Source of the DNA: a bacterium
GTDB taxonomy: Bacteria; Zhuqueibacterota; QNDG01; JAFGCO01
Direction: 5' to 3'
NCBI GenBank assembly: GCA_016932575.1
Contig: JAFGCO010000067.1
Coordinates: 124,001-188,000 of the forward strand
DNA: 64,000 nt
A program made the position numbers and the translations under genes. Each line of letters opens with the position of its first letter. Positions within the stretch are counted from its first letter, which is position 1. A model generated the notes under the pieces. That model was not told the origin of the DNA and searched no databases. It saw only the letters and a list, made by a program, of their open reading frames with translations. Below are positions 1 through 64,000 of the stretch, in pieces.

Positions 1-282
1 ATCAAACGATTTTTACCTTACTGGCACCAGACAATCGCACCCTCTATCCGGAATGGCAACAGGATCATTATCGTCGCACACGGAAACAGTCTGCGTGCCC
101 TGGTCAAATATCTGGACAATATCTCCGATGAGCAGATTGTTAATATGAATATTCCTACAGGCATGCCACTCATATATCAATTAGATGACAAATTAAAATC
201 GGTCCATCACTACTATTTAGGCGATCCGCAAAAAGTGAAAAAAGCAATGGAGGCGGTCGCAGGTCAGGGAAAGATAAAGTAA
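1..282 (+). CDS. gpmA: 2,3-bisphosphoglycerate-dependent phosphoglycerate mutase, C-terminal part
   Basis: This is the last 93 codons of an open frame that enters from the left edge and stops at 280-282. Phosphoglycerate mutase interconverts 3- and 2-phosphoglycerate in glycolysis in the cytoplasm. The visible part contains the hallmark [14 protein letters not shown] segment, whose His is the second active-site histidine of the family. It is followed by the [14 protein letters not shown] stretch typical of GpmA, and by a family-like C-terminal tail. The N-terminal half with the phosphohistidine RHG motif lies outside the window, so activity cannot be judged. The aldolase gene starts 31 bases downstream on the same strand, which makes a glycolytic gene pair. 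Confidence 0.93.
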
Positions 283-313
283 CAGAGTATTAAAAAACCA
301 TGGAGAAACGACT

Positions 314-1366
314 ATGTCAGTCAACATCATGAAGCAACTCGGCGATGAGGCGAAAACCTTGCTAAGCCACACCTGTAATACTGTAAAAAAGAATATGCTG
401 CATCTGCCTGGTCCGGACTTTATTGACAGAATTATGATAAACACGGACCGGCCGGTCCGCGTTCTCCGAAACATGCAATCCGTATTTAATCACGGCAGGC
501 TTGGAGGCACAGGATACCTTTCCATTCTTCCTGTGGATCAGGGCATCGAACATTCAGGAGGTGCATCTTTTGCGCCCAATCCTATTTATTTTGATCCGGA
601 AAACATCATCAAGCTGGCCATCGAAGGGCAGTGCAATGCAGTTGCCTCCACTCTTGGCGTCCTTGGTGCAGTGTCAAGAAAATACGCCCATAAGATCCCT
701 TTTATCACCAAATTAAACCATAACGAACTTCTGACGTATCCAAATAAATATGACCAGAGAATGTTCGCATCCGTGGAGCACGCTTTTAACCTGGGCGCGG
801 CTGCGGTTGGGGCAACGATATATTTTGGATCCGAACAGTCCGGCAGACAGATCGAAGAAGTCTCCCGGGCATTTAAGCGCGCTCACGAACTGGGAATGTT
901 TGCTGTACTCTGGTGTTATCTGAGAAACAGCGCGTTTAACAAAGACGGCGTTGACTATCATGTATCATCAGACCTTACCGGGCAGGCAAATCACATCGGC
1001 GTAACCATTGAGGCGGATATTGTGAAACAAAAACAGCCCCAGTGCAACGGTGGTTTTACGGCTGTTCATTTTGGTAAAACCCACCCCCTTGTTTACGAAC
1101 AGCTGACCAGCAATCATCCGATCGATCTGACAAGATATCAGGTTGTCAATTGTTATATGGGAAGAATCGGCCTGATTAATTCCGGCGGAGCCAGCGGCAA
1201 AAATGATTTGCAGCAGGCAATAAAAACGGCTGTCATTAATAAACGGGCCGGAGGAATGGGGCTTATTTCAGGCAGAAAAGCCTTCCAGAAATCCATGGGA
1301 GACGGCGTTGAATTGTTGAATGCCATACAGGATGTTTATTTATCAAAAGAGATCACCGTGGCCTGA
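314..1366 (+). CDS. fbaB: Class I fructose-bisphosphate aldolase (DhnA/FbaB type)
   Basis: A 350-residue Schiff-base aldolase of the DhnA/FbaB family, cleaving fructose-1,6-bisphosphate to dihydroxyacetone phosphate and glyceraldehyde-3-phosphate. The early [11 protein letters not shown] motif (residues 71-81) and the ADIVKQK segment are family signatures. The first Lys of that segment (about K238) sits where the FbaB Schiff-base lysine lies. The C-terminal GGASGKNDL and [10 protein letters not shown] stretches are the expected phosphate-binding loops. Length matches FbaB. The start at 314 is preceded by a GGAG at about 302, and the gene follows gpmA by 31 bases, suggesting cotranscription. 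Nothing looks broken. Confidence 0.95.
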
Positions 1367-1445
1367 CCAACAACAGATCAAATCCCTTCTTTATGAAAAC
1401 ATTTGATATTGACAGCGGATATTGAATTCCTGTGAAATTAACTCA

Positions 1446-1484
1446 ATGAAAGAACAGCTGGTTATACAGCTATTGTATCAATGA
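1446..1484 (+). CDS. Possible 12-codon leader ORF before tamB
   Basis: A short frame reads MKEQLVIQLLYQ and stops with TGA at 1482-1484, overlapping the tamB ATG at 1481 as ATGA. The tamB start has no evident Shine-Dalgarno site, so translation could reach it by coupling from this short frame. A terminator-like hairpin follows 18 bases downstream. The leader itself has only a poor ribosome-binding site, and such a short frame may be chance. Confidence 0.25.
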   Translation: MKEQLVIQLLYQ

Positions 1485-4400
1485 ATGTATTTATAAAAAA
1501 TAAACGGGATGACATAAAGCCCCGTTTTTTTAGCTTCTGTATAAAAATCGGAGCCGCCTTCATTGTGATGCTTATACTGATCTATGTCATCCTGTTGCTC
1601 CCATGGACCCAGAATAAGTTACAAACAATTTTCATCCCTAAGCTCAATGAGCAGCTTCCCGGTTATTTATCTGTTCAATCCATTCGTATGGATGGATGCT
1701 TTCAAATTAACATCCGGGAAATCAATTGGTCGAATCATTCGTCCATGAAAGAACCATTTTTATCCTGCACGAACGCCTCTTTACAATTGAACCTTCTTAA
1801 ATTCATCAGGCATCAGTTCCCCTTCACTCATGTGTCGATTGACTCACTGTGGATCGATGACCGTTTACTGAAACAGTTATCCCCGAATGATTTGCAGAAT
1901 TCATCAGCAGATCAAAAAATGTCGTCGTCCTGGCCTATCAAAGACTGTGATTTTCAAATTTCAAATAGCACCTTCATCTCGAGGAATCCTGAAATCTTTG
2001 TTCAAGGCGGAATCCGGGGAATAAATTTCAGTGGAAAATTGCATGGATCCGAGCTGAAATCCGGCCTGGTTCGGATCAGAGAACTATTTGTATGGCAGGA
2101 TTCATCGATTGTTTCACTGGGGAAACTGACAGGCCGGCTCTACCTTGAAAAAAATACCCGACATTGTCAAATTGAACTTACTCATGAGCAAACCAGCCTT
2201 TACGCCACTTTCAAATTGAATGAAAATCAAAGGGTCACAGGTAAGTGGCGATTCCTGGACTGCGGACATCTGATACCGGCTTTGATATCTTCAGATACAT
2301 TCATCATCGATCAGTTGAATGCCAAAGGCTTTATTTCAGGCGTCATCGATTCGCTCCATACCATGACAGTTATCTACCCGGCCGCTTCTTCCCTTTTAAT
2401 ACCGGATTCCTTAACATGTGCAGGAACGCTATCACCAGGCCGGATCAGTGAAATTTATATTCGCATGCCATGGCTGAATGGGAACATGGCGTTCACCGGA
2501 AGCCTGGCCCTGAATTCCAATCAAACTTCAAACTTTACACTCACCGCTGAGGCACTGTCCCTCTCACTATTATGGCAAACAATACACAGGAAAAAATCTC
2601 CGTTTACAGGGCAGGGAATGATCCAAATCTCCGGAAGCGGACCCGGACTCGATATACGGCAATGGACAGGATCGGGGCTTCTTTCCATTGAGGATATCAC
2701 ATATCATCAGGATAAGGCCGCATCACTGGCAGTCAGATTATTATTCTGTCCTGACAGCCTGTTGTTATCTGCCAGGCAGGGAACAACCGAAGTTTACGGT
2801 CAGCTTAAAACCGGGATGGCGGTGCCGGAAGGATTCATTCAAATTCAAAACCTGAGAACAGGGTTGCTGGCACCCTGGATCAATCTGACCGGCTTTCAAG
2901 GTGGAATACATGGCCGGGGGAAAGTCAAAGGATCCTGGGAAAATCCAATCGTGCATTTCCAAACCTATAGCAGCCATTTGCGCTACCGATTTATGAAGAT
3001 CGATACTTTTTTCATGGATCTCATCTATGAAAACAACACAATTGATTTAAAAACAGCAGAGCTTATTGCACATTCGGATACATTCATAAATCTGGCTCAA
3101 GCCCGGGATCCATTTGTCGGAAATCTGAAACTCGGAACGCATATTTCAGGCCCTGTTGATCATTTGCACGGTGATTTCCATCTTCGGGGACATATTGACG
3201 AATGGTCCGGATTTCATGCAGATACCCTGTCCGTTCAAGCAGATATCTTCAAAAGAACCATGTCCGCCATGGCAACAATCGTTTCCGATTCTTCAAAAAC
3301 AAGCGTCCAGGGAAAAATCGGATGGAGGCCATTGAAAGGACAGCTGGAAATGGATGTCCGTCACCTCACGGATTCAACATCAGGGCTTCTCACAATCCGA
3401 ATAGATACAATCCATGGATGCCGGTTTCAGACCGGAGATTCGGGATTGCCTGTAGCGCTTTTCTCTTCGTTCTGCAGCGCACTTCCACCGGTTGAGGCCA
3501 GGCTGGCTTTGCACGGAAATTACCGGCCGTTTTCCAAAGAGCCTTTCGGATCCATAAACTTTCGTTTGACTGACCTGCCACTTTCTGACAAAGAAGCAGG
3601 GCTTGCCTCCGGTTACCTGCATTTGAACAGGGATACAACAGAATTTAAGGCGGCCGTTTCCTGCGGATCAGATTCTCTGCTGCTCCATGGAAATATGCTT
3701 AAAAATAAGAAATCGTTCTTTGAAACTGTTCCTTCCATCAAGGCCAGAGTGGCCGGCCATATTCGGAATGTATCTCCATATATTCGGTTTTGGACACCAA
3801 ATATTTTAATGGAAGGATCCATGGTTACAGATTTTGAAATTACAGGTCCATCCGACAACCTCAAGTTTTATGGAAACCTTTTCCTGCAGGATGGATATTT
3901 GAAATGGTCACCACAGCTTGAAATTGCGGACGCCCTAACACTGACTGCCCGGTTTCAGGGAGATTCTTTAAATGCAAACCTCACGGGCAAAATCGCAAAT
4001 CAACCCTTTACGCTGCAAAGCCACAGCTTTCATTTTCTCAAATCCTCCCCGACCTGGCAAATCTTCTGGCAGTCGGATTCTTCTCAGTTATATTATCAGG
4101 GATTTATAGACAACAATGGCTGGACAGGAAATTTTCGGGCGTCCGATTTTCATCTTCGACTGCTTCAACCCATGATGCCTTACCTTAATCATCTGAACGG
4201 TCGTCTGAATGCACAGGTTTCATTCCAGCCGAACAACAGCGGAACATTTGATAACGGGACTGTTGATATTCAGGAACTGGCATTTTCCTTATCACAAATA
4301 CCGGTTCATGTTTCCCGGGGGCATCTGCATAGCGAATTAAACGCCCATACTGTTAGAATTGACTCTTTATCTTTCCATATCAATGATGGCCATTATAATG

Positions 4401-5446
4401 GAAAGGGCGAATATGCTCACCGTAACTTTCAATTCTTCGCCGGAACAAGCCATCTAAAAGGAGGCCGATCCCGATTTAAAAAATCCGGTGTTTACGAAAT
4501 CCTTCTGGATTCTTTGAATATGATGCTCGCTTCCAATGGCATACAACATCAGTTAACTGGAAAACTGACTTTAGCCGAAAGCAAATTCCGTCAATCGATC
4601 CGCTTAAAGGATATTCTGGCCTGGATAGACCGGACGCGCCGCCCCTGGAAAAAACCTTCTGATTTTCAAAAGAATTTGCAAATGAATGTCCGCATAAGAA
4701 ATTCAAAGCCGTTTTGGATTGATAATAATCTGGCCCGAATTAAAATTAATAGCGGGCTGGGTGTATATGGAACGCTTGCACAGCCCTATTTTATGGGGAA
4801 TCTGACAGTGAAAGAAGGTTATGTCCTTTATCTTGACAGGAAATTTGAAGTGAGGCAAGGGGAACTGACCTTCTCTAATCCTGAATCTCCCTACCCGGAA
4901 GTCATTTTCTACGGGCAAAAGGCATTTCATCCTTATGAGACTTTTTCTGGAAAAAGCTACTTAATTTCACTGAATGTTTCCGGACCGGCCAACCGTGTTC
5001 AGATTCAATGGCAATCCGAACCTTATCTGCCTGAGGCGGATATCCTGGCATTAACCACCCTCGGTGCCACCCGGCAGGAACTCACCCGGGAAAATTCGCA
5101 GCGCTGGGGTACTCAATTCACAGACGTTCTGCAGGACCGTCTTGCTCTGATTTCAAGTCAACAGATCTCTACATATACCACAAAAACCCTGGGCAATTTA
5201 TTCGGATTGGAACGCGTTGCTCTGGAAGGCAACCTTTTTAAATTTAATAAAAGCTGGGGCCCGCAATTACTGGCATCAAAAAAATTATCCGACCGTCTTA
5301 TATTAACTTACAGAACATCGGTCGGGCAGAGCAATGCTCAGGAAGTCAAATTGAATTACAAATTGACAAAAAAATTCTCACTGGAAGGCCAGACAGATCA
5401 AGAAGGTGAGTCTGGAATTGATATTTTATATCAACTGAAATTTTAG
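1481..5446 (+). CDS. tamB: TamB-like inner-membrane-anchored translocation/assembly protein
   Basis: A 1321-residue AsmA/TamB-type protein. One membrane segment near residues 21-41 follows a basic N-terminus. The rest is long and repetitive in beta-strand pattern, as expected for the hydrophobic groove of these bridge-like periplasmic proteins. The last ~360 residues match the DUF490 (TamB C-terminal) domain, including GNLTVKEGYVLYLDRKFEVR and a closing PYLPEADILALTTLG segment. TamB proteins work with a TamA barrel in outer-membrane biogenesis or lipid transfer, and a TamA-like gene starts 25 bases downstream. The start at 1481 lacks a clear ribosome-binding site and is overlapped by a possible leader ORF. 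No other start precedes the membrane segment. Confidence 0.9.
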   Translation: MNVFIKNKRDDIKPRFFSFCIKIGAAFIVMLILIYVILLLPWTQNKLQTIFIPKLNEQLPGYLSVQSIRMDGCFQINIREINWSNHSSMKEPFLSCTNASLQLNLLKFIRHQFPFTHVSIDSLWIDDRLLKQLSPNDLQNSSADQKMSSSWPIKDCDFQISNSTFISRNPEIFVQGGIRGINFSGKLHGSELKSGLVRIRELFVWQDSSIVSLGKLTGRLYLEKNTRHCQIELTHEQTSLYATFKLNENQRVTGKWRFLDCGHLIPALISSDTFIIDQLNAKGFISGVIDSLHTMTVIYPAASSLLIPDSLTCAGTLSPGRISEIYIRMPWLNGNMAFTGSLALNSNQTSNFTLTAEALSLSLLWQTIHRKKSPFTGQGMIQISGSGPGLDIRQWTGSGLLSIEDITYHQDKAASLAVRLLFCPDSLLLSARQGTTEVYGQLKTGMAVPEGFIQIQNLRTGLLAPWINLTGFQGGIHGRGKVKGSWENPIVHFQTYSSHLRYRFMKIDTFFMDLIYENNTIDLKTAELIAHSDTFINLAQARDPFVGNLKLGTHISGPVDHLHGDFHLRGHIDEWSGFHADTLSVQADIFKRTMSAMATIVSDSSKTSVQGKIGWRPLKGQLEMDVRHLTDSTSGLLTIRIDTIHGCRFQTGDSGLPVALFSSFCSALPPVEARLALHGNYRPFSKEPFGSINFRLTDLPLSDKEAGLASGYLHLNRDTTEFKAAVSCGSDSLLLHGNMLKNKKSFFETVPSIKARVAGHIRNVSPYIRFWTPNILMEGSMVTDFEITGPSDNLKFYGNLFLQDGYLKWSPQLEIADALTLTARFQGDSLNANLTGKIANQPFTLQSHSFHFLKSSPTWQIFWQSDSSQLYYQGFIDNNGWTGNFRASDFHLRLLQPMMPYLNHLNGRLNAQVSFQPNNSGTFDNGTVDIQELAFSLSQIPVHVSRGHLHSELNAHTVRIDSLSFHINDGHYNGKGEYAHRNFQFFAGTSHLKGGRSRFKKSGVYEILLDSLNMMLASNGIQHQLTGKLTLAESKFRQSIRLKDILAWIDRTRRPWKKPSDFQKNLQMNVRIRNSKPFWIDNNLARIKINSGLGVYGTLAQPYFMGNLTVKEGYVLYLDRKFEVRQGELTFSNPESPYPEVIFYGQKAFHPYETFSGKSYLISLNVSGPANRVQIQWQSEPYLPEADILALTTLGATRQELTRENSQRWGTQFTDVLQDRLALISSQQISTYTTKTLGNLFGLERVALEGNLFKFNKSWGPQLLASKKLSDRLILTYRTSVGQSNAQEVKLNYKLTKKFSLEGQTDQEGESGIDILYQLKF
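1502..1531 (+). terminator. Terminator-like hairpin inside the start of tamB
   Basis: AAACGGG (1502-1508) and CCCGTTT (1521-1527) form a 7-bp stem with a 12-base loop, running into seven T residues (1525-1531). It looks like an intrinsic terminator but lies about 20 bases inside the predicted tamB frame. It could end readthrough from the gpmA-fbaB transcript or act as an attenuator controlled by translation of the tamB start or the leader frame at 1446. Confidence 0.4.
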
Positions 5447-5471
5447 GGTTAAATTAACAGAATCAAAAGAT

Positions 5472-7262
5472 ATGATGAAAAAATACCGCTACATTGTTTT
5501 TTTAAATACATTTTTTATAGGCTCATTCTGCATGGGCAAATCGGATTCTTCGCCTGACAAACTTATCATTCATGAGCTTGCCATCGAGGGCAGTCAATTT
5601 TTCCGGAAAAGCACTTTGAAACAGATGATGGTATCCCGTCCGGGATGGCTGTGGCAGCAGCGGATCTATCGCCCTGAATTACTGCAGGAGGATCTGGAAA
5701 ACCTGGAGCGGATATATCACCAGCACGGATTTCTGGAAGCACAGATTACATCTTATAACGTGAATATTGACAGTGCAGACAGGCGGGTTGCCATATCAGT
5801 CCGTATTTATGAAGGAAACCGGACATTTGTGGAAGGCGTGCATTTGTTCGGCAATCAGGCTTATTCGGATTCGGTTCTTGAATCTCAATTGAAAATCTCG
5901 GTTGGTCATGCCCTTGTCGCTCGCGACATTGATCAAAGTCAAAATCAATTGATGCGTTTTTATGCGGAAAACGGATACTTAGATGCTCAGGTGACAGTCA
6001 ATATAAAAACCAATCCTGAGTCTCATCGGGCCATTTTGGATTTTTCGATTATCGAGCAAAGAATCAGCCGGTTAAAAAACATTCATACAAGGGGAATTGA
6101 TAAGGTACGGCCCAATGTCGTGCTCCGAGAACTGAAGCTGGATTCAGGTGCTGTAATTCAATATTCAAAATTGCTCAAGAGTCAGAGAAAACTCTATTTG
6201 ACAGGACTGTTTCAATATGCCTATGTCAAACCCGCTCCCTGGGACAGCACCCGTCTTGAAGGCCGTGACATAATTATAGAAGTACAGGAACATCCATATG
6301 GAGAGTATAATTTATCGGGCGGTTACGGATCAGAAGATAAATTCCGGATAAAGATGGAAATCGCGCATAAGAATATAAACGGCACCGCAAGAAAGCTGGG
6401 ATTTCAAAGCTGGTTAAGTTTCATTAGACGGGGCGTCATGATATCCATGACGGATCCCTGGCTTTTTCAACAGCCGGTCAAAGCCGACCTGAACTTAAGT
6501 ATCGAATTCAATCATGAACCGGGTTACAATCTCTTTCGATCCGGCGGACAGGGGATCCTTGGATATCATGTGGAAGAGCATTCAGATTTAAGGCTGACGA
6601 TTCGTCAGGACTTCAGCCAATTCAGCCGAGTAAAAACATTGCCCAAAAAAAAGTCCAAGGGTAATATTCGCAGTTTAAAATTTTCTATGACCCATGACAC
6701 CCGGGAAAATCTTTTCGATCCCCATCACGGGATTTACCTGGAATGCAGTTACGAACTGGCCCGGGCGGTTTTTGAAGCACCTGTATTGTTTCACCGATGG
6801 GAGGGAGAATTTCGCTTTTTCTTTCCCTGTTGGCGATACATCATCGGAACAGGCCTTGAATTCGGCTATCTCAAAAGCCGGGCTTCCATTGAATCGATAC
6901 CGCTTAATGAACGATACTATGTCGGCGGACAGGGTTCGGTCCGGGGATTTGATTATCAAAAAATAGGCCCGTTAAATGAAAAAGGAACGCCGACAGGCGG
7001 ATTAATAAAGCTTGTCTGGCATATCGGAGAAATCCGGTTTCCCTTTTTTAAAAGCTTGCAAGGGGCCGTTTTTTGTGATGCCGGCAATTGCTGGTCTGCC
7101 GCTCAAAATGCACAGATAAAGAATTTGCGTTCAGCAGCCGGTTTTGGATTGCGGTTTCATTCATTCCTGGGAATTATCCGCATGGATTATGCTCACAAAC
7201 TGGACAAAAGGACCGGAGAAAAGGAAGGCGCCCTTATTTTTAATATGGGGCACGCATTTTAA
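5472..7262 (+). CDS. tamA: BamA/TamA-family outer-membrane beta-barrel protein with POTRA domains
   Basis: A 596-residue Omp85-superfamily protein. It has an N-terminal signal peptide (residues 1 to about 22) and about three POTRA repeats (roughly residues 30-275). A 16-strand-type barrel occupies the C-terminal half. The GGQGSVRGF motif near residues 484-492 is the loop-6 signature that locks the barrel lumen in this superfamily, and the chain ends in an aromatic residue (GHAF) as outer-membrane proteins do. Its place directly after tamB argues for the TamA partner rather than BamA. The length also fits TamA (about 580) better than BamA (about 800). It probably acts in insertion or transport at the outer membrane. 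The gene pair is probably cotranscribed. Confidence 0.87.
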   Translation: MMKKYRYIVFLNTFFIGSFCMGKSDSSPDKLIIHELAIEGSQFFRKSTLKQMMVSRPGWLWQQRIYRPELLQEDLENLERIYHQHGFLEAQITSYNVNIDSADRRVAISVRIYEGNRTFVEGVHLFGNQAYSDSVLESQLKISVGHALVARDIDQSQNQLMRFYAENGYLDAQVTVNIKTNPESHRAILDFSIIEQRISRLKNIHTRGIDKVRPNVVLRELKLDSGAVIQYSKLLKSQRKLYLTGLFQYAYVKPAPWDSTRLEGRDIIIEVQEHPYGEYNLSGGYGSEDKFRIKMEIAHKNINGTARKLGFQSWLSFIRRGVMISMTDPWLFQQPVKADLNLSIEFNHEPGYNLFRSGGQGILGYHVEEHSDLRLTIRQDFSQFSRVKTLPKKKSKGNIRSLKFSMTHDTRENLFDPHHGIYLECSYELARAVFEAPVLFHRWEGEFRFFFPCWRYIIGTGLEFGYLKSRASIESIPLNERYYVGGQGSVRGFDYQKIGPLNEKGTPTGGLIKLVWHIGEIRFPFFKSLQGAVFCDAGNCWSAAQNAQIKNLRSAAGFGLRFHSFLGIIRMDYAHKLDKRTGEKEGALIFNMGHAF

Positions 7263-7357
7263 TGAATTATAAAAAGAACTTTATTACGGATGATCATTCT
7301 CTCAACCTCAGACGTGGAACATTGCCTTTATCATAAATATGAATAACCGAATTTTTG

Positions 7358-7386
7358 TTGATTTGGATCAGAATGAATGTTACATT
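7358..7386 (+). promoter_or_regulatory. Candidate promoter for mscS-corA
   Basis: TTGATT (7358-7363) is separated by 17 bases from TACATT (7381-7386), in the 233-base gap after tamA (7263-7495). The leader to mscS would be about 100 bases. I see no clear terminator for tamA in this gap and no other feature. Confidence 0.35.
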
Positions 7387-7495
7387 TAAAATCACTGAAT
7401 CATTAAACACTTTCCCCGTAGAATATGGTTTATATTGAATCAATAATCATCTGAATCCCATATCTCTTAAACGCTTACCCTGAAAGGAGCTTTTC

Positions 7496-8395
7496 ATGGA
7501 TATAAAACAAATCGCAGAAGAAGGGTTGGCATGGCTGGTAAACCACGGTCCTAAAATTATTTTCATACTCCTCGTCTCATTCTTATTAATCAAGCTGAGT
7601 GCAATAATCTCCTCAAGAGTATTTAGAACAGTCATCAGGCATAAAAAACAGAAAGATGACGAATTTAAAAAGCGAGCAGACACCTTACAGTCGATTCTCC
7701 ATTTTGTATTTAGTCTGATCATCTGGATCACCGCCGCTGTAATCATTCTGGATGAAATCGGAGTGAATATCGGACCCATATTGGCAGCAGCCGGTGTTTT
7801 GGGCCTGGCCGTTGGTTTTGGCGCACAAAGTCTGGTCAAGGACATTATCAGCGGATTTTTCATTTTTCTTGAAGACCAGATTCGCGTGGGAGATGTGGTG
7901 GATGTCAGCGGCAAAGCGGGTGTAGTGGAACGAATGAACCTCAGAATGACAATTCTTAGAGACCTGGCAGGCAATGTCCATTTTGTACCCAATGGAGAAA
8001 TATCTGTGGTGACCAACATGACCAAAGGATATTCCAGATATGTATTCGACATTGGAGTCGCCTACAGGGAGGACGTGGATGAAGTAATCGAGGTCATGCA
8101 GAAGGTCGATGAAGAACTCCGTGCTGATCCCGATTTCGGAACGGACATTCTGGAGCCCCTGGAAATCCTCGGACTCGACGAGTTCGCCGACTCAGCCTTG
8201 ATTATCAAGGCACGAACCAAGACCCGGCCCATTAAACAATGGCGGGTTGCCCGTGAATTCAACCGGAGACTTAAAAAAGCCTTTGACGAACGAAATATTG
8301 AAATTCCATTTCCGCATCAAACAATATACATTGGAAAAGATAAAAATGATCAATCCCCGCCCCTGAACATCGTGATTGAGCAAACAGGCCGGTAA
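7496..8395 (+). CDS. mscS: Small-conductance mechanosensitive channel, MscS family
   Basis: A 299-residue inner-membrane channel that opens under membrane tension to release solutes on hypo-osmotic shock. Three membrane segments (about residues 19-40, 62-85, 88-115) lead into the glycine/alanine-rich pore helix AAAGVLGLAVGFGAQSLVKD. The conserved beta-domain IRVGDVVDVSGKAGVVE and the GNVHFVPNGEI loop follow. Length is close to the 286 residues of E. coli MscS. AAGGAG stands 5-6 bases before the start. The corA gene follows at once, so the two ion-channel genes probably share a transcript. Confidence 0.95.
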   Translation: MDIKQIAEEGLAWLVNHGPKIIFILLVSFLLIKLSAIISSRVFRTVIRHKKQKDDEFKKRADTLQSILHFVFSLIIWITAAVIILDEIGVNIGPILAAAGVLGLAVGFGAQSLVKDIISGFFIFLEDQIRVGDVVDVSGKAGVVERMNLRMTILRDLAGNVHFVPNGEISVVTNMTKGYSRYVFDIGVAYREDVDEVIEVMQKVDEELRADPDFGTDILEPLEILGLDEFADSALIIKARTKTRPIKQWRVAREFNRRLKKAFDERNIEIPFPHQTIYIGKDKNDQSPPLNIVIEQTGR

Positions 8396-8408
8396 AAAGG
8401 AAGAAAAA

Positions 8409-9476
8409 ATGAAACGATCCATCATCCCCCGAATTTCTAAAAAAGCCGGACTTCCGCCGGGAGCGCTGGTTTTCACAGGTGAGAAAAAAACAGAAAACAT
8501 CCGCATACAAACGTTTCTTTACGACACGGATACGTATAAAGAAACTGAAATGGCAACAATTCCGGGTGACATCTTCAGCCCGCCGGCTTCCCAGGTGTAT
8601 TGGATGAATATCACCGGTCTGCATGAAACCCAGACTATCGAAACCATCGGAAATCAGTATAAGATACATCCCCTGGTTCTGGAAGACATTTTGCATACAG
8701 AACAACGCCCTAAACTGGAAGATCTGGACAGTGCGATTTTCTTGGTTGTAAAAATGGTCGCGGTCCTGCCCGAAACACTGACATTACAATGGGAACAGGT
8801 CAGCCTGATCATACAGGAAAATCGCGTCTTTTCATTTCAGGAGTATCCGCGTGATGTATTTGATCCCATTCGAAAGCGCATTCGGGAAAATAGAGGGCGC
8901 ATTCGAAAATGCGGGGCGGACTATCTCGTCTATGCATTGCTGGATGCCATCATTGATGAATATTATGTGGCGCTTGAAATGCTTGGAGAACGCCTTGAAG
9001 AACTGGAAGACCGGGTAATCTCCGATCCTGATCCGGAAATATCACGACAAATATATCATCTAAAACGGGAAATGATTATCCTGCGGCGTTCCGTGTGGCC
9101 GCTTCGCGATGTAACCGTCGCTCTTGAAAGAACAGAATCCCGTCTTTTTCAAGAGGACACGACCCCGTTTTTACGGGATCTGTATGACCACACCATTCAG
9201 GCAATAGAAACCATAGAAACCTATCGTGATGTGTTAAATGGACTGCGCGATACCTATTTATCCAGTATCAGCAACCGAATGAATACGGTTATGCAAGTAC
9301 TGACCATTATCGCAACGATTTTTATCCCCCTCACGTTTATCGCGGGTATTTACGGAATGAATTTCGAATGGATGCCGGAATTAAAATGGAAATGGGCCTA
9401 TCCGGCCATATGGCTGCTGATGGGTACGATAGCTACCGGTATGATGATATATTTTAAGCGGAAAAAATGGATATAA
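8409..9476 (+). CDS. corA: CorA-family magnesium/cobalt transporter
   Basis: A 355-residue divalent-cation channel of the CorA family. A cytoplasmic alpha/beta domain and long helical stalk (about residues 40-290) precede two C-terminal membrane helices. The signature YGMN follows the first helix, with an acidic FEWMPEL loop. A KRKKW tail forms the basic C-terminus. The frame also extends upstream to 8376, overlapping mscS, but ATG 8409 has an AAGGAAG site at 8398-8404 and lies 13 bases after the mscS stop, so I place the start there. No selectivity residue looks altered. Confidence 0.94.
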   Translation: MKRSIIPRISKKAGLPPGALVFTGEKKTENIRIQTFLYDTDTYKETEMATIPGDIFSPPASQVYWMNITGLHETQTIETIGNQYKIHPLVLEDILHTEQRPKLEDLDSAIFLVVKMVAVLPETLTLQWEQVSLIIQENRVFSFQEYPRDVFDPIRKRIRENRGRIRKCGADYLVYALLDAIIDEYYVALEMLGERLEELEDRVISDPDPEISRQIYHLKREMIILRRSVWPLRDVTVALERTESRLFQEDTTPFLRDLYDHTIQAIETIETYRDVLNGLRDTYLSSISNRMNTVMQVLTIIATIFIPLTFIAGIYGMNFEWMPELKWKWAYPAIWLLMGTIATGMMIYFKRKKWI

Positions 9477-9573
9477 ACAGCCTTTGGGTCTGGGCAGGAG
9501 ACGCTTTCAAGTATTTCGAGCATTTTCTCCTGTCACTTATTTATTGCCTTTTGAATAATAACAACCAGGGAAA

Positions 9574-11514
9574 ATGATGTTTCGCCGAATTTTATTTCAG
9601 ATGCTCCTGTCTGCATTCTGTCTGGGATTATATCAGGGCTGTTCAACATCCAAATGGATGCGGGAAATCAACTGGCGTGATTTTAATTGGGAAACACTTC
9701 CATCCGAGGAGGATTATCCCGATGCCGGTGCGGTGATTTTGTTAGATGAGGCCCGTGTGGAAATCTCGCATCTGGAAAAATATGCTTTCTCAACCCTCCA
9801 TCGGCACCGGATTGTAAAAATTCTGAATGAAACCGGGTACAGGCACGCCAATTTTATCATACCCTTCGATGACAACACAAACATTATTCGTCTTGAAGCA
9901 CGCACCATCCGTCCTGACGGCAGTATCGTTCCCCTGGATAAAGAGAATATATTTGAAACCAGCCTTTATCCCGATTATGTGTTTTTTTCCGATGTCAAAA
10001 GCAAACGATTCGCCATGCCTGCGGTAGAGCCCGGATGCGTTCTTGAATTTCGATGGCAGCTCCAGGTACGCAGCTTCAGTTTCTGGACAAGATGGCCGTT
10101 TCAGCACGATGATCCGATGCTGGTATCCCGATATACGGTCCGCTGTCCGGCATCATGGGATTTTGAATGGAAATGCTACCAACTGGATATCAAGCCGAAA
10201 ATTATATCAAATGAGGGTGCTTATACTGTCTACCAATGGGAAGTTCGGAACATGCCTCCGCTGCGTAAGGAAATCGGGTCTCCCCATGGATTCACTCAGA
10301 TTCCCGGTCTGATGTTCTCTCCCGCGGGAATGACCGATTGGAATGATGTTTCGCAATGGTATTATGATCTGGCAGAAGACCGAATGAAACCGGACCGCAG
10401 GATAAAACAACTTGTGGATTCACTGACCCATAATACGCAAACGAACCGGGAAAAATTGAAATCCATTTATCAATTTGTGCGGGACCGAATCCGGTATCTC
10501 GCCATAGAAATTGGCATCGGAGGTTATCAGCCACATGCCGCTTCCGAAATATATGCCAATTTGTACGGAGACTGCAAAGACATGACCACTCTGATCATTG
10601 CAATGGCGAAAACGGTTGGGATTAATGTCAATCCGGTGCTCATTTCTACCTGGCAAAATGGAAATCTGGATACAAGCCTCGTTTCACCAGTCCACTTCAA
10701 CCACGCCATCGCATATGCCAAGCTGCGGGACAATTCAGAAATCTGGATGGATGCCACAGACAAACAAAGCCCTTTCGGCAGTTTGCCCTGGTATGATCAG
10801 GATCGTCTGGTGCTGGTGGTGGACGATTCCGCCAACGCCGTTCTCAAACGAACACCCGCGGACGATAACGAATCAAATTGCTCAGAACGTCAATGGCGGC
10901 TGAAACTCGACAGAGACAGCGGATTAAGCGGCACAGTATTGATGACCGTGACAGGAACCCAGGCGCGGAATTTAAGAATTCTGCTTCGAAGACAACCTGC
11001 TCACGAACTCGCCGCCTGGTGTGGACATGAATTGCTGACCCGCTTTCCCAAAGCAGAGGTGGACAGTTACAACATTCAGTGTCTGGATACACTGGAACTG
11101 CCTATAACAATTGATATCCGGTTTCATGCTGCAGCAATGCATGATACGAACCGGACATTTGTCAGTTATCTTCCCGGCACATGGAGCGGTTACGACTGGC
11201 ATCGAATGTTCGTCCCGAAAGAACGGCGCACGGATGTCTTGTTCCTGTTCCCTCTGACGATCCGGGATGAAGTAATATTTGAACATCCGGGTACCTGGTC
11301 ATTATTATCAAAATCCAAATCCGGCAGCCTTTTTGAAGATTATGCCGGATATTTTTACAGGATTCAATCCGTGGGTCCGGATCGTGTAAAATATCAGCGG
11401 TATTTTCGATTGTCAGACATCAGAATCAGTCACTCTGAATATGCCGGACTGCGTTCATTCTTAAATGATGTGGCTTTTCTGGACAGGCATGCAGTGACAT
11501 TCCGGGTCGAATAA
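9574..11514 (+). CDS. Lipoprotein with DUF3857 and transglutaminase-like domains
   Basis: A 646-residue protein with a lipoprotein signal peptide whose lipobox LYQGC puts the lipidated Cys at residue 23. The N-terminal half matches DUF3857 and the middle is a transglutaminase-like fold. Cys334 in YGDCKDMT, His377 in HFNHAIAY and Asp393 in WMDATDK make the expected Cys-His-Asp triad. The C-terminal third is beta-rich and belongs with these proteins. DUF3857/transglutaminase proteins are common in Bacteroidota and relatives; their substrate is not established, though a protease or amide-bond role in the cell envelope is likely. It starts 97 bases after corA and is followed by an AraC-type regulator 27 bases on. 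Confidence 0.85.
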   Translation: MMFRRILFQMLLSAFCLGLYQGCSTSKWMREINWRDFNWETLPSEEDYPDAGAVILLDEARVEISHLEKYAFSTLHRHRIVKILNETGYRHANFIIPFDDNTNIIRLEARTIRPDGSIVPLDKENIFETSLYPDYVFFSDVKSKRFAMPAVEPGCVLEFRWQLQVRSFSFWTRWPFQHDDPMLVSRYTVRCPASWDFEWKCYQLDIKPKIISNEGAYTVYQWEVRNMPPLRKEIGSPHGFTQIPGLMFSPAGMTDWNDVSQWYYDLAEDRMKPDRRIKQLVDSLTHNTQTNREKLKSIYQFVRDRIRYLAIEIGIGGYQPHAASEIYANLYGDCKDMTTLIIAMAKTVGINVNPVLISTWQNGNLDTSLVSPVHFNHAIAYAKLRDNSEIWMDATDKQSPFGSLPWYDQDRLVLVVDDSANAVLKRTPADDNESNCSERQWRLKLDRDSGLSGTVLMTVTGTQARNLRILLRRQPAHELAAWCGHELLTRFPKAEVDSYNIQCLDTLELPITIDIRFHAAAMHDTNRTFVSYLPGTWSGYDWHRMFVPKERRTDVLFLFPLTIRDEVIFEHPGTWSLLSKSKSGSLFEDYAGYFYRIQSVGPDRVKYQRYFRLSDIRISHSEYAGLRSFLNDVAFLDRHAVTFRVE

Positions 11515-11541
11515 AAAGGGGAACTGCTAAGGAAATTATCA

Positions 11542-12528
11542 ATGGAGAATCCTACTAACCGGTTAAGAAAAGAGTATGCATCCCGGATGAACCGGGTGCT
11601 CGATTTTATTGAAATCCACCTGGATCAACCGATGAGCCTGAAACGCCTTTCAGAGGTTGCTCACTTTTCTCCCTATCATTTTCACCGGTTATTCAGTGCT
11701 TTTATGGGCGAAACCTTAAATCAATTCATCACTCGGGTTCGTATGGAAAAAGCCGCTTCCCTGCTTGTGATGAATCCCCAAAAATCCATCACGGAAATTG
11801 CGCTTGACTGTGGATTCTCCGGATCATCTGTTTTCTCGCGCACCTTTCGGGAAACTTTTAAAATGACACCGACTGCATGGAGAAACGGCGGATGTGAGAC
11901 CTATCGCAAGAATTGCATAACGAACCGCAATGATCGTCAATCGAATCGCAATCCAAAACAAGCATTGGATGTATCCTCTGTCTATATTGGAACCATTACC
12001 CAAACCCAAAAATGGAGGATACAAATGAAACACCCTGCAAAACTTCAAGCCGAGGTGGAAGTCAGACAAATCCCGGACATGACTGTGGCCTATATCCGCC
12101 ATATCGGCCCTTATCAGGGCGATGAAATCCTGTTTGAAAAGTTGTTCGCCCGGTTGATGACCTGGGCGGGCCCTCGCGATTTGATCGGCCCGGACACACA
12201 GCACATCACAATCTATCATGACAATCCCGAAATCACTGACGATGACAAACTGCGTATCAGCTGCTGCATCACAGTGCCGAAGGATACGATGGTGGATGGT
12301 GACATTGGCAGGATGATCATTGAGGGCGGTAAATACGCCGTCGCGCATTTTGAGATCTTTCCCCACCAATATGGCGAGGCATGGAATGCGATCTATGGAG
12401 GATGGCTGCCGGAAAGCGGCTACCAGCCGGATGACCGCCCCTGTTTCGAATTATGTGCCGGTGATCCTAAAAAACACCCGGAAGGCAAACACGTGGTGGA
12501 TATTCATATACCGGTAAAACCATTATAA
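11542..12528 (+). CDS. AraC-family regulator with GyrI-like effector-binding domain
   Basis: A 328-residue transcription factor built like Rob. Residues ~9-108 hold two helix-turn-helix units of the AraC/XylS fold, with LKRLSEVAHFSPYHFHRLF and the second helix region ITEIALDCGFSGSSVFSRTF. A basic linker of about 45 residues leads to a GyrI-like (SOUL/bacterial effector-binding) domain at ~157-328, including VRQIPDMTVAYIRHIGPY. Such regulators usually sense small hydrophobic or cationic compounds and control efflux or stress genes. The ligand cannot be told. AAGGA stands about 9 bases before the ATG. The strong hairpin at 12541-12569 ends the unit. Confidence 0.92.
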   Translation: MENPTNRLRKEYASRMNRVLDFIEIHLDQPMSLKRLSEVAHFSPYHFHRLFSAFMGETLNQFITRVRMEKAASLLVMNPQKSITEIALDCGFSGSSVFSRTFRETFKMTPTAWRNGGCETYRKNCITNRNDRQSNRNPKQALDVSSVYIGTITQTQKWRIQMKHPAKLQAEVEVRQIPDMTVAYIRHIGPYQGDEILFEKLFARLMTWAGPRDLIGPDTQHITIYHDNPEITDDDKLRISCCITVPKDTMVDGDIGRMIIEGGKYAVAHFEIFPHQYGEAWNAIYGGWLPESGYQPDDRPCFELCAGDPKKHPEGKHVVDIHIPVKPL

Positions 12529-12540
12529 AAATTTACCCCA

Positions 12541-12569
12541 GCCCGGTCTGTTTTTTCAACAGACCGGGC
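12541..12569. terminator. Bidirectional hairpin between convergent genes
   Basis: A perfect 12-bp inverted repeat (GCCCGGTCTGTT at 12541-12552, its complement at 12558-12569) with a 5-base TTTTC loop lies between the convergent ends of the AraC regulator and aroQ. The flanking tracts are AT-rich (ATATTT on the plus side, AAATTTTT on the minus side). It can serve as a transcription stop in both directions. Confidence 0.7.
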
Positions 12570-12673
12570 ATATTTCCGCCAAACAATGCATTAAAAAATG
12601 CAAATAATATCATAACTCCTGATCGACTCATTCATTTAGACAAAAGCATATTGCAGTGAATTTTGAAAGAAAA

Positions 12674-13111
12674 TCAGGAGGATTCCAAATACTTGACCAG
12701 GGTGGCAATACCTTCCAGGTAACTCATTTTTCCTTTGCCGCTGATTTGAGCAATGCATGCAGGTGCGGTCACAGATTTCTTTCTGAATTCTTCCCGGGAG
12801 CGGATATCCGACAGATGCACCTCTACCGTCGGAATATTGACTCCCCTGATGGCGTCGTAAAGTGCATAACTATAATGGGTAAGCGCACCAGGATTGATCA
12901 CAATGCCATCCGTATCTTTACGGTTCTCATGAATAAAGTCAATAATATCACCTTCATGATTGGACTGATAGCATTCCACCTGAATACCCTTCTGCCAGGC
13001 ATACTGGGTAATTTCAAGATTCAAATCTTCCAGTGTCATCTTCCCATAAACATCCGGCTCGCGTTCTCCAAGAAGATTTAAATTGGGTCCGTGAATGACG
13101 AGAATATGCAT
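12674..13111 (-). CDS. aroQ: 3-dehydroquinate dehydratase, type II
   Basis: A 145-residue type II dehydroquinase, third step of the shikimate pathway. The start is set at 13111 so that the chain opens MHILVIHGPNLNLLG, the standard N-terminus. A longer frame reaches 13186 but adds residues not found in the family. Catalytic Tyr22 (PDVYGKM), Asn73 (NPGALTHYS) and His99 (VEVHLSD) are present, as is the Arg-containing lid RSREEFR. It is the last gene of the aromatic operon, about 90 bases after aroB. Note that the symbol aroQ is also used for chorismate mutase; here it means the dehydratase. Confidence 0.95.
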   Translation of the reverse strand: MHILVIHGPNLNLLGEREPDVYGKMTLEDLNLEITQYAWQKGIQVECYQSNHEGDIIDFIHENRKDTDGIVINPGALTHYSYALYDAIRGVNIPTVEVHLSDIRSREEFRKKSVTAPACIAQISGKGKMSYLEGIATLVKYLESS

Positions 13112-13202
13112 AATAACATTCCAATTTTCAAGTGATTGGCCTTTTTGTGTCTCAAAATATGAGACAAGAGCCGGTTTATCATTCAACAGATCAGTAAAAG
13201 CC

Positions 13203-14297
13203 CTATTTCTTCTGCATATATATCAGCCAGGCCTTCACCCATGGTGTCATATCTTCGACCTTTAGAATTTTGGTTTTTCCAATCGCTTCAAGCAGTACAA
13301 CATGCAGGCCCTTACCAGTCTGTTTTTTATCGATTTTAATTCTGGAAATCAGATTCTCCGCTACAAGGTTGTCCGGAAGTACAGGAATGGCAAATTGCTT
13401 CAACAGAGATTCAATTTGATTAAATTCTGATTCAGAGATAAACTGCTCCTGCCTGGACACCCAGGCAGCCCAATGCATTCCATGAACCACTGCTTCGCCG
13501 TGTTTGAAATAGTGATAATCCGTGGCTGCTTCCAATGCGTGCCCTACAGTGTGACCGAAATTCAAAATGCGGCGTAACCCCCCCTCTTTTTCGTCCTTTT
13601 CAACAACATCTGCCTTTGCCCGGCAGCAAAATGCCAGCATATCGGCCACAGCCTCCATATCTTTCAAGTGGATCAGAGTATGCAGGGAATCTTCCACCTG
13701 TTTGAAAAATGCTTCATCCCAAATCAATCCGTATTTCACGACTTCACCCATACCCGCCCACATCTCCCGTTTGTCCAGAGTTGTCAGTGTCATCGGATCA
13801 ATCAAAACAAGCTTCGGCTGATAGAAATTACCTATCAGATTTTTCCCCATCGGATGGTTGATGCCCACTTTTCCACCGACGCTGGAATCCACCTGAGCCA
13901 GCAAACTGGTGGGAACTTGAACAAAATTCACTCCTCGAAGATACGTCGCTGCCACAAATCCTGCCAGGTCACCGATAACACCGCCTCCGAGGGCGATAAT
14001 GAGCCCGTCTCGTTTCAGCCCGGTTTGAATGCATCGGGTGAGCAGATTGCCCATAGTTTTCCATGATTTCGAATCTTCTCCATCAGGAACGATAAAAAGA
14101 TCGGTCTGAATTCCGGCATTCTTCAGGGCGCTCGAGACGGTTTCTCCATACAATTGAGAAACGGATTGATCCGAAATAATGACAGCCTGTTCGGTAGGAG
14201 CGTGGCCTTTCAGATGGATTGTGATTTTTGTCAGGAGATTGTTTTGAATGAGAATCGGGTAGCTGCGCTCCCCAAGTTCCAGTCCGACGATTTTCAT
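13203..14297 (-). CDS. aroB: 3-dehydroquinate synthase
   Basis: Converts DAHP to 3-dehydroquinate using NAD and a divalent metal. The family signatures GGGVIGDLAGFVAATYLRG, SSVGGKVGINHPMGKN and NFGHTVGHALE, which carry the cofactor and metal-binding residues, are intact. Length (364 residues) is normal. I choose ATG 14297, which overlaps the aroK stop as ATGA and has GGGAG seven bases upstream. An in-frame ATG at 14303 lies too close to that site. The overlap predicts translational coupling to aroK. Confidence 0.96.
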   Translation of the reverse strand: MKIVGLELGERSYPILIQNNLLTKITIHLKGHAPTEQAVIISDQSVSQLYGETVSSALKNAGIQTDLFIVPDGEDSKSWKTMGNLLTRCIQTGLKRDGLIIALGGGVIGDLAGFVAATYLRGVNFVQVPTSLLAQVDSSVGGKVGINHPMGKNLIGNFYQPKLVLIDPMTLTTLDKREMWAGMGEVVKYGLIWDEAFFKQVEDSLHTLIHLKDMEAVADMLAFCCRAKADVVEKDEKEGGLRRILNFGHTVGHALEAATDYHYFKHGEAVVHGMHWAAWVSRQEQFISESEFNQIESLLKQFAIPVLPDNLVAENLISRIKIDKKQTGKGLHVVLLEAIGKTKILKVEDMTPWVKAWLIYMQKK

Positions 14298-14827
14298 TGC
14301 CATACTCCCAGATAGCCGGCAATCATATCAGCTACACGATCCGGCTCAATCTCTTTATTGAGATGAATAACCACATTTGCCCGCTGATAAAAATCTTTTC
14401 TTTTGTTGAGCAGTGTTTTGATGCTATCCATTTTCTCTGCTTCGGTTTCCTGATTCAATAATGGCCTGTCGGTTTTTAAGTTCGCCCGGCGGAGGATAAT
14501 TTCCGGCGTGTAACTTAAACTCACCGTAATGCCGCTTGCTGTGATGCGCTCCCAGTTTTCCGGATCAACCACAGCACCGCCCCCCAGAGAAACCACTTGT
14601 TTTTTTTGCCTGGCGACTCTGGCAATCCATTGCTTTTCCATTAACCGGAAAGCCGGCTCTCCCCGGGTTTCGAAAATTTCAGGAACAGACATGCCTGCCT
14701 CTTTCACAATACAGTCATCTGTATCCACAAATTTATAATTGAGCCGGACAGACAGCAGTCTGCCAATTTTGGTTTTGCCCACACACATAAAACCCATTAT
14801 AAAAATGTTGTTTGCCGGGATTTTCAT
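14294..14827 (-). CDS. aroK: Shikimate kinase
   Basis: A 177-residue P-loop kinase phosphorylating shikimate at the 3-hydroxyl. The Walker A motif GFMCVGKT is at residues 12-19, the substrate-binding DTDD follows at about 35-38, and the GGGAVVD loop is present. RPLL in the lid region completes the family pattern. The start overlaps the stop of the upstream LRR-protein gene as ATGA, and the stop overlaps aroB the same way, so three genes are translationally linked. Confidence 0.94.
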   Translation of the reverse strand: MKIPANNIFIMGFMCVGKTKIGRLLSVRLNYKFVDTDDCIVKEAGMSVPEIFETRGEPAFRLMEKQWIARVARQKKQVVSLGGGAVVDPENWERITASGITVSLSYTPEIILRRANLKTDRPLLNQETEAEKMDSIKTLLNKRKDFYQRANVVIHLNKEIEPDRVADMIAGYLGVWQ

Positions 14828-15699
14828 GAGAATACGACGATAACTCCCTTTTTGCGAAACAAATCAATTTGCTTCTGTGAAACCGGATCACCGATTGCAT
14901 TGACAAATTCCAGATGATTCAAGTTTATCAGAGGGGATAAATCCTCAATTTGATTGAAAGAGACATCCAGGATGATTAAATCGTTCATATCTGATAAGGC
15001 GTCTAATCTCGTTATCCGGTTCTTGGACAGATTAATTTCCTGTAAAAGGATGAGGGAACTTAAGGCAGAAATATCATCAATATTATTATCAGACAGATCC
15101 AATCCGGTTAAATTTTGACAACATTCCAATCCGGACAGATTTGAAATGCCGTAACCGGAGAGTTCCAGATCGCCTTCCGAATTTGCAAGATCATTCGGTG
15201 TATAAACAACGTCCAAATTACCGTATTCTTTGTGTCTCAATGCAGAGATGAAATCGCGGACTGCCGGTCCTGATTCTTCCCAGAACAATGATGCAATTTC
15301 AGCGTCTTCCGGATCTGCTTCACTTCTTCTTGCCTGCCGGGAAAAATTTGATGAAAATGCAGTCGCTGTTCCTGCCCGCTTTTCCCTGTCGTTGATCCAT
15401 TTGAGCGTTTGAAAAATCGAGGCGAACCTCTGAAGTTTGTTCGTTTCTCCCGCAAGATAATATTTCTGCATCTGATCTAAATAAACCCTGTGCCGATCGG
15501 GATGATAGCGCATAATCAATCTGAAAAACAATTGATTGATCTTTTGAGTGCCAATTTGTTCGTTCAATCGCCGGGATAAATCACAAATGAAGTCGTCATC
15601 TTTTTCACGATACGCCCGAATAAGTGCTGATGAAATTTTATTGAGGTTTTCTATGGAATAGCCCTCCATCAGTCGTTGATATGTTTCACTTGAATTCAT
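14824..15699 (-). CDS. J-domain-like/leucine-rich-repeat protein inside the aromatic operon
   Basis: A 291-residue protein with no signal peptide or membrane segment, so probably cytoplasmic. Residues ~52-105 look like part of a J domain: a helix leads to RYHPDRHR with the HPD triplet at 66-68, followed by a second helix, but the usual N-terminal helix pattern is degenerate. A charged linker (~106-150) precedes four to five SDS22/internalin-type leucine-rich repeats (about 176-265), for example LTGLDLSDNNIDDISAL. The family is not one I recognise. It sits between aroE and aroK and overlaps aroK by ATGA, which argues for coexpression. It could be an adaptor or chaperone for pathway enzymes, but this is inference. 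Confidence 0.7.
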   Translation of the reverse strand: MNSSETYQRLMEGYSIENLNKISSALIRAYREKDDDFICDLSRRLNEQIGTQKINQLFFRLIMRYHPDRHRVYLDQMQKYYLAGETNKLQRFASIFQTLKWINDREKRAGTATAFSSNFSRQARRSEADPEDAEIASLFWEESGPAVRDFISALRHKEYGNLDVVYTPNDLANSEGDLELSGYGISNLSGLECCQNLTGLDLSDNNIDDISALSSLILLQEINLSKNRITRLDALSDMNDLIILDVSFNQIEDLSPLINLNHLEFVNAIGDPVSQKQIDLFRKKGVIVVFS

Positions 15700-15768
15700 A
15701 TCCGCAATTCAAATATTAATCAATATTTCTTATACAGTATATATTTCAGAAATACATTCCAAAATATT

Positions 15769-16623
15769 TTAAATTTGATTCCTCAATTTTTCCCAAACGG
15801 TTTCTAAAATTCCATCCGGCATTTCTTGATTGAGCCAGATCTCATCTGCAGCCAGCGCCTGGGCAATGAGCATGCCCAATCCGGATATGGTTTTGCATCC
15901 CTGCTGTTCCCCCTCCCGCATCAGTCTGGTTTTCAATGGTTTGTAAACAAGGTCGAATACCGTGGCCCCGGAGGCAATATAGTCAGGTCGACGGACAGGA
16001 GAATCATTTAAATTCGGCCACATACCCACAGGTGTGGCGTTTATTAACAGATCCGCTTCTTTTAAATATTCATTCAGGTCCGCTTCCATGACCACCTGGA
16101 TGACATTCATCGAATGCTTTCCCTGAAAATCCTGGATCAGCTTATCCGTTCTTTCCTGAATGATATCAAAAAGGACCAGTTCTCTTGCTCCCATCAGGCT
16201 CATGGCCTCGATTGCGGCCCTGGCGGCGCCTCCGGCGCCCAGACAAATCACCTTCCCCTGCGGCGACCATCCGCCCTGTTTCAATGCCGCTATCATACCG
16301 AATACATCCGTATTGAATCCTTTTAACAGATCGTTATCCTGTTTCACCGTATTGACTGCCCCGATACGACCGGCCGAAAAATCCACTTCATCCAGAAATG
16401 AGATCACTGCCTCTTTATGCGGAACCGTTACATTGAAACCGGGGCATCCGGTCTTTCGTGCTTCACGAATAAAATCAGATAATCTATCCGGAAATACATG
16501 GACAGCCGAATATTTAAAATCCAGCTCCAAAACTTCATAAACCGTCTGATGAATCGCCGGGGAGAGTGTATGGCCGATTGGATGACCAATAACGCAAAAT
16601 GTTTTTTTATCAATTTCAAACAT
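15769..16623 (-). CDS. aroE: Shikimate dehydrogenase
   Basis: Reduces 3-dehydroshikimate to shikimate with NADPH. The substrate-binding GHTLSPAIHQ near the N-terminus and the catalytic Lys in NVTVPHKEAV are intact. The nucleotide-binding loop GAGGAARAAI lies at about residue 130. The 284-residue length is usual. The start overlaps the end of aroA by 8 bases. A gap of 69 bases, AT-rich and without a hairpin I can support, separates it from the downstream LRR gene. Confidence 0.95.
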   Translation of the reverse strand: MFEIDKKTFCVIGHPIGHTLSPAIHQTVYEVLELDFKYSAVHVFPDRLSDFIREARKTGCPGFNVTVPHKEAVISFLDEVDFSAGRIGAVNTVKQDNDLLKGFNTDVFGMIAALKQGGWSPQGKVICLGAGGAARAAIEAMSLMGARELVLFDIIQERTDKLIQDFQGKHSMNVIQVVMEADLNEYLKEADLLINATPVGMWPNLNDSPVRRPDYIASGATVFDLVYKPLKTRLMREGEQQGCKTISGLGMLIAQALAADEIWLNQEMPDGILETVWEKLRNQI

Positions 16624-17899
16624 AAGACAATACCCTTAAATCATGATAAAAACCGGGGTGAGAAATTTCTGCACATTCTGCGTTCCGAATGATCGTTTCT
16701 CCATCAGCCAGAAGACCAGCCACTGCAAAAGCCATGGCAATACGGTGATCACCAAAACTGTCCAGGGTAGCTCCCTTGAGTTTCTGCGGACCTGTTATAG
16801 AAAATCCATCGTCAAAAGTGTCGATTTCGCCGCCCATCAACCGGATATTTTTTTCCAGCGCGGCGATACGGTCCGTTTCCTTCACACGCAGTTCCCCGGC
16901 ATCCTTAACACGGGTGGTTCCTTCCGCGAACAGGGCCGCAATAGCAAGTACCGGAATTTCATCGACCAGCTGGGGAATTATATCGCCCTCAATGACGGAT
17001 CCCCTGAGGCGACTGGATCTGATCATCAAATCTGCAACCGGCTCACCTCCTGCCTTTCGTTTATTGTTCAGATTGATCATGCATCCCATCCGTTCAAGCG
17101 AAGATAAAATACCGGTTCGGGTCGGATTGATTCCGACGTCCCGAATTCTGATATCCGCATCCGGAACCAGACAAGCGGCGATCATAAAAAAGGCGGCTGC
17201 GGATATGTCACCCGGTACCGAGATTGGAATGCCCTGCAGTTGGGCCGGGCCTTCAACAGAAACCGTGAGATCATTCTGCGTTACCGATGCACCAAACTCC
17301 CTCAATATCCGTTCAGTATGATCCCGCGAAATGGCTGGCTCTGTTACCGAAGTTACACCCCGTGTATGTAATCCCGCCAGTAAAACACAGGATTTTACCT
17401 GGGCGCTGGCGACGGATGAATGATAGTGAATCGGATGCAAATCCTTTCCATGGATTTTCAGGGGCGCCGTTCCCCCTGGTTGTGCTTCGATATGTGCGCC
17501 CATCTGCGAAAGCGGCACGATAATTCGGTCCATCGGCCGTCTGGAGAGTGATGCATCTCCCGTAATCATTGAAGTAAAAGGTTGCGCTGCCAGAATGCCG
17601 GCAAGCAAACGCATCGTGGTGCCTGAGTTTCCTGCATTCAATGCGCTTTGAGGCGGATGAAAGCCTTTCAAGCCTGCACCCCGGATATGAATGCCCTTAT
17701 CATCGGCCTCAACAGAAATCCCCAGATTCTCAATACATTGAAGGGTGCTTTGCACATCTTTGCCGGGCGCCAGATTCGCAATGCGTGTCTCACCCCTTGC
17801 CATGGCTCCAAACATCAACGCCCGGTGCGAAATGGATTTGTCACCGGGAACAGTGACCGTCCCCTGAAATGACTTGGCACGTTTGATGGATTGAATCAT
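16616..17899 (-). CDS. aroA: 3-phosphoshikimate 1-carboxyvinyltransferase (EPSP synthase)
   Basis: Joins shikimate-3-phosphate and phosphoenolpyruvate to form EPSP. The N-terminal PGDKSISHRALM, the NAGNSGTTMRLLAG loop and the C-terminal RVKETDRIAAL motif carry the expected substrate-binding Lys, Arg and Asp residues. The GDHRIAMAFAVAG segment near the C-terminus is intact. The 427-residue length is standard. It follows tyrA by 57 bases and overlaps aroE by 8. Confidence 0.96.
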   Translation of the reverse strand: MIQSIKRAKSFQGTVTVPGDKSISHRALMFGAMARGETRIANLAPGKDVQSTLQCIENLGISVEADDKGIHIRGAGLKGFHPPQSALNAGNSGTTMRLLAGILAAQPFTSMITGDASLSRRPMDRIIVPLSQMGAHIEAQPGGTAPLKIHGKDLHPIHYHSSVASAQVKSCVLLAGLHTRGVTSVTEPAISRDHTERILREFGASVTQNDLTVSVEGPAQLQGIPISVPGDISAAAFFMIAACLVPDADIRIRDVGINPTRTGILSSLERMGCMINLNNKRKAGGEPVADLMIRSSRLRGSVIEGDIIPQLVDEIPVLAIAALFAEGTTRVKDAGELRVKETDRIAALEKNIRLMGGEIDTFDDGFSITGPQKLKGATLDSFGDHRIAMAFAVAGLLADGETIIRNAECAEISHPGFYHDLRVLSYV

Positions 17900-17956
17900 G
17901 AATCAATTCTCAATAACGGAATCCCCTTTTATTTAAATCCGGATGGACGCAATGAT

Positions 17957-19063
17957 TCATTTGACCAGCAGGGAATTAAAGCCGGCCTCTTTTAAAATGG
18001 ATTGGGCCTGTTTTCTGGCCTCGGGTGTTTCCAGGGAAAGCCGGATCGTGCCCGCGTCCCCTTCACGGACTTTTAAAACCTCGATATCCTTGATATTGAT
18101 TGCCGCGGCAGCCAGAGCCGTGGAAAGGGCCGCGATAATTCCGGGTTTGTCTTCTACTCGGACAAGCAAATCAAAATGAGGGTGGATAAATCCCTTGGTA
18201 TCCCGCGGAATGCTGAGCCTTTGAGTATTGGCCTGCTGAAAATCGGCACTTAAATCCAAAGTTTTCATTTTTAATTTGACTTGCTGAAGATCCCTGATAA
18301 ACTCATCCAGCGTTTCGAGAATAACCTGTTGATTGGTGGTAATAATATCTTCCCAGATGTCATAAGGACTGGACGCGATGCGGGTCATATCACGAAATCC
18401 GCCAGCGGCCAATTTTAAATGCAGAGAAGATTTGTCCGGCTTGGATATCAAATTCATCAGGGTGACTGCCAGAATCTGGGGTACATGACTGACAGCCGCA
18501 GCAATCCGGTCATGAAGATCCGGAGAAATAAAAATGGCCTTTGCGCCGATACATTCTACCAGAGAGATCATCTTCTTCTGGATATCTTCAGGTGTATTGT
18601 CGAGAGGTGTTAACACATAAACCGCATTTTCAAAAAGCAGTGCATCTGCCGCCTGAATGCCGCGGGCTTCACTGCCCGCCATAGGATGCCCGCCAATGAA
18701 ATAGCTGTCTGAATCCATACAGAACTTGGCTTTTTCAAAAATTTGCAGTTTGGTACTGCCCGCATCTGTTACCAAGGCACCGGGTTTTACGGCCCCTGCA
18801 ACTTCCGGAAGCCGCTGAAGGATTTCCTGAATGGGATTGCATAATATTACCAGATCTGCATCGTAGATTCCTCTTTCAAGATGATCTTTCCTGACTGCTT
18901 CATCAATAGCACCTATCGCTATGGCCCCCTCCAAAGCTCCCGGGCTGGAAATACCGATGATATGCGAACCCGGCTGCTTTCGCTTGATGGCCAGACCCAA
19001 CGATCCGCCGATCAAACCCACGCCGAGAATGGCAATTTTTTTAAATATGGCATCAGTATTCAT
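17957..19063 (-). CDS. tyrA: Prephenate dehydrogenase with C-terminal ACT domain
   Basis: Oxidatively decarboxylates prephenate (or arogenate) towards tyrosine. The Rossmann motif GVGLIGGSLG at about residues 14-23 binds NAD(P). The family-specific GGHPMAGSE lies near 125, and the HDRIAAAVSHVPQ segment carries the catalytic His region. Residues ~290-368 form an ACT domain, from FDLLVRVEDKPGIIAALS to the end, which suggests feedback control by an amino acid, probably tyrosine. Specificity for prephenate or arogenate cannot be read directly. A 182-base gap separates it from DAHP synthase; I see no strong promoter or terminator there. Confidence 0.93.
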   Translation of the reverse strand: MNTDAIFKKIAILGVGLIGGSLGLAIKRKQPGSHIIGISSPGALEGAIAIGAIDEAVRKDHLERGIYDADLVILCNPIQEILQRLPEVAGAVKPGALVTDAGSTKLQIFEKAKFCMDSDSYFIGGHPMAGSEARGIQAADALLFENAVYVLTPLDNTPEDIQKKMISLVECIGAKAIFISPDLHDRIAAAVSHVPQILAVTLMNLISKPDKSSLHLKLAAGGFRDMTRIASSPYDIWEDIITTNQQVILETLDEFIRDLQQVKLKMKTLDLSADFQQANTQRLSIPRDTKGFIHPHFDLLVRVEDKPGIIAALSTALAAAAINIKDIEVLKVREGDAGTIRLSLETPEARKQAQSILKEAGFNSLLVK

Positions 19064-19245
19064 ATTTTATCATTGAAAGAGAATCTCTCCGTTTTTCTGA
19101 TTACCTGCTTTCTCTTGACTTTAAGAATAAAAATAATTTTTACAAGGATGTGATGACGGCAAATGATTCTCAATAATTATGACATCATTGATCCGATTTT
19201 CTCTGATTTTATAATATTTCAATCATTCCCGTTGATACATCAGCC

Positions 19246-20262
19246 TCATCCAATCGTCCGCCCGATCACCTTGGCAATGGCCCGAAGCTCAGGGATCAAT
19301 TGTTCCAATTGTTCCGGATATAAAGACTGGGCACCGTCAGAAAGGGCGTTGTCCGGATCATTGTGTACTTCAATCATAAGGCCGTCTGCTCCGGCAGCTA
19401 CAGCGGCCCTGGCCATCGGGATAATCTTATCCCGTAATCCGATGCCATGGCTTGGATCAGCAATGATCGGCAAATGGCTTCGTTTCTTTACTACAGGAAT
19501 GGCTGAAATATCCATGGTGTTTCGGGTATAGGTCTCAAAAGTGCGTATGCCCCGCTCACAGAAAATCACCTGTGAATTTCCACCGCTCAATATATACTCC
19601 GCAGCCATAAGCATCTCTTCAATACGTGCGGACAAACCCCGTTTCAGAACCACAGGCTTTTGAATATGACCAAGTTCTTTCAGTAACGAATAATTCTGCA
19701 TATTTCTGGCACCAACCTGGATAATATCAATATACTGCTCCATAAGTTCAATTTGAGAGATTTCCATTACTTCTGATATTGACACGAGATGATTGGCCTT
19801 TGCTGCTTCACACATCATTTTCAATCCCTTCACACCCAGGCCCTGAAAACTGTATGGCGAAGTTCTGGGTTTAAATGCACCTCCCCGCAATATTTTTCCG
19901 CCGGTTTTTCGAACAAGGACAGCAATCTCGTGTATTTGAGATTCACTCTCCACAGAGCACGGACCTGCAATAACAATGACTTCTGGGCCACCAATCTTGA
20001 CACCCTGAATCTCAATAATGGTGTCGGATGGTTTGAATGAGCGGCTGGCCAGTTTATAAGGTTCGGTCACTCTCAAAACTTCGGTCACGCCGTCCAATAT
20101 TTCCAAAATTCTGGAATCGAGACTTCTCGTATCTCCAACCACACCTAAAATGGTCTGATTGACGCCCCGATCCGGGTGGACGTCATATCCCAAATCATTC
20201 AGCTTTTGAGTAACATTCCGGATTTGGGATTCGGTGGCGCTTTCTTTCATGACAACAATCAT
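19246..20262 (-). CDS. aroF: DAHP synthase, class I-beta with N-terminal regulatory domain
   Basis: Condenses phosphoenolpyruvate with erythrose-4-phosphate to start the shikimate pathway. Residues 1 to ~70 form a ferredoxin-like domain of the kind known in Thermotoga maritima DAHP synthase, where it mediates tyrosine and phenylalanine inhibition. The catalytic barrel carries VIAGPCSVES, the LRGGAFKPRTSPYSFQG segment and PIIADPSHG. Its metal ligands appear intact. The ATG overlaps the chorismate mutase stop by one base (TAATG), so the two are probably made together. Tight pairing of these two enzymes suggests physical or allosteric coupling. Confidence 0.94.
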   Translation of the reverse strand: MIVVMKESATESQIRNVTQKLNDLGYDVHPDRGVNQTILGVVGDTRSLDSRILEILDGVTEVLRVTEPYKLASRSFKPSDTIIEIQGVKIGGPEVIVIAGPCSVESESQIHEIAVLVRKTGGKILRGGAFKPRTSPYSFQGLGVKGLKMMCEAAKANHLVSISEVMEISQIELMEQYIDIIQVGARNMQNYSLLKELGHIQKPVVLKRGLSARIEEMLMAAEYILSGGNSQVIFCERGIRTFETYTRNTMDISAIPVVKKRSHLPIIADPSHGIGLRDKIIPMARAAVAAGADGLMIEVHNDPDNALSDGAQSLYPEQLEQLIPELRAIAKVIGRTIG

Positions 20263-20552
20263 TATTTGGCCTCTTCTTCCTGTGCATATCGCTTAAATTG
20301 TTCTTCCCTGGCCAGTAAAATGACCAGCCTGAAAAAATCTTCCAGAACTTTGGTGTCCACCGGATAATGAGGCAGCGTCTGAATGCGTTTTATAACTTCT
20401 TCCTCTCGCTCACGGTCAATGATCGGCTGGCCGGTAATACTTTTTATTTTTCCGATTTCTGCAGCCAATTGCATGCGGCGGCAAAAAATCTGCACCAAAT
20501 CTGCATCAATGTCATGGATTTCTTTCCGGAGTTCCTCTAAGGATGCCGTCAT
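20262..20552 (-). CDS. Chorismate mutase, AroQ (all-helical) class
   Basis: A 96-residue monofunctional chorismate mutase converting chorismate to prephenate. It opens with the family pattern LEELRKEIHDIDADLVQIF. RRMQLAAEIGKIK and the DREREEEVIKR segment follow, supplying the conserved Arg, Lys and Glu of the active site. AGGAG lies five bases before the start at 20552. It is the first gene of the aromatic operon, which is unusual, since the first committed enzyme (DAHP synthase) follows it. Chorismate synthase and prephenate dehydratase are absent from the window. Confidence 0.92.
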   Translation of the reverse strand: MTASLEELRKEIHDIDADLVQIFCRRMQLAAEIGKIKSITGQPIIDREREEEVIKRIQTLPHYPVDTKVLEDFFRLVILLAREEQFKRYAQEEEAK

Positions 20553-20574
20553 ACATACTCCTCTGATTATCGAT

Positions 20575-20601
20575 AAAAAAGCCCACTGTTTTTATGTGGG
20601 C
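20575..20601 (-). terminator. Terminator-like hairpin (possible attenuator) in the aromatic operon leader
   Basis: On the minus strand GCCCAC (20601-20596) pairs with GTGGGC (20586-20581) across a 9-base loop and runs into six U residues (20580-20575). It lies between the predicted promoter and the first gene, about 25 bases before the start codon. This is the arrangement of an attenuator. I see no leader peptide, T-box or known riboswitch; the leader is too short for those. Confidence 0.55.
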
Positions 20602-20624
20602 CAAACTCTTTAATATCAACAAAA

Positions 20625-20653
20625 AATATAATGATACCGGTTATAAAAGTCAA
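20625..20653 (-). promoter_or_regulatory. Promoter of the aromatic amino acid operon
   Basis: TTGACT (20653-20648) and TATATT (20630-20625) stand 17 bases apart on the minus strand. Transcription should start near 20618, giving a leader of about 65 bases that contains the hairpin at 20575-20601. It drives the nine genes down to aroQ. Confidence 0.6.
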
Positions 20654-20757
20654 GACGATTCAGAATGAGATGCAAACGGATGTAACGATTTGAACCCTAT
20701 CTGAATTATCATAACAATAAATGAAAACAAACGGAACCCGGGATGCTTATAATTTGC

Positions 20758-20786
20758 TTGCAAATAAAGTATATTTTCCCTATAAT
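20758..20786 (+). promoter_or_regulatory. Promoter of the DMT transporter gene
   Basis: TTGCAA (20758-20763), 17 bases, TATAAT (20781-20786). The -10 is a perfect sigma-70 consensus. It faces away from the aromatic operon promoter in the 248-base divergent region 20553-20800, which holds nothing else I can support. The start site near 20793 favours a start codon after 20801. Confidence 0.6.
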
Positions 20787-20827
20787 AATGATTAAGATTT
20801 TTGTTTAAATATTGTGATTCAAAGCAT

Positions 20828-21700
20828 TTGAAGAATAAAATAGAATCCCGTTATACCCTTCGTGCCGACCTCTGGCTGCTGATCATTTGTGCAGCATGGG
20901 GGATGAGTTTTCCTCTTGTCAAAATTGCATTGAATGATATCAGCCCGATTTTGTTTCTGGCGATTCGATTTTGGATGGGCGCATTATTTTTATTGCCTGT
21001 CTTATGGTTTTGTCATACTCGAATAAACACAGACCGGCTCCTGCGAGGGAGTATACTCGGTCTTTTTATGTTTCTGGGGATGCTCTTTCAAACATTGGGC
21101 TTAAAATTTACTACAGCCTCCAATTCCGGATTTATTACAGGTATCACTGTGGTTATTGTGCCAATTTTGGTGATTATCATTGAAAATCGAATTCCGAAAT
21201 GGCCGGTATTGACAGGTGCTCTTATCGCAATGATTGGTCTCTATTTCTTAACACAGCCACAAACCCGGGGATTTAACAAAGGTGATCTGTTAACCTTAAT
21301 CTGCGCACTGAGTTTCTCATTTGAGATTGTTTATATCGAACTGCTGGTCAGAAAAGGCGAAGCATTTGTCATGGCTTTCATCATGATTTGTATAACGGCC
21401 CTGTTGGCAACAGTTACCGGCATTTTATCAGAAAGGCAGTTTATCTGTCCGACACGGTCAATGCTGACAAGTCTGGGATTTGTCGCATTGTTCTGTACTG
21501 CACTGGGATTCAGCTTACAAACCTACTGGCAACCGAAAACATCCGCTACAGCCGCTTCTGTGATCTATACATCAGAACCGGTCTTTGCATCATTGTTTGC
21601 TGCGTTATTACTAAAAGAGCGTCTGGATGCTTCCGGATATATTGGCGGGGGTTTGATTGTTACTGGCATGTTCATTGCAGAATTAAGACGTCGTTTTTAA
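20828..21700 (+). CDS. DMT-superfamily transporter (EamA, two domains)
   Basis: An inner-membrane permease of about 290 residues with ten predicted membrane helices in two EamA halves. The first begins at ADLWLLIICAAWGMSFPLVK and the second at KGDLLTLICALSFSFEIVY. Family members move amino acids or other metabolites; the substrate is unknown here. The frame is open back to a TTG at 20801, but the predicted promoter would then leave an 8-base leader, so I prefer the TTG at 20828. Neither has a good ribosome-binding site. Its divergent position to the aromatic operon suggests, but does not prove, a role in aromatic amino acid export. Confidence 0.87.
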   Translation: MKNKIESRYTLRADLWLLIICAAWGMSFPLVKIALNDISPILFLAIRFWMGALFLLPVLWFCHTRINTDRLLRGSILGLFMFLGMLFQTLGLKFTTASNSGFITGITVVIVPILVIIIENRIPKWPVLTGALIAMIGLYFLTQPQTRGFNKGDLLTLICALSFSFEIVYIELLVRKGEAFVMAFIMICITALLATVTGILSERQFICPTRSMLTSLGFVALFCTALGFSLQTYWQPKTSATAASVIYTSEPVFASLFAALLLKERLDASGYIGGGLIVTGMFIAELRRRF

Positions 21701-21701
21701 A

Positions 21702-21761
21702 ACAGGGATCAATATATATGAATATACCGCATTCATGGATCATTTTTAACCATATCCCTGT
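21702..21761 (+). other. Compound inverted repeat after the DMT transporter
   Basis: Outer arms ACAGGGAT (21702-21709) and ATCCCTGT (21754-21761) enclose inner arms ATGAAT (21718-21723) and ATTCAT (21731-21736). The RNA could fold as a two-stage hairpin, but there is no T-run, so it is a weak terminator candidate. Confidence 0.25.
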
Positions 21762-21839
21762 GCCAAATTGTCCTTGAACATAATTGATTGTGCTGTTCAA
21801 TAGTTATTTATATTCTGAATCTGATGAGAGGTGAGAAGC

Positions 21840-22334
21840 GTGCAAAATGAAAATCGAGAGAAACGGTCATACAAAAACAAAAAGCGTCCCTTCCGGGCTT
21901 ACCATCCGAAACTGGATGAAAAAGTAAAAAGCGTGATTTCAGAAACAGAATCTGCAATCGCGGGAAACATCGAATCATATGAAATTAAGGGCTTAAATGC
22001 TTTTCAACGTAAACAGGTACATCAATATTTCGAAAAAACACAGGAATATAAAGCAAAAACATATCGAAAAGACGAAGATTATATTTTAAAAGTATTTCCG
22101 ATAGGACAATTACGCCGGTTTGCCGAGCAGAAAGCTCAAGAAGTGCTAATGAAGGGAGAACCTGAAGCGCTCCCGCCTATGGGCGCGTTTGAACGTTTTG
22201 TCATTCATGACTATCTTAAAGAACGCGGAGGTATCCATACGGAAAGTTTTGGTGAGGGCACTGAACGTCATATTGAGATTTCACCTATTTTTGGCCGAAC
22301 GCCTAAAAAGGCAAAGCGGCGTTTGTCCAGGTAA
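21840..22334 (+). CDS. R3H-domain nucleic-acid-binding protein
   Basis: A small basic protein of 164 residues. The region LPPMGAFERFVIHDYLKERG followed by TESFGEGTERHIEISP matches the R3H domain of Jag-type proteins, with the conserved Arg and His in ERFVIHDYL. R3H domains bind single-stranded RNA or DNA. The middle (~45-105) is lysine-rich and helical, and lacks the KH domain seen in Jag. I place the start at GTG 21840, which has AGGTGA six bases upstream; a GTG at 21831 lacks such a site. No partner gene is adjacent. Confidence 0.75.
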   Translation: MQNENREKRSYKNKKRPFRAYHPKLDEKVKSVISETESAIAGNIESYEIKGLNAFQRKQVHQYFEKTQEYKAKTYRKDEDYILKVFPIGQLRRFAEQKAQEVLMKGEPEALPPMGAFERFVIHDYLKERGGIHTESFGEGTERHIEISPIFGRTPKKAKRRLSR

Positions 22335-22426
22335 ACCGATCAGATGAATTTTGGTATCATGAAGAAAAATTTTTACCAGGAATATTCAGGTTAAGTATAT
22401 AACAATCCCAGTCCAAGGAAGTCTTT

Positions 22427-22801
22427 ATGGAAAAAAAAGTCATGGTCGTGGATGACGATCCCGCTGTTTTAAGGACAGTCAAACGCATCCTTGAGTCAGC
22501 CGGATTTGAAGTTGTACCCGTAGATAGCGGAACAGCCTGTCTGGAATCTTTGAAACAGGGATTCCACGGCTTAATTTTAATGGATGTTGTCATGCCGGAA
22601 ATGGATGGATGGGACACCATTCAATCGATCGTTGATCAGGGATTTGCAAAAGGGAATATTATCTGCATGCTGACAGCCAAAGAAATCCCCGACAAAAGAA
22701 TGGATCAGTTGAAAGAATATATTCTGGATTATATTACCAAACCCTTTGCCGCTAAGCAGTTGATCGATATTGTAACTGAATATATCGACTATCTGTCTTA
22801 A
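22427..22801 (+). CDS. Single-domain response regulator (CheY-like receiver)
   Basis: A 124-residue receiver domain with no output domain. The acidic pocket Asp9-Asp10-Asp11, phospho-acceptor Asp53 in LMDVVMPEMDGW, Thr83 and Lys105 (YITKPF) are all present, so phosphorylation should work. Its kinase is not in the window. AAGGA precedes the start. The neighbouring CheB-like gene lies 107 bases downstream, so the two could work in one pathway, but no CheA, CheR or receptor is near. Confidence 0.92.
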   Translation: MEKKVMVVDDDPAVLRTVKRILESAGFEVVPVDSGTACLESLKQGFHGLILMDVVMPEMDGWDTIQSIVDQGFAKGNIICMLTAKEIPDKRMDQLKEYILDYITKPFAAKQLIDIVTEYIDYLS

Positions 22802-22908
22802 ATTCAAATTGTATGTGCATTAAAATGGTGCAGTCCGCTTGATTGTTCTTATGAATATTTACCTAAAACCGCATACCGGTTCTCCTAATCCACGATTGTG
22901 AGGGCTTT

Positions 22909-23529
22909 ATGACCAATAGAACCATTGTTATCATTGGAGCATCGGCCGGTGGCCCTCGTATTTTGAAAACAATCTTCACCGACCTGCCTGTCTTAAATTG
23001 CAGTATTATCATCGTTCAGCACATGCCCGTGTTTATTAACGATTCCATCGCTCAGTCTTTGGATCACTGCACAAGCATGGCAGTGCATCTTGCAAAAGAC
23101 AATGAATATTTAAAATCAGGGGAAACTTATATTGTTCCGAGCGGATTTCATGCAGAAGTGGTTCAGAATCGCTTTCTCCGGCTGGTCCGGGGAGAGCGTG
23201 TTAATTATGTATGCCCCGCCGTGGATGTCACAATGATGTCGCTCACCAGGGAGCCGGGATGCCAGCATATCGGTATTGTATTAACAGGCATGGGGCGAGA
23301 TGGCGCAGAAGGAATATGTCATATTAAATCCATCGGAGGAAAAACAGTTGCTCAGGATGAAAAATCGAGCATCATTTTTGGCATGCCTAAAGAAGCCATA
23401 ATTACAGGCTGTGTCGACTGGGTGCTTTCCCCGATTCAGATCCATGAAAAACTCATTGAAATTATCAATATCATAAAACCTGTTCCGTTAGAATCTCTTG
23501 GTAAAAACCCGTCATGCAAACGCAAATAA
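22909..23529 (+). CDS. Stand-alone CheB-type methylesterase domain
   Basis: A 206-residue protein consisting only of the CheB catalytic domain, without the N-terminal receiver of classical CheB. The Ser12 (GASAGG), His38 (VQHMP) and Asp131 (GMGRDGA) triad is complete. CheB removes methyl groups from glutamates on chemoreceptors, or deamidates glutamines. Lacking a receiver, it would need the lone receiver protein upstream or constant activity. The start has GAGGG five bases upstream. The last 16 bases overlap the next gene. Confidence 0.9.
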   Translation: MTNRTIVIIGASAGGPRILKTIFTDLPVLNCSIIIVQHMPVFINDSIAQSLDHCTSMAVHLAKDNEYLKSGETYIVPSGFHAEVVQNRFLRLVRGERVNYVCPAVDVTMMSLTREPGCQHIGIVLTGMGRDGAEGICHIKSIGGKTVAQDEKSSIIFGMPKEAIITGCVDWVLSPIQIHEKLIEIINIIKPVPLESLGKNPSCKRK

Positions 23530-24470
23530 AAGAAAAGTGCTCTCCTTCAACATCAAAAAGTACCGATAATAACAGTTTTGTGAACGACATCCTCAATCCA
23601 GATAATTATCATCAGGCTGTGGATATTTTTTTTAAATATTTTCAAGTCCCAAAAAGATCTCCAAGCCTGGATTATTTAAGTGAAATTCTTCTCTGCTACT
23701 CTCATCTGCCCTATGAAAATCTGAGTAAAATAATCAAGCATAAAAACCAAATGGAATGGACGGATAAAATCCGATTACCGGAAGAAGTGATGGATGACCA
23801 TATGCACTTTCGATTTGGTGGCACCTGTTTTTCATTAACCTTTACCCTGGAAACAATACTGTCCCTGGCAGGATTTGTCTGTTATCCGATTATGGCCGAC
23901 ATGAAATGGAGGCCCAATTCCCACTGCGCATTGATTGTGATATGGAAGGGTGACAAATATCTGATTGATCCTGGTTACCTTTTAAATCAGCCCATGCGAT
24001 TGAATGGTGCCAAACCACGTGTTTTACATTCGGAGATATCCGGTGTGGAGGTCATCTATAGGCCCTCAGAGGATTATTACCACCTCTATACATTCAACAA
24101 AGATCAAACAAAATGGCGCTATCGCTTTCGGGATATCATTGTAAGCCGGCAAGAGTATTTTGCTTTATGGCTGGATTCTTATCATTGGAACTCGATGCAC
24201 GGGCTCCTGCTGACCAAAACAAAAAAAGGATGCATGGTATACGTACATAAAACCTTTATGCGAGAAACCACTTTTAAATCCAAAAAGAACATTAATATAA
24301 AGCATGACTATCATCAAGCCATTCATGACACATTCGGAATCGATAAAATCAAAGTGGAAGAGGCGCTCGCAGCATTGGATGTAAATATGCAGCGGGAGAG
24401 GGAACTGGGATTATGGGTACCAAAAAAGAATGCGAAGGCCCCTTCAATTGACGGGATCATTGACACATAA
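23514..24470 (+). CDS. Arylamine N-acetyltransferase-like protein
   Basis: A 318-residue protein of the NAT/transglutaminase-like cysteine fold. Residues Cys105 (RFGGTCF), His137 (NSHCALIV) and Asp152 (LIDPGY) form the Cys-His-Asp triad in the order and spacing of arylamine N-acetyltransferases. These transfer acetyl groups from acetyl-CoA to arylamines and hydrazines, or act as amide synthases in natural product pathways. The C-terminal part is longer than in typical NATs (~275) and the match there is weak. The start overlaps cheB-like by 16 bases and has little ribosome-binding site, so a slightly later start is possible. Confidence 0.78.
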   Translation: MQTQIKEKCSPSTSKSTDNNSFVNDILNPDNYHQAVDIFFKYFQVPKRSPSLDYLSEILLCYSHLPYENLSKIIKHKNQMEWTDKIRLPEEVMDDHMHFRFGGTCFSLTFTLETILSLAGFVCYPIMADMKWRPNSHCALIVIWKGDKYLIDPGYLLNQPMRLNGAKPRVLHSEISGVEVIYRPSEDYYHLYTFNKDQTKWRYRFRDIIVSRQEYFALWLDSYHWNSMHGLLLTKTKKGCMVYVHKTFMRETTFKSKKNINIKHDYHQAIHDTFGIDKIKVEEALAALDVNMQRERELGLWVPKKNAKAPSIDGIIDT

Positions 24471-24562
24471 TATTTGCTGATTTTTCATACTGATATTCAT
24501 AAAAAGGTTAAAAAAATATTCTCGTAATAAACTTCAGAAGACAATTTTTATTCAATTCTCAC

Positions 24563-24591
24563 TTGACAATTTCAAATCAAATCCGTAGGTT
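24563..24591 (+). promoter_or_regulatory. Promoter of the 1410-residue secreted protein gene
   Basis: TTGACA (24563-24568) is followed after 17 bases by TAGGTT (24586-24591). The leader is about 85 bases. It lies in the 213-base AT-rich gap 24471-24683, which contains no other feature I can support. Confidence 0.45.
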
Positions 24592-24683
24592 TCCATTGGT
24601 TCACTGACAACTGTTTTTAATACCCTATTCTCCTACCCAACAATATTAATAAAATTTTATCATTTTTATAGGGGAAACCTGTT

Positions 24684-27600
24684 ATGAAAGCATTTTATCT
24701 TATATTGCGGCCAAACATCTGTCTCATGGGGATGTTCGGTTTATTGATCGTAAAAACAGCAGCCTTCGCACAATGTACAGCGGACTTTTACGCAGATGAA
24801 ACCCGGGGTGAAGCACCGTTCACCACGCATTTTCATGACAACTCGTCGTCGAATGCAACCAGCTGGTTCTGGCAGTTCCCCGGAGGAACACCGAACCAGT
24901 GGCAGGGCCAAAATCCGCCAGCAATCACTTACAATAACGAAGGGTCTTACTCGGTTACTTTATCTATTACGTGTAACATTCCACAAGATGTGCGTGTGCG
25001 CACAGACTATATCCAGGTCTTTATTCGTTATGACTATGGGGATGCGCCAGAAAACGACGTTGCTTATCCCGATCTGGCTGTCATCGGACATTTCCCCACC
25101 TGTTACGGGGGTTCAGCAGGTTTCATCCGGCATACTGACAGTGGCCACACATTTTTGGGCCATCACGCCGATTATGAACTGGATGGCAACGGCTCTTTCT
25201 GCCCCGCATTTTCTCCCAATATGTATGATCGTGACGAAATGTGCCATGAAGGTGAATCGTGTTTATGGAAACCCGACGTTTATACTATTGAAGACGGAAG
25301 CGTGGTTCCTTTATGTGAGGATATGTCCGGCTCAATCCTGGGATATCCATGTTCCACCGCCCGCTGGGGAGAAAACATCAACATCTGGTTTGATACAGAC
25401 CGCCCTGAAGGTGCCTATGTCAACGTGCTGATCGACTGGAACCAGGACGGTGAGTGGGGGGGCACCTGTGAATGCGATCAGGGCAATGCACCGGAACATA
25501 TATTGCGGAATTTTCATGTATCCGGCGCTTCCAATGGTCACCTCTCTGTACTCGATCCGCCGTCATTCCGGATCGGCCCCAATTCCGGATATGTCTGGGC
25601 ACGCTTTACAATTACTGAAGATCCAATACCTCTGCCCTGGGACGGTGGAGGCCGTACATTTCACAGCGGAGAAACCGAAGATCATCTTTTAAAAGTCGGC
25701 TCTCTGAGCGAACTTTTTGATTATGGAGACGCCCCTGCTTCATATGCAACATTGGATTCTAATAACGGACCAAAACATGTGATTGTTGAGGGTGTCCATC
25801 TTGGGCAGGGGGTCAGTCCGGACAACAATGGCAAACCATCAAAATCAGCCGACGGGGATGACGATGACGGTGTCCAATTTTTAAATGATATGGTCGCAGG
25901 TGACACCGCAAGTATCGAAGTAATCGCCTCCACTGCCGGCATGCTGAAAGCCTGGGCGGATTTCAATCAGAATGAGAACTGGGATGGTGATAAAGAGAAG
26001 GTGCTGGATACAGAAGTGGATGAAGGATCCAATAAACTCAAATTTCCAATACCGGACTTAGCAAAAGAAGGCATGACTTATATTCGATTCCGTTTCTCGG
26101 GTGGCGTCCTGAAAGGCCCGGACGGACCGATTTTTGGTGGCGAAATTGAAGATTATTTTATCGAAATTTTCCGATTCTTCGAATATGAATTCGGTGACGC
26201 GCCCGAGGGCATCATGGCTTATGATGCCCGGTGGGTGGAGCTTGAAGATGAAGATGTGATAGGCAATTTTGCCACCTGTGGTGATTATGGACGGGCTCGG
26301 CATGGCAATCTGGGTACGCGGTACTTCGGCGATTCCGTGGATTTTGAAGACGCCGGAAACGCCGGCTGCTGTGACTGCGGATATGACCGGGATGAGCTGT
26401 TCTATGACGGTGATGCCGGACTGAACTGGGGACATATATATACGATCACCGGTGATCCGGGAGCAGAAATAATCACCCATGCCGGCGGTGTAGGCAGTCA
26501 GATGGTTTCCTGTGGCATCGGCAGATGGGGAGATCATCTGGACATATACTATCATTGCGATGATGAAGACGGTGCCTATGTAAATGTGCTGGTAGACTGG
26601 AACATGAGCGGTGGCTGGAATGACGGCGGTGCGATTTACCATTGTGATGATCCCGGTGCCCCGCATATTGATGAACACATTGTCAAAGATCTGTTTGTGC
26701 CCTACGGCAGCGGCTATCTAAGCTCGCTGGATCCGCCCGATTTCCGTACCGGCGGGCCCGGCGGATATGTCTGGGCCCGGTTCACCATTTCAGACACACC
26801 CGTAAGCACGGATGATTGGACAGGTCACGGCGATTTTGCCGATGGCGAGACGGAAGATTATCTGCTGCATGTCGCCCGGTCCACATACCGGGATTACGGG
26901 GACGCTCCCGATGGCGACATTGCTTATCCCGGTACAGATATCGTCGGTGATTTTCCGACTTGCCCGGCATCAGGCAGCAATACCATACGTCATGGCACAG
27001 ACAGCGGCGTGTTCAATCGCTGGTTTGGCTGTTCGCTCTGTCCGCCGACGACTGAAACCAGCGGTAATCGGGGACTGTGCCGCGGCGCCTACAATCTGGA
27101 TGATGATAATGGACTGGCCTATACACCTGCCTACACTATTGAAGATGGTACTGTGGTCGAACAATTCCGTCCCATGTACACAGACAACAATACGATTGGC
27201 AGCGTCTGCCAGATGGCCGAATGGGGTTCAAACAACCTCGATATCAGCTGGACGAATCAGATGGGAGACGAATGGGCTTATGTCAATGTGTTGATCGACT
27301 GGAATCAGGATGGTGAATGGGGAGGATCCGTATCTTGCGAAGACGGCCATTCCACAGAAGAGCATGTCCTGAAAAACTATCCGGTCCCCCCGGCCCATTG
27401 GGGATCCGGGTTGGGCGCGCATCGCTTTGAAGACCCGCCTGATTTCCGGATCGGTCCCAATGCAGGATATGTATGGGCGCGATTTACTATTACACCGGAA
27501 CCCGTTTCGCTTCCGTGGAATGGCACAGGAGACTTTGAGGACGGTGAAACTGAGGATTATCTATTGAAAGTCGGCGGCGCGGGGACGATTTTCTATCTTG

Positions 27601-28916
27601 ATTTTGGAGATGCATGGCTTGCAATGACCCAAAACAATGACGGCGGTGCCGCCCACACGGTAGTGGCAGGATTCCATCTGGGAGATCTCATCGATCCGGA
27701 TGGAGACGGACAGCCGGACAAGGGCGCGGCCGGTGATGACAATGATGGTAAAGATGATGACGATGGTGTGGAATTTCTCAATGTCCTCTCACCGGGAGAA
27801 AAGGCCGATATTAAAGTAACCGCTTCGGCGGCAGGTATTCTGAGTGCCTGGCTGGATTTCAATCAAAACGGAACCTGGGGAGACGATGAAGATCAGATTA
27901 TTGAAGATGAGGAATTGGATGAAGGAGACAATTCGATCTCATTTTTGATTCCTGCAACGGCCGCTCCCGGCTCAACCTACGTGCGTTTCCGCTTCAGCAA
28001 TGAAAAGGGGCTCTCTTTCAGCGGGCCTCATTTCACCGGAGATCCTATGGAAAATCCGAACGATCTGCCCCCGATCGGTGAGGTGGAAGATTATGTGGTT
28101 GTTGTCGAAGCCGATTCCGGAGAATATGATTACGGAGATGCGCCGGATCCCAGGTATCCCACAGTCAGCACCAGCCTGGGTGCCTGGCATTTGAAAGATG
28201 CCACCTTATGGCTGGGGCAGCTTGTAGACACAGAAGGCGATGGTCTGCCCGCTTCTGATGCGAAGGGGGATGATGACCATGCCATGGACGACGAAGATGG
28301 CGTCCAGTTTCATAACACCTGGACAGTCGGAAGCGAAGCCAAGTTTACTGTAAGCCTTTCTGACAGTGGTTATTTGAACACCTGGGCAGACTTGAACGGT
28401 GATGGAGACTGGGAAGATTCGGGTGAACAAATCATTATCGACGATTATTTCGGACCCGGAAGTAAATTATATGAAATTCCCATTCCCGTCGACGCCTGGC
28501 TGGATTCCACCTATGTCCGGTTCCGTGTAAGCCGTACATCCGGATTGTCTCCAAGGGGTTATGCCCCTGATGGAGAAGTGGAAGATTATTTCATCGCGGG
28601 GATATCTACAGAAATCGATCAGGCCGGTCACGTACCCGGGACATATGATCTGAAACAAAACCGGCCGAATCCCTTCAATCCAGACACGCAAATCCAGTTC
28701 TCGCTTCCATCATCCGGCGATGTCCGCATCATCATCTATAATATGCGCGGACAGATTGTCAAGACTTTAATGAATCAAAGAAAACCGGCCGGCCATCACA
28801 TGATTCGATGGGATGGACGGAATGATGAGGGGTGGCAGATGCCTTCAGGGGTTTATGTGTACACCCTGAAGGTCGGATCGTTTTTCGCAGCGAAAAAACT
28901 GCTGCTCCTGAAATAA
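24684..28916 (+). CDS. Giant secreted protein: PKD domain, six GEVEDY-type modules, C-terminal sorting domain
   Basis: A 1410-residue exported protein. A signal peptide ends near residue 30 (FAQC). A PKD-like domain spans ~31-108. Six modules begin with D-Y/F-GDA at residues ~117, 346, 502, 737, 973 and 1149, and most end in a G-E-V/I/T-E-D-Y/H signature. Modules 1, 3 and 4 are long (~230 residues) and cysteine-containing; modules 2, 5 and 6 are short (~150) with Asp-rich calcium-type loops such as DPDGDGQPD. The tail (~1320-1410) with NRPNPFNPDTQIQFSLP ends in KKLLLLK, the sorting domain used for secretion or surface attachment in this group. It is probably a structural or adhesive cell-surface protein; no catalytic motif is seen. 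A hairpin follows. Confidence 0.85.
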   Translation: MKAFYLILRPNICLMGMFGLLIVKTAAFAQCTADFYADETRGEAPFTTHFHDNSSSNATSWFWQFPGGTPNQWQGQNPPAITYNNEGSYSVTLSITCNIPQDVRVRTDYIQVFIRYDYGDAPENDVAYPDLAVIGHFPTCYGGSAGFIRHTDSGHTFLGHHADYELDGNGSFCPAFSPNMYDRDEMCHEGESCLWKPDVYTIEDGSVVPLCEDMSGSILGYPCSTARWGENINIWFDTDRPEGAYVNVLIDWNQDGEWGGTCECDQGNAPEHILRNFHVSGASNGHLSVLDPPSFRIGPNSGYVWARFTITEDPIPLPWDGGGRTFHSGETEDHLLKVGSLSELFDYGDAPASYATLDSNNGPKHVIVEGVHLGQGVSPDNNGKPSKSADGDDDDGVQFLNDMVAGDTASIEVIASTAGMLKAWADFNQNENWDGDKEKVLDTEVDEGSNKLKFPIPDLAKEGMTYIRFRFSGGVLKGPDGPIFGGEIEDYFIEIFRFFEYEFGDAPEGIMAYDARWVELEDEDVIGNFATCGDYGRARHGNLGTRYFGDSVDFEDAGNAGCCDCGYDRDELFYDGDAGLNWGHIYTITGDPGAEIITHAGGVGSQMVSCGIGRWGDHLDIYYHCDDEDGAYVNVLVDWNMSGGWNDGGAIYHCDDPGAPHIDEHIVKDLFVPYGSGYLSSLDPPDFRTGGPGGYVWARFTISDTPVSTDDWTGHGDFADGETEDYLLHVARSTYRDYGDAPDGDIAYPGTDIVGDFPTCPASGSNTIRHGTDSGVFNRWFGCSLCPPTTETSGNRGLCRGAYNLDDDNGLAYTPAYTIEDGTVVEQFRPMYTDNNTIGSVCQMAEWGSNNLDISWTNQMGDEWAYVNVLIDWNQDGEWGGSVSCEDGHSTEEHVLKNYPVPPAHWGSGLGAHRFEDPPDFRIGPNAGYVWARFTITPEPVSLPWNGTGDFEDGETEDYLLKVGGAGTIFYLDFGDAWLAMTQNNDGGAAHTVVAGFHLGDLIDPDGDGQPDKGAAGDDNDGKDDDDGVEFLNVLSPGEKADIKVTASAAGILSAWLDFNQNGTWGDDEDQIIEDEELDEGDNSISFLIPATAAPGSTYVRFRFSNEKGLSFSGPHFTGDPMENPNDLPPIGEVEDYVVVVEADSGEYDYGDAPDPRYPTVSTSLGAWHLKDATLWLGQLVDTEGDGLPASDAKGDDDHAMDDEDGVQFHNTWTVGSEAKFTVSLSDSGYLNTWADLNGDGDWEDSGEQIIIDDYFGPGSKLYEIPIPVDAWLDSTYVRFRVSRTSGLSPRGYAPDGEVEDYFIAGISTEIDQAGHVPGTYDLKQNRPNPFNPDTQIQFSLPSSGDVRIIIYNMRGQIVKTLMNQRKPAGHHMIRWDGRNDEGWQMPSGVYVYTLKVGSFFAAKKLLLLK
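25032..28600 (+). repeat. Six diverged coding modules (types A and B)
   Basis: Approximate module starts are 25032 (A), 25719 (B), 26187 (A), 26892 (A), 27600 (B) and 28128 (B). Type A modules share IDWNQDGEWGG and GYVWARFTI segments. Type B modules share W-x-D-F/L-N-x-N/D-x-x-W and TYVRFR segments. The repeats are diverged at DNA level and represent protein domain duplication, not a satellite. Confidence 0.7.
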
Positions 28917-28942
28917 ATCTTTCAGAAAATATACTGATCCTT

Positions 28943-28979
28943 AAAAAAAGCGATCCCGTAACTCGGGATCGCTTTTTTT
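28943..28979 (+). terminator. Strong intrinsic terminator
   Basis: GCGATCCCG (28950-28958) and CGGGATCGC (28964-28972) form a 9-bp stem with loop TAACT. Seven A residues precede and seven T residues follow, so it can stop transcription on either strand. It closes the 1410-residue protein gene. Confidence 0.9.
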
Positions 28980-29021
28980 AAGTTCGGATTCATCCATCCG
29001 GACGAATTTTATTATTTTATT

Positions 29022-29050
29022 TTGTATTTTATTCAACAATTAATTAAATT
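29022..29050 (+). promoter_or_regulatory. Candidate promoter of the ASST-like gene
   Basis: TTGTAT (29022-29027), 17 bases, TAAATT (29045-29050), followed by AGGAGA before the start at 29081. The surrounding sequence is very AT-rich, so chance matches are likely. Confidence 0.35.
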
Positions 29051-29080
29051 TTTGTTTTTATCCTTTAGGAGAAACTGCCA

Positions 29081-31639
29081 ATGACACACAGCAAATGGTT
29101 GCAAGCCATGTTCTTCATGTTTCTGATTCCCCTGTCAGGAGGACTGGGGAATCATGGGAATCTCTCATATATTTTTCCCCTGCCAAACAGTCAATGGATT
29201 TCCGCTAAAACCACGCTTATTGTTAAAACCTCTCCAGAGAAAATTCACCAGGCAATATCTGCGACCCGTTTTTTCGAAGTTACCGGAAGCCAGAGCGGCT
29301 TGTGCTCCGGAAAGGTCATCGCATCCGATGATCAGACCACTTGTATTTTTCAACCCGACCCACCCTTTCAGCCCGGCGAAAATGTCAATGTGCGCCTTAA
29401 AACAAGCCTGTGGGGAGAACGGGACATTGACTACGCATTTCAAGTGGCACAATACGAGATAAATCCTCTTAAAAAACAGACGGTTAAACCGGAGAGAGCA
29501 ATATGGCGTTTTTCGCAAAACCCTGATTATGAAGAACCCGTCCGTTCTCCACGGATTATCAACGGTGTCGCAGTACCCAATGACTTCCCGCCTTTTGCTT
29601 TTGACAACTACGCTACAACAGCTCCGGGAAAATTATTTATCAGTACAACCTTTCTGGATTCAAAAATAAGCGGCCCCTATTTGCTGATCCTGAACAATGA
29701 CGGCTCTCCCTATTTTTTTAAACGCGGCCCGTCATATTACACCGCCGATTTCAAATTACAACCGACAGGCGTGCTTTCCGCCTATTTTTATGAAGACGCC
29801 AAATATGTTGTTTTCGACCGTCAATATGCAACGATCGACACCTTTCAATGCGGGAATGGATATACTGCCACAAACCATGAATTTCTGTTGATGCCTAATG
29901 GACACGCTTTTCTGATTGGATATAAACAGGCAATCGTTAATCTCAGTGAAAAAATACCCAACGGCCGCGAGAAGACGCCCGTTCTTGCAATGGCTTTTCA
30001 GGAACTGGACACTCAGAAAAACGTCATTTTAGAGTGGCGTACATTGGACCACGTAAATGTCGAAGATGCGGTTCACGAAAATTTACTGTCCGGCACGGTG
30101 GATTACTCGCACTTGAACTCAATAGCCTTCGATTATGACGGTCACCTGCTGATTTCCCAAAAATGTCAAAGCGAGGTTTCCAAAATCGACCGGCAGACAG
30201 GCGAATTTATCTGGCGCCTGGGCGGCGTGAACAATCAATTTGAATTCATCAATGAATCCGTCCCGATCTGCTATCAGCACCACTTCCGCCCGGTGCCGGG
30301 AAAGCCTGACTATTATACCCTGTTCGACAACGGAAACAAACGTGATCCCCAGTATTCGCGGGCCGTGGAATACAAAATCGATCCGCAAAAAATGACTGCC
30401 GAAAAAGTATGGGAATACACGTTTCCTCCGGACGGTATCTATACAGAAATGATGGGCAGTGTTCAGATATTACCAAACGGCAATCGGTTGATCGACGCTT
30501 GTGGATTTCCACCCTATTATTATGCATGTGAATTATCACCCGAGGGCGAACTGCTCCAGGAAATTACCAATCCGGCCCTCACCAGCTATCGGACCAAACG
30601 TTTTGAATGGGAGGGTGTGGCAGCGGTTCCTGATCTGTTCCTGGAAGCAGACAATGAAAAAGTCATTCTGGGAATGAATAAATTCGGTGATACACAGGTG
30701 GATCATTATAATATTTATCATGGTCTGTCAGATCCGCCCACATCTCTTTTTGCTGCTTCTGAAGAGCCCTTGTTTGAAATCCGCACCCTGGAAAACCAAA
30801 CCAGGCATTATTTCCGGATTACGGCTGTCAATCAGGAAGGCATGGAGAGTCTGCCATCCGACATCGAATCTGTCGATGTGGACTTTTATACCCTCGGCAG
30901 CAATATGATCCTTAACCACAAGTTCGTGAATGACGACCACTGGTCCCTGGAATGCCTGGATAACGCTGAAGCGACAGGTACAATTGAAAATGGATTTTAT
31001 CACATTCAAATCAAAAATCCAGGAGATCGAACCAAACAAATTCAATTTATCCAGAATCAATTGAAGATTGAACAGAAAGCGCGGTATATTCTTGAATTTG
31101 ACGGCTACTCAGATCAAGGCCGCAGCATCGAAGCCAGAATTGAGAAAAGTGTGTACCCAAATACCGCCTATGGACGTCAAACACTCAGGCTGTATCCCGA
31201 TCAAAAGCATTTATCATTTGAGTTTGAAATGAAAAAGGACACGGATCCCGAGGCAAGGATTAGTTTTTATTGCGGCAAATATATTGAAGATATTTATTTG
31301 GACAATATCATGCTGCGGGAAGTCCTTATCACAAATGTGAAAAATAACCTTCAGGTCCCAGAGACATATGCCATCCATCCCAACTATCCCAACCCATTTA
31401 ATACGATCACAACGATCAGGTATACAGTGGGAAGCCCGGGGCCGGTCAAACTCCTCATCTTTAACGTGTGTGGTCAGACAATTAGAGCACTCAGGAATGA
31501 ACATCCGAATCCCGGTCAATACAGGATTCAATGGGATGGACTCAATGATGCAGGTATTCAAATGGGTTCGGGAGTGTACTTTGCCACCCTTCAGTCTGGA
31601 GAAGGTCGCTATTCAATAAAAATAATTTTATTGAAATAA
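29081..31639 (+). CDS. Secreted arylsulfotransferase-like (ASST) protein with C-terminal sorting domain
   Basis: An 852-residue exported protein. The signal peptide lies in residues 1 to ~27. An Ig-like region (~30-125) precedes a beta-propeller (~175-500) resembling the ASST family, with HLNSIAFDYDGHLLISQK and then SKIDRQTGEFIWRLGG. ASST enzymes transfer sulfate between phenolic compounds. Many proteins with this fold are not proven enzymes, and I cannot confirm the catalytic His. A fibronectin-III-like stretch (~510-605) and a beta-sandwich carbohydrate-binding-like stretch (~610-755) follow. The last ~80 residues, opening with NYPNPFNTITTIRY and ending IKIILLK, are the sorting domain. AGGAGA precedes the start. 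Confidence 0.8.
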   Translation: MTHSKWLQAMFFMFLIPLSGGLGNHGNLSYIFPLPNSQWISAKTTLIVKTSPEKIHQAISATRFFEVTGSQSGLCSGKVIASDDQTTCIFQPDPPFQPGENVNVRLKTSLWGERDIDYAFQVAQYEINPLKKQTVKPERAIWRFSQNPDYEEPVRSPRIINGVAVPNDFPPFAFDNYATTAPGKLFISTTFLDSKISGPYLLILNNDGSPYFFKRGPSYYTADFKLQPTGVLSAYFYEDAKYVVFDRQYATIDTFQCGNGYTATNHEFLLMPNGHAFLIGYKQAIVNLSEKIPNGREKTPVLAMAFQELDTQKNVILEWRTLDHVNVEDAVHENLLSGTVDYSHLNSIAFDYDGHLLISQKCQSEVSKIDRQTGEFIWRLGGVNNQFEFINESVPICYQHHFRPVPGKPDYYTLFDNGNKRDPQYSRAVEYKIDPQKMTAEKVWEYTFPPDGIYTEMMGSVQILPNGNRLIDACGFPPYYYACELSPEGELLQEITNPALTSYRTKRFEWEGVAAVPDLFLEADNEKVILGMNKFGDTQVDHYNIYHGLSDPPTSLFAASEEPLFEIRTLENQTRHYFRITAVNQEGMESLPSDIESVDVDFYTLGSNMILNHKFVNDDHWSLECLDNAEATGTIENGFYHIQIKNPGDRTKQIQFIQNQLKIEQKARYILEFDGYSDQGRSIEARIEKSVYPNTAYGRQTLRLYPDQKHLSFEFEMKKDTDPEARISFYCGKYIEDIYLDNIMLREVLITNVKNNLQVPETYAIHPNYPNPFNTITTIRYTVGSPGPVKLLIFNVCGQTIRALRNEHPNPGQYRIQWDGLNDAGIQMGSGVYFATLQSGEGRYSIKIILLK

Positions 31640-31666
31640 AATCTGCTGAACAGGATAAAATTCGGG

Positions 31667-31698
31667 TTGGCCCGGATGGATCCAGGCCAAATTTTTTT
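31667..31698 (+). terminator. Intrinsic terminator after the ASST-like gene
   Basis: TTGGCC (31667-31672) pairs with GGCCAA (31685-31690), with an inner GGAT/ATCC stem around a GG loop, and then seven T residues (31692-31698). It ends the gene. The rest of the 389-base gap 31640-32028 is AT-rich and holds one promoter candidate (31859-31887); I see no gene or RNA in it. Confidence 0.85.
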
Positions 31699-31858
31699 GG
31701 ACCGTATTACAATGCAATAATTTAAAAAATAAAAAATTGTAGTTGTCCTGTCGTATAAATATCTTACTCTCATTCTGAAATATAATGAAGAAAACCCACG
31801 CGCTCATCTGAATTTCAGTTCTGATGTATTTTTAAAATCGCAGGTTTCATTTTTTTCG

Positions 31859-31887
31859 TTGACTTTTATTTATATCCATATTAATTT
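31859..31887 (+). promoter_or_regulatory. Candidate promoter of the PAP2 gene
   Basis: TTGACT (31859-31864), 17 bases, TAATTT (31882-31887). The leader to 32029 would be about 135 bases. Confidence is low because the region is AT-rich. Confidence 0.35.
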
Positions 31888-32028
31888 ATTTGCCTTAGAT
31901 TTATTTCTGATAAATTTGTTTTAATTAAATAAATTTATCAAACCGATAGAAAAGGTGAGACGGTCAAAGAGGCTTTCTTCCCATTATACAGGAAAAACAG
32001 ATTATTTTACAATCTGAAGTGATGACTG

Positions 32029-32562
32029 ATGAGAAAGTTTATATTCATTCAACGAATCGAAAAAATCGATATCCTTCTTTTCCAAAAGATTTTCAGCTGG
32101 CATGGTAAACGTTTTTTGGATCGATTAATGGCATTTATTTCCCATATCGGGAACGGCTATCTCTATCCTATTGTGGGCATCTTTGTTTCTATCATCGATT
32201 TTGCCGCTACAAAAATGCTTTTCCCGGTCGCATTGACATCATTTGCAATTGAATTATCGATATATGGTGTGGTCAAATTAAAATTCAGGCGGACACGTCC
32301 CTGCAATCTCATCGAAGGCGTTCGAAATCTGACAAAAATGCAAGATCGTTTTAGTTTTCCTTCCGGTCATGCAGCAGCCGCTTTCCTGATGGCAACCGTC
32401 CTGAGATATTATTACCCACCTTTAACCATTCCCCTGTATCTTATTGCCTCTGCCATTGGAATATCCAGAATATATAACGGCCTGCATTTTCCCAGTGATG
32501 TGCTGGTTGGCGGAATTCTGGGTTTTATAAGCGCCAAACTGGCAATCCTCATCCTGTTTTAA
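32029..32562 (+). CDS. PAP2-family membrane phosphatase
   Basis: A 177-residue integral membrane protein with about five helices. The three PAP2 signatures are complete: KFRRTRP (~residues 85-91), PSGH (~112-115), and SRIYNGLHFPSD with its His and Asp (~147-158). Such enzymes dephosphorylate lipid phosphates, including undecaprenyl pyrophosphate and phosphatidic acid. The substrate cannot be assigned. The active site would face the periplasm. It stands alone, with the minus-strand cluster convergent to it. Confidence 0.9.
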   Translation: MRKFIFIQRIEKIDILLFQKIFSWHGKRFLDRLMAFISHIGNGYLYPIVGIFVSIIDFAATKMLFPVALTSFAIELSIYGVVKLKFRRTRPCNLIEGVRNLTKMQDRFSFPSGHAAAAFLMATVLRYYYPPLTIPLYLIASAIGISRIYNGLHFPSDVLVGGILGFISAKLAILILF

Positions 32563-32754
32563 CTTTATCTATTGAACGAATAATTTAACTTGAGGCCCCA
32601 TTTTTGTCCCGAATCCTTAATTAATATAAGGATGGGAGATTTCAAATGGTATGGATGCAATTTTTCTCGTTCTTTTAAGATGATTCTCGGTTGAAAACAG
32701 CAGATTGAAATAAAAAACGGTGATTAGTGAAGCATATATAGGCTAAGGTTAAAT

Positions 32755-33324
32755 TTAATTTCTGCCTTCTTTTGGAGATTTTTTGGTTTCAGTACTCTTT
32801 TCATTGATCAAATCACGGAGTTTGGCAGCATCTTCGTAGCGCTCTTCCTCAATTGCTTTCTGTAATTCCACATTCAATTGATTGATCTCATCCATCTGGT
32901 TTACAGGTTCGGTCTGGGTCATTTCTTCCGATATAGCAGCCTGCTCCATGACCTGTTCCTCAACAAAAATAGGGGCTTTGGTACGAAGTGCCAGAGCAAT
33001 AGCATCACTTGGCCGCGCATCAATCTCATTCTCAGAGCCATTTTGTTTCAGGCCAATCGTTGCGTAATACGTGTTCTCACGAAGATCGCTGACAACAACT
33101 TTGGCAATCTTCACATTTAAAGAAGAAAGGAGATTGCGTATCAGGTCATGCGTCATAGGCCGCGGCGGTACCACACGTTCCAATTCGAAAGCGATGGCCT
33201 GCGCTTCTGCCGGTCCTACCACAATGGGCAGCCATCTGTCATTTATCTCATCTCTGAGAATAACAACAAACCGATTATTGGACGTGTCTAATGTGACCCT
33301 TTCAACTTTTACAGATACAATCAT
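32755..33324 (-). CDS. Bifunctional nuclease domain (DUF151) protein with UVR motif
   Basis: A 189-residue protein. Residues 1 to ~130 match the bifunctional nuclease/DUF151 family, with WLPIVVGPAEAQAIAFELE and the SDAIALALRTKAPIFV segment. The C-terminal region ELQKAIEEERYEDAAKLRDLI (~153-175) is a UvrB/UvrC-type UVR motif, common at the end of these proteins in this group. Some members cleave RNA and DNA; the physiological role is unknown. GAGGT lies before the start. A TTGCAT-17-TAATGT promoter is just upstream. Confidence 0.9.
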   Translation of the reverse strand: MIVSVKVERVTLDTSNNRFVVILRDEINDRWLPIVVGPAEAQAIAFELERVVPPRPMTHDLIRNLLSSLNVKIAKVVVSDLRENTYYATIGLKQNGSENEIDARPSDAIALALRTKAPIFVEEQVMEQAAISEEMTQTEPVNQMDEINQLNVELQKAIEEERYEDAAKLRDLINEKSTETKKSPKEGRN

Positions 33325-33353
33325 TGTCTATCAACCTCACATGCTTGCAATTC

Positions 33354-33382
33354 ACATTATCACTATTTTTTGAGAAATGCAA
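33354..33382 (-). promoter_or_regulatory. Promoter of the bifunctional nuclease gene
   Basis: On the minus strand TTGCAT (33382-33377) and TAATGT (33359-33354) are 17 bases apart. The leader is about 23 bases and includes the ribosome-binding site. Confidence 0.45.
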
Positions 33383-33417
33383 GTAAAAATTATGTCATAT
33401 TTTTGGACTTATTTTCA

Positions 33418-34167
33418 TTACTGCTTTTTCGAATAACCAACATTTACATGATAAATCGATTTAAAAATATTTTCCTTGATATTGGCATTTTTTTCCTGCT
33501 GCTGCAAGGTTCTGATCATTTGTTTGACTTTGTCCCGCCGGGTGTGTCCTGCTATCGGACAATGCTTTTCAAACATCGGCAGTTTCATTTCTCTTGCAAA
33601 TTGTTTCAACATTGATTCATCTATATATGTGAACGGACGAATAATGAACATGTTCCCGGAAAACACTTCCTGGACAGGCTGCATGGTTTCGATTTTTCTT
33701 CCGTATAATATATTTATAAGCAGTGTTTCAACGATATCATCCTTATGATGTGCGTATGCAATTTTGTTGCATTCTTCCTGTTTTGCAACATGATAAATTT
33801 CACGGCGCCTGTACAGAGAACAAATAAAACAAGGATTCTTTTTTGCTTCGGGATCCAGCGCAGAAGACGCGATGTCTGTTTTCACAATGCGGTAATCCAC
33901 TCCCAATGCATTGAAATAAGAATCCATACTGGTGTCCTTTTTCTCAAATCCCAAATCAATATGCACCGCCAAGAAAGAATAATCATGGATAAGAAGGCCA
34001 AGTCCTTCACGAAAGAACTGGAGCAGGCACATACTGTCCGAACCTCCGGACACACCGATCAACACCCGATCGCCCGGCCGAATCATATCAAAATCATGAA
34101 TGGCTTTTTCTGTACGATTACGGATGGTTCTGCGCAATCGCCTGAGAACATTGTATTTTTCAGACAT
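33418..34167 (-). CDS. ttcA: TtcA-family tRNA 2-thiocytidine synthetase
   Basis: A 249-residue PP-loop ATPase adding sulfur to cytidine 32 of tRNAs. The PP-loop SGGSDS is at residues 40-45. Cys112 and Cys115 (PCFIC) and Cys203 (KHCPIAG) correspond to the three cysteines that hold the Fe-S cluster in TtcA. AYAHHKDDIVETLL is the conserved family core. Length is shorter than E. coli TtcA (311), mainly at the C-terminus. The start overlaps the preceding gene by 8 bases. Confidence 0.87.
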   Translation of the reverse strand: MSEKYNVLRRLRRTIRNRTEKAIHDFDMIRPGDRVLIGVSGGSDSMCLLQFFREGLGLLIHDYSFLAVHIDLGFEKKDTSMDSYFNALGVDYRIVKTDIASSALDPEAKKNPCFICSLYRRREIYHVAKQEECNKIAYAHHKDDIVETLLINILYGRKIETMQPVQEVFSGNMFIIRPFTYIDESMLKQFAREMKLPMFEKHCPIAGHTRRDKVKQMIRTLQQQEKNANIKENIFKSIYHVNVGYSKKQ

Positions 34168-35056
34168 GATCTATTCCCAAATACTGAAAAATAGCCGGAG
34201 CAATATCTGTGATTGACTTTAATTTTTGGGTGAAATGGCCTGATCCTGCACCTGCAATTAATGTCATTACCGGATTCTTTGTATGGGTTTTTACTGAGAC
34301 ATCTTCAATGTTTCCATGATCGCTTGTTACAATCACCAGCGTGTTTATTAAATCCGCTTGTGCTAAAAATGCTGAAAAAAACCGGTCCAGTTTCCGGATT
34401 TCTTTTCTGGCCATTGTAAGATTCTGATGATGGCCGATACGGTCTGTGATAAAATATTCATATAGAACGAAATCATACTTTTGTGAAATATCAGCCAAAA
34501 TCGTTCCTGCCTGTTCCGGAGAATAAAGGGGAACCTCAAATCCCCGTTCAGCAAGACAGTGATTGGTAAAATCATGATAAAGCGCTTTGCCTTCCCGAAG
34601 ATCTTTCAAAGTCATAAACGGCAAACCAGAGGCCAGATTGGCAATTGTGGTGGCAGACAGACGCCATTGGATTTTCTCTGGCAGTTGGAAAAATTCGGGA
34701 CGATATACGTTGACAAAAACCGGACGCAATCCGCATTCTTTTATAACCTTGGATATGGCATGTTCTTTTAACAGATCGCGAAGCCGCTGATTGGGAAACC
34801 CCTGCAGATGCCTGCCAATATATCGGGAGGCATTGATACCCGTCAATAAAGCAGTTTGCCCGGTTGCACTTTGAGGCAACCCATCCACATCAAGCATGGC
34901 ATCCAAAGGAAAACCATTTCCGGCTTCCGAGGGAACGAGTCTTCCATGATCAAAATAATTATTAAAATATTTCAACGATTCGTGAACGCAAGGATTTTTT
35001 TCAGGATACCTGTCACCAATACCCAGGCCGTCAATAAATATAAGCACAATCCTCAT
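34160..35056 (-). CDS. Alkaline-phosphatase-superfamily metalloenzyme (independent phosphoglycerate mutase-like)
   Basis: A 298-residue protein with the core of the alkaline phosphatase/phosphoglycerate mutase superfamily. Asp9 in FIDGLG, the Ser/Thr of LPQSATGQTALLTG, DRIGHH and SDHGNIED provide the metal-binding and nucleophile positions. It is far shorter than true independent phosphoglycerate mutases (~510) and closer to small metalloenzyme members. The exact substrate is unknown. The ATG at 35056 overlaps the era stop as ATGA; the frame extends to 35098, but that would overlap era more deeply. Confidence 0.82.
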   Translation of the reverse strand: MRIVLIFIDGLGIGDRYPEKNPCVHESLKYFNNYFDHGRLVPSEAGNGFPLDAMLDVDGLPQSATGQTALLTGINASRYIGRHLQGFPNQRLRDLLKEHAISKVIKECGLRPVFVNVYRPEFFQLPEKIQWRLSATTIANLASGLPFMTLKDLREGKALYHDFTNHCLAERGFEVPLYSPEQAGTILADISQKYDFVLYEYFITDRIGHHQNLTMARKEIRKLDRFFSAFLAQADLINTLVIVTSDHGNIEDVSVKTHTKNPVMTLIAGAGSGHFTQKLKSITDIAPAIFQYLGIDHV

Positions 35057-35952
35057 GTAAATCCCATCTGTTTCAGGATCCCGGGATCTTTGCGCCATTT
35101 TTTACGTACCCGGACATGAAGCTCCAGATAAACGGATCTGCTTAAAAAACGTTCAATTCCCTGCCGCGCACGCACACCCAATTCTTTTAATGATTGCCCT
35201 TCCCGGCCAATGAGAATGGCCTTTTGTGAATCTCGCTCCACAGTAATTACAGCCTGAATATAGTCTTTACGGTTTTTCCTTTCTTTGAATTGGGTGATTT
35301 GAACACCGGCAGCATAAGGAATCTCTTCTCCATATTTCATAAAAATCTGTTCCCGAATGATTTCAGACACAAAGAACCGCTCCGGCTCGTCACTGAGCTG
35401 ATCCTGCGGATAAAACGGCAAACCAGCGGGCATATATTTAAGCAGAACACGAATCAGACGATCAAGGCCCTGACCGCTTTTCGCGGAAATGACCAGACCC
35501 TCCCTGCATCCATATTGCCTGGCTTTATCCCTGATTTCCTTATCTGTTAAAGCCGTCCGAAAAAGATCGGCCTTGTTCAACGCCAGTATTTTTTTTTGAT
35601 CGACAGATAAAAGCATACGATATAATAGTTCATTTTTATCTGCGCGAGTCATATCTGCCAAAACCAGCACCACATCAGCATCACGAATAACACGCGCACA
35701 AGTATCCATCATCTTTTGATGCATCAGATAACGCGGTGTAAGCAAACCCGGTGTGTCTAAAAGAATCAACTGATATTTTTTATGATTAAGAATACCCAGT
35801 ACTTGATGCCGTGTGGTTTGCGGTTTAGGTGTAACTATAGCCAGCCTCTCTTTTAAAAGACTGTTCATCAATGTGGATTTTCCCGCATTGGGCAAACCGA
35901 CGATGGCCACATAACCGGATTTGAAAAGAGGATTAGGTTTTGATGACATCAT
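35053..35952 (-). CDS. era: GTPase Era
   Basis: A ribosome-assembly GTPase binding the 3' end of 16S rRNA. The G1 loop GLPNAGKS, the switch PQTTRHQV, DTPG (G3), NKAD (G4) and SAKSGQG (G5) are intact, and a KH domain forms the C-terminal third. Length (~299) is standard. The frame opens with TTG at 35958, which would overlap the spoIID stop, but ATG 35952 is the likelier start. It is flanked by overlapping genes in a four-gene operon. Confidence 0.95.
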   Translation of the reverse strand: MMSSKPNPLFKSGYVAIVGLPNAGKSTLMNSLLKERLAIVTPKPQTTRHQVLGILNHKKYQLILLDTPGLLTPRYLMHQKMMDTCARVIRDADVVLVLADMTRADKNELLYRMLLSVDQKKILALNKADLFRTALTDKEIRDKARQYGCREGLVISAKSGQGLDRLIRVLLKYMPAGLPFYPQDQLSDEPERFFVSEIIREQIFMKYGEEIPYAAGVQITQFKERKNRKDYIQAVITVERDSQKAILIGREGQSLKELGVRARQGIERFLSRSVYLELHVRVRKKWRKDPGILKQMGFT

Positions 35953-35954
35953 AA

Positions 35955-37607
35955 TCAATACAGCTTTGTAATTCGGACACCTTTATAATAATGTTTTAAA
36001 ATATGGTGAAATTTACGCCCCGTCAGGGCCATGATCGCTGCACCTGTCTGACACATGCCCACACCATGCCCGAATCCTGCACCTCTTAGGATAAAAGCGT
36101 CTGGTGTCTGGCCCCAACCTGATTTTTCAACATAAAAGCAGGAACTCCAGAGTGTCGTTTCCGAGAGAGCTTTTCGAATATTCAACTCACCATCAATAAT
36201 TGTCTCCCCTCGGGTACCAATCACTTTCAGCCGGATAATTCGTCCGGAAACACCCCTGAGTAAAGGGATCAGATGAATAATTTCGCCGAAATTCAACCCT
36301 GTTCGTTTTTCAAGGGCCTGCTGTAGCTCAATCTGGCTCAATGACAATTCCCAGCGATAATATTTAACAGTATATTGCAATCCGTCCGGTACGATATCCC
36401 TCTGCGTATTGCAAAAAGCATCTGGTGAATCATCAATCCATTTCTTCAGGTTATTTTCCTCCTGGAGAGAACCATATCGCTTCAACCAGGGCGAACCATC
36501 CACACGCCCGCGAAGATAATCCAAAGCCTCGCCACCCCAGGCGTTTTCCACATCCTCGGTATGGCCACCGCATACGGCCCCGAAAACCGCATCACAGATT
36601 TGATCTCCTTTCATCATGAACAGGCCGGCTGTTTTATCCACGGCATAATCTGTTTTCCTGCATCGCTTGGACAAGCCACTGTACACTTGACAGTGGACAT
36701 CAGCACAAACATCAAAAGGATCAGAGGCATGTACAATTCCCCAGTTGGCCAGCGCTTTACAACGAGCAGCCACTGCCTGGGCTTTCAAAGCCTCAACAGG
36801 AAAACCTTCTGACATTTCTGAAGGCACAACACCCTTGAGATAAGTTTCCAGCGGCACCTCATTGACAACTGCCAGCCTGCCTTCCAAATCCAGTGTAAAC
36901 TCGATTTTCTCCGGATAGGTTCGATTTTCATGGTGTTCCCAATGGAATCCAGACCCGACAGGCACATCGTATAAAATAACATCAGTCCCTTTGATAATAA
37001 TGGGTTGTGTTGATTCATAGGTTTCGCCTGTGGAACAATGGGTCAGGCAAATTCTCCCCCTCGCCTCTGAAATCTTTGCACGAATAATATGTGTATCGCT
37101 GTCAGGCCAAACAGCTTTCTGATACTCTCTGGCTTCATCCCAGGTCTCAAACCATCTTTTAATATAAATTCGATATTCACGATTATTATTTAACCCGGCG
37201 ATTTGTGTATATGGTGCAGTTCCCACAGCAGCCACTTCAACAGAATATCCCGACCGTTGATATTGACTTGCCTTCTGTCTTGCAGCGGAACGATCATTGA
37301 AAACAGCCAGCATTAACCGAAAAGCAGACTTCCCCGGTATGGATTCAAGCACTTCCACGCGCCAACGGCTTTCCGCCGACGCCCGTAAAGCCAAAGCATT
37401 GCTGCTGTTGGTAATTATAAACCGTCCATCAGCCGAAAATTCAACGGAAGAAAGATTCTTCATCAATCCCACCCGAATCATTGGAGAAGGCTTGGAAACG
37501 GCCGGAGGTTTTTTGGCTGTTGGAGGCGGTGACACGATTGGCGCCGCGCATCGATAAATCAGGAGATAAACAAAGCAGGATAGTATGATAAAAAATCGTT
37601 TTTTCAA
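35955..37607 (-). CDS. SpoIID/LytB-domain lipoprotein with N-terminal SPOR-like region
   Basis: A 550-residue envelope protein. The signal peptide has a lipobox-like LIYRC with Cys at ~20. The region ~85-135 (SAARQKASQYQRSGYSVEV) resembles a SPOR repeat, which binds denuded peptidoglycan. Residues ~220-400 match the SpoIID domain, with VPLETYLKGVVPSEMSEGFP, AQAVAARCKAL and a DVCADVHCQVYSG stretch. SpoIID is a lytic transglycosylase in sporulating bacteria; in Gram-negatives such proteins probably trim peptidoglycan. There is no sign of sporulation genes. It heads the operon with era, the metalloenzyme and ttcA. Confidence 0.85.
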   Translation of the reverse strand: MKKRFFIILSCFVYLLIYRCAAPIVSPPPTAKKPPAVSKPSPMIRVGLMKNLSSVEFSADGRFIITNSSNALALRASAESRWRVEVLESIPGKSAFRLMLAVFNDRSAARQKASQYQRSGYSVEVAAVGTAPYTQIAGLNNNREYRIYIKRWFETWDEAREYQKAVWPDSDTHIIRAKISEARGRICLTHCSTGETYESTQPIIIKGTDVILYDVPVGSGFHWEHHENRTYPEKIEFTLDLEGRLAVVNEVPLETYLKGVVPSEMSEGFPVEALKAQAVAARCKALANWGIVHASDPFDVCADVHCQVYSGLSKRCRKTDYAVDKTAGLFMMKGDQICDAVFGAVCGGHTEDVENAWGGEALDYLRGRVDGSPWLKRYGSLQEENNLKKWIDDSPDAFCNTQRDIVPDGLQYTVKYYRWELSLSQIELQQALEKRTGLNFGEIIHLIPLLRGVSGRIIRLKVIGTRGETIIDGELNIRKALSETTLWSSCFYVEKSGWGQTPDAFILRGAGFGHGVGMCQTGAAIMALTGRKFHHILKHYYKGVRITKLY

Positions 37608-37639
37608 TCACAATCCTTTCAATGATGGCTGGGTGCAAC

Positions 37640-37668
37640 AATATAATGGGTGGTTGACAAAGATGCAA
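37640..37668 (-). promoter_or_regulatory. Candidate promoter of the spoIID-era operon
   Basis: TTGCAT (37668-37663), 17 bases, TATATT (37645-37640) on the minus strand, giving a leader of about 25 bases. A second pair, TTGACA at 37729-37724 with TAATAA 17 bases on, lies further upstream and may also serve. Confidence 0.4.
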
Positions 37669-37738
37669 GAAGAAATGGAACGCAACAGGTGTTTGCATGT
37701 TTATTATTCATGGTAAATCATAATGTCAATCTTATGAA

Positions 37739-38110
37739 TTAAAACTGATGGGTTTGCAGCAGGAGAATAGTGCATGCTTCCAGGTAGGGGATACCGGATT
37801 CTGCAAGTTTTTTTTGAAGTGCTTGCGATTCTGTGCCCGGATTGAAAATCACACGTCCCGGACGAAGTGCAATAATATCATCTATCATCGGTTGCAAACG
37901 CTTCGATCCAACATATAATGTCAGCGTATCTACCGGTTCTGTAATATCGCTTAATTGATTTATCACCGGCAGGCCTTCGATGGATTCTACTTTTGGATGA
38001 ATGGGAATGACACGATGGCCTTTTTCTTTCAATGTCCGGACAGCGCGATTCGAATATCGCTCCGGATTATGACTTGCGCCCAGTACGGCAACAGTCTGTT
38101 TTTCACTCAT
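37739..38110 (-). CDS. CoA-binding-domain protein (YccU-like)
   Basis: A 123-residue single Rossmann-fold CoA-binding protein. The VAVLGASHNPERYSNRA N-terminus, IPIHPKVESIEGLPV and FNPGTESQ are the family pattern. Members are thought to bind CoA or acyl-CoA, with unknown function. It overlaps the preceding FMN-binding protein gene by 4 bases (ATGA type). Confidence 0.87.
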   Translation of the reverse strand: MSEKQTVAVLGASHNPERYSNRAVRTLKEKGHRVIPIHPKVESIEGLPVINQLSDITEPVDTLTLYVGSKRLQPMIDDIIALRPGRVIFNPGTESQALQKKLAESGIPYLEACTILLLQTHQF

Positions 38111-38604
38111 GGATCACCCTTTTTACAATGACTTCGTGCAGAAACCGATTCGATTTTTACCTTAATCACGGTTGTAATCGCAAGTTTTTCATCAGGAAAT
38201 GTCCAGGTTCGCTCTGACGAATACTGCTTCATAATGATATTCAGCGCCCTTTGTTTTTGTTCCCGGTCTTCAATAAAAAAGGCAACACCTCTTCCCATAA
38301 CGCTCTGATAATACATATCCCAGTCGCATGCCCGCTCGCCAGATTTCATGGCATGATCCGTGTCGATTTCAAATGCGACCCTGGGATTGTTTCTGATCAG
38401 GTCGATTTTCCTGCCCCTGGATCCTGTATGAAAATAAAGACTGCCGGCTTCGTATCCGAAATTTAATGGAACAATATAAGCATAATTGTCGTCCACCAAT
38501 CCAAGCCGGCATATGGTTGCCGATTGAATGATCGTTTCGATGTGCGTCAAATCAGACACAGCATATTTCTTTTTCAGCATTTGATCGGATGTGATTTGCA
38601 TCAT
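38107..38604 (-). CDS. FMN-binding split-barrel (pyridoxamine 5'-phosphate oxidase-like/NimA-like) protein
   Basis: A 165-residue protein of the pyridoxamine-phosphate-oxidase-like fold. The segments ATICRLGLVDDNYAYIVPLN, LYFHTGSRGRKIDLIRNNP and VAFEID match the FMN-binding split barrel of NimA-type nitroreductase or F420/FMN families. The substrate is unknown. It is coupled to the CoA-binding gene, and the upstream propeller gene ends 25 bases away, so all may share one transcript. Confidence 0.85.
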   Translation of the reverse strand: MMQITSDQMLKKKYAVSDLTHIETIIQSATICRLGLVDDNYAYIVPLNFGYEAGSLYFHTGSRGRKIDLIRNNPRVAFEIDTDHAMKSGERACDWDMYYQSVMGRGVAFFIEDREQKQRALNIIMKQYSSERTWTFPDEKLAITTVIKVKIESVSARSHCKKGDP

Positions 38605-38629
38605 GTTTAATTTTTTCTCTTATACATAT

Positions 38630-40762
38630 CTATCGATGTAAGATAATTTTTCTTGTTTGACAATGATTATCAACATTTAGGCGGCAAATATACAGACCGC
38701 TGGGCAACATTTTTCCATGATAATCCCTGCCGTTCCAGCGATAATGATATTCTCCCTGATCTAAAACGCCTTTGAAAATTGTGCTTACTTTCTCACCTAC
38801 TATATTGAAGATACCCGCTTCAACGTTTGAAAATTTATCAATTTGAAAAGAGATTTTAGTGGAGTTGTTAAACGGGTTTGGATTGTTCTGGCATAATATA
38901 AAAGTTTGAATATCCTCTGTTTCATTATATCGATCGATAACAGTATTAAAATCCATACCAAAATAACCCACGCCACTCTGCGTTCCAATCAAAATACCAT
39001 TCTCATCAACACAAAGATTTCGAATTAAAATACCAGGCAGTCCTGAGTTGCCGGAAGTATAACACACCGCATTTTTTCCATCATATTTATATAAAGCGTA
39101 ATCCGTACCAATCCATAAGGTGTCCTCCTGGACAGCTAAGGATAGAATTGTATTTGATTTTAAAAAGGAATTAAATTCATCGAATACTTCCCATGTTTCA
39201 CCGTTATATTTATTCAATCCATAACCTGTCCCAACCCATAGAATACTGTCTTGAACCGCAAGCGCATTGATTCCATTAGATGATATTCCAGAGTTCAACT
39301 TGTGAAATTGTTTCCAATTCTGACCGTCATAGCGTATGAGACCATTCCAAGTCCCAATCCATAAGAACTCATCATTACTTGCGAGAGCTTCGACGCATTT
39401 TGACGGAATTTCTGAACTCGACGGATCAAATATTTCCCAATGATCTCCCCTTTTTTTCACCAATCCATCATTAGATGTACCCAACCAAATTGCTGAATCA
39501 TATTCACAAATATTCATAATCGTAATATTTGAAAATCCACGAGGACGTGGAGTCTCATATACCTGCCAATCTGTTCCGTCAAATGAAAAAAGATCCCGTC
39601 CTCCGATCCACAATTTATCATCAATGAATTTTAAGGCAAATATATAACTTGAAGATAAGGGTGAATTATTATCATTAAAAATTTCCCAATTTTTGCCGTC
39701 AAATCGGACCAACCCTGCACATCCAATCCATAAATTTTTCATATCCGATTCAACTGAACCCACATTATTTGATGTTATAGTATTGCTGGATAGTTTTATT
39801 GAGGTCCAATTGTTCTCCTCATATTTATAAACTTCACCATGAAGTGATCCAATCCAAAGTGAAGTACTATCTGCATGAAGAGGCCCAACTCGATTTGTTT
39901 TAAAAATGGTATTTGACGTATCATAGGTTGTCCATTTTTCATTCATTAAACAGAGCAAACCATCAGAGGTCGCCACCCATAATAAATGATCAAATGAATT
40001 CAAGTCCCTGATATCATTAGATGGAATATCCGTCTGCTTTTCAAAAATTTCATTATTAAAAGAATATAAACTGTATTCATCAGTAAACATTCCATGTGAC
40101 ACACTAACCCATAATAAGGTGCCGACAGAGGCAAGTTTATGTATACTGTTATATTCAAGATTCGAGTTAGTCATATTATAGGTAAACCAATCTTTACCAT
40201 CAAATCTTGACAAGCCATTTTCTGTACCAATCCAAAGATAATTATCATGCTTGATAATCGACTTCACATCATTATCAGCTAATCCGGAATCCCCGCTGTG
40301 ATATTCTTCCCATTCATCTTCTCGAATATGAATTAACCCGTGCTCCGTCCCCACCCAAAACGATTCTCCATCGAAATAGATCGTATACACATAAGGTGAC
40401 ACTCCAATCTCCTTACCCATCAAATATTGATTCCAAATATCATTTTTCAACTCAACGATTCCACGTTGATTTGTTCCAATCCAGACTGTATTTTCATGAC
40501 AGGCAATCGATCTGATCCAGTTTTGCGTCAATCCCGAATTACTGCTGTAAAAATATTCTTTGTCATAATTGGTTTTATCGATCCGAATTAATCCACCATC
40601 GGTTCCCACCCATAATTCATTTTCAGTTGAAGCAATTGAAGTGATCACGTCTGTATTTGTGTAATTTTTCCATATGGATGCCCGCAAATCTGATTCATGA
40701 TATGATGGGATTAAGAAAGATAAAATGAATAGGATAAACATGGATTTAAAAAATGGACACAT
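38630..40762 (-). CDS. Secreted 14-repeat propeller protein with sorting domain
   Basis: A protein of 710 residues. From ATG 40762 (AAGGA seven bases upstream) it begins with a signal peptide. The frame is open to 40852, but those extra residues have no signal character. About 14 repeats each with L/I-W-I/V-G-T/S-x-x-G-L follow, consistent with two seven-bladed propellers of the two-component-regulator propeller type. The last ~80 residues contain NNPNPFNNSTKISFQ and end TRKIILHR, the sorting domain. There is no kinase, Y_Y_Y domain or membrane anchor, so it is exported whole and probably binds glycans or proteins outside the cell. Confidence 0.83.
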   Translation of the reverse strand: MCPFFKSMFILFILSFLIPSYHESDLRASIWKNYTNTDVITSIASTENELWVGTDGGLIRIDKTNYDKEYFYSSNSGLTQNWIRSIACHENTVWIGTNQRGIVELKNDIWNQYLMGKEIGVSPYVYTIYFDGESFWVGTEHGLIHIREDEWEEYHSGDSGLADNDVKSIIKHDNYLWIGTENGLSRFDGKDWFTYNMTNSNLEYNSIHKLASVGTLLWVSVSHGMFTDEYSLYSFNNEIFEKQTDIPSNDIRDLNSFDHLLWVATSDGLLCLMNEKWTTYDTSNTIFKTNRVGPLHADSTSLWIGSLHGEVYKYEENNWTSIKLSSNTITSNNVGSVESDMKNLWIGCAGLVRFDGKNWEIFNDNNSPLSSSYIFALKFIDDKLWIGGRDLFSFDGTDWQVYETPRPRGFSNITIMNICEYDSAIWLGTSNDGLVKKRGDHWEIFDPSSSEIPSKCVEALASNDEFLWIGTWNGLIRYDGQNWKQFHKLNSGISSNGINALAVQDSILWVGTGYGLNKYNGETWEVFDEFNSFLKSNTILSLAVQEDTLWIGTDYALYKYDGKNAVCYTSGNSGLPGILIRNLCVDENGILIGTQSGVGYFGMDFNTVIDRYNETEDIQTFILCQNNPNPFNNSTKISFQIDKFSNVEAGIFNIVGEKVSTIFKGVLDQGEYHYRWNGRDYHGKMLPSGLYICRLNVDNHCQTRKIILHR

Positions 40763-40945
40763 GGTTATTCCTTTCTTATCTGAACAAAATCCAAATACAA
40801 AAGATACGGAATTCTCATGTTGTTCTTCATCGGAATCAGCACCTGCGGTCATGACCGGATCTCCCCGGTTTGCGGATTATAATAAAAATAGGTGGCCTGG
40901 CTGATTTCGATGGTTTTTGGATTCCAAAATAAAATGCGCAGCGAA

Positions 40946-43573
40946 TCAATGAATCAACCTCTTCAACTCATCCAGTTTCTGCAGTGCCTCAAGCGGAGTC
41001 ATTTGTTCCAGATTCAGCGCCTGAACCGCTTCGCGCAGCTTTTGCTCTTCTTCCCTGAAAATATCGAGCTGGGGCTGAGCCACTTTCAGGGTCTCTGCAT
41101 TCACCGCCAGTTTCGGTATGGCATTGGGTGTCAGTTCATTGGCTTCAAGATTGTTAAGAATCTCTTTGGCCCGGTTGATAATTTCTATGGGCAATCCGGC
41201 CAGGCGGGCAACCTGAATCCCGTAAGAATGGTCGCATCCTCCGGGCACAATCTTGCGAAGAAAAACAATATGATCTCCCCATTCTTTCACCGCGACATTG
41301 TAATTTTTCACGCGGGGCAGAATCCGGTCAAGTTCAGTCAGTTCATGATAATGAGTGGCAAACAGGGTTTTGGCCCTTACCCTGGGTTCCTTGTGCAGAT
41401 ATTCGGCCACGGCCCAGGCAATGGACAATCCATCGAATGTTGAAGTGCCCCTGCCGATTTCGTCCAGAAGGATCAGACTTTTCTCCGTGGCATTATTGAG
41501 AATATTGGCAGCTTCATTCATCTCAACAAGAAATGTGGATTCGCCAGCTGCCACGTTGTCCTGAGCGCCCACCCGGGTAAAGATCCGATCCACCAAACCA
41601 ATCCGGGCCTGAGTGGCCGGAACAAAACTGCCCACCTGTGCCATAAAAACAATCAATCCTACCTGGCGGATATACGTGGATTTCCCGGCCATATTGGGCC
41701 CGGTAATGATATGAATCTGACTCTCTTCATCCATTTCACAGGTATTGGGGATAAAAGGATCGCCGGGAGGCAACAGCCGCTCGACAACAGGATGACGGCC
41801 ATCCTGAATTGTCAATCCATAGGATTCTGAAATATCCGGTTTCACATACCGATACTCCTCGGATGCATCCGCCAGGGACAACACACAATCCAGGGTCCCC
41901 ACTGCCTGCCCGGTGATTTGAACCGGTTCCGCAAATTCCGCTATATATGCGCGAAGCTCATCAAAAAGCTGCTGCTCAAGAGAGGTTATCTTTTCTTCGG
42001 CATGCAATACCTTCTCTTCCATTTCCTTTAACTCGGGCGTGATAAACCGCTCGGCATTTACCAGGGTCTGCTTGCGGATATAGGTTTCCGGGACCTTGGC
42101 CAGATGAGGTCTCGTCACTTCGATGTAGTATCCGAACACTTTGTTAAATCCGACTTTCAGAGACGGGATATCCGTATTCTCCCGTTCGCTTCTCTGCAGC
42201 CGGGCGATCCAGTCTTTTCCTGAAAACGCGAGCTCACGAAGCTCTTCCAGCTCTTTTGAATAGCCCTCCCGTATCAATCCTCCCTCTCCAATGGAAACCG
42301 GCGGATCGTCGGTCAATGCCTGGACAATACGCTCTGTCACCTGTTCACACGGATCGAGTCGTGCTCTTAAAGAGTTGAGGAGTTCTCCCGTAATGTTGTC
42401 GAGGGCGCCTTTCAAATCAGGAATACGAATCAATGCCTGACGGAGGGCCTGAACGTCACGCGGATTGGCCCGCCGGGTGACTACTTTGGTGATGAGCCGT
42501 TCCAGGTCGGCCATGCCTTTCAACCACCCTGCCATATCTTCCCTAAGGGGTGGATCCGAAACAAGCGCCTCAACCGCGTCCAGCCTTTCCCGAACAGATC
42601 TTAGGTTTTTAAGAGGTCGCTGAATCCAGGCAGCCAGGGTTCTCCCCCCCATTGCCGTACGCGTGTGATCGAGAATTGAAAGCAGCGTGCCTTCCTTGTC
42701 TCCCGACATCATGGAAGCCGTAATTTCCAGGTTGCGCCGCGTCGAGGCATCCAGCGTCATATAATCATCATCGGAAAGCCTTCGTAACGCACGGATATGG
42801 GACAGATCCGTTTTCTGCGTTTCCTTTAAATAGGTCAGCACCGCCCCTGCGGCGCCTAATCCGGCTTCCAGGTCGTCGCACCCGAAACCCTTTAGCGAGG
42901 ACGTTTTGAAATGCCGTGTCAGCAATTCATATCCATAATTCCGCTGAAAAATCCAGTTTTCGCGCGAAGTAATCACCGGTGTTTGAGGCAATCGATTGAA
43001 CCAAGCTTTTATCTCATCGGCAACGGTGTCTGAAACCAAAATTTCAGCCGGTCCGATGGCCTGCAGGGCCTCAAACAGCTTTTCTTCAGGCCATTCAGAA
43101 ACCTGAAATTCACCGGTTGAAATATCAGCTGCGGCCAGACCGCAGATCCCGTCATCACAGAAAATCCCGGCCAAAAAATTATTTCTTCTGGACGGCAGCA
43201 ATTTTTCATCCATCACCGTACCGGGCGTGGCGATCTGAATAACATCACGCTTGACAATGCCTTTGGCCATCTTCGGATCTTCAACCTGCTCACAGATCGC
43301 CACCCGATACCCTGCCTTCAGCATTTTAGACAAATACCCGTCCAGGGCATGATGGGGGAATCCGGCCAGGGGCACATCACCGGTTTTGCCGTGCCCGCGG
43401 GAAGTCAGGGTAATTCCCAGGGTCTTCGCCCCGATTTTGGCATCCTCATAGAACATTTCATAAAAATCACCCATGCGGAAAAACAGGATCGTATCCCGAT
43501 GCTGATTTTTAATCGCATGATATTGTTTCATCAAAGGCGTTTCTTTGGACAATTGTCTGGATTTTTCGGTCAT
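40946..43573 (-). CDS. mutS: DNA mismatch repair protein MutS
   Basis: An 875-residue MutS. The mismatch-reading domain carries FFRMGDFYEMFYEDA with the conserved Phe-x-Glu. The ATPase has GPNMAGKSTY (~residue 624), LLDEIGRGTSTFDGLS (Walker B and signature) and the THYHEL segment, and all look active. The length is normal. A divergent promoter with alr lies upstream. Confidence 0.97.
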   Translation of the reverse strand: MTEKSRQLSKETPLMKQYHAIKNQHRDTILFFRMGDFYEMFYEDAKIGAKTLGITLTSRGHGKTGDVPLAGFPHHALDGYLSKMLKAGYRVAICEQVEDPKMAKGIVKRDVIQIATPGTVMDEKLLPSRRNNFLAGIFCDDGICGLAAADISTGEFQVSEWPEEKLFEALQAIGPAEILVSDTVADEIKAWFNRLPQTPVITSRENWIFQRNYGYELLTRHFKTSSLKGFGCDDLEAGLGAAGAVLTYLKETQKTDLSHIRALRRLSDDDYMTLDASTRRNLEITASMMSGDKEGTLLSILDHTRTAMGGRTLAAWIQRPLKNLRSVRERLDAVEALVSDPPLREDMAGWLKGMADLERLITKVVTRRANPRDVQALRQALIRIPDLKGALDNITGELLNSLRARLDPCEQVTERIVQALTDDPPVSIGEGGLIREGYSKELEELRELAFSGKDWIARLQRSERENTDIPSLKVGFNKVFGYYIEVTRPHLAKVPETYIRKQTLVNAERFITPELKEMEEKVLHAEEKITSLEQQLFDELRAYIAEFAEPVQITGQAVGTLDCVLSLADASEEYRYVKPDISESYGLTIQDGRHPVVERLLPPGDPFIPNTCEMDEESQIHIITGPNMAGKSTYIRQVGLIVFMAQVGSFVPATQARIGLVDRIFTRVGAQDNVAAGESTFLVEMNEAANILNNATEKSLILLDEIGRGTSTFDGLSIAWAVAEYLHKEPRVRAKTLFATHYHELTELDRILPRVKNYNVAVKEWGDHIVFLRKIVPGGCDHSYGIQVARLAGLPIEIINRAKEILNNLEANELTPNAIPKLAVNAETLKVAQPQLDIFREEEQKLREAVQALNLEQMTPLEALQKLDELKRLIH

Positions 43574-43618
43574 GGTATCTTTCGGATATCTGCAGTCATA
43601 CGCTTTGTATTAAAGTAA

Positions 43619-43647
43619 AAATTAATGGTTAGGATTCCGAAATGCAA
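43619..43647 (-). promoter_or_regulatory. Candidate promoter of mutS
   Basis: TTGCAT (43647-43642), 17 bases, TAATTT (43624-43619) on the minus strand; leader about 40 bases to the start at 43573. Confidence 0.4.
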
Positions 43648-43666
43648 ATTGTTTTTCTATTTTAAT

Positions 43667-43695
43667 TTGCATCCATCCAAGAATTTAAATATATT
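43667..43695 (+). promoter_or_regulatory. Candidate promoter of alr
   Basis: TTGCAT (43667-43672), 17 bases, TATATT (43690-43695). Transcription would begin at about the start codon itself (43701), which implies a leaderless message. Confidence 0.5.
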
Positions 43696-43700
43696 TCTTT

Positions 43701-44846
43701 ATGCGCATCAATCACCCCACAATCGATAATGATGTGGTCCGCCCCACTCACGTAGAAGTCGATCTGACACGATTGACGGACAACTTCAATGCCATTAAGG
43801 AACACGTGTCTCCTGCGAAAATGATGCCCGTTCTTAAAGCCAACGCGTACGGCCATGGACTGGTCGAAATCGCAAAACACATGCAGAAAATTGGCGCAGA
43901 TTACATCGGCGTGGCCGTACTGGAAGAAGGCATTCTGCTTCGCAAATCGGGAATCACCCTGCCGATCCTGGTCATGGGGGGTATCCTGGGAAATCAGGTG
44001 CCGCATTTTCTCAAATATGATCTGACGATGACCGCCTCATCAATCCAGTCGTTAAATCAGATCAACACAGCCGCCGGGCACCTCCAAATTCAGGCAAAAG
44101 TGCATCTGAAAATAGATACAGGCATGGAACGGATTGGCGTCCATGATTACAATGCCGAATCCTTTCTTGAATCCGCCATGAAAAGCCCGCATGTTTTTAT
44201 GGAAGGCATCTTTTCTCATTTTGCCAGTTCGGATGCCGCAGACCTGACCCATGCACGGCTGCAATTGTCCCGTTTTCAGAAGGTTTTAACCTGCTTTGAT
44301 GATATCAAGAAAGATCTGCCTCCGATGATTCATATGGCCAATTCCGGTGCCATCCTTCAACTGCCGGAAGCAACTTTTAACATGGTGCGTCCGGGAATTC
44401 TGCTTTATGGTGTATATCCCACAGGCGAGTCAAAACATACGATTCGGGTTCATCCGGCCCTCACCTGGAAATCCCGCGTGGTGTACTTTAAAATTATCCG
44501 TCCAAACCGTCCGGTGGGTTATGGTTCAAAGTGGCAGACTGATCATCCGGTGCATGCGGTTACGATTCCGGTGGGTTATGGGGACGGCTATTTCCGCAGC
44601 ATGTCGCATAAAGCCCAGGTACTCATTCGCGGGAAAAAATATCCGGTCATCGGCACGATTTCCATGGATCAGATCGTCGCCAATATTGAGCAGGACAGCG
44701 CTTACAGTGATGACGAGGTGATCCTGATCGGAGAACTGGACGGACAGAGAATCTCCTGCGAAAATCTGGCCGATTGGGCCGGTACCATCCCCTATGAAAT
44801 TCTGACCAATATTAATACACGGGTGCCCAGGATATACGTAAAGTGA
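43701..44846 (+). CDS. alr: Alanine racemase
   Basis: A 381-residue PLP enzyme converting L- to D-alanine for peptidoglycan. Lys46 in VLKANAYGHG forms the PLP Schiff base and Tyr274 (PVGYGSKW) is the second catalytic base. RPTHVEVDLTRL starts the barrel, and the C-terminal PYEILTNINTRVPRIY is standard. No Shine-Dalgarno site precedes ATG 43701, and a promoter -10 ends five bases before it, so this may be a leaderless message. Confidence 0.96.
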   Translation: MRINHPTIDNDVVRPTHVEVDLTRLTDNFNAIKEHVSPAKMMPVLKANAYGHGLVEIAKHMQKIGADYIGVAVLEEGILLRKSGITLPILVMGGILGNQVPHFLKYDLTMTASSIQSLNQINTAAGHLQIQAKVHLKIDTGMERIGVHDYNAESFLESAMKSPHVFMEGIFSHFASSDAADLTHARLQLSRFQKVLTCFDDIKKDLPPMIHMANSGAILQLPEATFNMVRPGILLYGVYPTGESKHTIRVHPALTWKSRVVYFKIIRPNRPVGYGSKWQTDHPVHAVTIPVGYGDGYFRSMSHKAQVLIRGKKYPVIGTISMDQIVANIEQDSAYSDDEVILIGELDGQRISCENLADWAGTIPYEILTNINTRVPRIYVK

Positions 44847-44921
44847 GTGGATATGGATTTTCAGGCTTTGGAGACCGTCAAACATCATGGGGATTTTATA
44901 AAAACAATTTGATAATTTAAT

Positions 44922-44950
44922 TTGCATTTATCCTGATGGTTTTGTATACT
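44922..44950 (+). promoter_or_regulatory. Promoter of the CsgG-like/barrel gene
   Basis: TTGCAT (44922-44927), 17 bases, TATACT (44945-44950). The leader is about 70 bases and ends in a good ribosome-binding site (GGGAGAGG). Confidence 0.5.
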
Positions 44951-45025
44951 CAAAAATACAGAAAGTCAACTGAAGCCAATAAAAAATGTCATGTACGATC
45001 AACAGATGACTTCGGGAGAGGACAT

Positions 45026-46135
45026 ATGAAAAATCTGGTCCTTTTTATTTCATTCCTGTTCATCACGCTGCTCCAGGCGCAGGAAAAACCCAATATCGCC
45101 ATTCTGGAACTGGAAGGCAGCGGTATGTCAGAGCAGGATTTGCAGGGGCTCACCAACCGGCTGCAGACCGAATTTTTTAAAACAGACAAATTCACAGTAC
45201 TCGAAAGAAGCAAGATTAACGAAGTACTGGAAGAACAGCAATTTCAGATGGCCGGATGCACGGATCTGGCCTGTGCCATCGAAATCGGCCGGCTGCTCAA
45301 TGTGGAATATGTGGTGATCGGCAATGTGGACAAAGTCGCATCCATTTACTCGGTCAATCTGCGCCTGGTGGATGTCAGTACCGGAGAAATTATTAAAAAT
45401 GAGTTTGAGGATTGCCCGAATTGCTCATTAAACGAGGTTTTTTTAAGAGCGCTGAAAAACGCGACACACAAAATCGCCGGTATTGAAAAAAAGCCGCCCG
45501 TGAGCGAAGCACCAAAACCCCAAAAACCGACACCCGCCTCAACGGTTCCTCAAACACAGACCAAACCCCCTCCTGTCCAGCCATTCGTAAGACGCCCCAA
45601 ATACTACCCGCGATTCCTGATGGGATATTTTATGGGAATTCATCTGTCGGGATCCGTGTATCAGGACGATTATTATGATAAGATCGAACATGCAGGGGGT
45701 CTCAGTGCCGGAATCACTTATGAAATCGGATTTACAAGGCATATTTACCTGAAACCCGAGCTGGTTTACGCCAACAGAAAAGGAGAAATCAAAGACTATT
45801 ACGGTGACACCTATAAAACCGATATGATTCATTATCTTCATATCCCCCTGCTTTTTTCCTATCATTTCAATTCCAATTTCTCCCTGTTTACCGGTCCGTC
45901 GTTCGGCTTTTTTATGGCAGGCTCCTGGGAAACCGATTATGATGAAGGTGAATATGAAGAAGATGAACTGATCAACAGCCAGCTCACAAGAATGATCATT
46001 GGAACAGAAGCCCGGTTTGGCATGTTTTATCTTGGGTACCGATATGCCCTGGATTTGACCAGTGAAGATAAATATGATGACAAAATGCGAAGGCAGATCC
46101 AGTTTTTAACCCTTGGAATGATGTTTATCAGATAG
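45026..46135 (+). CDS. CsgG-like periplasmic domain fused to an outer-membrane beta-barrel
   Basis: A protein of 369 residues. The start at ATG 45026 follows GGGAGAGG; the frame upstream to 44936 is not signal-like. A signal peptide ends at about LQAQ. Residues ~25-155 resemble CsgG/DUF2380 domains (NIAILELEGSGMSEQDLQGL and NVEYVVIGNVDKV). A Pro/Thr-rich linker (~160-190) leads to a ~175-residue PorT-type outer-membrane barrel that ends in the aromatic-poor LGMMFIR. CsgG-type domains form multimeric secretion channels in curli systems. Here the barrel fusion suggests a periplasmic sensor or structural role. No curli genes are near. Confidence 0.72.
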   Translation: MKNLVLFISFLFITLLQAQEKPNIAILELEGSGMSEQDLQGLTNRLQTEFFKTDKFTVLERSKINEVLEEQQFQMAGCTDLACAIEIGRLLNVEYVVIGNVDKVASIYSVNLRLVDVSTGEIIKNEFEDCPNCSLNEVFLRALKNATHKIAGIEKKPPVSEAPKPQKPTPASTVPQTQTKPPPVQPFVRRPKYYPRFLMGYFMGIHLSGSVYQDDYYDKIEHAGGLSAGITYEIGFTRHIYLKPELVYANRKGEIKDYYGDTYKTDMIHYLHIPLLFSYHFNSNFSLFTGPSFGFFMAGSWETDYDEGEYEEDELINSQLTRMIIGTEARFGMFYLGYRYALDLTSEDKYDDKMRRQIQFLTLGMMFIR

Positions 46136-46249
46136 GCACAGGGCCTGTTCTCGGTCCTGAAATTTTGATCTTTTCAATTTTTATCATTAAAAAAGGTCCT
46201 TCGGTGATAGATTTATGATATGGGGGCTTTCCAGACCGGGGAGGCGGCC

Positions 46250-48109
46250 ATGCGATCATTCTTTGCGGCACTCGGAACAGGAACATATCTCCTTATTACT
46301 TCATCTCTTATAATTTTGTCTTTTCAATCTCTCACTGCTCAGGAGTACACCTTTCTGCAAATCAAAGAGATACTGCTTGATGAACGTCCCCGATGGGGCG
46401 ATTCCATACTGCGAGAGGCCTGCTTTGGCAGTTTGGACGATTTACTCATCGGCTCATATCCGCCCATTCATCCCGATACACCGGCATTTTATCAATCCAT
46501 GATCGGAAAAGCGCTGTTGGAAATTCAGACAGAACAGGTGACAGAAGGGGCAACAATCTGGCAAATTTACAACCATGGATTTGTCATAAAAACCCCCTCC
46601 GGCACATTTGGTATTGATATCGCGAATTTTTTTAATATCAAAGAATTCCTGGGTGTTGCAGACGGTCTTGATGCTTATTTCATTACTCATGAACATGGGG
46701 ATCATTACTATCAGCCCCTGATCACAGCCATGAATAAAATCAACAAGCCTGTTGTCGGACCCGCGGAATTTGCAAAATCCGTCATAAAAATGAACGCAGG
46801 AGATACCATGGAAATCGCCGGCTTACAGGTCACGGCACATGACGGCCTGCATAGTGTGCCTGTTCGTCAATTTGAAATTACCACGCCTGAGGGACTTCGG
46901 TTTCTTCATACCGGCGATAATCAGACTTCCGAAACCCTGCCGGAAGTATCGAATATCGATGTGATGATGCTGAATGCGTGGATCAATGAATCCGGAGCCA
47001 TACACTGGATCGAGGGAGTCCGAATTGCAGTCAACAAAGTCGCACCCAAAGTGACGCTGCCCGGGCATATGATGGAATTGAATCATTTAAGCACGGGCAA
47101 TGCCATCCCTTATCGGGATCCCATCGCTTCTGATAATGGGACGCTGGCTTCAGACTATTGTGTGCTTGCCTGGGGAGAACGTTACCATTATGGCGCTTCG
47201 GATGATACCCAACCGCCCAATCCGGTGAAAAACCTGGAATATACTTTTCGGCGGGATGCCATTCAATTCACCTGGGATCCCCCTCAAACCGCTCAGGACG
47301 GAGATTCAGCATCCTTCTATCGGGTAGTGATGAATAAGTTCGAGGATTTCTGGACAAAGGAACGCCTGTTTCTATATGAAGGGGATGTTTCGAATTTAGA
47401 AAACCTCGCGGTATATGCTTATGATGACTGCGGCAATCAAAACGACGGCTATGAGGAGATTGCGGACTTTGGAAACATCGTAACATTGACACTTCATGTG
47501 GTTGTTCCGGATGAAACGCCTCCTGATGAAACCATTTATATTTCTGGAAATTTTAATCAATGGGATCCGGGATTTTTTCAATCGGGTGTCAATGAAACCG
47601 AGAATGACCTGTTCATGATCCAGAAAGGCCAGAAGCGGTGGGAAATCACCCTCCTCTTTCATGTGGATGAACATCTCGAGTATAAATACACACGGGGCAG
47701 TTGGGATACTGTTGAAAAAGGAGCCGGCGGTGAAGAATTGCCAAATCGGATACTCACGGTCCCGGCGACAAACGGGACACACATGGACACGGTATCCCGA
47801 TGGAGAGATAATCCGGCCGTAACCATTGATAAACAAGGGACGCCGGATCATTTTTATTTATCTCAGAACACGCCGAATCCCTTTAATTCAAAAACAAAAT
47901 TTAATTACTCACTGCCAAAAAAAATGCGTGTCCGTGTGATTATCTATACAGTCACAGGAATACAAACCGCCGTTCTTTTGAATGAAATACAACCGGCCGG
48001 TATCCACAGGATCGATTTTGAGGGTACGGATTACGATTCGGGAGTCTATCTCTGTCTGTTCAATGCGGGCGGATATGTTAAAAAACGGAAAATGATCATA
48101 ATAAAATAA
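46250..48109 (+). CDS. Secreted metallo-beta-lactamase-fold protein with starch-binding-like domain and sorting domain
   Basis: A 619-residue exported protein; ATG 46250 has GGGGAGG five bases upstream, and an earlier ATG at 46220 has none. A signal peptide ends at about residue 30. The metal motif THEHGDH (147, 149, 151, 152) and HTGDN downstream show a metallo-beta-lactamase fold, a hydrolase acting on small substrates or glycolipids. Residues ~420-540 have IYISGNFNQWDPG, typical of CBM20/CBM48 starch-binding modules. The last ~80 residues contain NTPNPFNSKTKFNYSLP and end KRKMIIIK, the sorting domain. The combination is unusual. Confidence 0.78.
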   Translation: MRSFFAALGTGTYLLITSSLIILSFQSLTAQEYTFLQIKEILLDERPRWGDSILREACFGSLDDLLIGSYPPIHPDTPAFYQSMIGKALLEIQTEQVTEGATIWQIYNHGFVIKTPSGTFGIDIANFFNIKEFLGVADGLDAYFITHEHGDHYYQPLITAMNKINKPVVGPAEFAKSVIKMNAGDTMEIAGLQVTAHDGLHSVPVRQFEITTPEGLRFLHTGDNQTSETLPEVSNIDVMMLNAWINESGAIHWIEGVRIAVNKVAPKVTLPGHMMELNHLSTGNAIPYRDPIASDNGTLASDYCVLAWGERYHYGASDDTQPPNPVKNLEYTFRRDAIQFTWDPPQTAQDGDSASFYRVVMNKFEDFWTKERLFLYEGDVSNLENLAVYAYDDCGNQNDGYEEIADFGNIVTLTLHVVVPDETPPDETIYISGNFNQWDPGFFQSGVNETENDLFMIQKGQKRWEITLLFHVDEHLEYKYTRGSWDTVEKGAGGEELPNRILTVPATNGTHMDTVSRWRDNPAVTIDKQGTPDHFYLSQNTPNPFNSKTKFNYSLPKKMRVRVIIYTVTGIQTAVLLNEIQPAGIHRIDFEGTDYDSGVYLCLFNAGGYVKKRKMIIIK

Positions 48110-48116
48110 GTGCCTG

Positions 48117-49214
48117 TCAGTGACGAATCTTATCTATCGATGAAATCCCCGGGTTTCTTCTCTTCTTTTCTTTTCCGAACAATCGTTTAAATCCATTTAC
48201 TGCAAATCGAAATGGATTGTATGCCACAGTGGATGTCTCCCGCATCCATTCCTTCTGCTCCGGACTCAGCTTTTCAGAGGTGTCCGCAAATCGATTCAGC
48301 GCCTTGCTCATGACATATCCTACAGGATTGACAGTGGCCATAACCACCGAAGCGGCTTTGTCCCGGGTCATGGACCGGATCTCATCGGAAACACGGTCCA
48401 GAAGATCGGAAATCAATATGCGTGTTGTGGAAATGATGGTTTTATGTGCCGGATAAAGCGCCCGGTCTGATTCAATAAATATCATTTCACAGTAATTTTG
48501 CGTGATCAGTGCAATTCGCGTGACAAGCGCCGCATTCACAAATCCATCGGCCAGAGAACCGAGAATTTTCGAGGCAAAAGGAATACCCTTCATGCCGCCT
48601 GAAAACATTTTTGAAAATATTTCATCCACTGCATACTCAACACCTTCAGATCCTCCGATCAGCATAGACTGAAACACCATGCGGCCAATGATCCACAATA
48701 CACGGTTGGATACACGGCCATGATATAAAATAAAAAGATCTTTAACCATGTTGACGGATAACGACAAAATCAATAAGGCATCCAGAAAACCATTCTGAGC
48801 AATGGCTGTACTGTAGAACACCTGCGTCACATACTTTTTATGCAGTTTTTTAACTTCGGGATGCAAAAGAACAATCATCTGGTCATATCCGCTTCGATCC
48901 TCTGGAACATCCGATAACCTGACAGCCTTTTTTTGTAAGGCGGGATTTCTTCGGAATACATTTATCCGCTCCCGAATCATGGATTGAATATTATCGGGAT
49001 TGCGTGTCGGTCCGAAACGCCTGGGCAGCCTGAAAATATTTAAAAGTGGCGTAACCACAAAATAACCAAGAAATAAAATCACAAGCACAGCCAATCCGTA
49101 AACTGCATACGGATGAATGGATTTTACAGCCTGATAGAGCAATAAAAATTCCTTGATGACCAGGTAAGCAAGACCGATTAAAATAAAAATCAGAAGACGC
49201 TTAAACACAGTCAT
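48117..49214 (-). CDS. DUF697 (YcjF-type) membrane protein
   Basis: A 365-residue inner-membrane protein. Two N-terminal membrane segments (~8-28, 37-60) are followed by a cytoplasmic part with helical hydrophobic stretches around 140-160, 178-193 and 210-235. The region YSTAIAQNGFLDALLILSLS fits the DUF697/YcjF superfamily. Function is unknown; such proteins often accompany GTPases of the Era type, but none is adjacent here. AAGGATGA precedes the start. The gene converges on the metallo-beta-lactamase-fold gene with only 7 bases between. Confidence 0.72.
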   Translation of the reverse strand: MTVFKRLLIFILIGLAYLVIKEFLLLYQAVKSIHPYAVYGLAVLVILFLGYFVVTPLLNIFRLPRRFGPTRNPDNIQSMIRERINVFRRNPALQKKAVRLSDVPEDRSGYDQMIVLLHPEVKKLHKKYVTQVFYSTAIAQNGFLDALLILSLSVNMVKDLFILYHGRVSNRVLWIIGRMVFQSMLIGGSEGVEYAVDEIFSKMFSGGMKGIPFASKILGSLADGFVNAALVTRIALITQNYCEMIFIESDRALYPAHKTIISTTRILISDLLDRVSDEIRSMTRDKAASVVMATVNPVGYVMSKALNRFADTSEKLSPEQKEWMRETSTVAYNPFRFAVNGFKRLFGKEKKRRNPGISSIDKIRH

Positions 49215-49290
49215 TCGTCATCCTTATGTTCATTTTATTCAAAAATTACATAATAAATATTAAGCACATATTTGCCCGGACACCCAAAGA

Positions 49291-52152
49291 TTATAATTCT
49301 TTCTCATATTTCTGATAACACTCCGGGCATAATCCATGGCTAAATCTGACATCCGAATGCTGCCGGATGTAAACATCCACTTGATGCCAATCTCCATTCT
49401 CATCCCGGATTCTCTTGCAGGATGCACATATCGGAAGCAGACCCTCCAGTGTATTTACATTTTCCAGAGCCGTCTGAAGTTCTTCATTCGCTGTTTCCAG
49501 AGCTTCGGTGCGTTCCTGGACTTTCTTTTCCAGCATGCGATTCAGACGCTGGACGGAGCGTGTACGGATAGAATATATAAGATAAACACATCCGAAAAAA
49601 AGCAAAATAAGGAACAGCCGAAACCAGAAGGTTTGCCAGAATGGCGGACTGATTCGAATGTGAAGAGAAGCTCCTTTCGGATTCCATACGCCGTCATTAT
49701 TAGAACCAAGCACCTGAAATGTATAATTCCCCGGAGACAGATGGGTATAGGTGGCTTTGTATTCCGAACCTGCATCGATCCATGTTTTATTCAGAGGTGT
49801 CATACGGTATCTATACCGGTTCTTTTCCGGAATAATATAACTCAGAGCGGCAAATTCGATAGATAAAAGCTGCTGCCGGTATGATAACCGAATCCTGTCG
49901 GATAACACAGGTACAGTGCGGTCGTCCACCCGAAGATCTGAAATCACCACAGGCGGAATATAGGTATTCAGAGAAATATCCCCTGGATGAAAAAAATTGA
50001 ATCCGCAAATCCCGCCGAACAACATATAACCATCATGCGTTTTCAAAAATGCGCCTGAATTAAATTCATAACTCTGCAATCCATCGTGAACAGTGAAATT
50101 ATGAAAGTCGCCTGTTTCGGGATTAAATTTGGATAATCCCTTATTGGTACTGAGCCATAAGTATCCTTCACCATCTTCCATGATACCGTAAACAATATTG
50201 TTAGGCAGACCGTCGCTGGTGTTATAAAAACTGAACTCATTTTTTTGACGATGATAATGACTCAGGCCGCCGCCATAGGTACCAAACCACAAATCACCAT
50301 AGCGATCCTCATGGATACACATGACAATATTACTGCTCAGACTTTTCGGATCGGCAGGATTATGCCTAAAATGGGCAAATCGTACGGGTTCCATCGCGGG
50401 ATCCTTTACCCGGACATGCTCCAGAGACAGAACATTCAGGCCATCCACATCCGTTGCTATCCAAAGTGCGCCGGTATGATCCTGAAGCATGGCGTAAATT
50501 CGGCCCGGACTGATACTGTAAGGATCATTTGAATCCGGAAAAAATCGTATGGACGGAACCAGGGTCGTCGAACGATCTGCCAGGGCGTGTCGCTCTTCCG
50601 GTAAAATTTTACACAGCCCTTTGTTCCAGGTGCCGATCCAGAGGGCGCCGTCACGATCTTCATACAGCGATAAAATATAATAGCTTCCCAGGCCTTTATC
50701 CGTACAGTCCATATGTATAAATTCCACAGTTCCACTTTCTCTAATGACTGTCCGGTCCAGTCCGGATCCGTTCAGTCCCACCCAAAGCATATTGTCTCTG
50801 TCCACACAAAGCGACATGATATTATTGTCTCTCAGGCTGCAGGGCCGGTTCGGATCGTAAAAAAAAGATTGAATATGCCCGGTCGCGGGATCAAACCGAT
50901 TTAATCCAAATGTCGTTCCCACCCAAATAAAATTGAAGGCATCTTCCTCCAAATCCCAGACATAGGGATGGCTGAGCGATTCCGGTTGACCGGGATCATG
51001 CTGAATTTTAAGAAACCGATGCTTCTTTTCATGAAAGGTATTGATGCCGCCGTCCGTGCCCAGCCAATACACTCCGGAATGATCCTTTGTTATAGTCCAA
51101 ATCGTGTTATTATTCAGGCTGACAGGATCATCAGGCTCATTCTTCCAATTTTCAAACCGGTGCTGACTGGTGTCAAACCTGTTCAATCCCTGTTCTGTTC
51201 CCAGCCAGAGAATCCCCGCCGAATCTTCAAAAATACTGTACACAACATCGCTGCTGATGCTGCCCGGATTGTCCTTTTCAGGAAGATATGTCTGAAACTC
51301 AGCCCGACAGAGCTGCTTTCGCCGATCGACAATTTCTTCAGGCTCGGGAAGAATGAGACAACTTAGACCACCGTACTCAGTTCCTATCCAGATACGTCCC
51401 GCTTCATCACAGTGAAGACACCGGATATAATTGCTTTTCAAACCATTTTGAGCGTCAACTGTACAGAAAAAACGAATAAACCGCATCGAATCCGGATGCG
51501 TGACATTCAGCCCCTCATCGGTCCCAACCCACAGCCATCCATCACGATCCATGGTAATACATGTGACATAAGGATTGCTCAGACTGGTGGTTTCCGGAGT
51601 CGCTGTATAGCACTGAAAACGAACCTGTCCTGCCCAGGATTCAAGAGTTAATCCTTCAGCATCATCGGGTGAAATAAGCCGATTCAAACCATTGACAGTT
51701 CCTATCCATAAGCGATGGTCACGGTCTTCAAAAAGGGTGGTAACTGAATCATGGCTCAATGAATATAAAAAATCCCGATGATGTTTAAAATGATAGAACC
51801 TGCCGGTTGAAGCATCTCTTAAATTCAAACCGCCATTATACGTGCCGACCCATTGTCTTCCCCGAAAATCATGCAGAATCGAGGAAATATCCCAATCGGA
51901 CAGGCTGGTTGTGTCAAAAGCGACCGGCCGATAAATTTCAAATGTCCTCCCATCGAAACGATTTAATCCATCAGCTGTGCCAATCCACATAAAACCTTTT
52001 GAATCCTGCGAGATGGTTCTTACTGTGTTCAGGGAGAGGCCGTCTCCAATGTCATAATGTCTAAATTGCAGGGGCAAATCTTGAGCGGATAACTGAAGCG
52101 GGATAATACAGACAAACATGAACAACCGGATGTTCAGGGCATGAAGGCGCAT
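49291..52152 (-). CDS. Propeller-type sensor with Y_Y_Y domain and Cys-rich tail, no kinase
   Basis: A 953-residue receptor built like hybrid two-component sensors of Bacteroidota. ATG 52152 has GGAGG upstream; an earlier ATG at 52173 has none. After a signal peptide, about 14 repeats (W-x-G-T-x-x-G-L) form a periplasmic double propeller. A Y_Y_Y domain (~740-810) and one membrane segment (~825-845) follow. The cytoplasmic part is a coiled coil, then a short Cys-rich C-terminus: ICASCKRIRDENGDWHQV and GLCPECYQKY, as at the end of many sensory proteins. No histidine kinase, receiver or HTH is present. Confidence 0.82.
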   Translation of the reverse strand: MRLHALNIRLFMFVCIIPLQLSAQDLPLQFRHYDIGDGLSLNTVRTISQDSKGFMWIGTADGLNRFDGRTFEIYRPVAFDTTSLSDWDISSILHDFRGRQWVGTYNGGLNLRDASTGRFYHFKHHRDFLYSLSHDSVTTLFEDRDHRLWIGTVNGLNRLISPDDAEGLTLESWAGQVRFQCYTATPETTSLSNPYVTCITMDRDGWLWVGTDEGLNVTHPDSMRFIRFFCTVDAQNGLKSNYIRCLHCDEAGRIWIGTEYGGLSCLILPEPEEIVDRRKQLCRAEFQTYLPEKDNPGSISSDVVYSIFEDSAGILWLGTEQGLNRFDTSQHRFENWKNEPDDPVSLNNNTIWTITKDHSGVYWLGTDGGINTFHEKKHRFLKIQHDPGQPESLSHPYVWDLEEDAFNFIWVGTTFGLNRFDPATGHIQSFFYDPNRPCSLRDNNIMSLCVDRDNMLWVGLNGSGLDRTVIRESGTVEFIHMDCTDKGLGSYYILSLYEDRDGALWIGTWNKGLCKILPEERHALADRSTTLVPSIRFFPDSNDPYSISPGRIYAMLQDHTGALWIATDVDGLNVLSLEHVRVKDPAMEPVRFAHFRHNPADPKSLSSNIVMCIHEDRYGDLWFGTYGGGLSHYHRQKNEFSFYNTSDGLPNNIVYGIMEDGEGYLWLSTNKGLSKFNPETGDFHNFTVHDGLQSYEFNSGAFLKTHDGYMLFGGICGFNFFHPGDISLNTYIPPVVISDLRVDDRTVPVLSDRIRLSYRQQLLSIEFAALSYIIPEKNRYRYRMTPLNKTWIDAGSEYKATYTHLSPGNYTFQVLGSNNDGVWNPKGASLHIRISPPFWQTFWFRLFLILLFFGCVYLIYSIRTRSVQRLNRMLEKKVQERTEALETANEELQTALENVNTLEGLLPICASCKRIRDENGDWHQVDVYIRQHSDVRFSHGLCPECYQKYEKEL

Positions 52153-52184
52153 AAGCAAATTCCTCCGGTTCATTATGCGAACAC

Positions 52185-52213
52185 AATATAGAGAACAATT
52201 CCGTCAATTACAA
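52185..52213 (-). promoter_or_regulatory. Candidate promoter of the propeller sensor
   Basis: TTGTAA (52213-52208), 17 bases, TATATT (52190-52185) on the minus strand. The start site near 52178 gives a 26-base leader to ATG 52152 and supports that start. Confidence 0.45.
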
Positions 52214-52239
52214 GATGAGATTTGAATGTTGGAAATGAT

Positions 52240-52268
52240 TTGGATTCCCCTGCGAAAACCCTTAAATT
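52240..52268 (+). promoter_or_regulatory. Candidate promoter of greA-marC-proC
   Basis: TTGGAT (52240-52245), 17 bases, TAAATT (52263-52268), in the divergent gap with the sensor gene. Weak -35. Confidence 0.35.
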
Positions 52269-52357
52269 ATAAGCGGTTGATATCAGGGCGACCAGATAAA
52301 AAAAGCTGCATGGAGTCGCATTCATTGTCAAAATGAAATTTATTAAACAGGAGTATT

Positions 52358-52828
52358 ATGGCAATCAATTACATCACACAGGAAGGCTACAACAAGATCA
52401 AGAAAGATCTGAATTATATGATTCAGGTCAGAAGGAAAGAAATCGCCAGACAACTGGAAACAGCCCGGTCGCATGGTGATTTAAAAGAAAATGCCGAATA
52501 TGATGCAGCCAAAGAAGCCCAGGCCATGAATGAGCGCCGAATTGCCGAATTGACAGAAAAACTGACATCCTCCAGCATCATCAAAGATGGCGATATTCCG
52601 GAGGGCAAGGTTTTTTTGGGATCGATCGTTACCATAAAAGATTTAAACAGTGACGAAGAACTGCAATATCAACTGGTTTCGGAACCGGAGGCAGACATTC
52701 TGGAAAATAAAATTTCCATCAAATCTCCGGTTGGCAAGGGACTTATGGGGACAGAAGAAGGTCAGGAAATCAATATTCAAGTACCGGCAGGAACACTGAA
52801 ATATAAAATATTAAAAATTGAGCGTTAA
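52358..52828 (+). CDS. greA: Transcription elongation factor GreA
   Basis: A 156-residue factor that rescues backtracked RNA polymerase. The N-terminal coiled coil carries SHGDLKENAEYDAAKEAQA, with the Asp and Glu that act in RNA cleavage. The C-terminal FKBP-like domain ends with SPVGKGLMGTEEGQEI. Length is normal. AGGAG precedes the start. The marC gene follows after 2 bases. Confidence 0.97.
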   Translation: MAINYITQEGYNKIKKDLNYMIQVRRKEIARQLETARSHGDLKENAEYDAAKEAQAMNERRIAELTEKLTSSSIIKDGDIPEGKVFLGSIVTIKDLNSDEELQYQLVSEPEADILENKISIKSPVGKGLMGTEEGQEINIQVPAGTLKYKILKIER

Positions 52829-52830
52829 CC

Positions 52831-53415
52831 ATGTCCACGATTTCAGCTGCAGTGCTGCTCTTTTTAGTGCTTGATCCTATCGGGAACATCCCCCTGTTTA
52901 TGATCGGATTGAAAAATGTTCCTCCTGACAAGTATATGAAAGTTATTTTTCGCGAATCTCTGATTGGGCTGGGATTCTTACTTATATTTCTGTTTCTGGG
53001 GCGATATATTCTGGCTATCCTTCGTGTATCCCAGTCATCTCTCAGTATCGCCGGGGGTATTATTCTTTTTCTGATTGCTATTAAAATGATCTTTGCCGGA
53101 GGAGAGGATGTATTTGGTCTTCACGTGACAGGTGAACCTTTTATTGTACCGCTGGCTGTGCCTCTGATAGCCGGCCCGTCAGCAATGGCTGTTGTCCTTC
53201 TGATGATGGCCCGGGAGCCGCACCACTGGCCTCAATGGCTTTTGGCTGTGGTATTGGCCTGGATGATGACGACCTTTATTCTGTTATTTTCCGCCCCTTT
53301 AAAAAAAATCTTCCGGGAACGCGGACTGATGGCTCTGGAACGGCTTATGGGAATGATATTAACCATCGTATCCGTTCAGATGTTTTTAAACGGATTAAAA
53401 ACCACATTTCAATAG
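52831..53415 (+). CDS. MarC-family (UPF0056) membrane protein
   Basis: A 194-residue protein with about six membrane helices. LDPIGNIPLFMIGLK near the N-terminus and PFIVPLAVPLIAGPSAMAVV in the middle match the MarC family. Function is not established; the proposed link to multiple antibiotic resistance was not confirmed. Spacing of 2 bases after greA and 10 bases before proC points to one operon. Confidence 0.92.
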   Translation: MSTISAAVLLFLVLDPIGNIPLFMIGLKNVPPDKYMKVIFRESLIGLGFLLIFLFLGRYILAILRVSQSSLSIAGGIILFLIAIKMIFAGGEDVFGLHVTGEPFIVPLAVPLIAGPSAMAVVLLMMAREPHHWPQWLLAVVLAWMMTTFILLFSAPLKKIFRERGLMALERLMGMILTIVSVQMFLNGLKTTFQ

Positions 53416-53425
53416 GGAGGAAGCA

Positions 53426-54235
53426 TTGAAAAAAACGCTTGCCATTCTGGGAGCGGGCAACATCGGTCTGGCTATTGCCAAAGGACTGGTCGAAGCAAAC
53501 ACATTTCGTCCGGAGCAAATCATTCTGACACGCCGGAAAATGCATTTATTAACACCTCTGAGGAAAGCCGGATTTGTAACCGAGAAAAGTTGCAGAAAGG
53601 CTGTACAGCAGGCTGACATTGTGATTCTGTCTGTTGAACCGGGTCAAATAGACGGTCTGCTTCAGGAAATCCGCACTGACCTGAATAATAAACATCTTCT
53701 TATTTCTGTGATTTCAGGCGTCAGTATTGGTGAATTGAAAAATCAAATCAATAAAAATATCCCCGTCATTCGTGCAATGCCAAATACAGCCATCGTTATC
53801 CGTGAATCCATGACATGTCTGGCCTCTGACAGGAAGGATCACGTATATTTGGAGACTGCCCGCACACTATTCAATACGGTGGGTCAGACTCTGGTAATCG
53901 ATGAAGAAACCATGACTGCAGCCACGTCTCTGGGCGCCTGCGGCATTGCTTTTTTTCTCAGGGCCATTCGGGCGGCTTCTCAGGGTGGTATCGAAATCGG
54001 ATTTCATTCGGAAGACGCATTGACCATTGCCGCTCAAACTGCGAAGGGGGCGGCTGCCTTGCTGCTCAGTGAGGGAAAGCATCCGGAAAGGGAAATCGAC
54101 AAAGTCACCACACCGCGTGGCTGCACCATTTCCGGATTAAACCAAATGGAACACGGGGGATTCAGCTCCGCCATGATCAAAGGGATTATTACCTCTGCGG
54201 AAAAAGCAGCGGGATTGTATAAAAAGTGCAAATAG
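53426..54235 (+). CDS. proC: Pyrroline-5-carboxylate reductase
   Basis: A 269-residue enzyme making proline from pyrroline-5-carboxylate with NAD(P)H. GAGNIGLAIAKGL is the Rossmann loop. RAMPNTAIVIRESMTCL and the C-terminal TTPRGCTISGLNQME are the family signatures. It begins with TTG at 53426, preceded by the strong site GGGAGGAAG. It is the last gene of the greA operon. Confidence 0.95.
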   Translation: MKKTLAILGAGNIGLAIAKGLVEANTFRPEQIILTRRKMHLLTPLRKAGFVTEKSCRKAVQQADIVILSVEPGQIDGLLQEIRTDLNNKHLLISVISGVSIGELKNQINKNIPVIRAMPNTAIVIRESMTCLASDRKDHVYLETARTLFNTVGQTLVIDEETMTAATSLGACGIAFFLRAIRAASQGGIEIGFHSEDALTIAAQTAKGAAALLLSEGKHPEREIDKVTTPRGCTISGLNQMEHGGFSSAMIKGIITSAEKAAGLYKKCK

Positions 54236-54374
54236 TAATTATTATATAAAGTCATGAATTGATGAAATAAAACAAAAAATCTTTTTGATTATTTATTTTT
54301 TTTATTATAATAAGATATAATTTATATAATTGCGTATATATTAATCATTTAATTATCCTTAGAATGAGCATTTA

Positions 54375-55697
54375 ATGACAGCTGAAATAGCTATAATGAA
54401 TAAAACTGCTGTTGCATTAGCTGCTGATTCAGCTGTAACAATAGCAGATAAAGAAAATCAGAAAATCTATAATACCGTTAATAAGTTATTTGCTCTATCA
54501 AAATATGATCCAGTAGGCATAATGGTATATGGTAGTGCTGATATTATGGGAGTACCATGGGAAACAATAATAAAAATGTATCGTAATCATATTGCTAATA
54601 ATAATTATTCTACATTAGAAGAATATGCAAAAAGTTTTATTACTTTTCTCGATAATAAAAACCCGTTGTTTCCCAATGATGTTCAAGATAATTATTTTAC
54701 TGGTACAGTTAGTAACTATTTTTCATGGATCCATAAAGAAATAAACGATAATGTTAAGGTCATCACTGATGAAGATGGAGAAATAAGTGTTGATAATATA
54801 AAAAAAATAGTAAATAATACAATAAATAAACATTACCAAATATGGAATAATTGTGAAAGTCTAGCACATTTAAAAAATAGCTTCAATCAAAATTTATTGA
54901 AAAAACATGCTATTTTCATAGAAAATTGTATTAAAAATGTTTTTCAAGAATTACCTCTTACTGCAAAAAACAAGCAACAGTTAAAAAACCTGTCAGTTTA
55001 TTTATTCTCAAAAAACAGATTCCCAAAAGTTCATTCTGGCATTGTAATAGCCGGCTTTGGAACAAATGATATATATCCAGCTATTAATGCATTTATGATA
55101 GAAGCTGTTATTAATGACAGATTAAAATATATTAAAAACGATAATAAATGTGATCGTATTAATTTTCGAAATAATGCTACAATAATACCATTTGCACAAA
55201 GTGAAAATGTCCATACATTCATTGAAGGCATGGATCCTAATTGTAAAAAATTATTCTTTAGTTATTTAGAAGAGTTATTCGATAAATACCCTTCTGAGAT
55301 AGTTAATTCAATTGAACAGATTAATGAAAAAGAAAAAAAGAAAATAATAGATAAACTTAATGATATAAATAAAAAAATCTTAAAAACTTTTATAGATACT
55401 GTACAGCAATATATATCTGAAACAAACATAAAACCCATAATAAATGCTGTGGCCTTTTTACCAAAAGATGAACTAGCTTCAATGGCGGAGTCGTTAGTGA
55501 ATTTAACCTCTTTCAAACAAAGAATTTCTATGGATTCTGAAACTGTAGGGGGCCCAATAGATGTTGCAGTAATTTCAAAAGGTGATGGTTTTATTTGGAT
55601 TAAAAGAAAGCACTATTTCAAACCAGAATTAAATCATCACTTTTTCTCTAATTATTTTTATACACCAAATGAGGTAAAAAATGAAAAGGCAAATTAA
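54375..55697 (+). CDS. Proteasome-beta-like Ntn-hydrolase protein of an AT-rich island
   Basis: A 440-residue protein of unknown function. It begins MTAEIAIMNKTAVALAADSA. If Met is removed, Thr1, Asp17 and a Lys before Leu-Phe (Lys36) stand where proteasome beta subunits have Thr1, Asp/Glu17 and Lys33, with a three-residue insertion. GIMVYGSADIMGVPWETI follows like the next strand and helix. Residues ~220-245 (HSGIVIAGFGTNDIYPAI) and the C-terminal VGGPIDVAVISKGDG resemble later strands, so the fold seems split by helical, Lys-rich insertions (~75-210 and ~290-375). No propeptide is needed, since Thr follows Met. The sequence is extremely AT-rich compared with its neighbours and has no ribosome-binding site. 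The function is not known to me; a threonine-type hydrolase is inferred. Confidence 0.6.
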   Translation: MTAEIAIMNKTAVALAADSAVTIADKENQKIYNTVNKLFALSKYDPVGIMVYGSADIMGVPWETIIKMYRNHIANNNYSTLEEYAKSFITFLDNKNPLFPNDVQDNYFTGTVSNYFSWIHKEINDNVKVITDEDGEISVDNIKKIVNNTINKHYQIWNNCESLAHLKNSFNQNLLKKHAIFIENCIKNVFQELPLTAKNKQQLKNLSVYLFSKNRFPKVHSGIVIAGFGTNDIYPAINAFMIEAVINDRLKYIKNDNKCDRINFRNNATIIPFAQSENVHTFIEGMDPNCKKLFFSYLEELFDKYPSEIVNSIEQINEKEKKKIIDKLNDINKKILKTFIDTVQQYISETNIKPIINAVAFLPKDELASMAESLVNLTSFKQRISMDSETVGGPIDVAVISKGDGFIWIKRKHYFKPELNHHFFSNYFYTPNEVKNEKAN

Positions 55698-55860
55698 TAA
55701 AAGTAAGAGTTCGGTTACATACGACCAATATTTGGAAAAATATTTCCCTAAAACTGAAATTAATAATGAGAAACATTATGATAAACCAGAAGAATTCGGA
55801 GTTGTATTAGCTAGACAATCTCTAATTAAAATTCACAAAACACTTTCAAATCTAAAATAA
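55681..55860 (+). CDS. Small 59-residue protein overlapping the Ntn-hydrolase gene
   Basis: A 59-residue frame begins at ATG 55681, 17 bases before the end of the upstream gene, and stops at 55858-55860. It reads MKRQINKSKSSVTYDQYLEK at the start and IHKTLSNLK at the end. It is Lys-rich and predicted to be helical, and it shares the AT-rich composition of the upstream gene. No domain is recognised. Overlap and composition suggest it belongs to a two-gene unit, perhaps as a partner or regulator of the Ntn hydrolase. Confidence 0.55.
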   Translation: MKRQINKSKSSVTYDQYLEKYFPKTEINNEKHYDKPEEFGVVLARQSLIKIHKTLSNLK

Positions 55861-55949
55861 TTAAAATAAGTTAATTTTTTAATTTTGCTTCATTAATCAA
55901 ATGAAAAATTAATTATTATTTAATTTTGCATATAAACATTTCTCTCTTG

Positions 55950-56822
55950 ATGCCCCACAATCATACAAATAAAACCGACAACATCAGACTGGCTTTTTTT
56001 CTGAATCTCGGCTTTGCAATGCTGGAAATTCTCGGGGGATTCTGGACCAACAGCATGGCTATTCTCTCAGATGCTCTTCACGATTTCGGGGATTCATTTT
56101 CACTGGGTCTGGCCTGGTTTTTCGAACGCTTTTCCAGACGACAGCATGATAATAAATATTCCTATGGATACAAACGTTTTTCTGTACTGGGCGCCTTTTT
56201 CAATATCATTGTGCTTTTCGGCGGATCTTTGTTTGTGTTATGCGAAGCCGTTCCCAGGCTGTTAAAACCCGAATCCATACATACTCCGGGAATGGCAGCG
56301 TTTGCCATAGTCGGCATAGGCGTCAATGGATTCGTCATGCTGCGCCTCCGCAAACAACACGCCATGAATGCGCGTGTTGTGGCTCTGCATATGCTGGAGG
56401 ATATGCTGGGTTGGGTGGCGGTATTGATCGTCAGCATCGCATTGCTGTTTACAGGTCTTTATATTCTGGATCCTCTGTTGTCTATTATTATCACGGCTGT
56501 CATTCTCTTGAATGTCATACGAAATCTGAAAAAAACCGCGGCCCTTTTTCTTCAGGCCGGGCCTGAAAACATACCGATAAACGAAATAGAATACCAACTG
56601 CTTCAAATCAACAACGTGAACTCCGTGCATCATACACATGCCTGGTCTCTGGATGGCGAGCACCATGTACTGACCACTCATATCGTGATACGGGAGGGTA
56701 CGCCGTCAGCTGAAATTCCGAAAATAAAGGCACAGGTCCGTGAGCTGGGCAGAAAATACAATTTTATTCATATCACCGTCGAAACAGAATTTGGTGACGA
56801 ATCCTGCTCTATGCAGGGATGA
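55950..56822 (+). CDS. Cation diffusion facilitator (zinc/cobalt/iron efflux)
   Basis: A 290-residue membrane transporter. Helix 2 contains SMAILSDALHDFGDSFS, and the later HMLEDMLGW supplies the second metal-binding pair (His and Asp). The C-terminal domain (~205-290) is a small ferredoxin-like fold with a His-rich SVHHTHAWSLDGEHHVLTTH stretch. Members expel Zn, Co, Cd or Fe in exchange for protons; the metal is not certain. The frame is open to 55926 via TTG, but ATG 55950 is the plausible start. No ribosome-binding site is seen. Confidence 0.93.
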   Translation: MPHNHTNKTDNIRLAFFLNLGFAMLEILGGFWTNSMAILSDALHDFGDSFSLGLAWFFERFSRRQHDNKYSYGYKRFSVLGAFFNIIVLFGGSLFVLCEAVPRLLKPESIHTPGMAAFAIVGIGVNGFVMLRLRKQHAMNARVVALHMLEDMLGWVAVLIVSIALLFTGLYILDPLLSIIITAVILLNVIRNLKKTAALFLQAGPENIPINEIEYQLLQINNVNSVHHTHAWSLDGEHHVLTTHIVIREGTPSAEIPKIKAQVRELGRKYNFIHITVETEFGDESCSMQG

Positions 56823-56866
56823 ATGGGCACCAAAAAATGAAATTATAAAGCATCAAAAAAATTGAA

Positions 56867-56895
56867 TTGACAGATACAAAGTATGCATGTATATT
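56867..56895 (+). promoter_or_regulatory. Promoter of the kinase/uridylyltransferase fusion gene
   Basis: TTGACA (56867-56872), 17 bases, TATATT (56890-56895). Perfect -35 and 5 of 6 in the -10. The leader is about 70 bases. It may drive the genes down to the DUF190 gene, which are tightly spaced. Confidence 0.6.
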
Positions 56896-56974
56896 ATTTC
56901 TAACACAGTGAAGCTGTAATCACGGCTGCAGACTATTTAAATCAAATCAACCATCAGCTTACGGAGTTTTGAAT

Positions 56975-58894
56975 ATGGAAATTTTTGTCCCCGGACGCAT
57001 CTGTCTCTTTGGTGAACACAGCGATTGGGCCGGAGGATATCGCCGGATCAACGCGGATCTTGAAAAGGGACATACCATTATCACCGGCACCAACCAGGGC
57101 ATTTACGCCCGGGTATCTTCCCACCCAAACAAGTTAATCTTTCATGCTGCACTAAACGACGGTTCACGAAAAGGTCCTTATGAATTGCCCATGGAACGCG
57201 ACGCACTTTTGGCCGAAGCTGAAAAAGGGGGGTTTCTCAGTTATGTGGCGGGCGTGGCCTATCAGGTGCTCACTCATTATCGTGTTCGGGGGCTCGAGAT
57301 TGACAATTACAAAACCGACCTGCCTGTTAAAAAGGGACTGTCATCGAGCGCAGCAGTCTGTGTATTAATCGCCCGTGCGTTTAATCGGATATACGATCTG
57401 AAAATGACCCTGCGTGGCGAAATGGAATATGCCTACCTGGGCGAAATCACAACACCGTCCCGGTGCGGCCGAATGGATCAGGGATGTGCCTATGGCAACC
57501 GGCCCATTCTGATGACATTCGATGGTGACAGGATTGATGTTAAAGAATTCAATGTTCCCAATAACCTCTATTTTGTCATTGTGGATCTTCATGCCGGCAA
57601 AGATACCCGGGAGATTCTCGGCAAACTCAATGAAAGTTATCCCTTTCCTGCGACAGACCTTCATCGTGGTGTTCAGGAATATCTAGGCCCCATCAACAAG
57701 AAGATTGTCAAAACAGCTGAAAAACTGTTGACAGAAGGCAATGCAAAAGCTCTCGGCCGCTTGATGACAGAAGCCCAGGCTGAACTGGACAAACACCTTC
57801 AACCGGCCTGCCCCTCCCAGCTGACAGCGCCAATCCTCCACAAATTGCTCAGTGATAAGCGGATTCAGCCATATATTTACGGTGGAAAAGGTGTGGGCTC
57901 CCAGGGTGATGGTACGGCTCAGTTAATTGCCAAAGACGCAGAAAATCAGGAAAAACTGATTCGGATCATTGAAAATGAGATGGACATGTCCTGCCTGAAA
58001 CTGATCATTCAATCAGGGCAGCGGGTGAAAAAAGCCGTGATCCCGGCAGCAGGATTCGGATTGCGTCTCTTTCCGGCTTCCAAGGCCATGAAAAAAGAAC
58101 TGTTCCCGGTACTCGACCGGGACGGCCGGACAAAACCGGCCATTCAGATTATTATTGAAGAAGCGGTTCACGCCGGTATCGAAGAAATCGCCATCATCGT
58201 GCAGCCGGAAGATCAGCCGCTCTTTGAAGAATATTTTTACCAGCCCCTTCGTATTGAAAATCTGAGTAAATTATCCCAGGAAAATCAGGCATACAGTCAA
58301 TATATTCTGGATCTGGGACATCGACTTACCTTCATCCCACAAGAAACCCAGGATGGTCTGGGACATGCCACATATTGTGCAAATGACTGGGTGGATGGAG
58401 AGCCTTTCCTCCTCATGCTGGGCGATCATCTCTATCAATCCAATACAGACATTTCCTGTACACGTCAATTGCTGAATGCTTACGACCGCGTCGGTCACAG
58501 CGTAGTGGGCTTAATGACAACGCCCGCCAAGGATGTTCAAAAATTCGGATGCGTCACTGGAATCTGGCAGGAAAAAGATGTGCTCCTTTCAATTACGGAT
58601 TTTACCGAGAAACCGTCCGCTGAATACGCTAAAGAACACCTCTACGTGGAAGGTATGCATGAAGATACGTTCTTGACCATTTCCGGACAATATGTGCTGA
58701 CCCCCAAGATATTTGATATTCTTAAAAATCATATTCATCACAATCTGCGCGAGTCCGGCGTCTTTCAGCTGACCTCAGCTTTGGATAAGGTTCGTGTCGA
58801 AGAGGGTTTTTCAGGATATATTTTACAAGGTCAGCGATTCGATATAGGCGCTCCGGATACATATCGCCAAACTCTAATTGCTCTGGGAGATTAA
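56975..58894 (+). CDS. GHMP sugar kinase/UTP-sugar-1-phosphate uridylyltransferase fusion
   Basis: A 639-residue two-domain protein. Residues 1 to ~350 are a GHMP-superfamily kinase: PGRICLFGEHSDWAGGYRR near the N-terminus and PVKKGLSSSAAVCV (~117-130) as the ATP loop, resembling galactokinase or plant glucuronokinase. Residues ~352-639 form a GalU-like nucleotidyltransferase, beginning KKAVIPAAGFGLRLFPASKA and containing LMLGDHLY. Together they would turn a free sugar into a sugar-1-phosphate and then a UDP-sugar. The sugar is unknown. The start is ATG 56975 with GGAG 8 bases upstream; a TTG at 56969 is in frame. The order (kinase first) differs from the fucokinase fusion FKP. Confidence 0.85.
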   Translation: MEIFVPGRICLFGEHSDWAGGYRRINADLEKGHTIITGTNQGIYARVSSHPNKLIFHAALNDGSRKGPYELPMERDALLAEAEKGGFLSYVAGVAYQVLTHYRVRGLEIDNYKTDLPVKKGLSSSAAVCVLIARAFNRIYDLKMTLRGEMEYAYLGEITTPSRCGRMDQGCAYGNRPILMTFDGDRIDVKEFNVPNNLYFVIVDLHAGKDTREILGKLNESYPFPATDLHRGVQEYLGPINKKIVKTAEKLLTEGNAKALGRLMTEAQAELDKHLQPACPSQLTAPILHKLLSDKRIQPYIYGGKGVGSQGDGTAQLIAKDAENQEKLIRIIENEMDMSCLKLIIQSGQRVKKAVIPAAGFGLRLFPASKAMKKELFPVLDRDGRTKPAIQIIIEEAVHAGIEEIAIIVQPEDQPLFEEYFYQPLRIENLSKLSQENQAYSQYILDLGHRLTFIPQETQDGLGHATYCANDWVDGEPFLLMLGDHLYQSNTDISCTRQLLNAYDRVGHSVVGLMTTPAKDVQKFGCVTGIWQEKDVLLSITDFTEKPSAEYAKEHLYVEGMHEDTFLTISGQYVLTPKIFDILKNHIHHNLRESGVFQLTSALDKVRVEEGFSGYILQGQRFDIGAPDTYRQTLIALGD

Positions 58895-58897
58895 GCC

Positions 58898-59824
58898 ATG
58901 CATATCACTCGGCCCAAATTAAAACCTATTATGGCTACAGTGTTGCTGATCGTGTTAATCATTTTCACTTTATCAGGCCTCACCCAAAAATTTCTGCGTG
59001 AAGTGGGACTAAAGCATTTGCATCAGCACAACCAGGAGTATCTGCAATCGTCTTTAAATCAATCATTGGCCACATTCGCAGTACTGTCTGGCATTAAAGT
59101 TGGACTGGCTGTTATAGAGGGTTCAGAACTGGGTGTGGGATTTGGTATTGAAGTGGGGGATGCTGTTCAATCCACTTACGATTACGTGGATGTAGCCTGG
59201 CGAACGGTCTTGTCTGCTTCAGCCATTCTCATGGGCACCCGTTTTCTGCTTCATGCCTCTCAGTTACTGGAATCCTGGTTTTTAAGTGCCACATTAATCC
59301 TGGCACTGCTCGCGAGACTGTTATTCTTGACAGTCCCCAAATGGCAGCGCCTGTTGCGTACACTGAGGGATTTAACCGTATTTTCCGCAATATTGACAGT
59401 CGCACTTTATCTTATCCTGCCTTTATCTGTCTGGGGCGGAAGCCGGCTGTCTAACGCGATAACTGCCCCGGCCCTCGAAGAAGCGGATGCTGATCTGACA
59501 ACAATACGGGGAGAGTTGTTTCCGGATTCCGGAGAAGGCAGATCCGGCATCATTGGAATATTGCAGGGCGCCCGTGATAAGCTCAGTCAAATCATGGAGT
59601 TTATTATCGCCAAAACCCGCAATCTCAGCCTTCTGGTGCTGAAAATTATCGCGGGTTATCTCTTTGACACCATCATTTTTCCCCTGACGCTGTTTTTGCT
59701 GTTTTTCCATTTGACCCGGATTGTGGCAAAATATGTTTTTGACATTCAGCGTCAAAAATCCTTTCATGATGATTTGGAAATACTGATAGCCAAATATATC
59801 CGTCCGGAGAAACACGGGCCATGA
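58898..59824 (+). CDS. Membrane protein of unknown function
   Basis: A 308-residue protein that I do not recognise. An N-terminal membrane segment (~10-27) is followed by helices at about 100-118, 125-147 and 155-180. After a polar stretch (~195-225) there is a long hydrophobic segment (~245-280) and a cytoplasmic tail. No catalytic motif is visible. It lies 3 bases after the kinase fusion gene and overlaps crcB by 4 bases (ATGA), so it is in the same operon. A role linked to the fluoride exporter or the sugar enzyme cannot be told. Confidence 0.6.
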   Translation: MHITRPKLKPIMATVLLIVLIIFTLSGLTQKFLREVGLKHLHQHNQEYLQSSLNQSLATFAVLSGIKVGLAVIEGSELGVGFGIEVGDAVQSTYDYVDVAWRTVLSASAILMGTRFLLHASQLLESWFLSATLILALLARLLFLTVPKWQRLLRTLRDLTVFSAILTVALYLILPLSVWGGSRLSNAITAPALEEADADLTTIRGELFPDSGEGRSGIIGILQGARDKLSQIMEFIIAKTRNLSLLVLKIIAGYLFDTIIFPLTLFLLFFHLTRIVAKYVFDIQRQKSFHDDLEILIAKYIRPEKHGP

Positions 59825-60201
59825 TCAGGCATCTGATGATCATCGGATGCGGCGGATTCATCGGGGCTGTACTGCGCTACCTGATCTCAGGCTGGATCCA
59901 GCAAATATTTGCATCCCGGCATTTTCCATGGGGAACGCTTGGTGTTAATCTGATCGGCTGTTTTCTGATCGGCGTTCTGGGCGGTCTTGTGGAAAATCAT
60001 GAATTGTTTGCTCCGGAAACGCGATTATTACTGCTGGTCGGTATTCTGGGCAGTTTTACGACATTCTCCACCTTTGGCTATGAAAGCCTTGCCCTGATCC
60101 GGGATCAGGAAATCGCAGCGGTCTTCATCAATGTCATTGGCCATGTGGCACTGGGTATCGGAGCTGCATGGCTGGGGTACACCGCCACTCAATTCAGCTG
60201 A
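59821..60201 (+). CDS. crcB: Fluoride ion exporter CrcB/Fluc
   Basis: A 126-residue four-helix membrane protein, a dual-topology channel that expels fluoride. GGFIGAVLRYLIS near the N-terminus, TLGVNLIGCFLIGVLGG and GSFTTFSTFGYE (helix 3 with the Phe-lined pore) are family marks. No fluoride riboswitch precedes it because it overlaps the preceding gene. It is followed by a DUF190 gene, a common neighbour. Confidence 0.95.
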   Translation: MIRHLMIIGCGGFIGAVLRYLISGWIQQIFASRHFPWGTLGVNLIGCFLIGVLGGLVENHELFAPETRLLLLVGILGSFTTFSTFGYESLALIRDQEIAAVFINVIGHVALGIGAAWLGYTATQFS

Positions 60202-60209
60202 GGTCATCC

Positions 60210-60539
60210 ATGGAAAAATGTATCGCCAAGCTCATGCGCGTTTTCATCAGTGAAAATGACAGACATCAGGGCAAGCCCCTGTTTGAATGGATTATCCGGC
60301 AGGCCCAGAAACATGGCATGGCCGGCGTTACCGTGCTTCGGGGTCTGGAAGGATTCGGCGCAGACAGCCATTTACATACAGCCAAAGTGCTTCGCCTGGC
60401 TTCGGACCTGCCAATTGTTATTGAAATTGTCGATATGAAAGAAAAAATACAGACGTTTGTCGATGTTCTGGAAAATGTGATTGAAGAAGGCCTGATCACC
60501 ATAGAAAATGTCGAAGCCCGGTTTTATCGCAAGAATTAA
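60210..60539 (+). CDS. DUF190-family protein
   Basis: A 109-residue cytoplasmic protein of the DUF190 family, known next to crcB in many genomes. The segments KCIAKLMRVFISENDRHQGK, VTVLRGLEGFGADSHLHTAK and LRLASDLPIVIEIVD match. Its fold resembles PII signalling proteins, and a role in ion channel regulation has been suggested but not proven. The start is ATG 60210 with GAGG upstream; the frame is open to 60168. The 3' end overlaps the convergent metallopeptidase gene by 44 bases. Confidence 0.88.
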   Translation: MEKCIAKLMRVFISENDRHQGKPLFEWIIRQAQKHGMAGVTVLRGLEGFGADSHLHTAKVLRLASDLPIVIEIVDMKEKIQTFVDVLENVIEEGLITIENVEARFYRKN

Positions 60540-63399
60540 ACATTCCTAATCCGAGAGCCAGCTGAAAATAGATTTCCGATTGATCCGAGCCCGCATTTCC
60601 TTTCCAGGGTCGGGCATAACCTATGCTTATCGAAACGGGCAGCATATAAAAAATCCAGAAATCCGATTTGAGCTCTATCCCGGATGAGGCGGCTGTTTTC
60701 CTTGAAAAATTAATATTTGAATATTCACTGTAATCAGTAAAGACGGCGCCATGAATTTGTCGAAGATACACAGGCCATACTTTATAACCTCTTTCAATGT
60801 TGAATAATGGATAACGATATTCGACTGATCCCCCATAAAAATATTTCCGCCAGCTTTGTTCCTGATATCCCCTCACTCGAAAAGAAAATAATGATAAATG
60901 CCTGCTTTCTTTCTTCATGTCGGTATAATAGCAATTCAGTTTTGTAAAAAGTACGTGATGTCTGTTGTAAATCATTGGAAAATAATTTTGTATTGACACC
61001 TTACCAAGAAAAAAATCCAGTTTGCTTGATAACGATTGACTGTATTTTGAAAATTCGGCATTGATATGCATTCCTTCCTCATAACTGATGGAGCGGGTAT
61101 AGGCACGGACCGAAGAGTAATTTGCACGAATAAAAAGGGAATTTAACTTTCCCTGAAAATAATGACGACTTTGATTCAATGGTTTCATATTCGCATTTGT
61201 GTATTTTTCGTATGAAATCCCCGGACTGATTGAAAAATTATATTCCAGTTTACTGACCGGCACCTCAAAACTGAGCGACGCCATCTGTAAGCGCTGCCAA
61301 TATAAATCATCTTCGCTACCTTCATCGATATCAGACAAATCATGAGGTTCCACAAAATCCTGAATATAAACGGATACATTTGGATAGTATTGCATGTTAA
61401 GATAATCAAACATGAACTGAAAACGATTACGATCGATACTGTATGCACCAATTAGACCATAAAAATGCTGATTTAATACGTCTTTACCGATAAAAGCGGC
61501 TCCGACAACAGTAGAAGTATCATCCATCGTCAATACAGGAAAACGAACAGGCCTGGCCAAAGTGCGAAGCGGATTGTAATTTTTTGATTTAAAAAGCGGC
61601 CCTTTAGCCCTAAATGATAAAGATTCTTTTTTATGATTCTTCGGGGGATCCTGATAACCATAAGAAAAATCCTCTCTGCGATCGTGATCAAAATCAGACA
61701 ACGATTCCAGTGTTTCAGCAGAAGGCATGTCCATTGTATAGACATCAAATCCTTTTGATGAATAACCGATGAATGCAAGCTTCCTGCTGTCATGCGATAC
61801 TTTCGGGCAAAATGCACCTCCAAGCAGGTTTGTCAGCCGAGCCATTTTCTTGTTCTGCAGCGAATAATGAAAAATATTATAAACACCCGTTCTGTCCGAA
61901 GCAAACAAAATACCCTTGCCGTCCCGGGTCCATGAAGGCGTAATATCCCATGCCTTATCATGACATATTGAATAATAATTTCTGCTATCAATCTGATATA
62001 TCACTATATCCTTGAACCCCCCCTGTTCCCAGACGGATAGGACAATCTGCTTGCTGTCCGGAGAAAACCCGGGATTTGAATAATAATGAGATTCATCTCC
62101 CTTTAACAGAACAATACAATCCCCATTCTGCTTCTGCAGGCAGAGATCGGTTTTGCCCTGGTGTGTCCGGATATAGACAATATCGCCTTCCTTGTTGATA
62201 TCAGGATCAAACGTCCGCTGTTTTTTTGTGACCTGACAAACCCGCCTCAATCGCCTGTCCAGATAATAAATATCCGAATAGAGAGCATTTTTGTCATATA
62301 TTTCAAACTGAGAAAAATAAATCCTGTCCCCGGTCTGGTTCAATGAAAGTTGTGGATATACACAGTTCACTTTCTTTAAATTGCGGATCGATTGATTTTC
62401 TGTATTCACACTTCTTATTAATGCATGTTCATCATAAGTTCTATTAAAAAACAAAATTTCGTCATCGCCCCCCATCCATTCAATTCCCCAGGTATCACCG
62501 CCCAAATTCGTCAATCGCTGTACTTGTGAAATCCCCCGGCTTTCCAGATAATTCTTCTGACGCTCATATCTTTCGGCCAGGCCGGACTTCCACTGACTGT
62601 AAAATCGGGAAATTGAACCGCCCCAATAATATCCCAGAGACCCGCCGAACGAAAAGGGCCATAATTTCCGACTATTCTCACGGCGGAACGAAACAGCTTT
62701 ATCAGGGCCTCGTTTTCCTGTCATATAACGGTATAAAGATTCGCCATAAACATAAGGGGATGCCGGACCCGGCCACCGGTCCAAAACAGGTGTTACCTGG
62801 TCGAGTTTTGGAACCTGATTCTTTAAAAATGCCATCCGAAGATACATGTCATAATAAGGATCAATTCCCCGACCGCCTTCCGAGAGCTCAGTTTCAATAT
62901 ATACGGCAAAGCCCTCAATCATCCATAAGGGACAGGCCCAGTTGGGTGAATAAAACCGGCCAAACAAATGGCGTGCTCCCTCTGGAAAACCGCCAATCAT
63001 ATCCATATCCAGAATATGGCAGTATTCATGAAGCAGGAGCAATGATAAGAAGTCCTCATAATGCCCGAGACCGGCCGGTATTTGATTCGGACTGATATAA
63101 ATGGCATTATAGAAAATAAAAGAAGCTGCGCCAAACACGCTGTCATAAAAATCATTGATCACAATATGTGTTTTTTCGGAAGGCACATGTCTTAATACGG
63201 GCAAAATCGTTTCATGGACATCTTCCGAAAGCGATGCGATCCGGCAGGCAAGTTCTATATGTAATTCCGGATAATGAATGAAAAAATGACGGGTTTCAAT
63301 GGTTTTCCATTTTTGGTTTGGCGGAAAGACTAGCTGGGGAAAAACATGACAAGCAAAAAATATAAAAATAATTAGAAAACTAATCTTCTTATTTATCAT
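60496..63399 (-). CDS. Secreted zinc metallopeptidase with TolB-like propeller and C-terminal barrel-like region
   Basis: A 967-residue exported protein. ATG 63399 has GGTGA five bases upstream; the frame extends to 63450 but the extra residues are not signal-like. The signal peptide ends at about residue 21. LLHEYCHIL (His124, Glu125, His128) with Glu162 in WMIEGFAVY is a gluzincin zinc site, as in peptidase family MA. Residues ~300-600 contain TolB-type propeller repeats (FSPDSKQIVLS, ASDRTGVYNIF). The last ~330 residues look like a bacterial surface antigen barrel with a GYQEQSWRKYFYGGSVEYRY segment. It may sit in the outer membrane, exposing a peptidase. The 3' end overlaps the DUF190 gene. 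Confidence 0.8.
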   Translation of the reverse strand: MINKKISFLIIFIFFACHVFPQLVFPPNQKWKTIETRHFFIHYPELHIELACRIASLSEDVHETILPVLRHVPSEKTHIVINDFYDSVFGAASFIFYNAIYISPNQIPAGLGHYEDFLSLLLLHEYCHILDMDMIGGFPEGARHLFGRFYSPNWACPLWMIEGFAVYIETELSEGGRGIDPYYDMYLRMAFLKNQVPKLDQVTPVLDRWPGPASPYVYGESLYRYMTGKRGPDKAVSFRRENSRKLWPFSFGGSLGYYWGGSISRFYSQWKSGLAERYERQKNYLESRGISQVQRLTNLGGDTWGIEWMGGDDEILFFNRTYDEHALIRSVNTENQSIRNLKKVNCVYPQLSLNQTGDRIYFSQFEIYDKNALYSDIYYLDRRLRRVCQVTKKQRTFDPDINKEGDIVYIRTHQGKTDLCLQKQNGDCIVLLKGDESHYYSNPGFSPDSKQIVLSVWEQGGFKDIVIYQIDSRNYYSICHDKAWDITPSWTRDGKGILFASDRTGVYNIFHYSLQNKKMARLTNLLGGAFCPKVSHDSRKLAFIGYSSKGFDVYTMDMPSAETLESLSDFDHDRREDFSYGYQDPPKNHKKESLSFRAKGPLFKSKNYNPLRTLARPVRFPVLTMDDTSTVVGAAFIGKDVLNQHFYGLIGAYSIDRNRFQFMFDYLNMQYYPNVSVYIQDFVEPHDLSDIDEGSEDDLYWQRLQMASLSFEVPVSKLEYNFSISPGISYEKYTNANMKPLNQSRHYFQGKLNSLFIRANYSSVRAYTRSISYEEGMHINAEFSKYSQSLSSKLDFFLGKVSIQNYFPMIYNRHHVLFTKLNCYYTDMKKESRHLSLFSFRVRGYQEQSWRKYFYGGSVEYRYPLFNIERGYKVWPVYLRQIHGAVFTDYSEYSNINFSRKTAASSGIELKSDFWIFYMLPVSISIGYARPWKGNAGSDQSEIYFQLALGLGMFNSCDKTGLRHFLW

Positions 63400-63494
63400 C
63401 ATTTTCACCAATAAGTAATTTAAACACACCCGATCTGTTTTTGGCAACATACAGATTTAATTAATTGTCTGAAAGCATTGTCCAAAAGAAACCA

Positions 63495-64000
63495 TTAAAA
63501 ATTTTGTTTCTGAAATCCTTCAACTTTATCTAATAATTCATTTCGTATTTCATCCTGCTGCCTCAGGTTCACTCGTTTTACAGCTTCCTGCGCCTGATAT
63601 ATATTTCCGAAATAAAATCTTTGTGTTAAAAGAATTGTATATAGTAACGCATCATTCATTCTTCCCAAATCCATCAAGTATCCAGTCAGATAAAAATTCA
63701 GGCCGTTCAGTACGAACGCATTGAACGCATTTCCATATTCTCCGGCATAGATCTGCCCGAGTCCGGGTATAAGTACAGACAGCCATTTCGCCCGCGATTC
63801 AGATTTTGGTTTGATGGAGCCCGCTTTTTTTAACAGATCGACAAATTCTTCATCAGGGCAACTTTGACATCTCTTATATAACATAGAATAATATTTCAGG
63901 GATTTTATCCAATCGCCCTGAGAAATGGCAGAAATCAGCAATAATTGCCCGGCCTGAGCATTTAAACTGTCCTGATGATCCTCGGACCAGTGCTTCAACA
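63495..64000 (-). CDS. Membrane/TPR-like protein, C-terminal part (truncated by the window edge)
   Basis: The C-terminal 168 codons of a minus-strand frame entering from the right edge; the Met at 63998 is probably internal. A helical TPR-like stretch (SISQGDWIKSLKYYSMLYKR-like) is followed by AKWLSVLIPGLGQIYAGEYG, a pattern of small membrane proteins annotated DUF5683 or TM2-like. One or two membrane helices and a helical tail follow. It may be an envelope protein linked to lipoprotein or assembly machinery, but this is inference. The N-terminal half is outside the window. Confidence 0.55.
   Translation of the reverse strand, partial: LKHWSEDHQDSLNAQAGQLLLISAISQGDWIKSLKYYSMLYKRCQSCPDEEFVDLLKKAGSIKPKSESRAKWLSVLIPGLGQIYAGEYGNAFNAFVLNGLNFYLTGYLMDLGRMNDALLYTILLTQRFYFGNIYQAQEAVKRVNLRQQDEIRNELLDKVEGFQKQNF

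Follow-up and report, generated by a model that had tools for sequence, protein, structure and literature searches.

Fuchs, Alva and Lupas (2021; PMC8665760) described 22 subfamilies of proteasome-like proteins. One of them, PMI-4 (Proteasome homolog with Multiple Insertions 4), comprises about 500 sequences from bacteria, Euryarchaeota and phages, with one insertion following H1/H2 and another between H3 and H4; PMI-3 shares these insertions, has few members and is not listed for phages. In that survey, no genomic context suggestive of function was found, helical insertions at these two places were argued to clash with ring formation, homologs without unfoldase partners were suggested to act in protein quality control, and the wider family was seen to include a ligase.

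The protein described here is encoded in a bacterial stretch of 64,000 nucleotides (the window, to which all coordinates refer), by an open reading frame of 440 codons on the forward strand (54375..55697). It is a proteasome-beta-like Ntn hydrolase and very likely a member of PMI-4, where its architecture and spread place it following PMC8665760: insertions are present at both sites, and relatives occur in phages, many bacterial phyla and Euryarchaeota. It has in common with PMI-4 the proteasome-like core, the positions of the insertions (after H1/H2 and between H3/H4), the absence of a propeptide and of an unfoldase partner, and the wide distribution; the 2021 paper describes neither a conserved small partner gene nor its link to a KRKHYF tail. 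The enzyme family, which the initial annotation implied to be novel, has therefore been catalogued since 2021 without a function, and it is the small partner gene that had gone unremarked. The same family is present in PHROGs as phrog_5990, which matches the hydrolase profile over its full length (E 9e-128) and differs in being annotated as of 'unknown function'. Searches of Pfam, NCBIfam and PADLOC with the single proteins yield sub-threshold matches only; one of these, to Abi_C (E 0.038), falls within a variable insertion and was disregarded. In the open-licence literature we found no functional work on the family and no report of a defence role.

Fold and active site

The gene starts with ATG, and its product begins with MTAEIAIMNKTAVALAADSAVTI and contains the segments IVIAGFG and VGGPIDVAVISKGDG, all as initially annotated. 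From an alignment of 31 relatives, AlphaFold2 gave a model (mean pLDDT 88.3, pTM 0.83) that has the four-layer alpha-beta-beta-alpha core, as seen in the model itself and in comparisons by Foldseek and VIA-align. Against the PDB, Foldseek places 20S proteasome beta subunits at the top (E 6e-5) and finds Anbu at E 6e-4; VIA-align superposes the model on the proteasome beta subunit of Archaeoglobus (1j2q_H) over 180 residues with a Z-score of 16.1 and an rmsd of 2.9, pairing residue 2 of the model with residue 1 (Thr1) of the subunit. The profile of the family matches archaeal proteasome beta by sequence alone (E 3e-4), over the Thr1 segment and the GGxIDVAVI (GG-IDVAVI-DG) segment. Together with the number of relatives, the phrog_5990 match and the conservation of the three catalytic residues, this puts the observation well outside the reach of chance. 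Structure prediction and fold search thus return the single-chain proteasome-beta-like fold that had been proposed, with one amendment: where the initial annotation spoke of a split fold, the insertions are there, but the fold itself is intact within one chain.

The catalytic residues lie where they had been placed from the sequence. Of 136 non-redundant full-length relatives, 134 have Thr and 2 have Ser at the position of the predicted N-terminal nucleophile, Thr2 (54378..54380, forward strand), while Asp18 (54426..54428, forward; proteasome Asp17) and Lys37 (54483..54485, forward; proteasome Lys33, shifted three residues later) are invariant (136/136 each), so that no relative lacks either Thr/Ser2 or Lys37. 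The latter is residue 36 of the mature protein and immediately precedes Leu-Phe. Together with the fold, this conservation argues for a proteasome-type active site formed by Thr2, Asp18 and Lys37. The equivalent of the oxyanion glycine Gly47 is less clear: the candidate, G53, lies in a GSAD segment and is not strictly conserved, several relatives having N, S or D in its place. Removal of the initiator methionine by methionine aminopeptidase exposes residue 2 of a protein, and would expose Thr2 here. As residue 1 is a possible start codon in all 136 relatives, the nucleophile follows directly upon the initiator methionine throughout the family and there is no propeptide, as previously claimed.

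Both of the large helical insertions that had been predicted are present in the model. The first (approximately residues 95-220; 54657..55034, forward strand) follows helices H1/H2 and is not conserved in sequence; the second (approximately residues 288-360; 55236..55454, forward strand) lies between H3 and H4, the boundaries of both being taken from the secondary structure of the model. The hydrolase thus shares its fold and the residues Thr1, Asp17 and Lys33 with the 20S proteasome beta subunits, but differs from them in being a single chain of 440 residues, about 200 of which belong to helical insertions, in lacking a propeptide, and in having a small partner gene and no gene for an alpha subunit or ATPase nearby. 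Anbu, which is among its best structural matches, and HslV are likewise bacterial proteins of proteasome-like fold, but both lack the two insertions, and HslV has a coupled unfoldase, HslU. Since such insertions would clash with rings (PMC8665760), and since no gene for an alpha subunit or an AAA+ unfoldase is found among the neighboring open reading frames of the window (as the initial annotation had observed for the unfoldase), an unfoldase-fed barrel is unlikely; the insertions probably prevent a 20S-like barrel and shape substrate access instead.

A conserved small partner gene

Directly behind the hydrolase gene, and overlapping its end by 17 nucleotides, lies an open reading frame of 59 codons (55681..55860, forward strand). 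The initial annotation, which considered the hydrolase a possible stand-alone protease, was right as to the lack of an unfoldase but missed this gene. Counting as a partner any frame of 50-85 codons that starts within -45 to +40 of the hydrolase stop, we find one at 107 of 117 non-redundant loci; for control stops taken from the same DNA, the figure is 306 of 1480 (21%). A profile built from 29 of these frames recognizes the partner at 74 of the 117 loci as one homologous family; at many phage loci, the small frame is too diverged to be recognized as such. In close pairs its dN/dS is 0.06-0.24 (for example 0.032/0.494 for L059/L063), which marks it as a protein-coding gene under purifying selection. 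The protein has a conserved segment, Y-S-x-x-E-[FY]-E ... [FY]-[FL]-P-[KN], and a C-terminal helix with the pattern LG..LA.ESL..I; in its model, a disordered basic start leads into a short helix, followed by the FP segment and, at the C-terminus, by a long helix.

The two genes are inherited together. Of 82 genomes from the window's phylum, only three are matched by the small-protein profile, all of them with the hydrolase and two of them not used in building the profile; in the fourth genome with a hydrolase, the hydrolase gene is matched in two pieces and the small frame is diverged. Among 51 hydrolase-bearing genomes, 47 have a small-protein match (many of their sequences having built the profile), and 46 of the 47 have exactly one; the sole second match is at G109:C79:12928-13065. 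The distances of hydrolase and small protein are correlated (r = 0.69, p 0.0005, 70 pairs). Long C-terminal extensions of the hydrolases at L119 and L140 were considered as natural fusions of the two proteins and are not; there, the small frame is hidden in another reading frame, overlapping the hydrolase gene by 100-143 nucleotides.

The C-terminal tail

Behind the last core strand, the hydrolase carries the near-invariant motif W-I-K-R-K-H-Y-F (residues 408-415; 55596..55619, forward strand), among the most conserved stretches of the whole family. Residues 412-415 have a pLDDT below 50 in the AlphaFold2 model; a tail that is conserved, yet unstructured on its own, suggests a contact. Fourteen relatives, mostly from Alphaproteobacteria, lack the tail but agree with the others in core, active site and insertions, and of these only two have a small frame, in both cases GC-rich and chance-like. 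Among the rows scored as having the tail, the small frame is found in 115 of 131 by the strict rule and in 122 of 131 when deeper overlaps are allowed. Fisher's test of tail against small gene gives p near 1e-8 to 1e-10, over rows that are related by descent and include, on the tail-negative side, 4 of 18 that are truncated, frameshifted or misread (L089, L101, L133, L151). In the tree, loss of the tail amounts to at most three changes, only one of them on firmly supported branches; the small gene changes in the same way as the tail in most pairings. As relatives without the tail also lack the small gene, we infer that the tail is the docking site of the small protein; that tail and partner belong together is suggestive only, and is offered as a lead.

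The branch without tail and small gene comprises L157-L160, L162, L165-L167, L169, L173, L187, L191, L194 and L196, and one genome, G502, carries two divergent copies. Two further loci (L054:5001-5831 and L055:5001-5831) encode a shorter proteasome-like protein, a 315-residue open frame without large insertions, in which about 36 residues precede an MTIAISI start; it has the same WIKRKHYFNPELN tail, and a frame of 45 codons follows 6 nucleotides behind. This may be another subfamily using the same arrangement of tail and partner.

Genomic setting and spread

The two genes and their flanks form a foreign cassette (54236..55925, to which no strand is assigned), recognizable by its composition: their coding GC content is 27% and their GC3 18%, as compared to 42-48% and 44-50% in the surrounding genes (greA, marC, proC and the genes for a cation transporter and a sugar kinase). 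The pair sits by itself, flanked by proC on one side and the cation transporter gene on the other. L204, from a genome in the same order, has marC immediately ahead of the orthologous transporter gene, and proC, the hydrolase gene and the small gene are all missing there. At the ends of the cassette, the search for target-site duplications gave just AT-rich matches of chance quality, and no intrinsic terminator was found at the cassette. Further along the window (56969-58894), a frame of 641 codons appears, on reading its sequence, to encode a GHMP sugar kinase fused to a UTP-glucose-1-phosphate-uridylyltransferase-like domain.

Relatives of the hydrolase are found on 51 viral contigs and at more than 500 GTDB loci, on plasmids and on the chromosomes of archaea and many bacterial phyla, with a sporadic distribution: within the phylum, 4 of 82 genomes have it, as do 10 of 398 Pseudomonadota and 16 of 385 Alphaproteobacteria (centre genomes counted). 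The position of the gene inside phages varies. It is located in Streptococcus phage satellites at, or close to, the end that lies away from the integrase, behind the lysis genes in a streptococcal phage, against the direction of its neighbors in a Stenotrophomonas phage, and near antiterminator Q in lambdoid elements and prophages. Two unrelated prophage sites of E. coli carry the family (L148:7957-9240 and L149:7786-9189), and in the second, a Rac-like prophage, the gene adjoins a repressor-type HTH gene, opposite the replication genes. The tree of the hydrolases mixes domains and phyla, as expected of horizontal spread. The mobility surmised in the initial annotation is thus borne out by the GC-poor cassette, by recurrence in prophages, satellites and plasmids, and by the tree.

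The 137 neighboring proteins surveyed are mostly housekeeping, with a few restriction-modification genes and no defence-island enrichment; no model of PADLOC-DB 2.0 matches the hydrolase or the small protein. At five rhizobial and sphingomonad loci (L140:4733-9437, L119:6720-11393, L144:5274-11751, L150:7001-13210, L151:7001-13203), the hydrolase lies near a ubiquitin-like conjugation operon, with a Multi_ubiq + Prok-E2_E protein and a ThiF-type E1 a few kb away in two arrangements; in Rhizobium, DUF6527 and a ClpP-like protease are found as well. A general link to ubiquitin-like conjugation was considered and rejected, the association being local and absent beside the gene both in the remaining records searched and at 12 further alphaproteobacterial loci.

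Possible roles of the module

These considerations suggest a two-gene protease module that is self-contained and spreads horizontally. Methionine aminopeptidase would expose Thr2 of the propeptide-free hydrolase; such an enzyme is constitutively mature and so needs either restraint or a narrow specificity. The small gene, translated from its overlapping start, would yield a small helical protein that docks on the KRKHYF tail and either controls the hydrolase or supplies its target. In the form that we favor, the partner would restrain the hydrolase until, upon infection, a specific phage or host protein is cleaved, and the module would be carried by prophages, satellites and plasmids as an anti-phage defence gene. 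Defence is the first choice because prophages, satellites, plasmids and solo cassettes are where accessory defence genes are typically carried; an anti-phage role is thus probable, and the 'defence or toxin module' of the initial annotation was a reasonable guess. Sequence and model establish the fold, the conserved residues, the partner gene, its joint inheritance with the hydrolase and the mobility of the pair; contact between the proteins, regulation, substrate and defence are proposals built upon these. Taken as a whole, with docking on the tail and the anti-phage role included, the proposal is tentative and, in our estimation, slightly more apt to fail in some part than to hold in all.

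Two overlapping genes, the second of them tiny, that travel as a solo cassette on plasmids, satellites and prophages also bring to mind an addiction system, in which the hydrolase would be a toxic protease, the small protein its antitoxin, and the pair a means of stabilizing the elements that carry it. We consider this unlikely: occurrence is widest on chromosomes, where addiction is not needed; the enzyme gene comes first, whereas antitoxins tend to be encoded ahead of the toxin or to be present in excess; and tail-less relatives survive without the small gene, which would not be expected of a toxin lacking restraint unless they are tamed otherwise. The small protein might instead be a dedicated substrate, tag or acyl acceptor, cleaved or ligated by the hydrolase, in the way that the MtrA motif is ligated by connectase, or that substrates reach a proteasome through a Pup-like targeting peptide. 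Its disordered basic N-terminus, the FFPK motif with its invariant proline, the C-terminal helix and the exclusive pairing with a hydrolase whose family includes a ligase (PMC8665760) would all fit such a role, but it has no Gly-Gly or other constant C-terminus, unlike Pup, and, one alphaproteobacterial group excepted, no activating enzyme adjoins the pair, which makes this quite unlikely.

That the hydrolase regulates lysogeny or the phage cycle, or acts against defence, by cleaving a host or phage regulator on behalf of its carrier, is decidedly improbable in our view; the neighboring repressor in the Rac-like prophage of E. coli and the proximity to antiterminator Q in lambdoid prophages speak for it, but the position within phages is not constant and most copies in cellular genomes, archaea included, are away from phage genes. 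The protein quality control suggested by Fuchs et al. for homologs without unfoldase partners (PMC8665760), exercised together with housekeeping chaperones in the manner of an uncapped 20S proteasome, is very improbable for a gene that is sporadic (4/82 in the phylum, 10/398 in Pseudomonadota), anomalous in GC and mobile, and in this unlike a housekeeping gene. Returning to the anti-phage reading, in its fullest form the pair would be a hitherto unrecognized immune module, shared by prophages, satellites, bacteria and archaea, whose propeptide-free, proteasome-like threonine hydrolase is controlled by a partner docked on the KRKHYF tail rather than by unfoldase and ring assembly; this is possible, and on the doubtful side.

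Implications for the proteasome-like family

More than 20 proteasome-like subfamilies are known as sequences only, and the PMI-4-like proteins are one of the most widespread. For this family, the analysis adds a partner gene that looks obligate, a motif that is a candidate for docking and a setting on mobile elements, which make its function testable. Should the hydrolase prove to act in immunity, the proteasome fold would be added to those that prokaryotic immune enzymes employ, without the unfoldase machinery.
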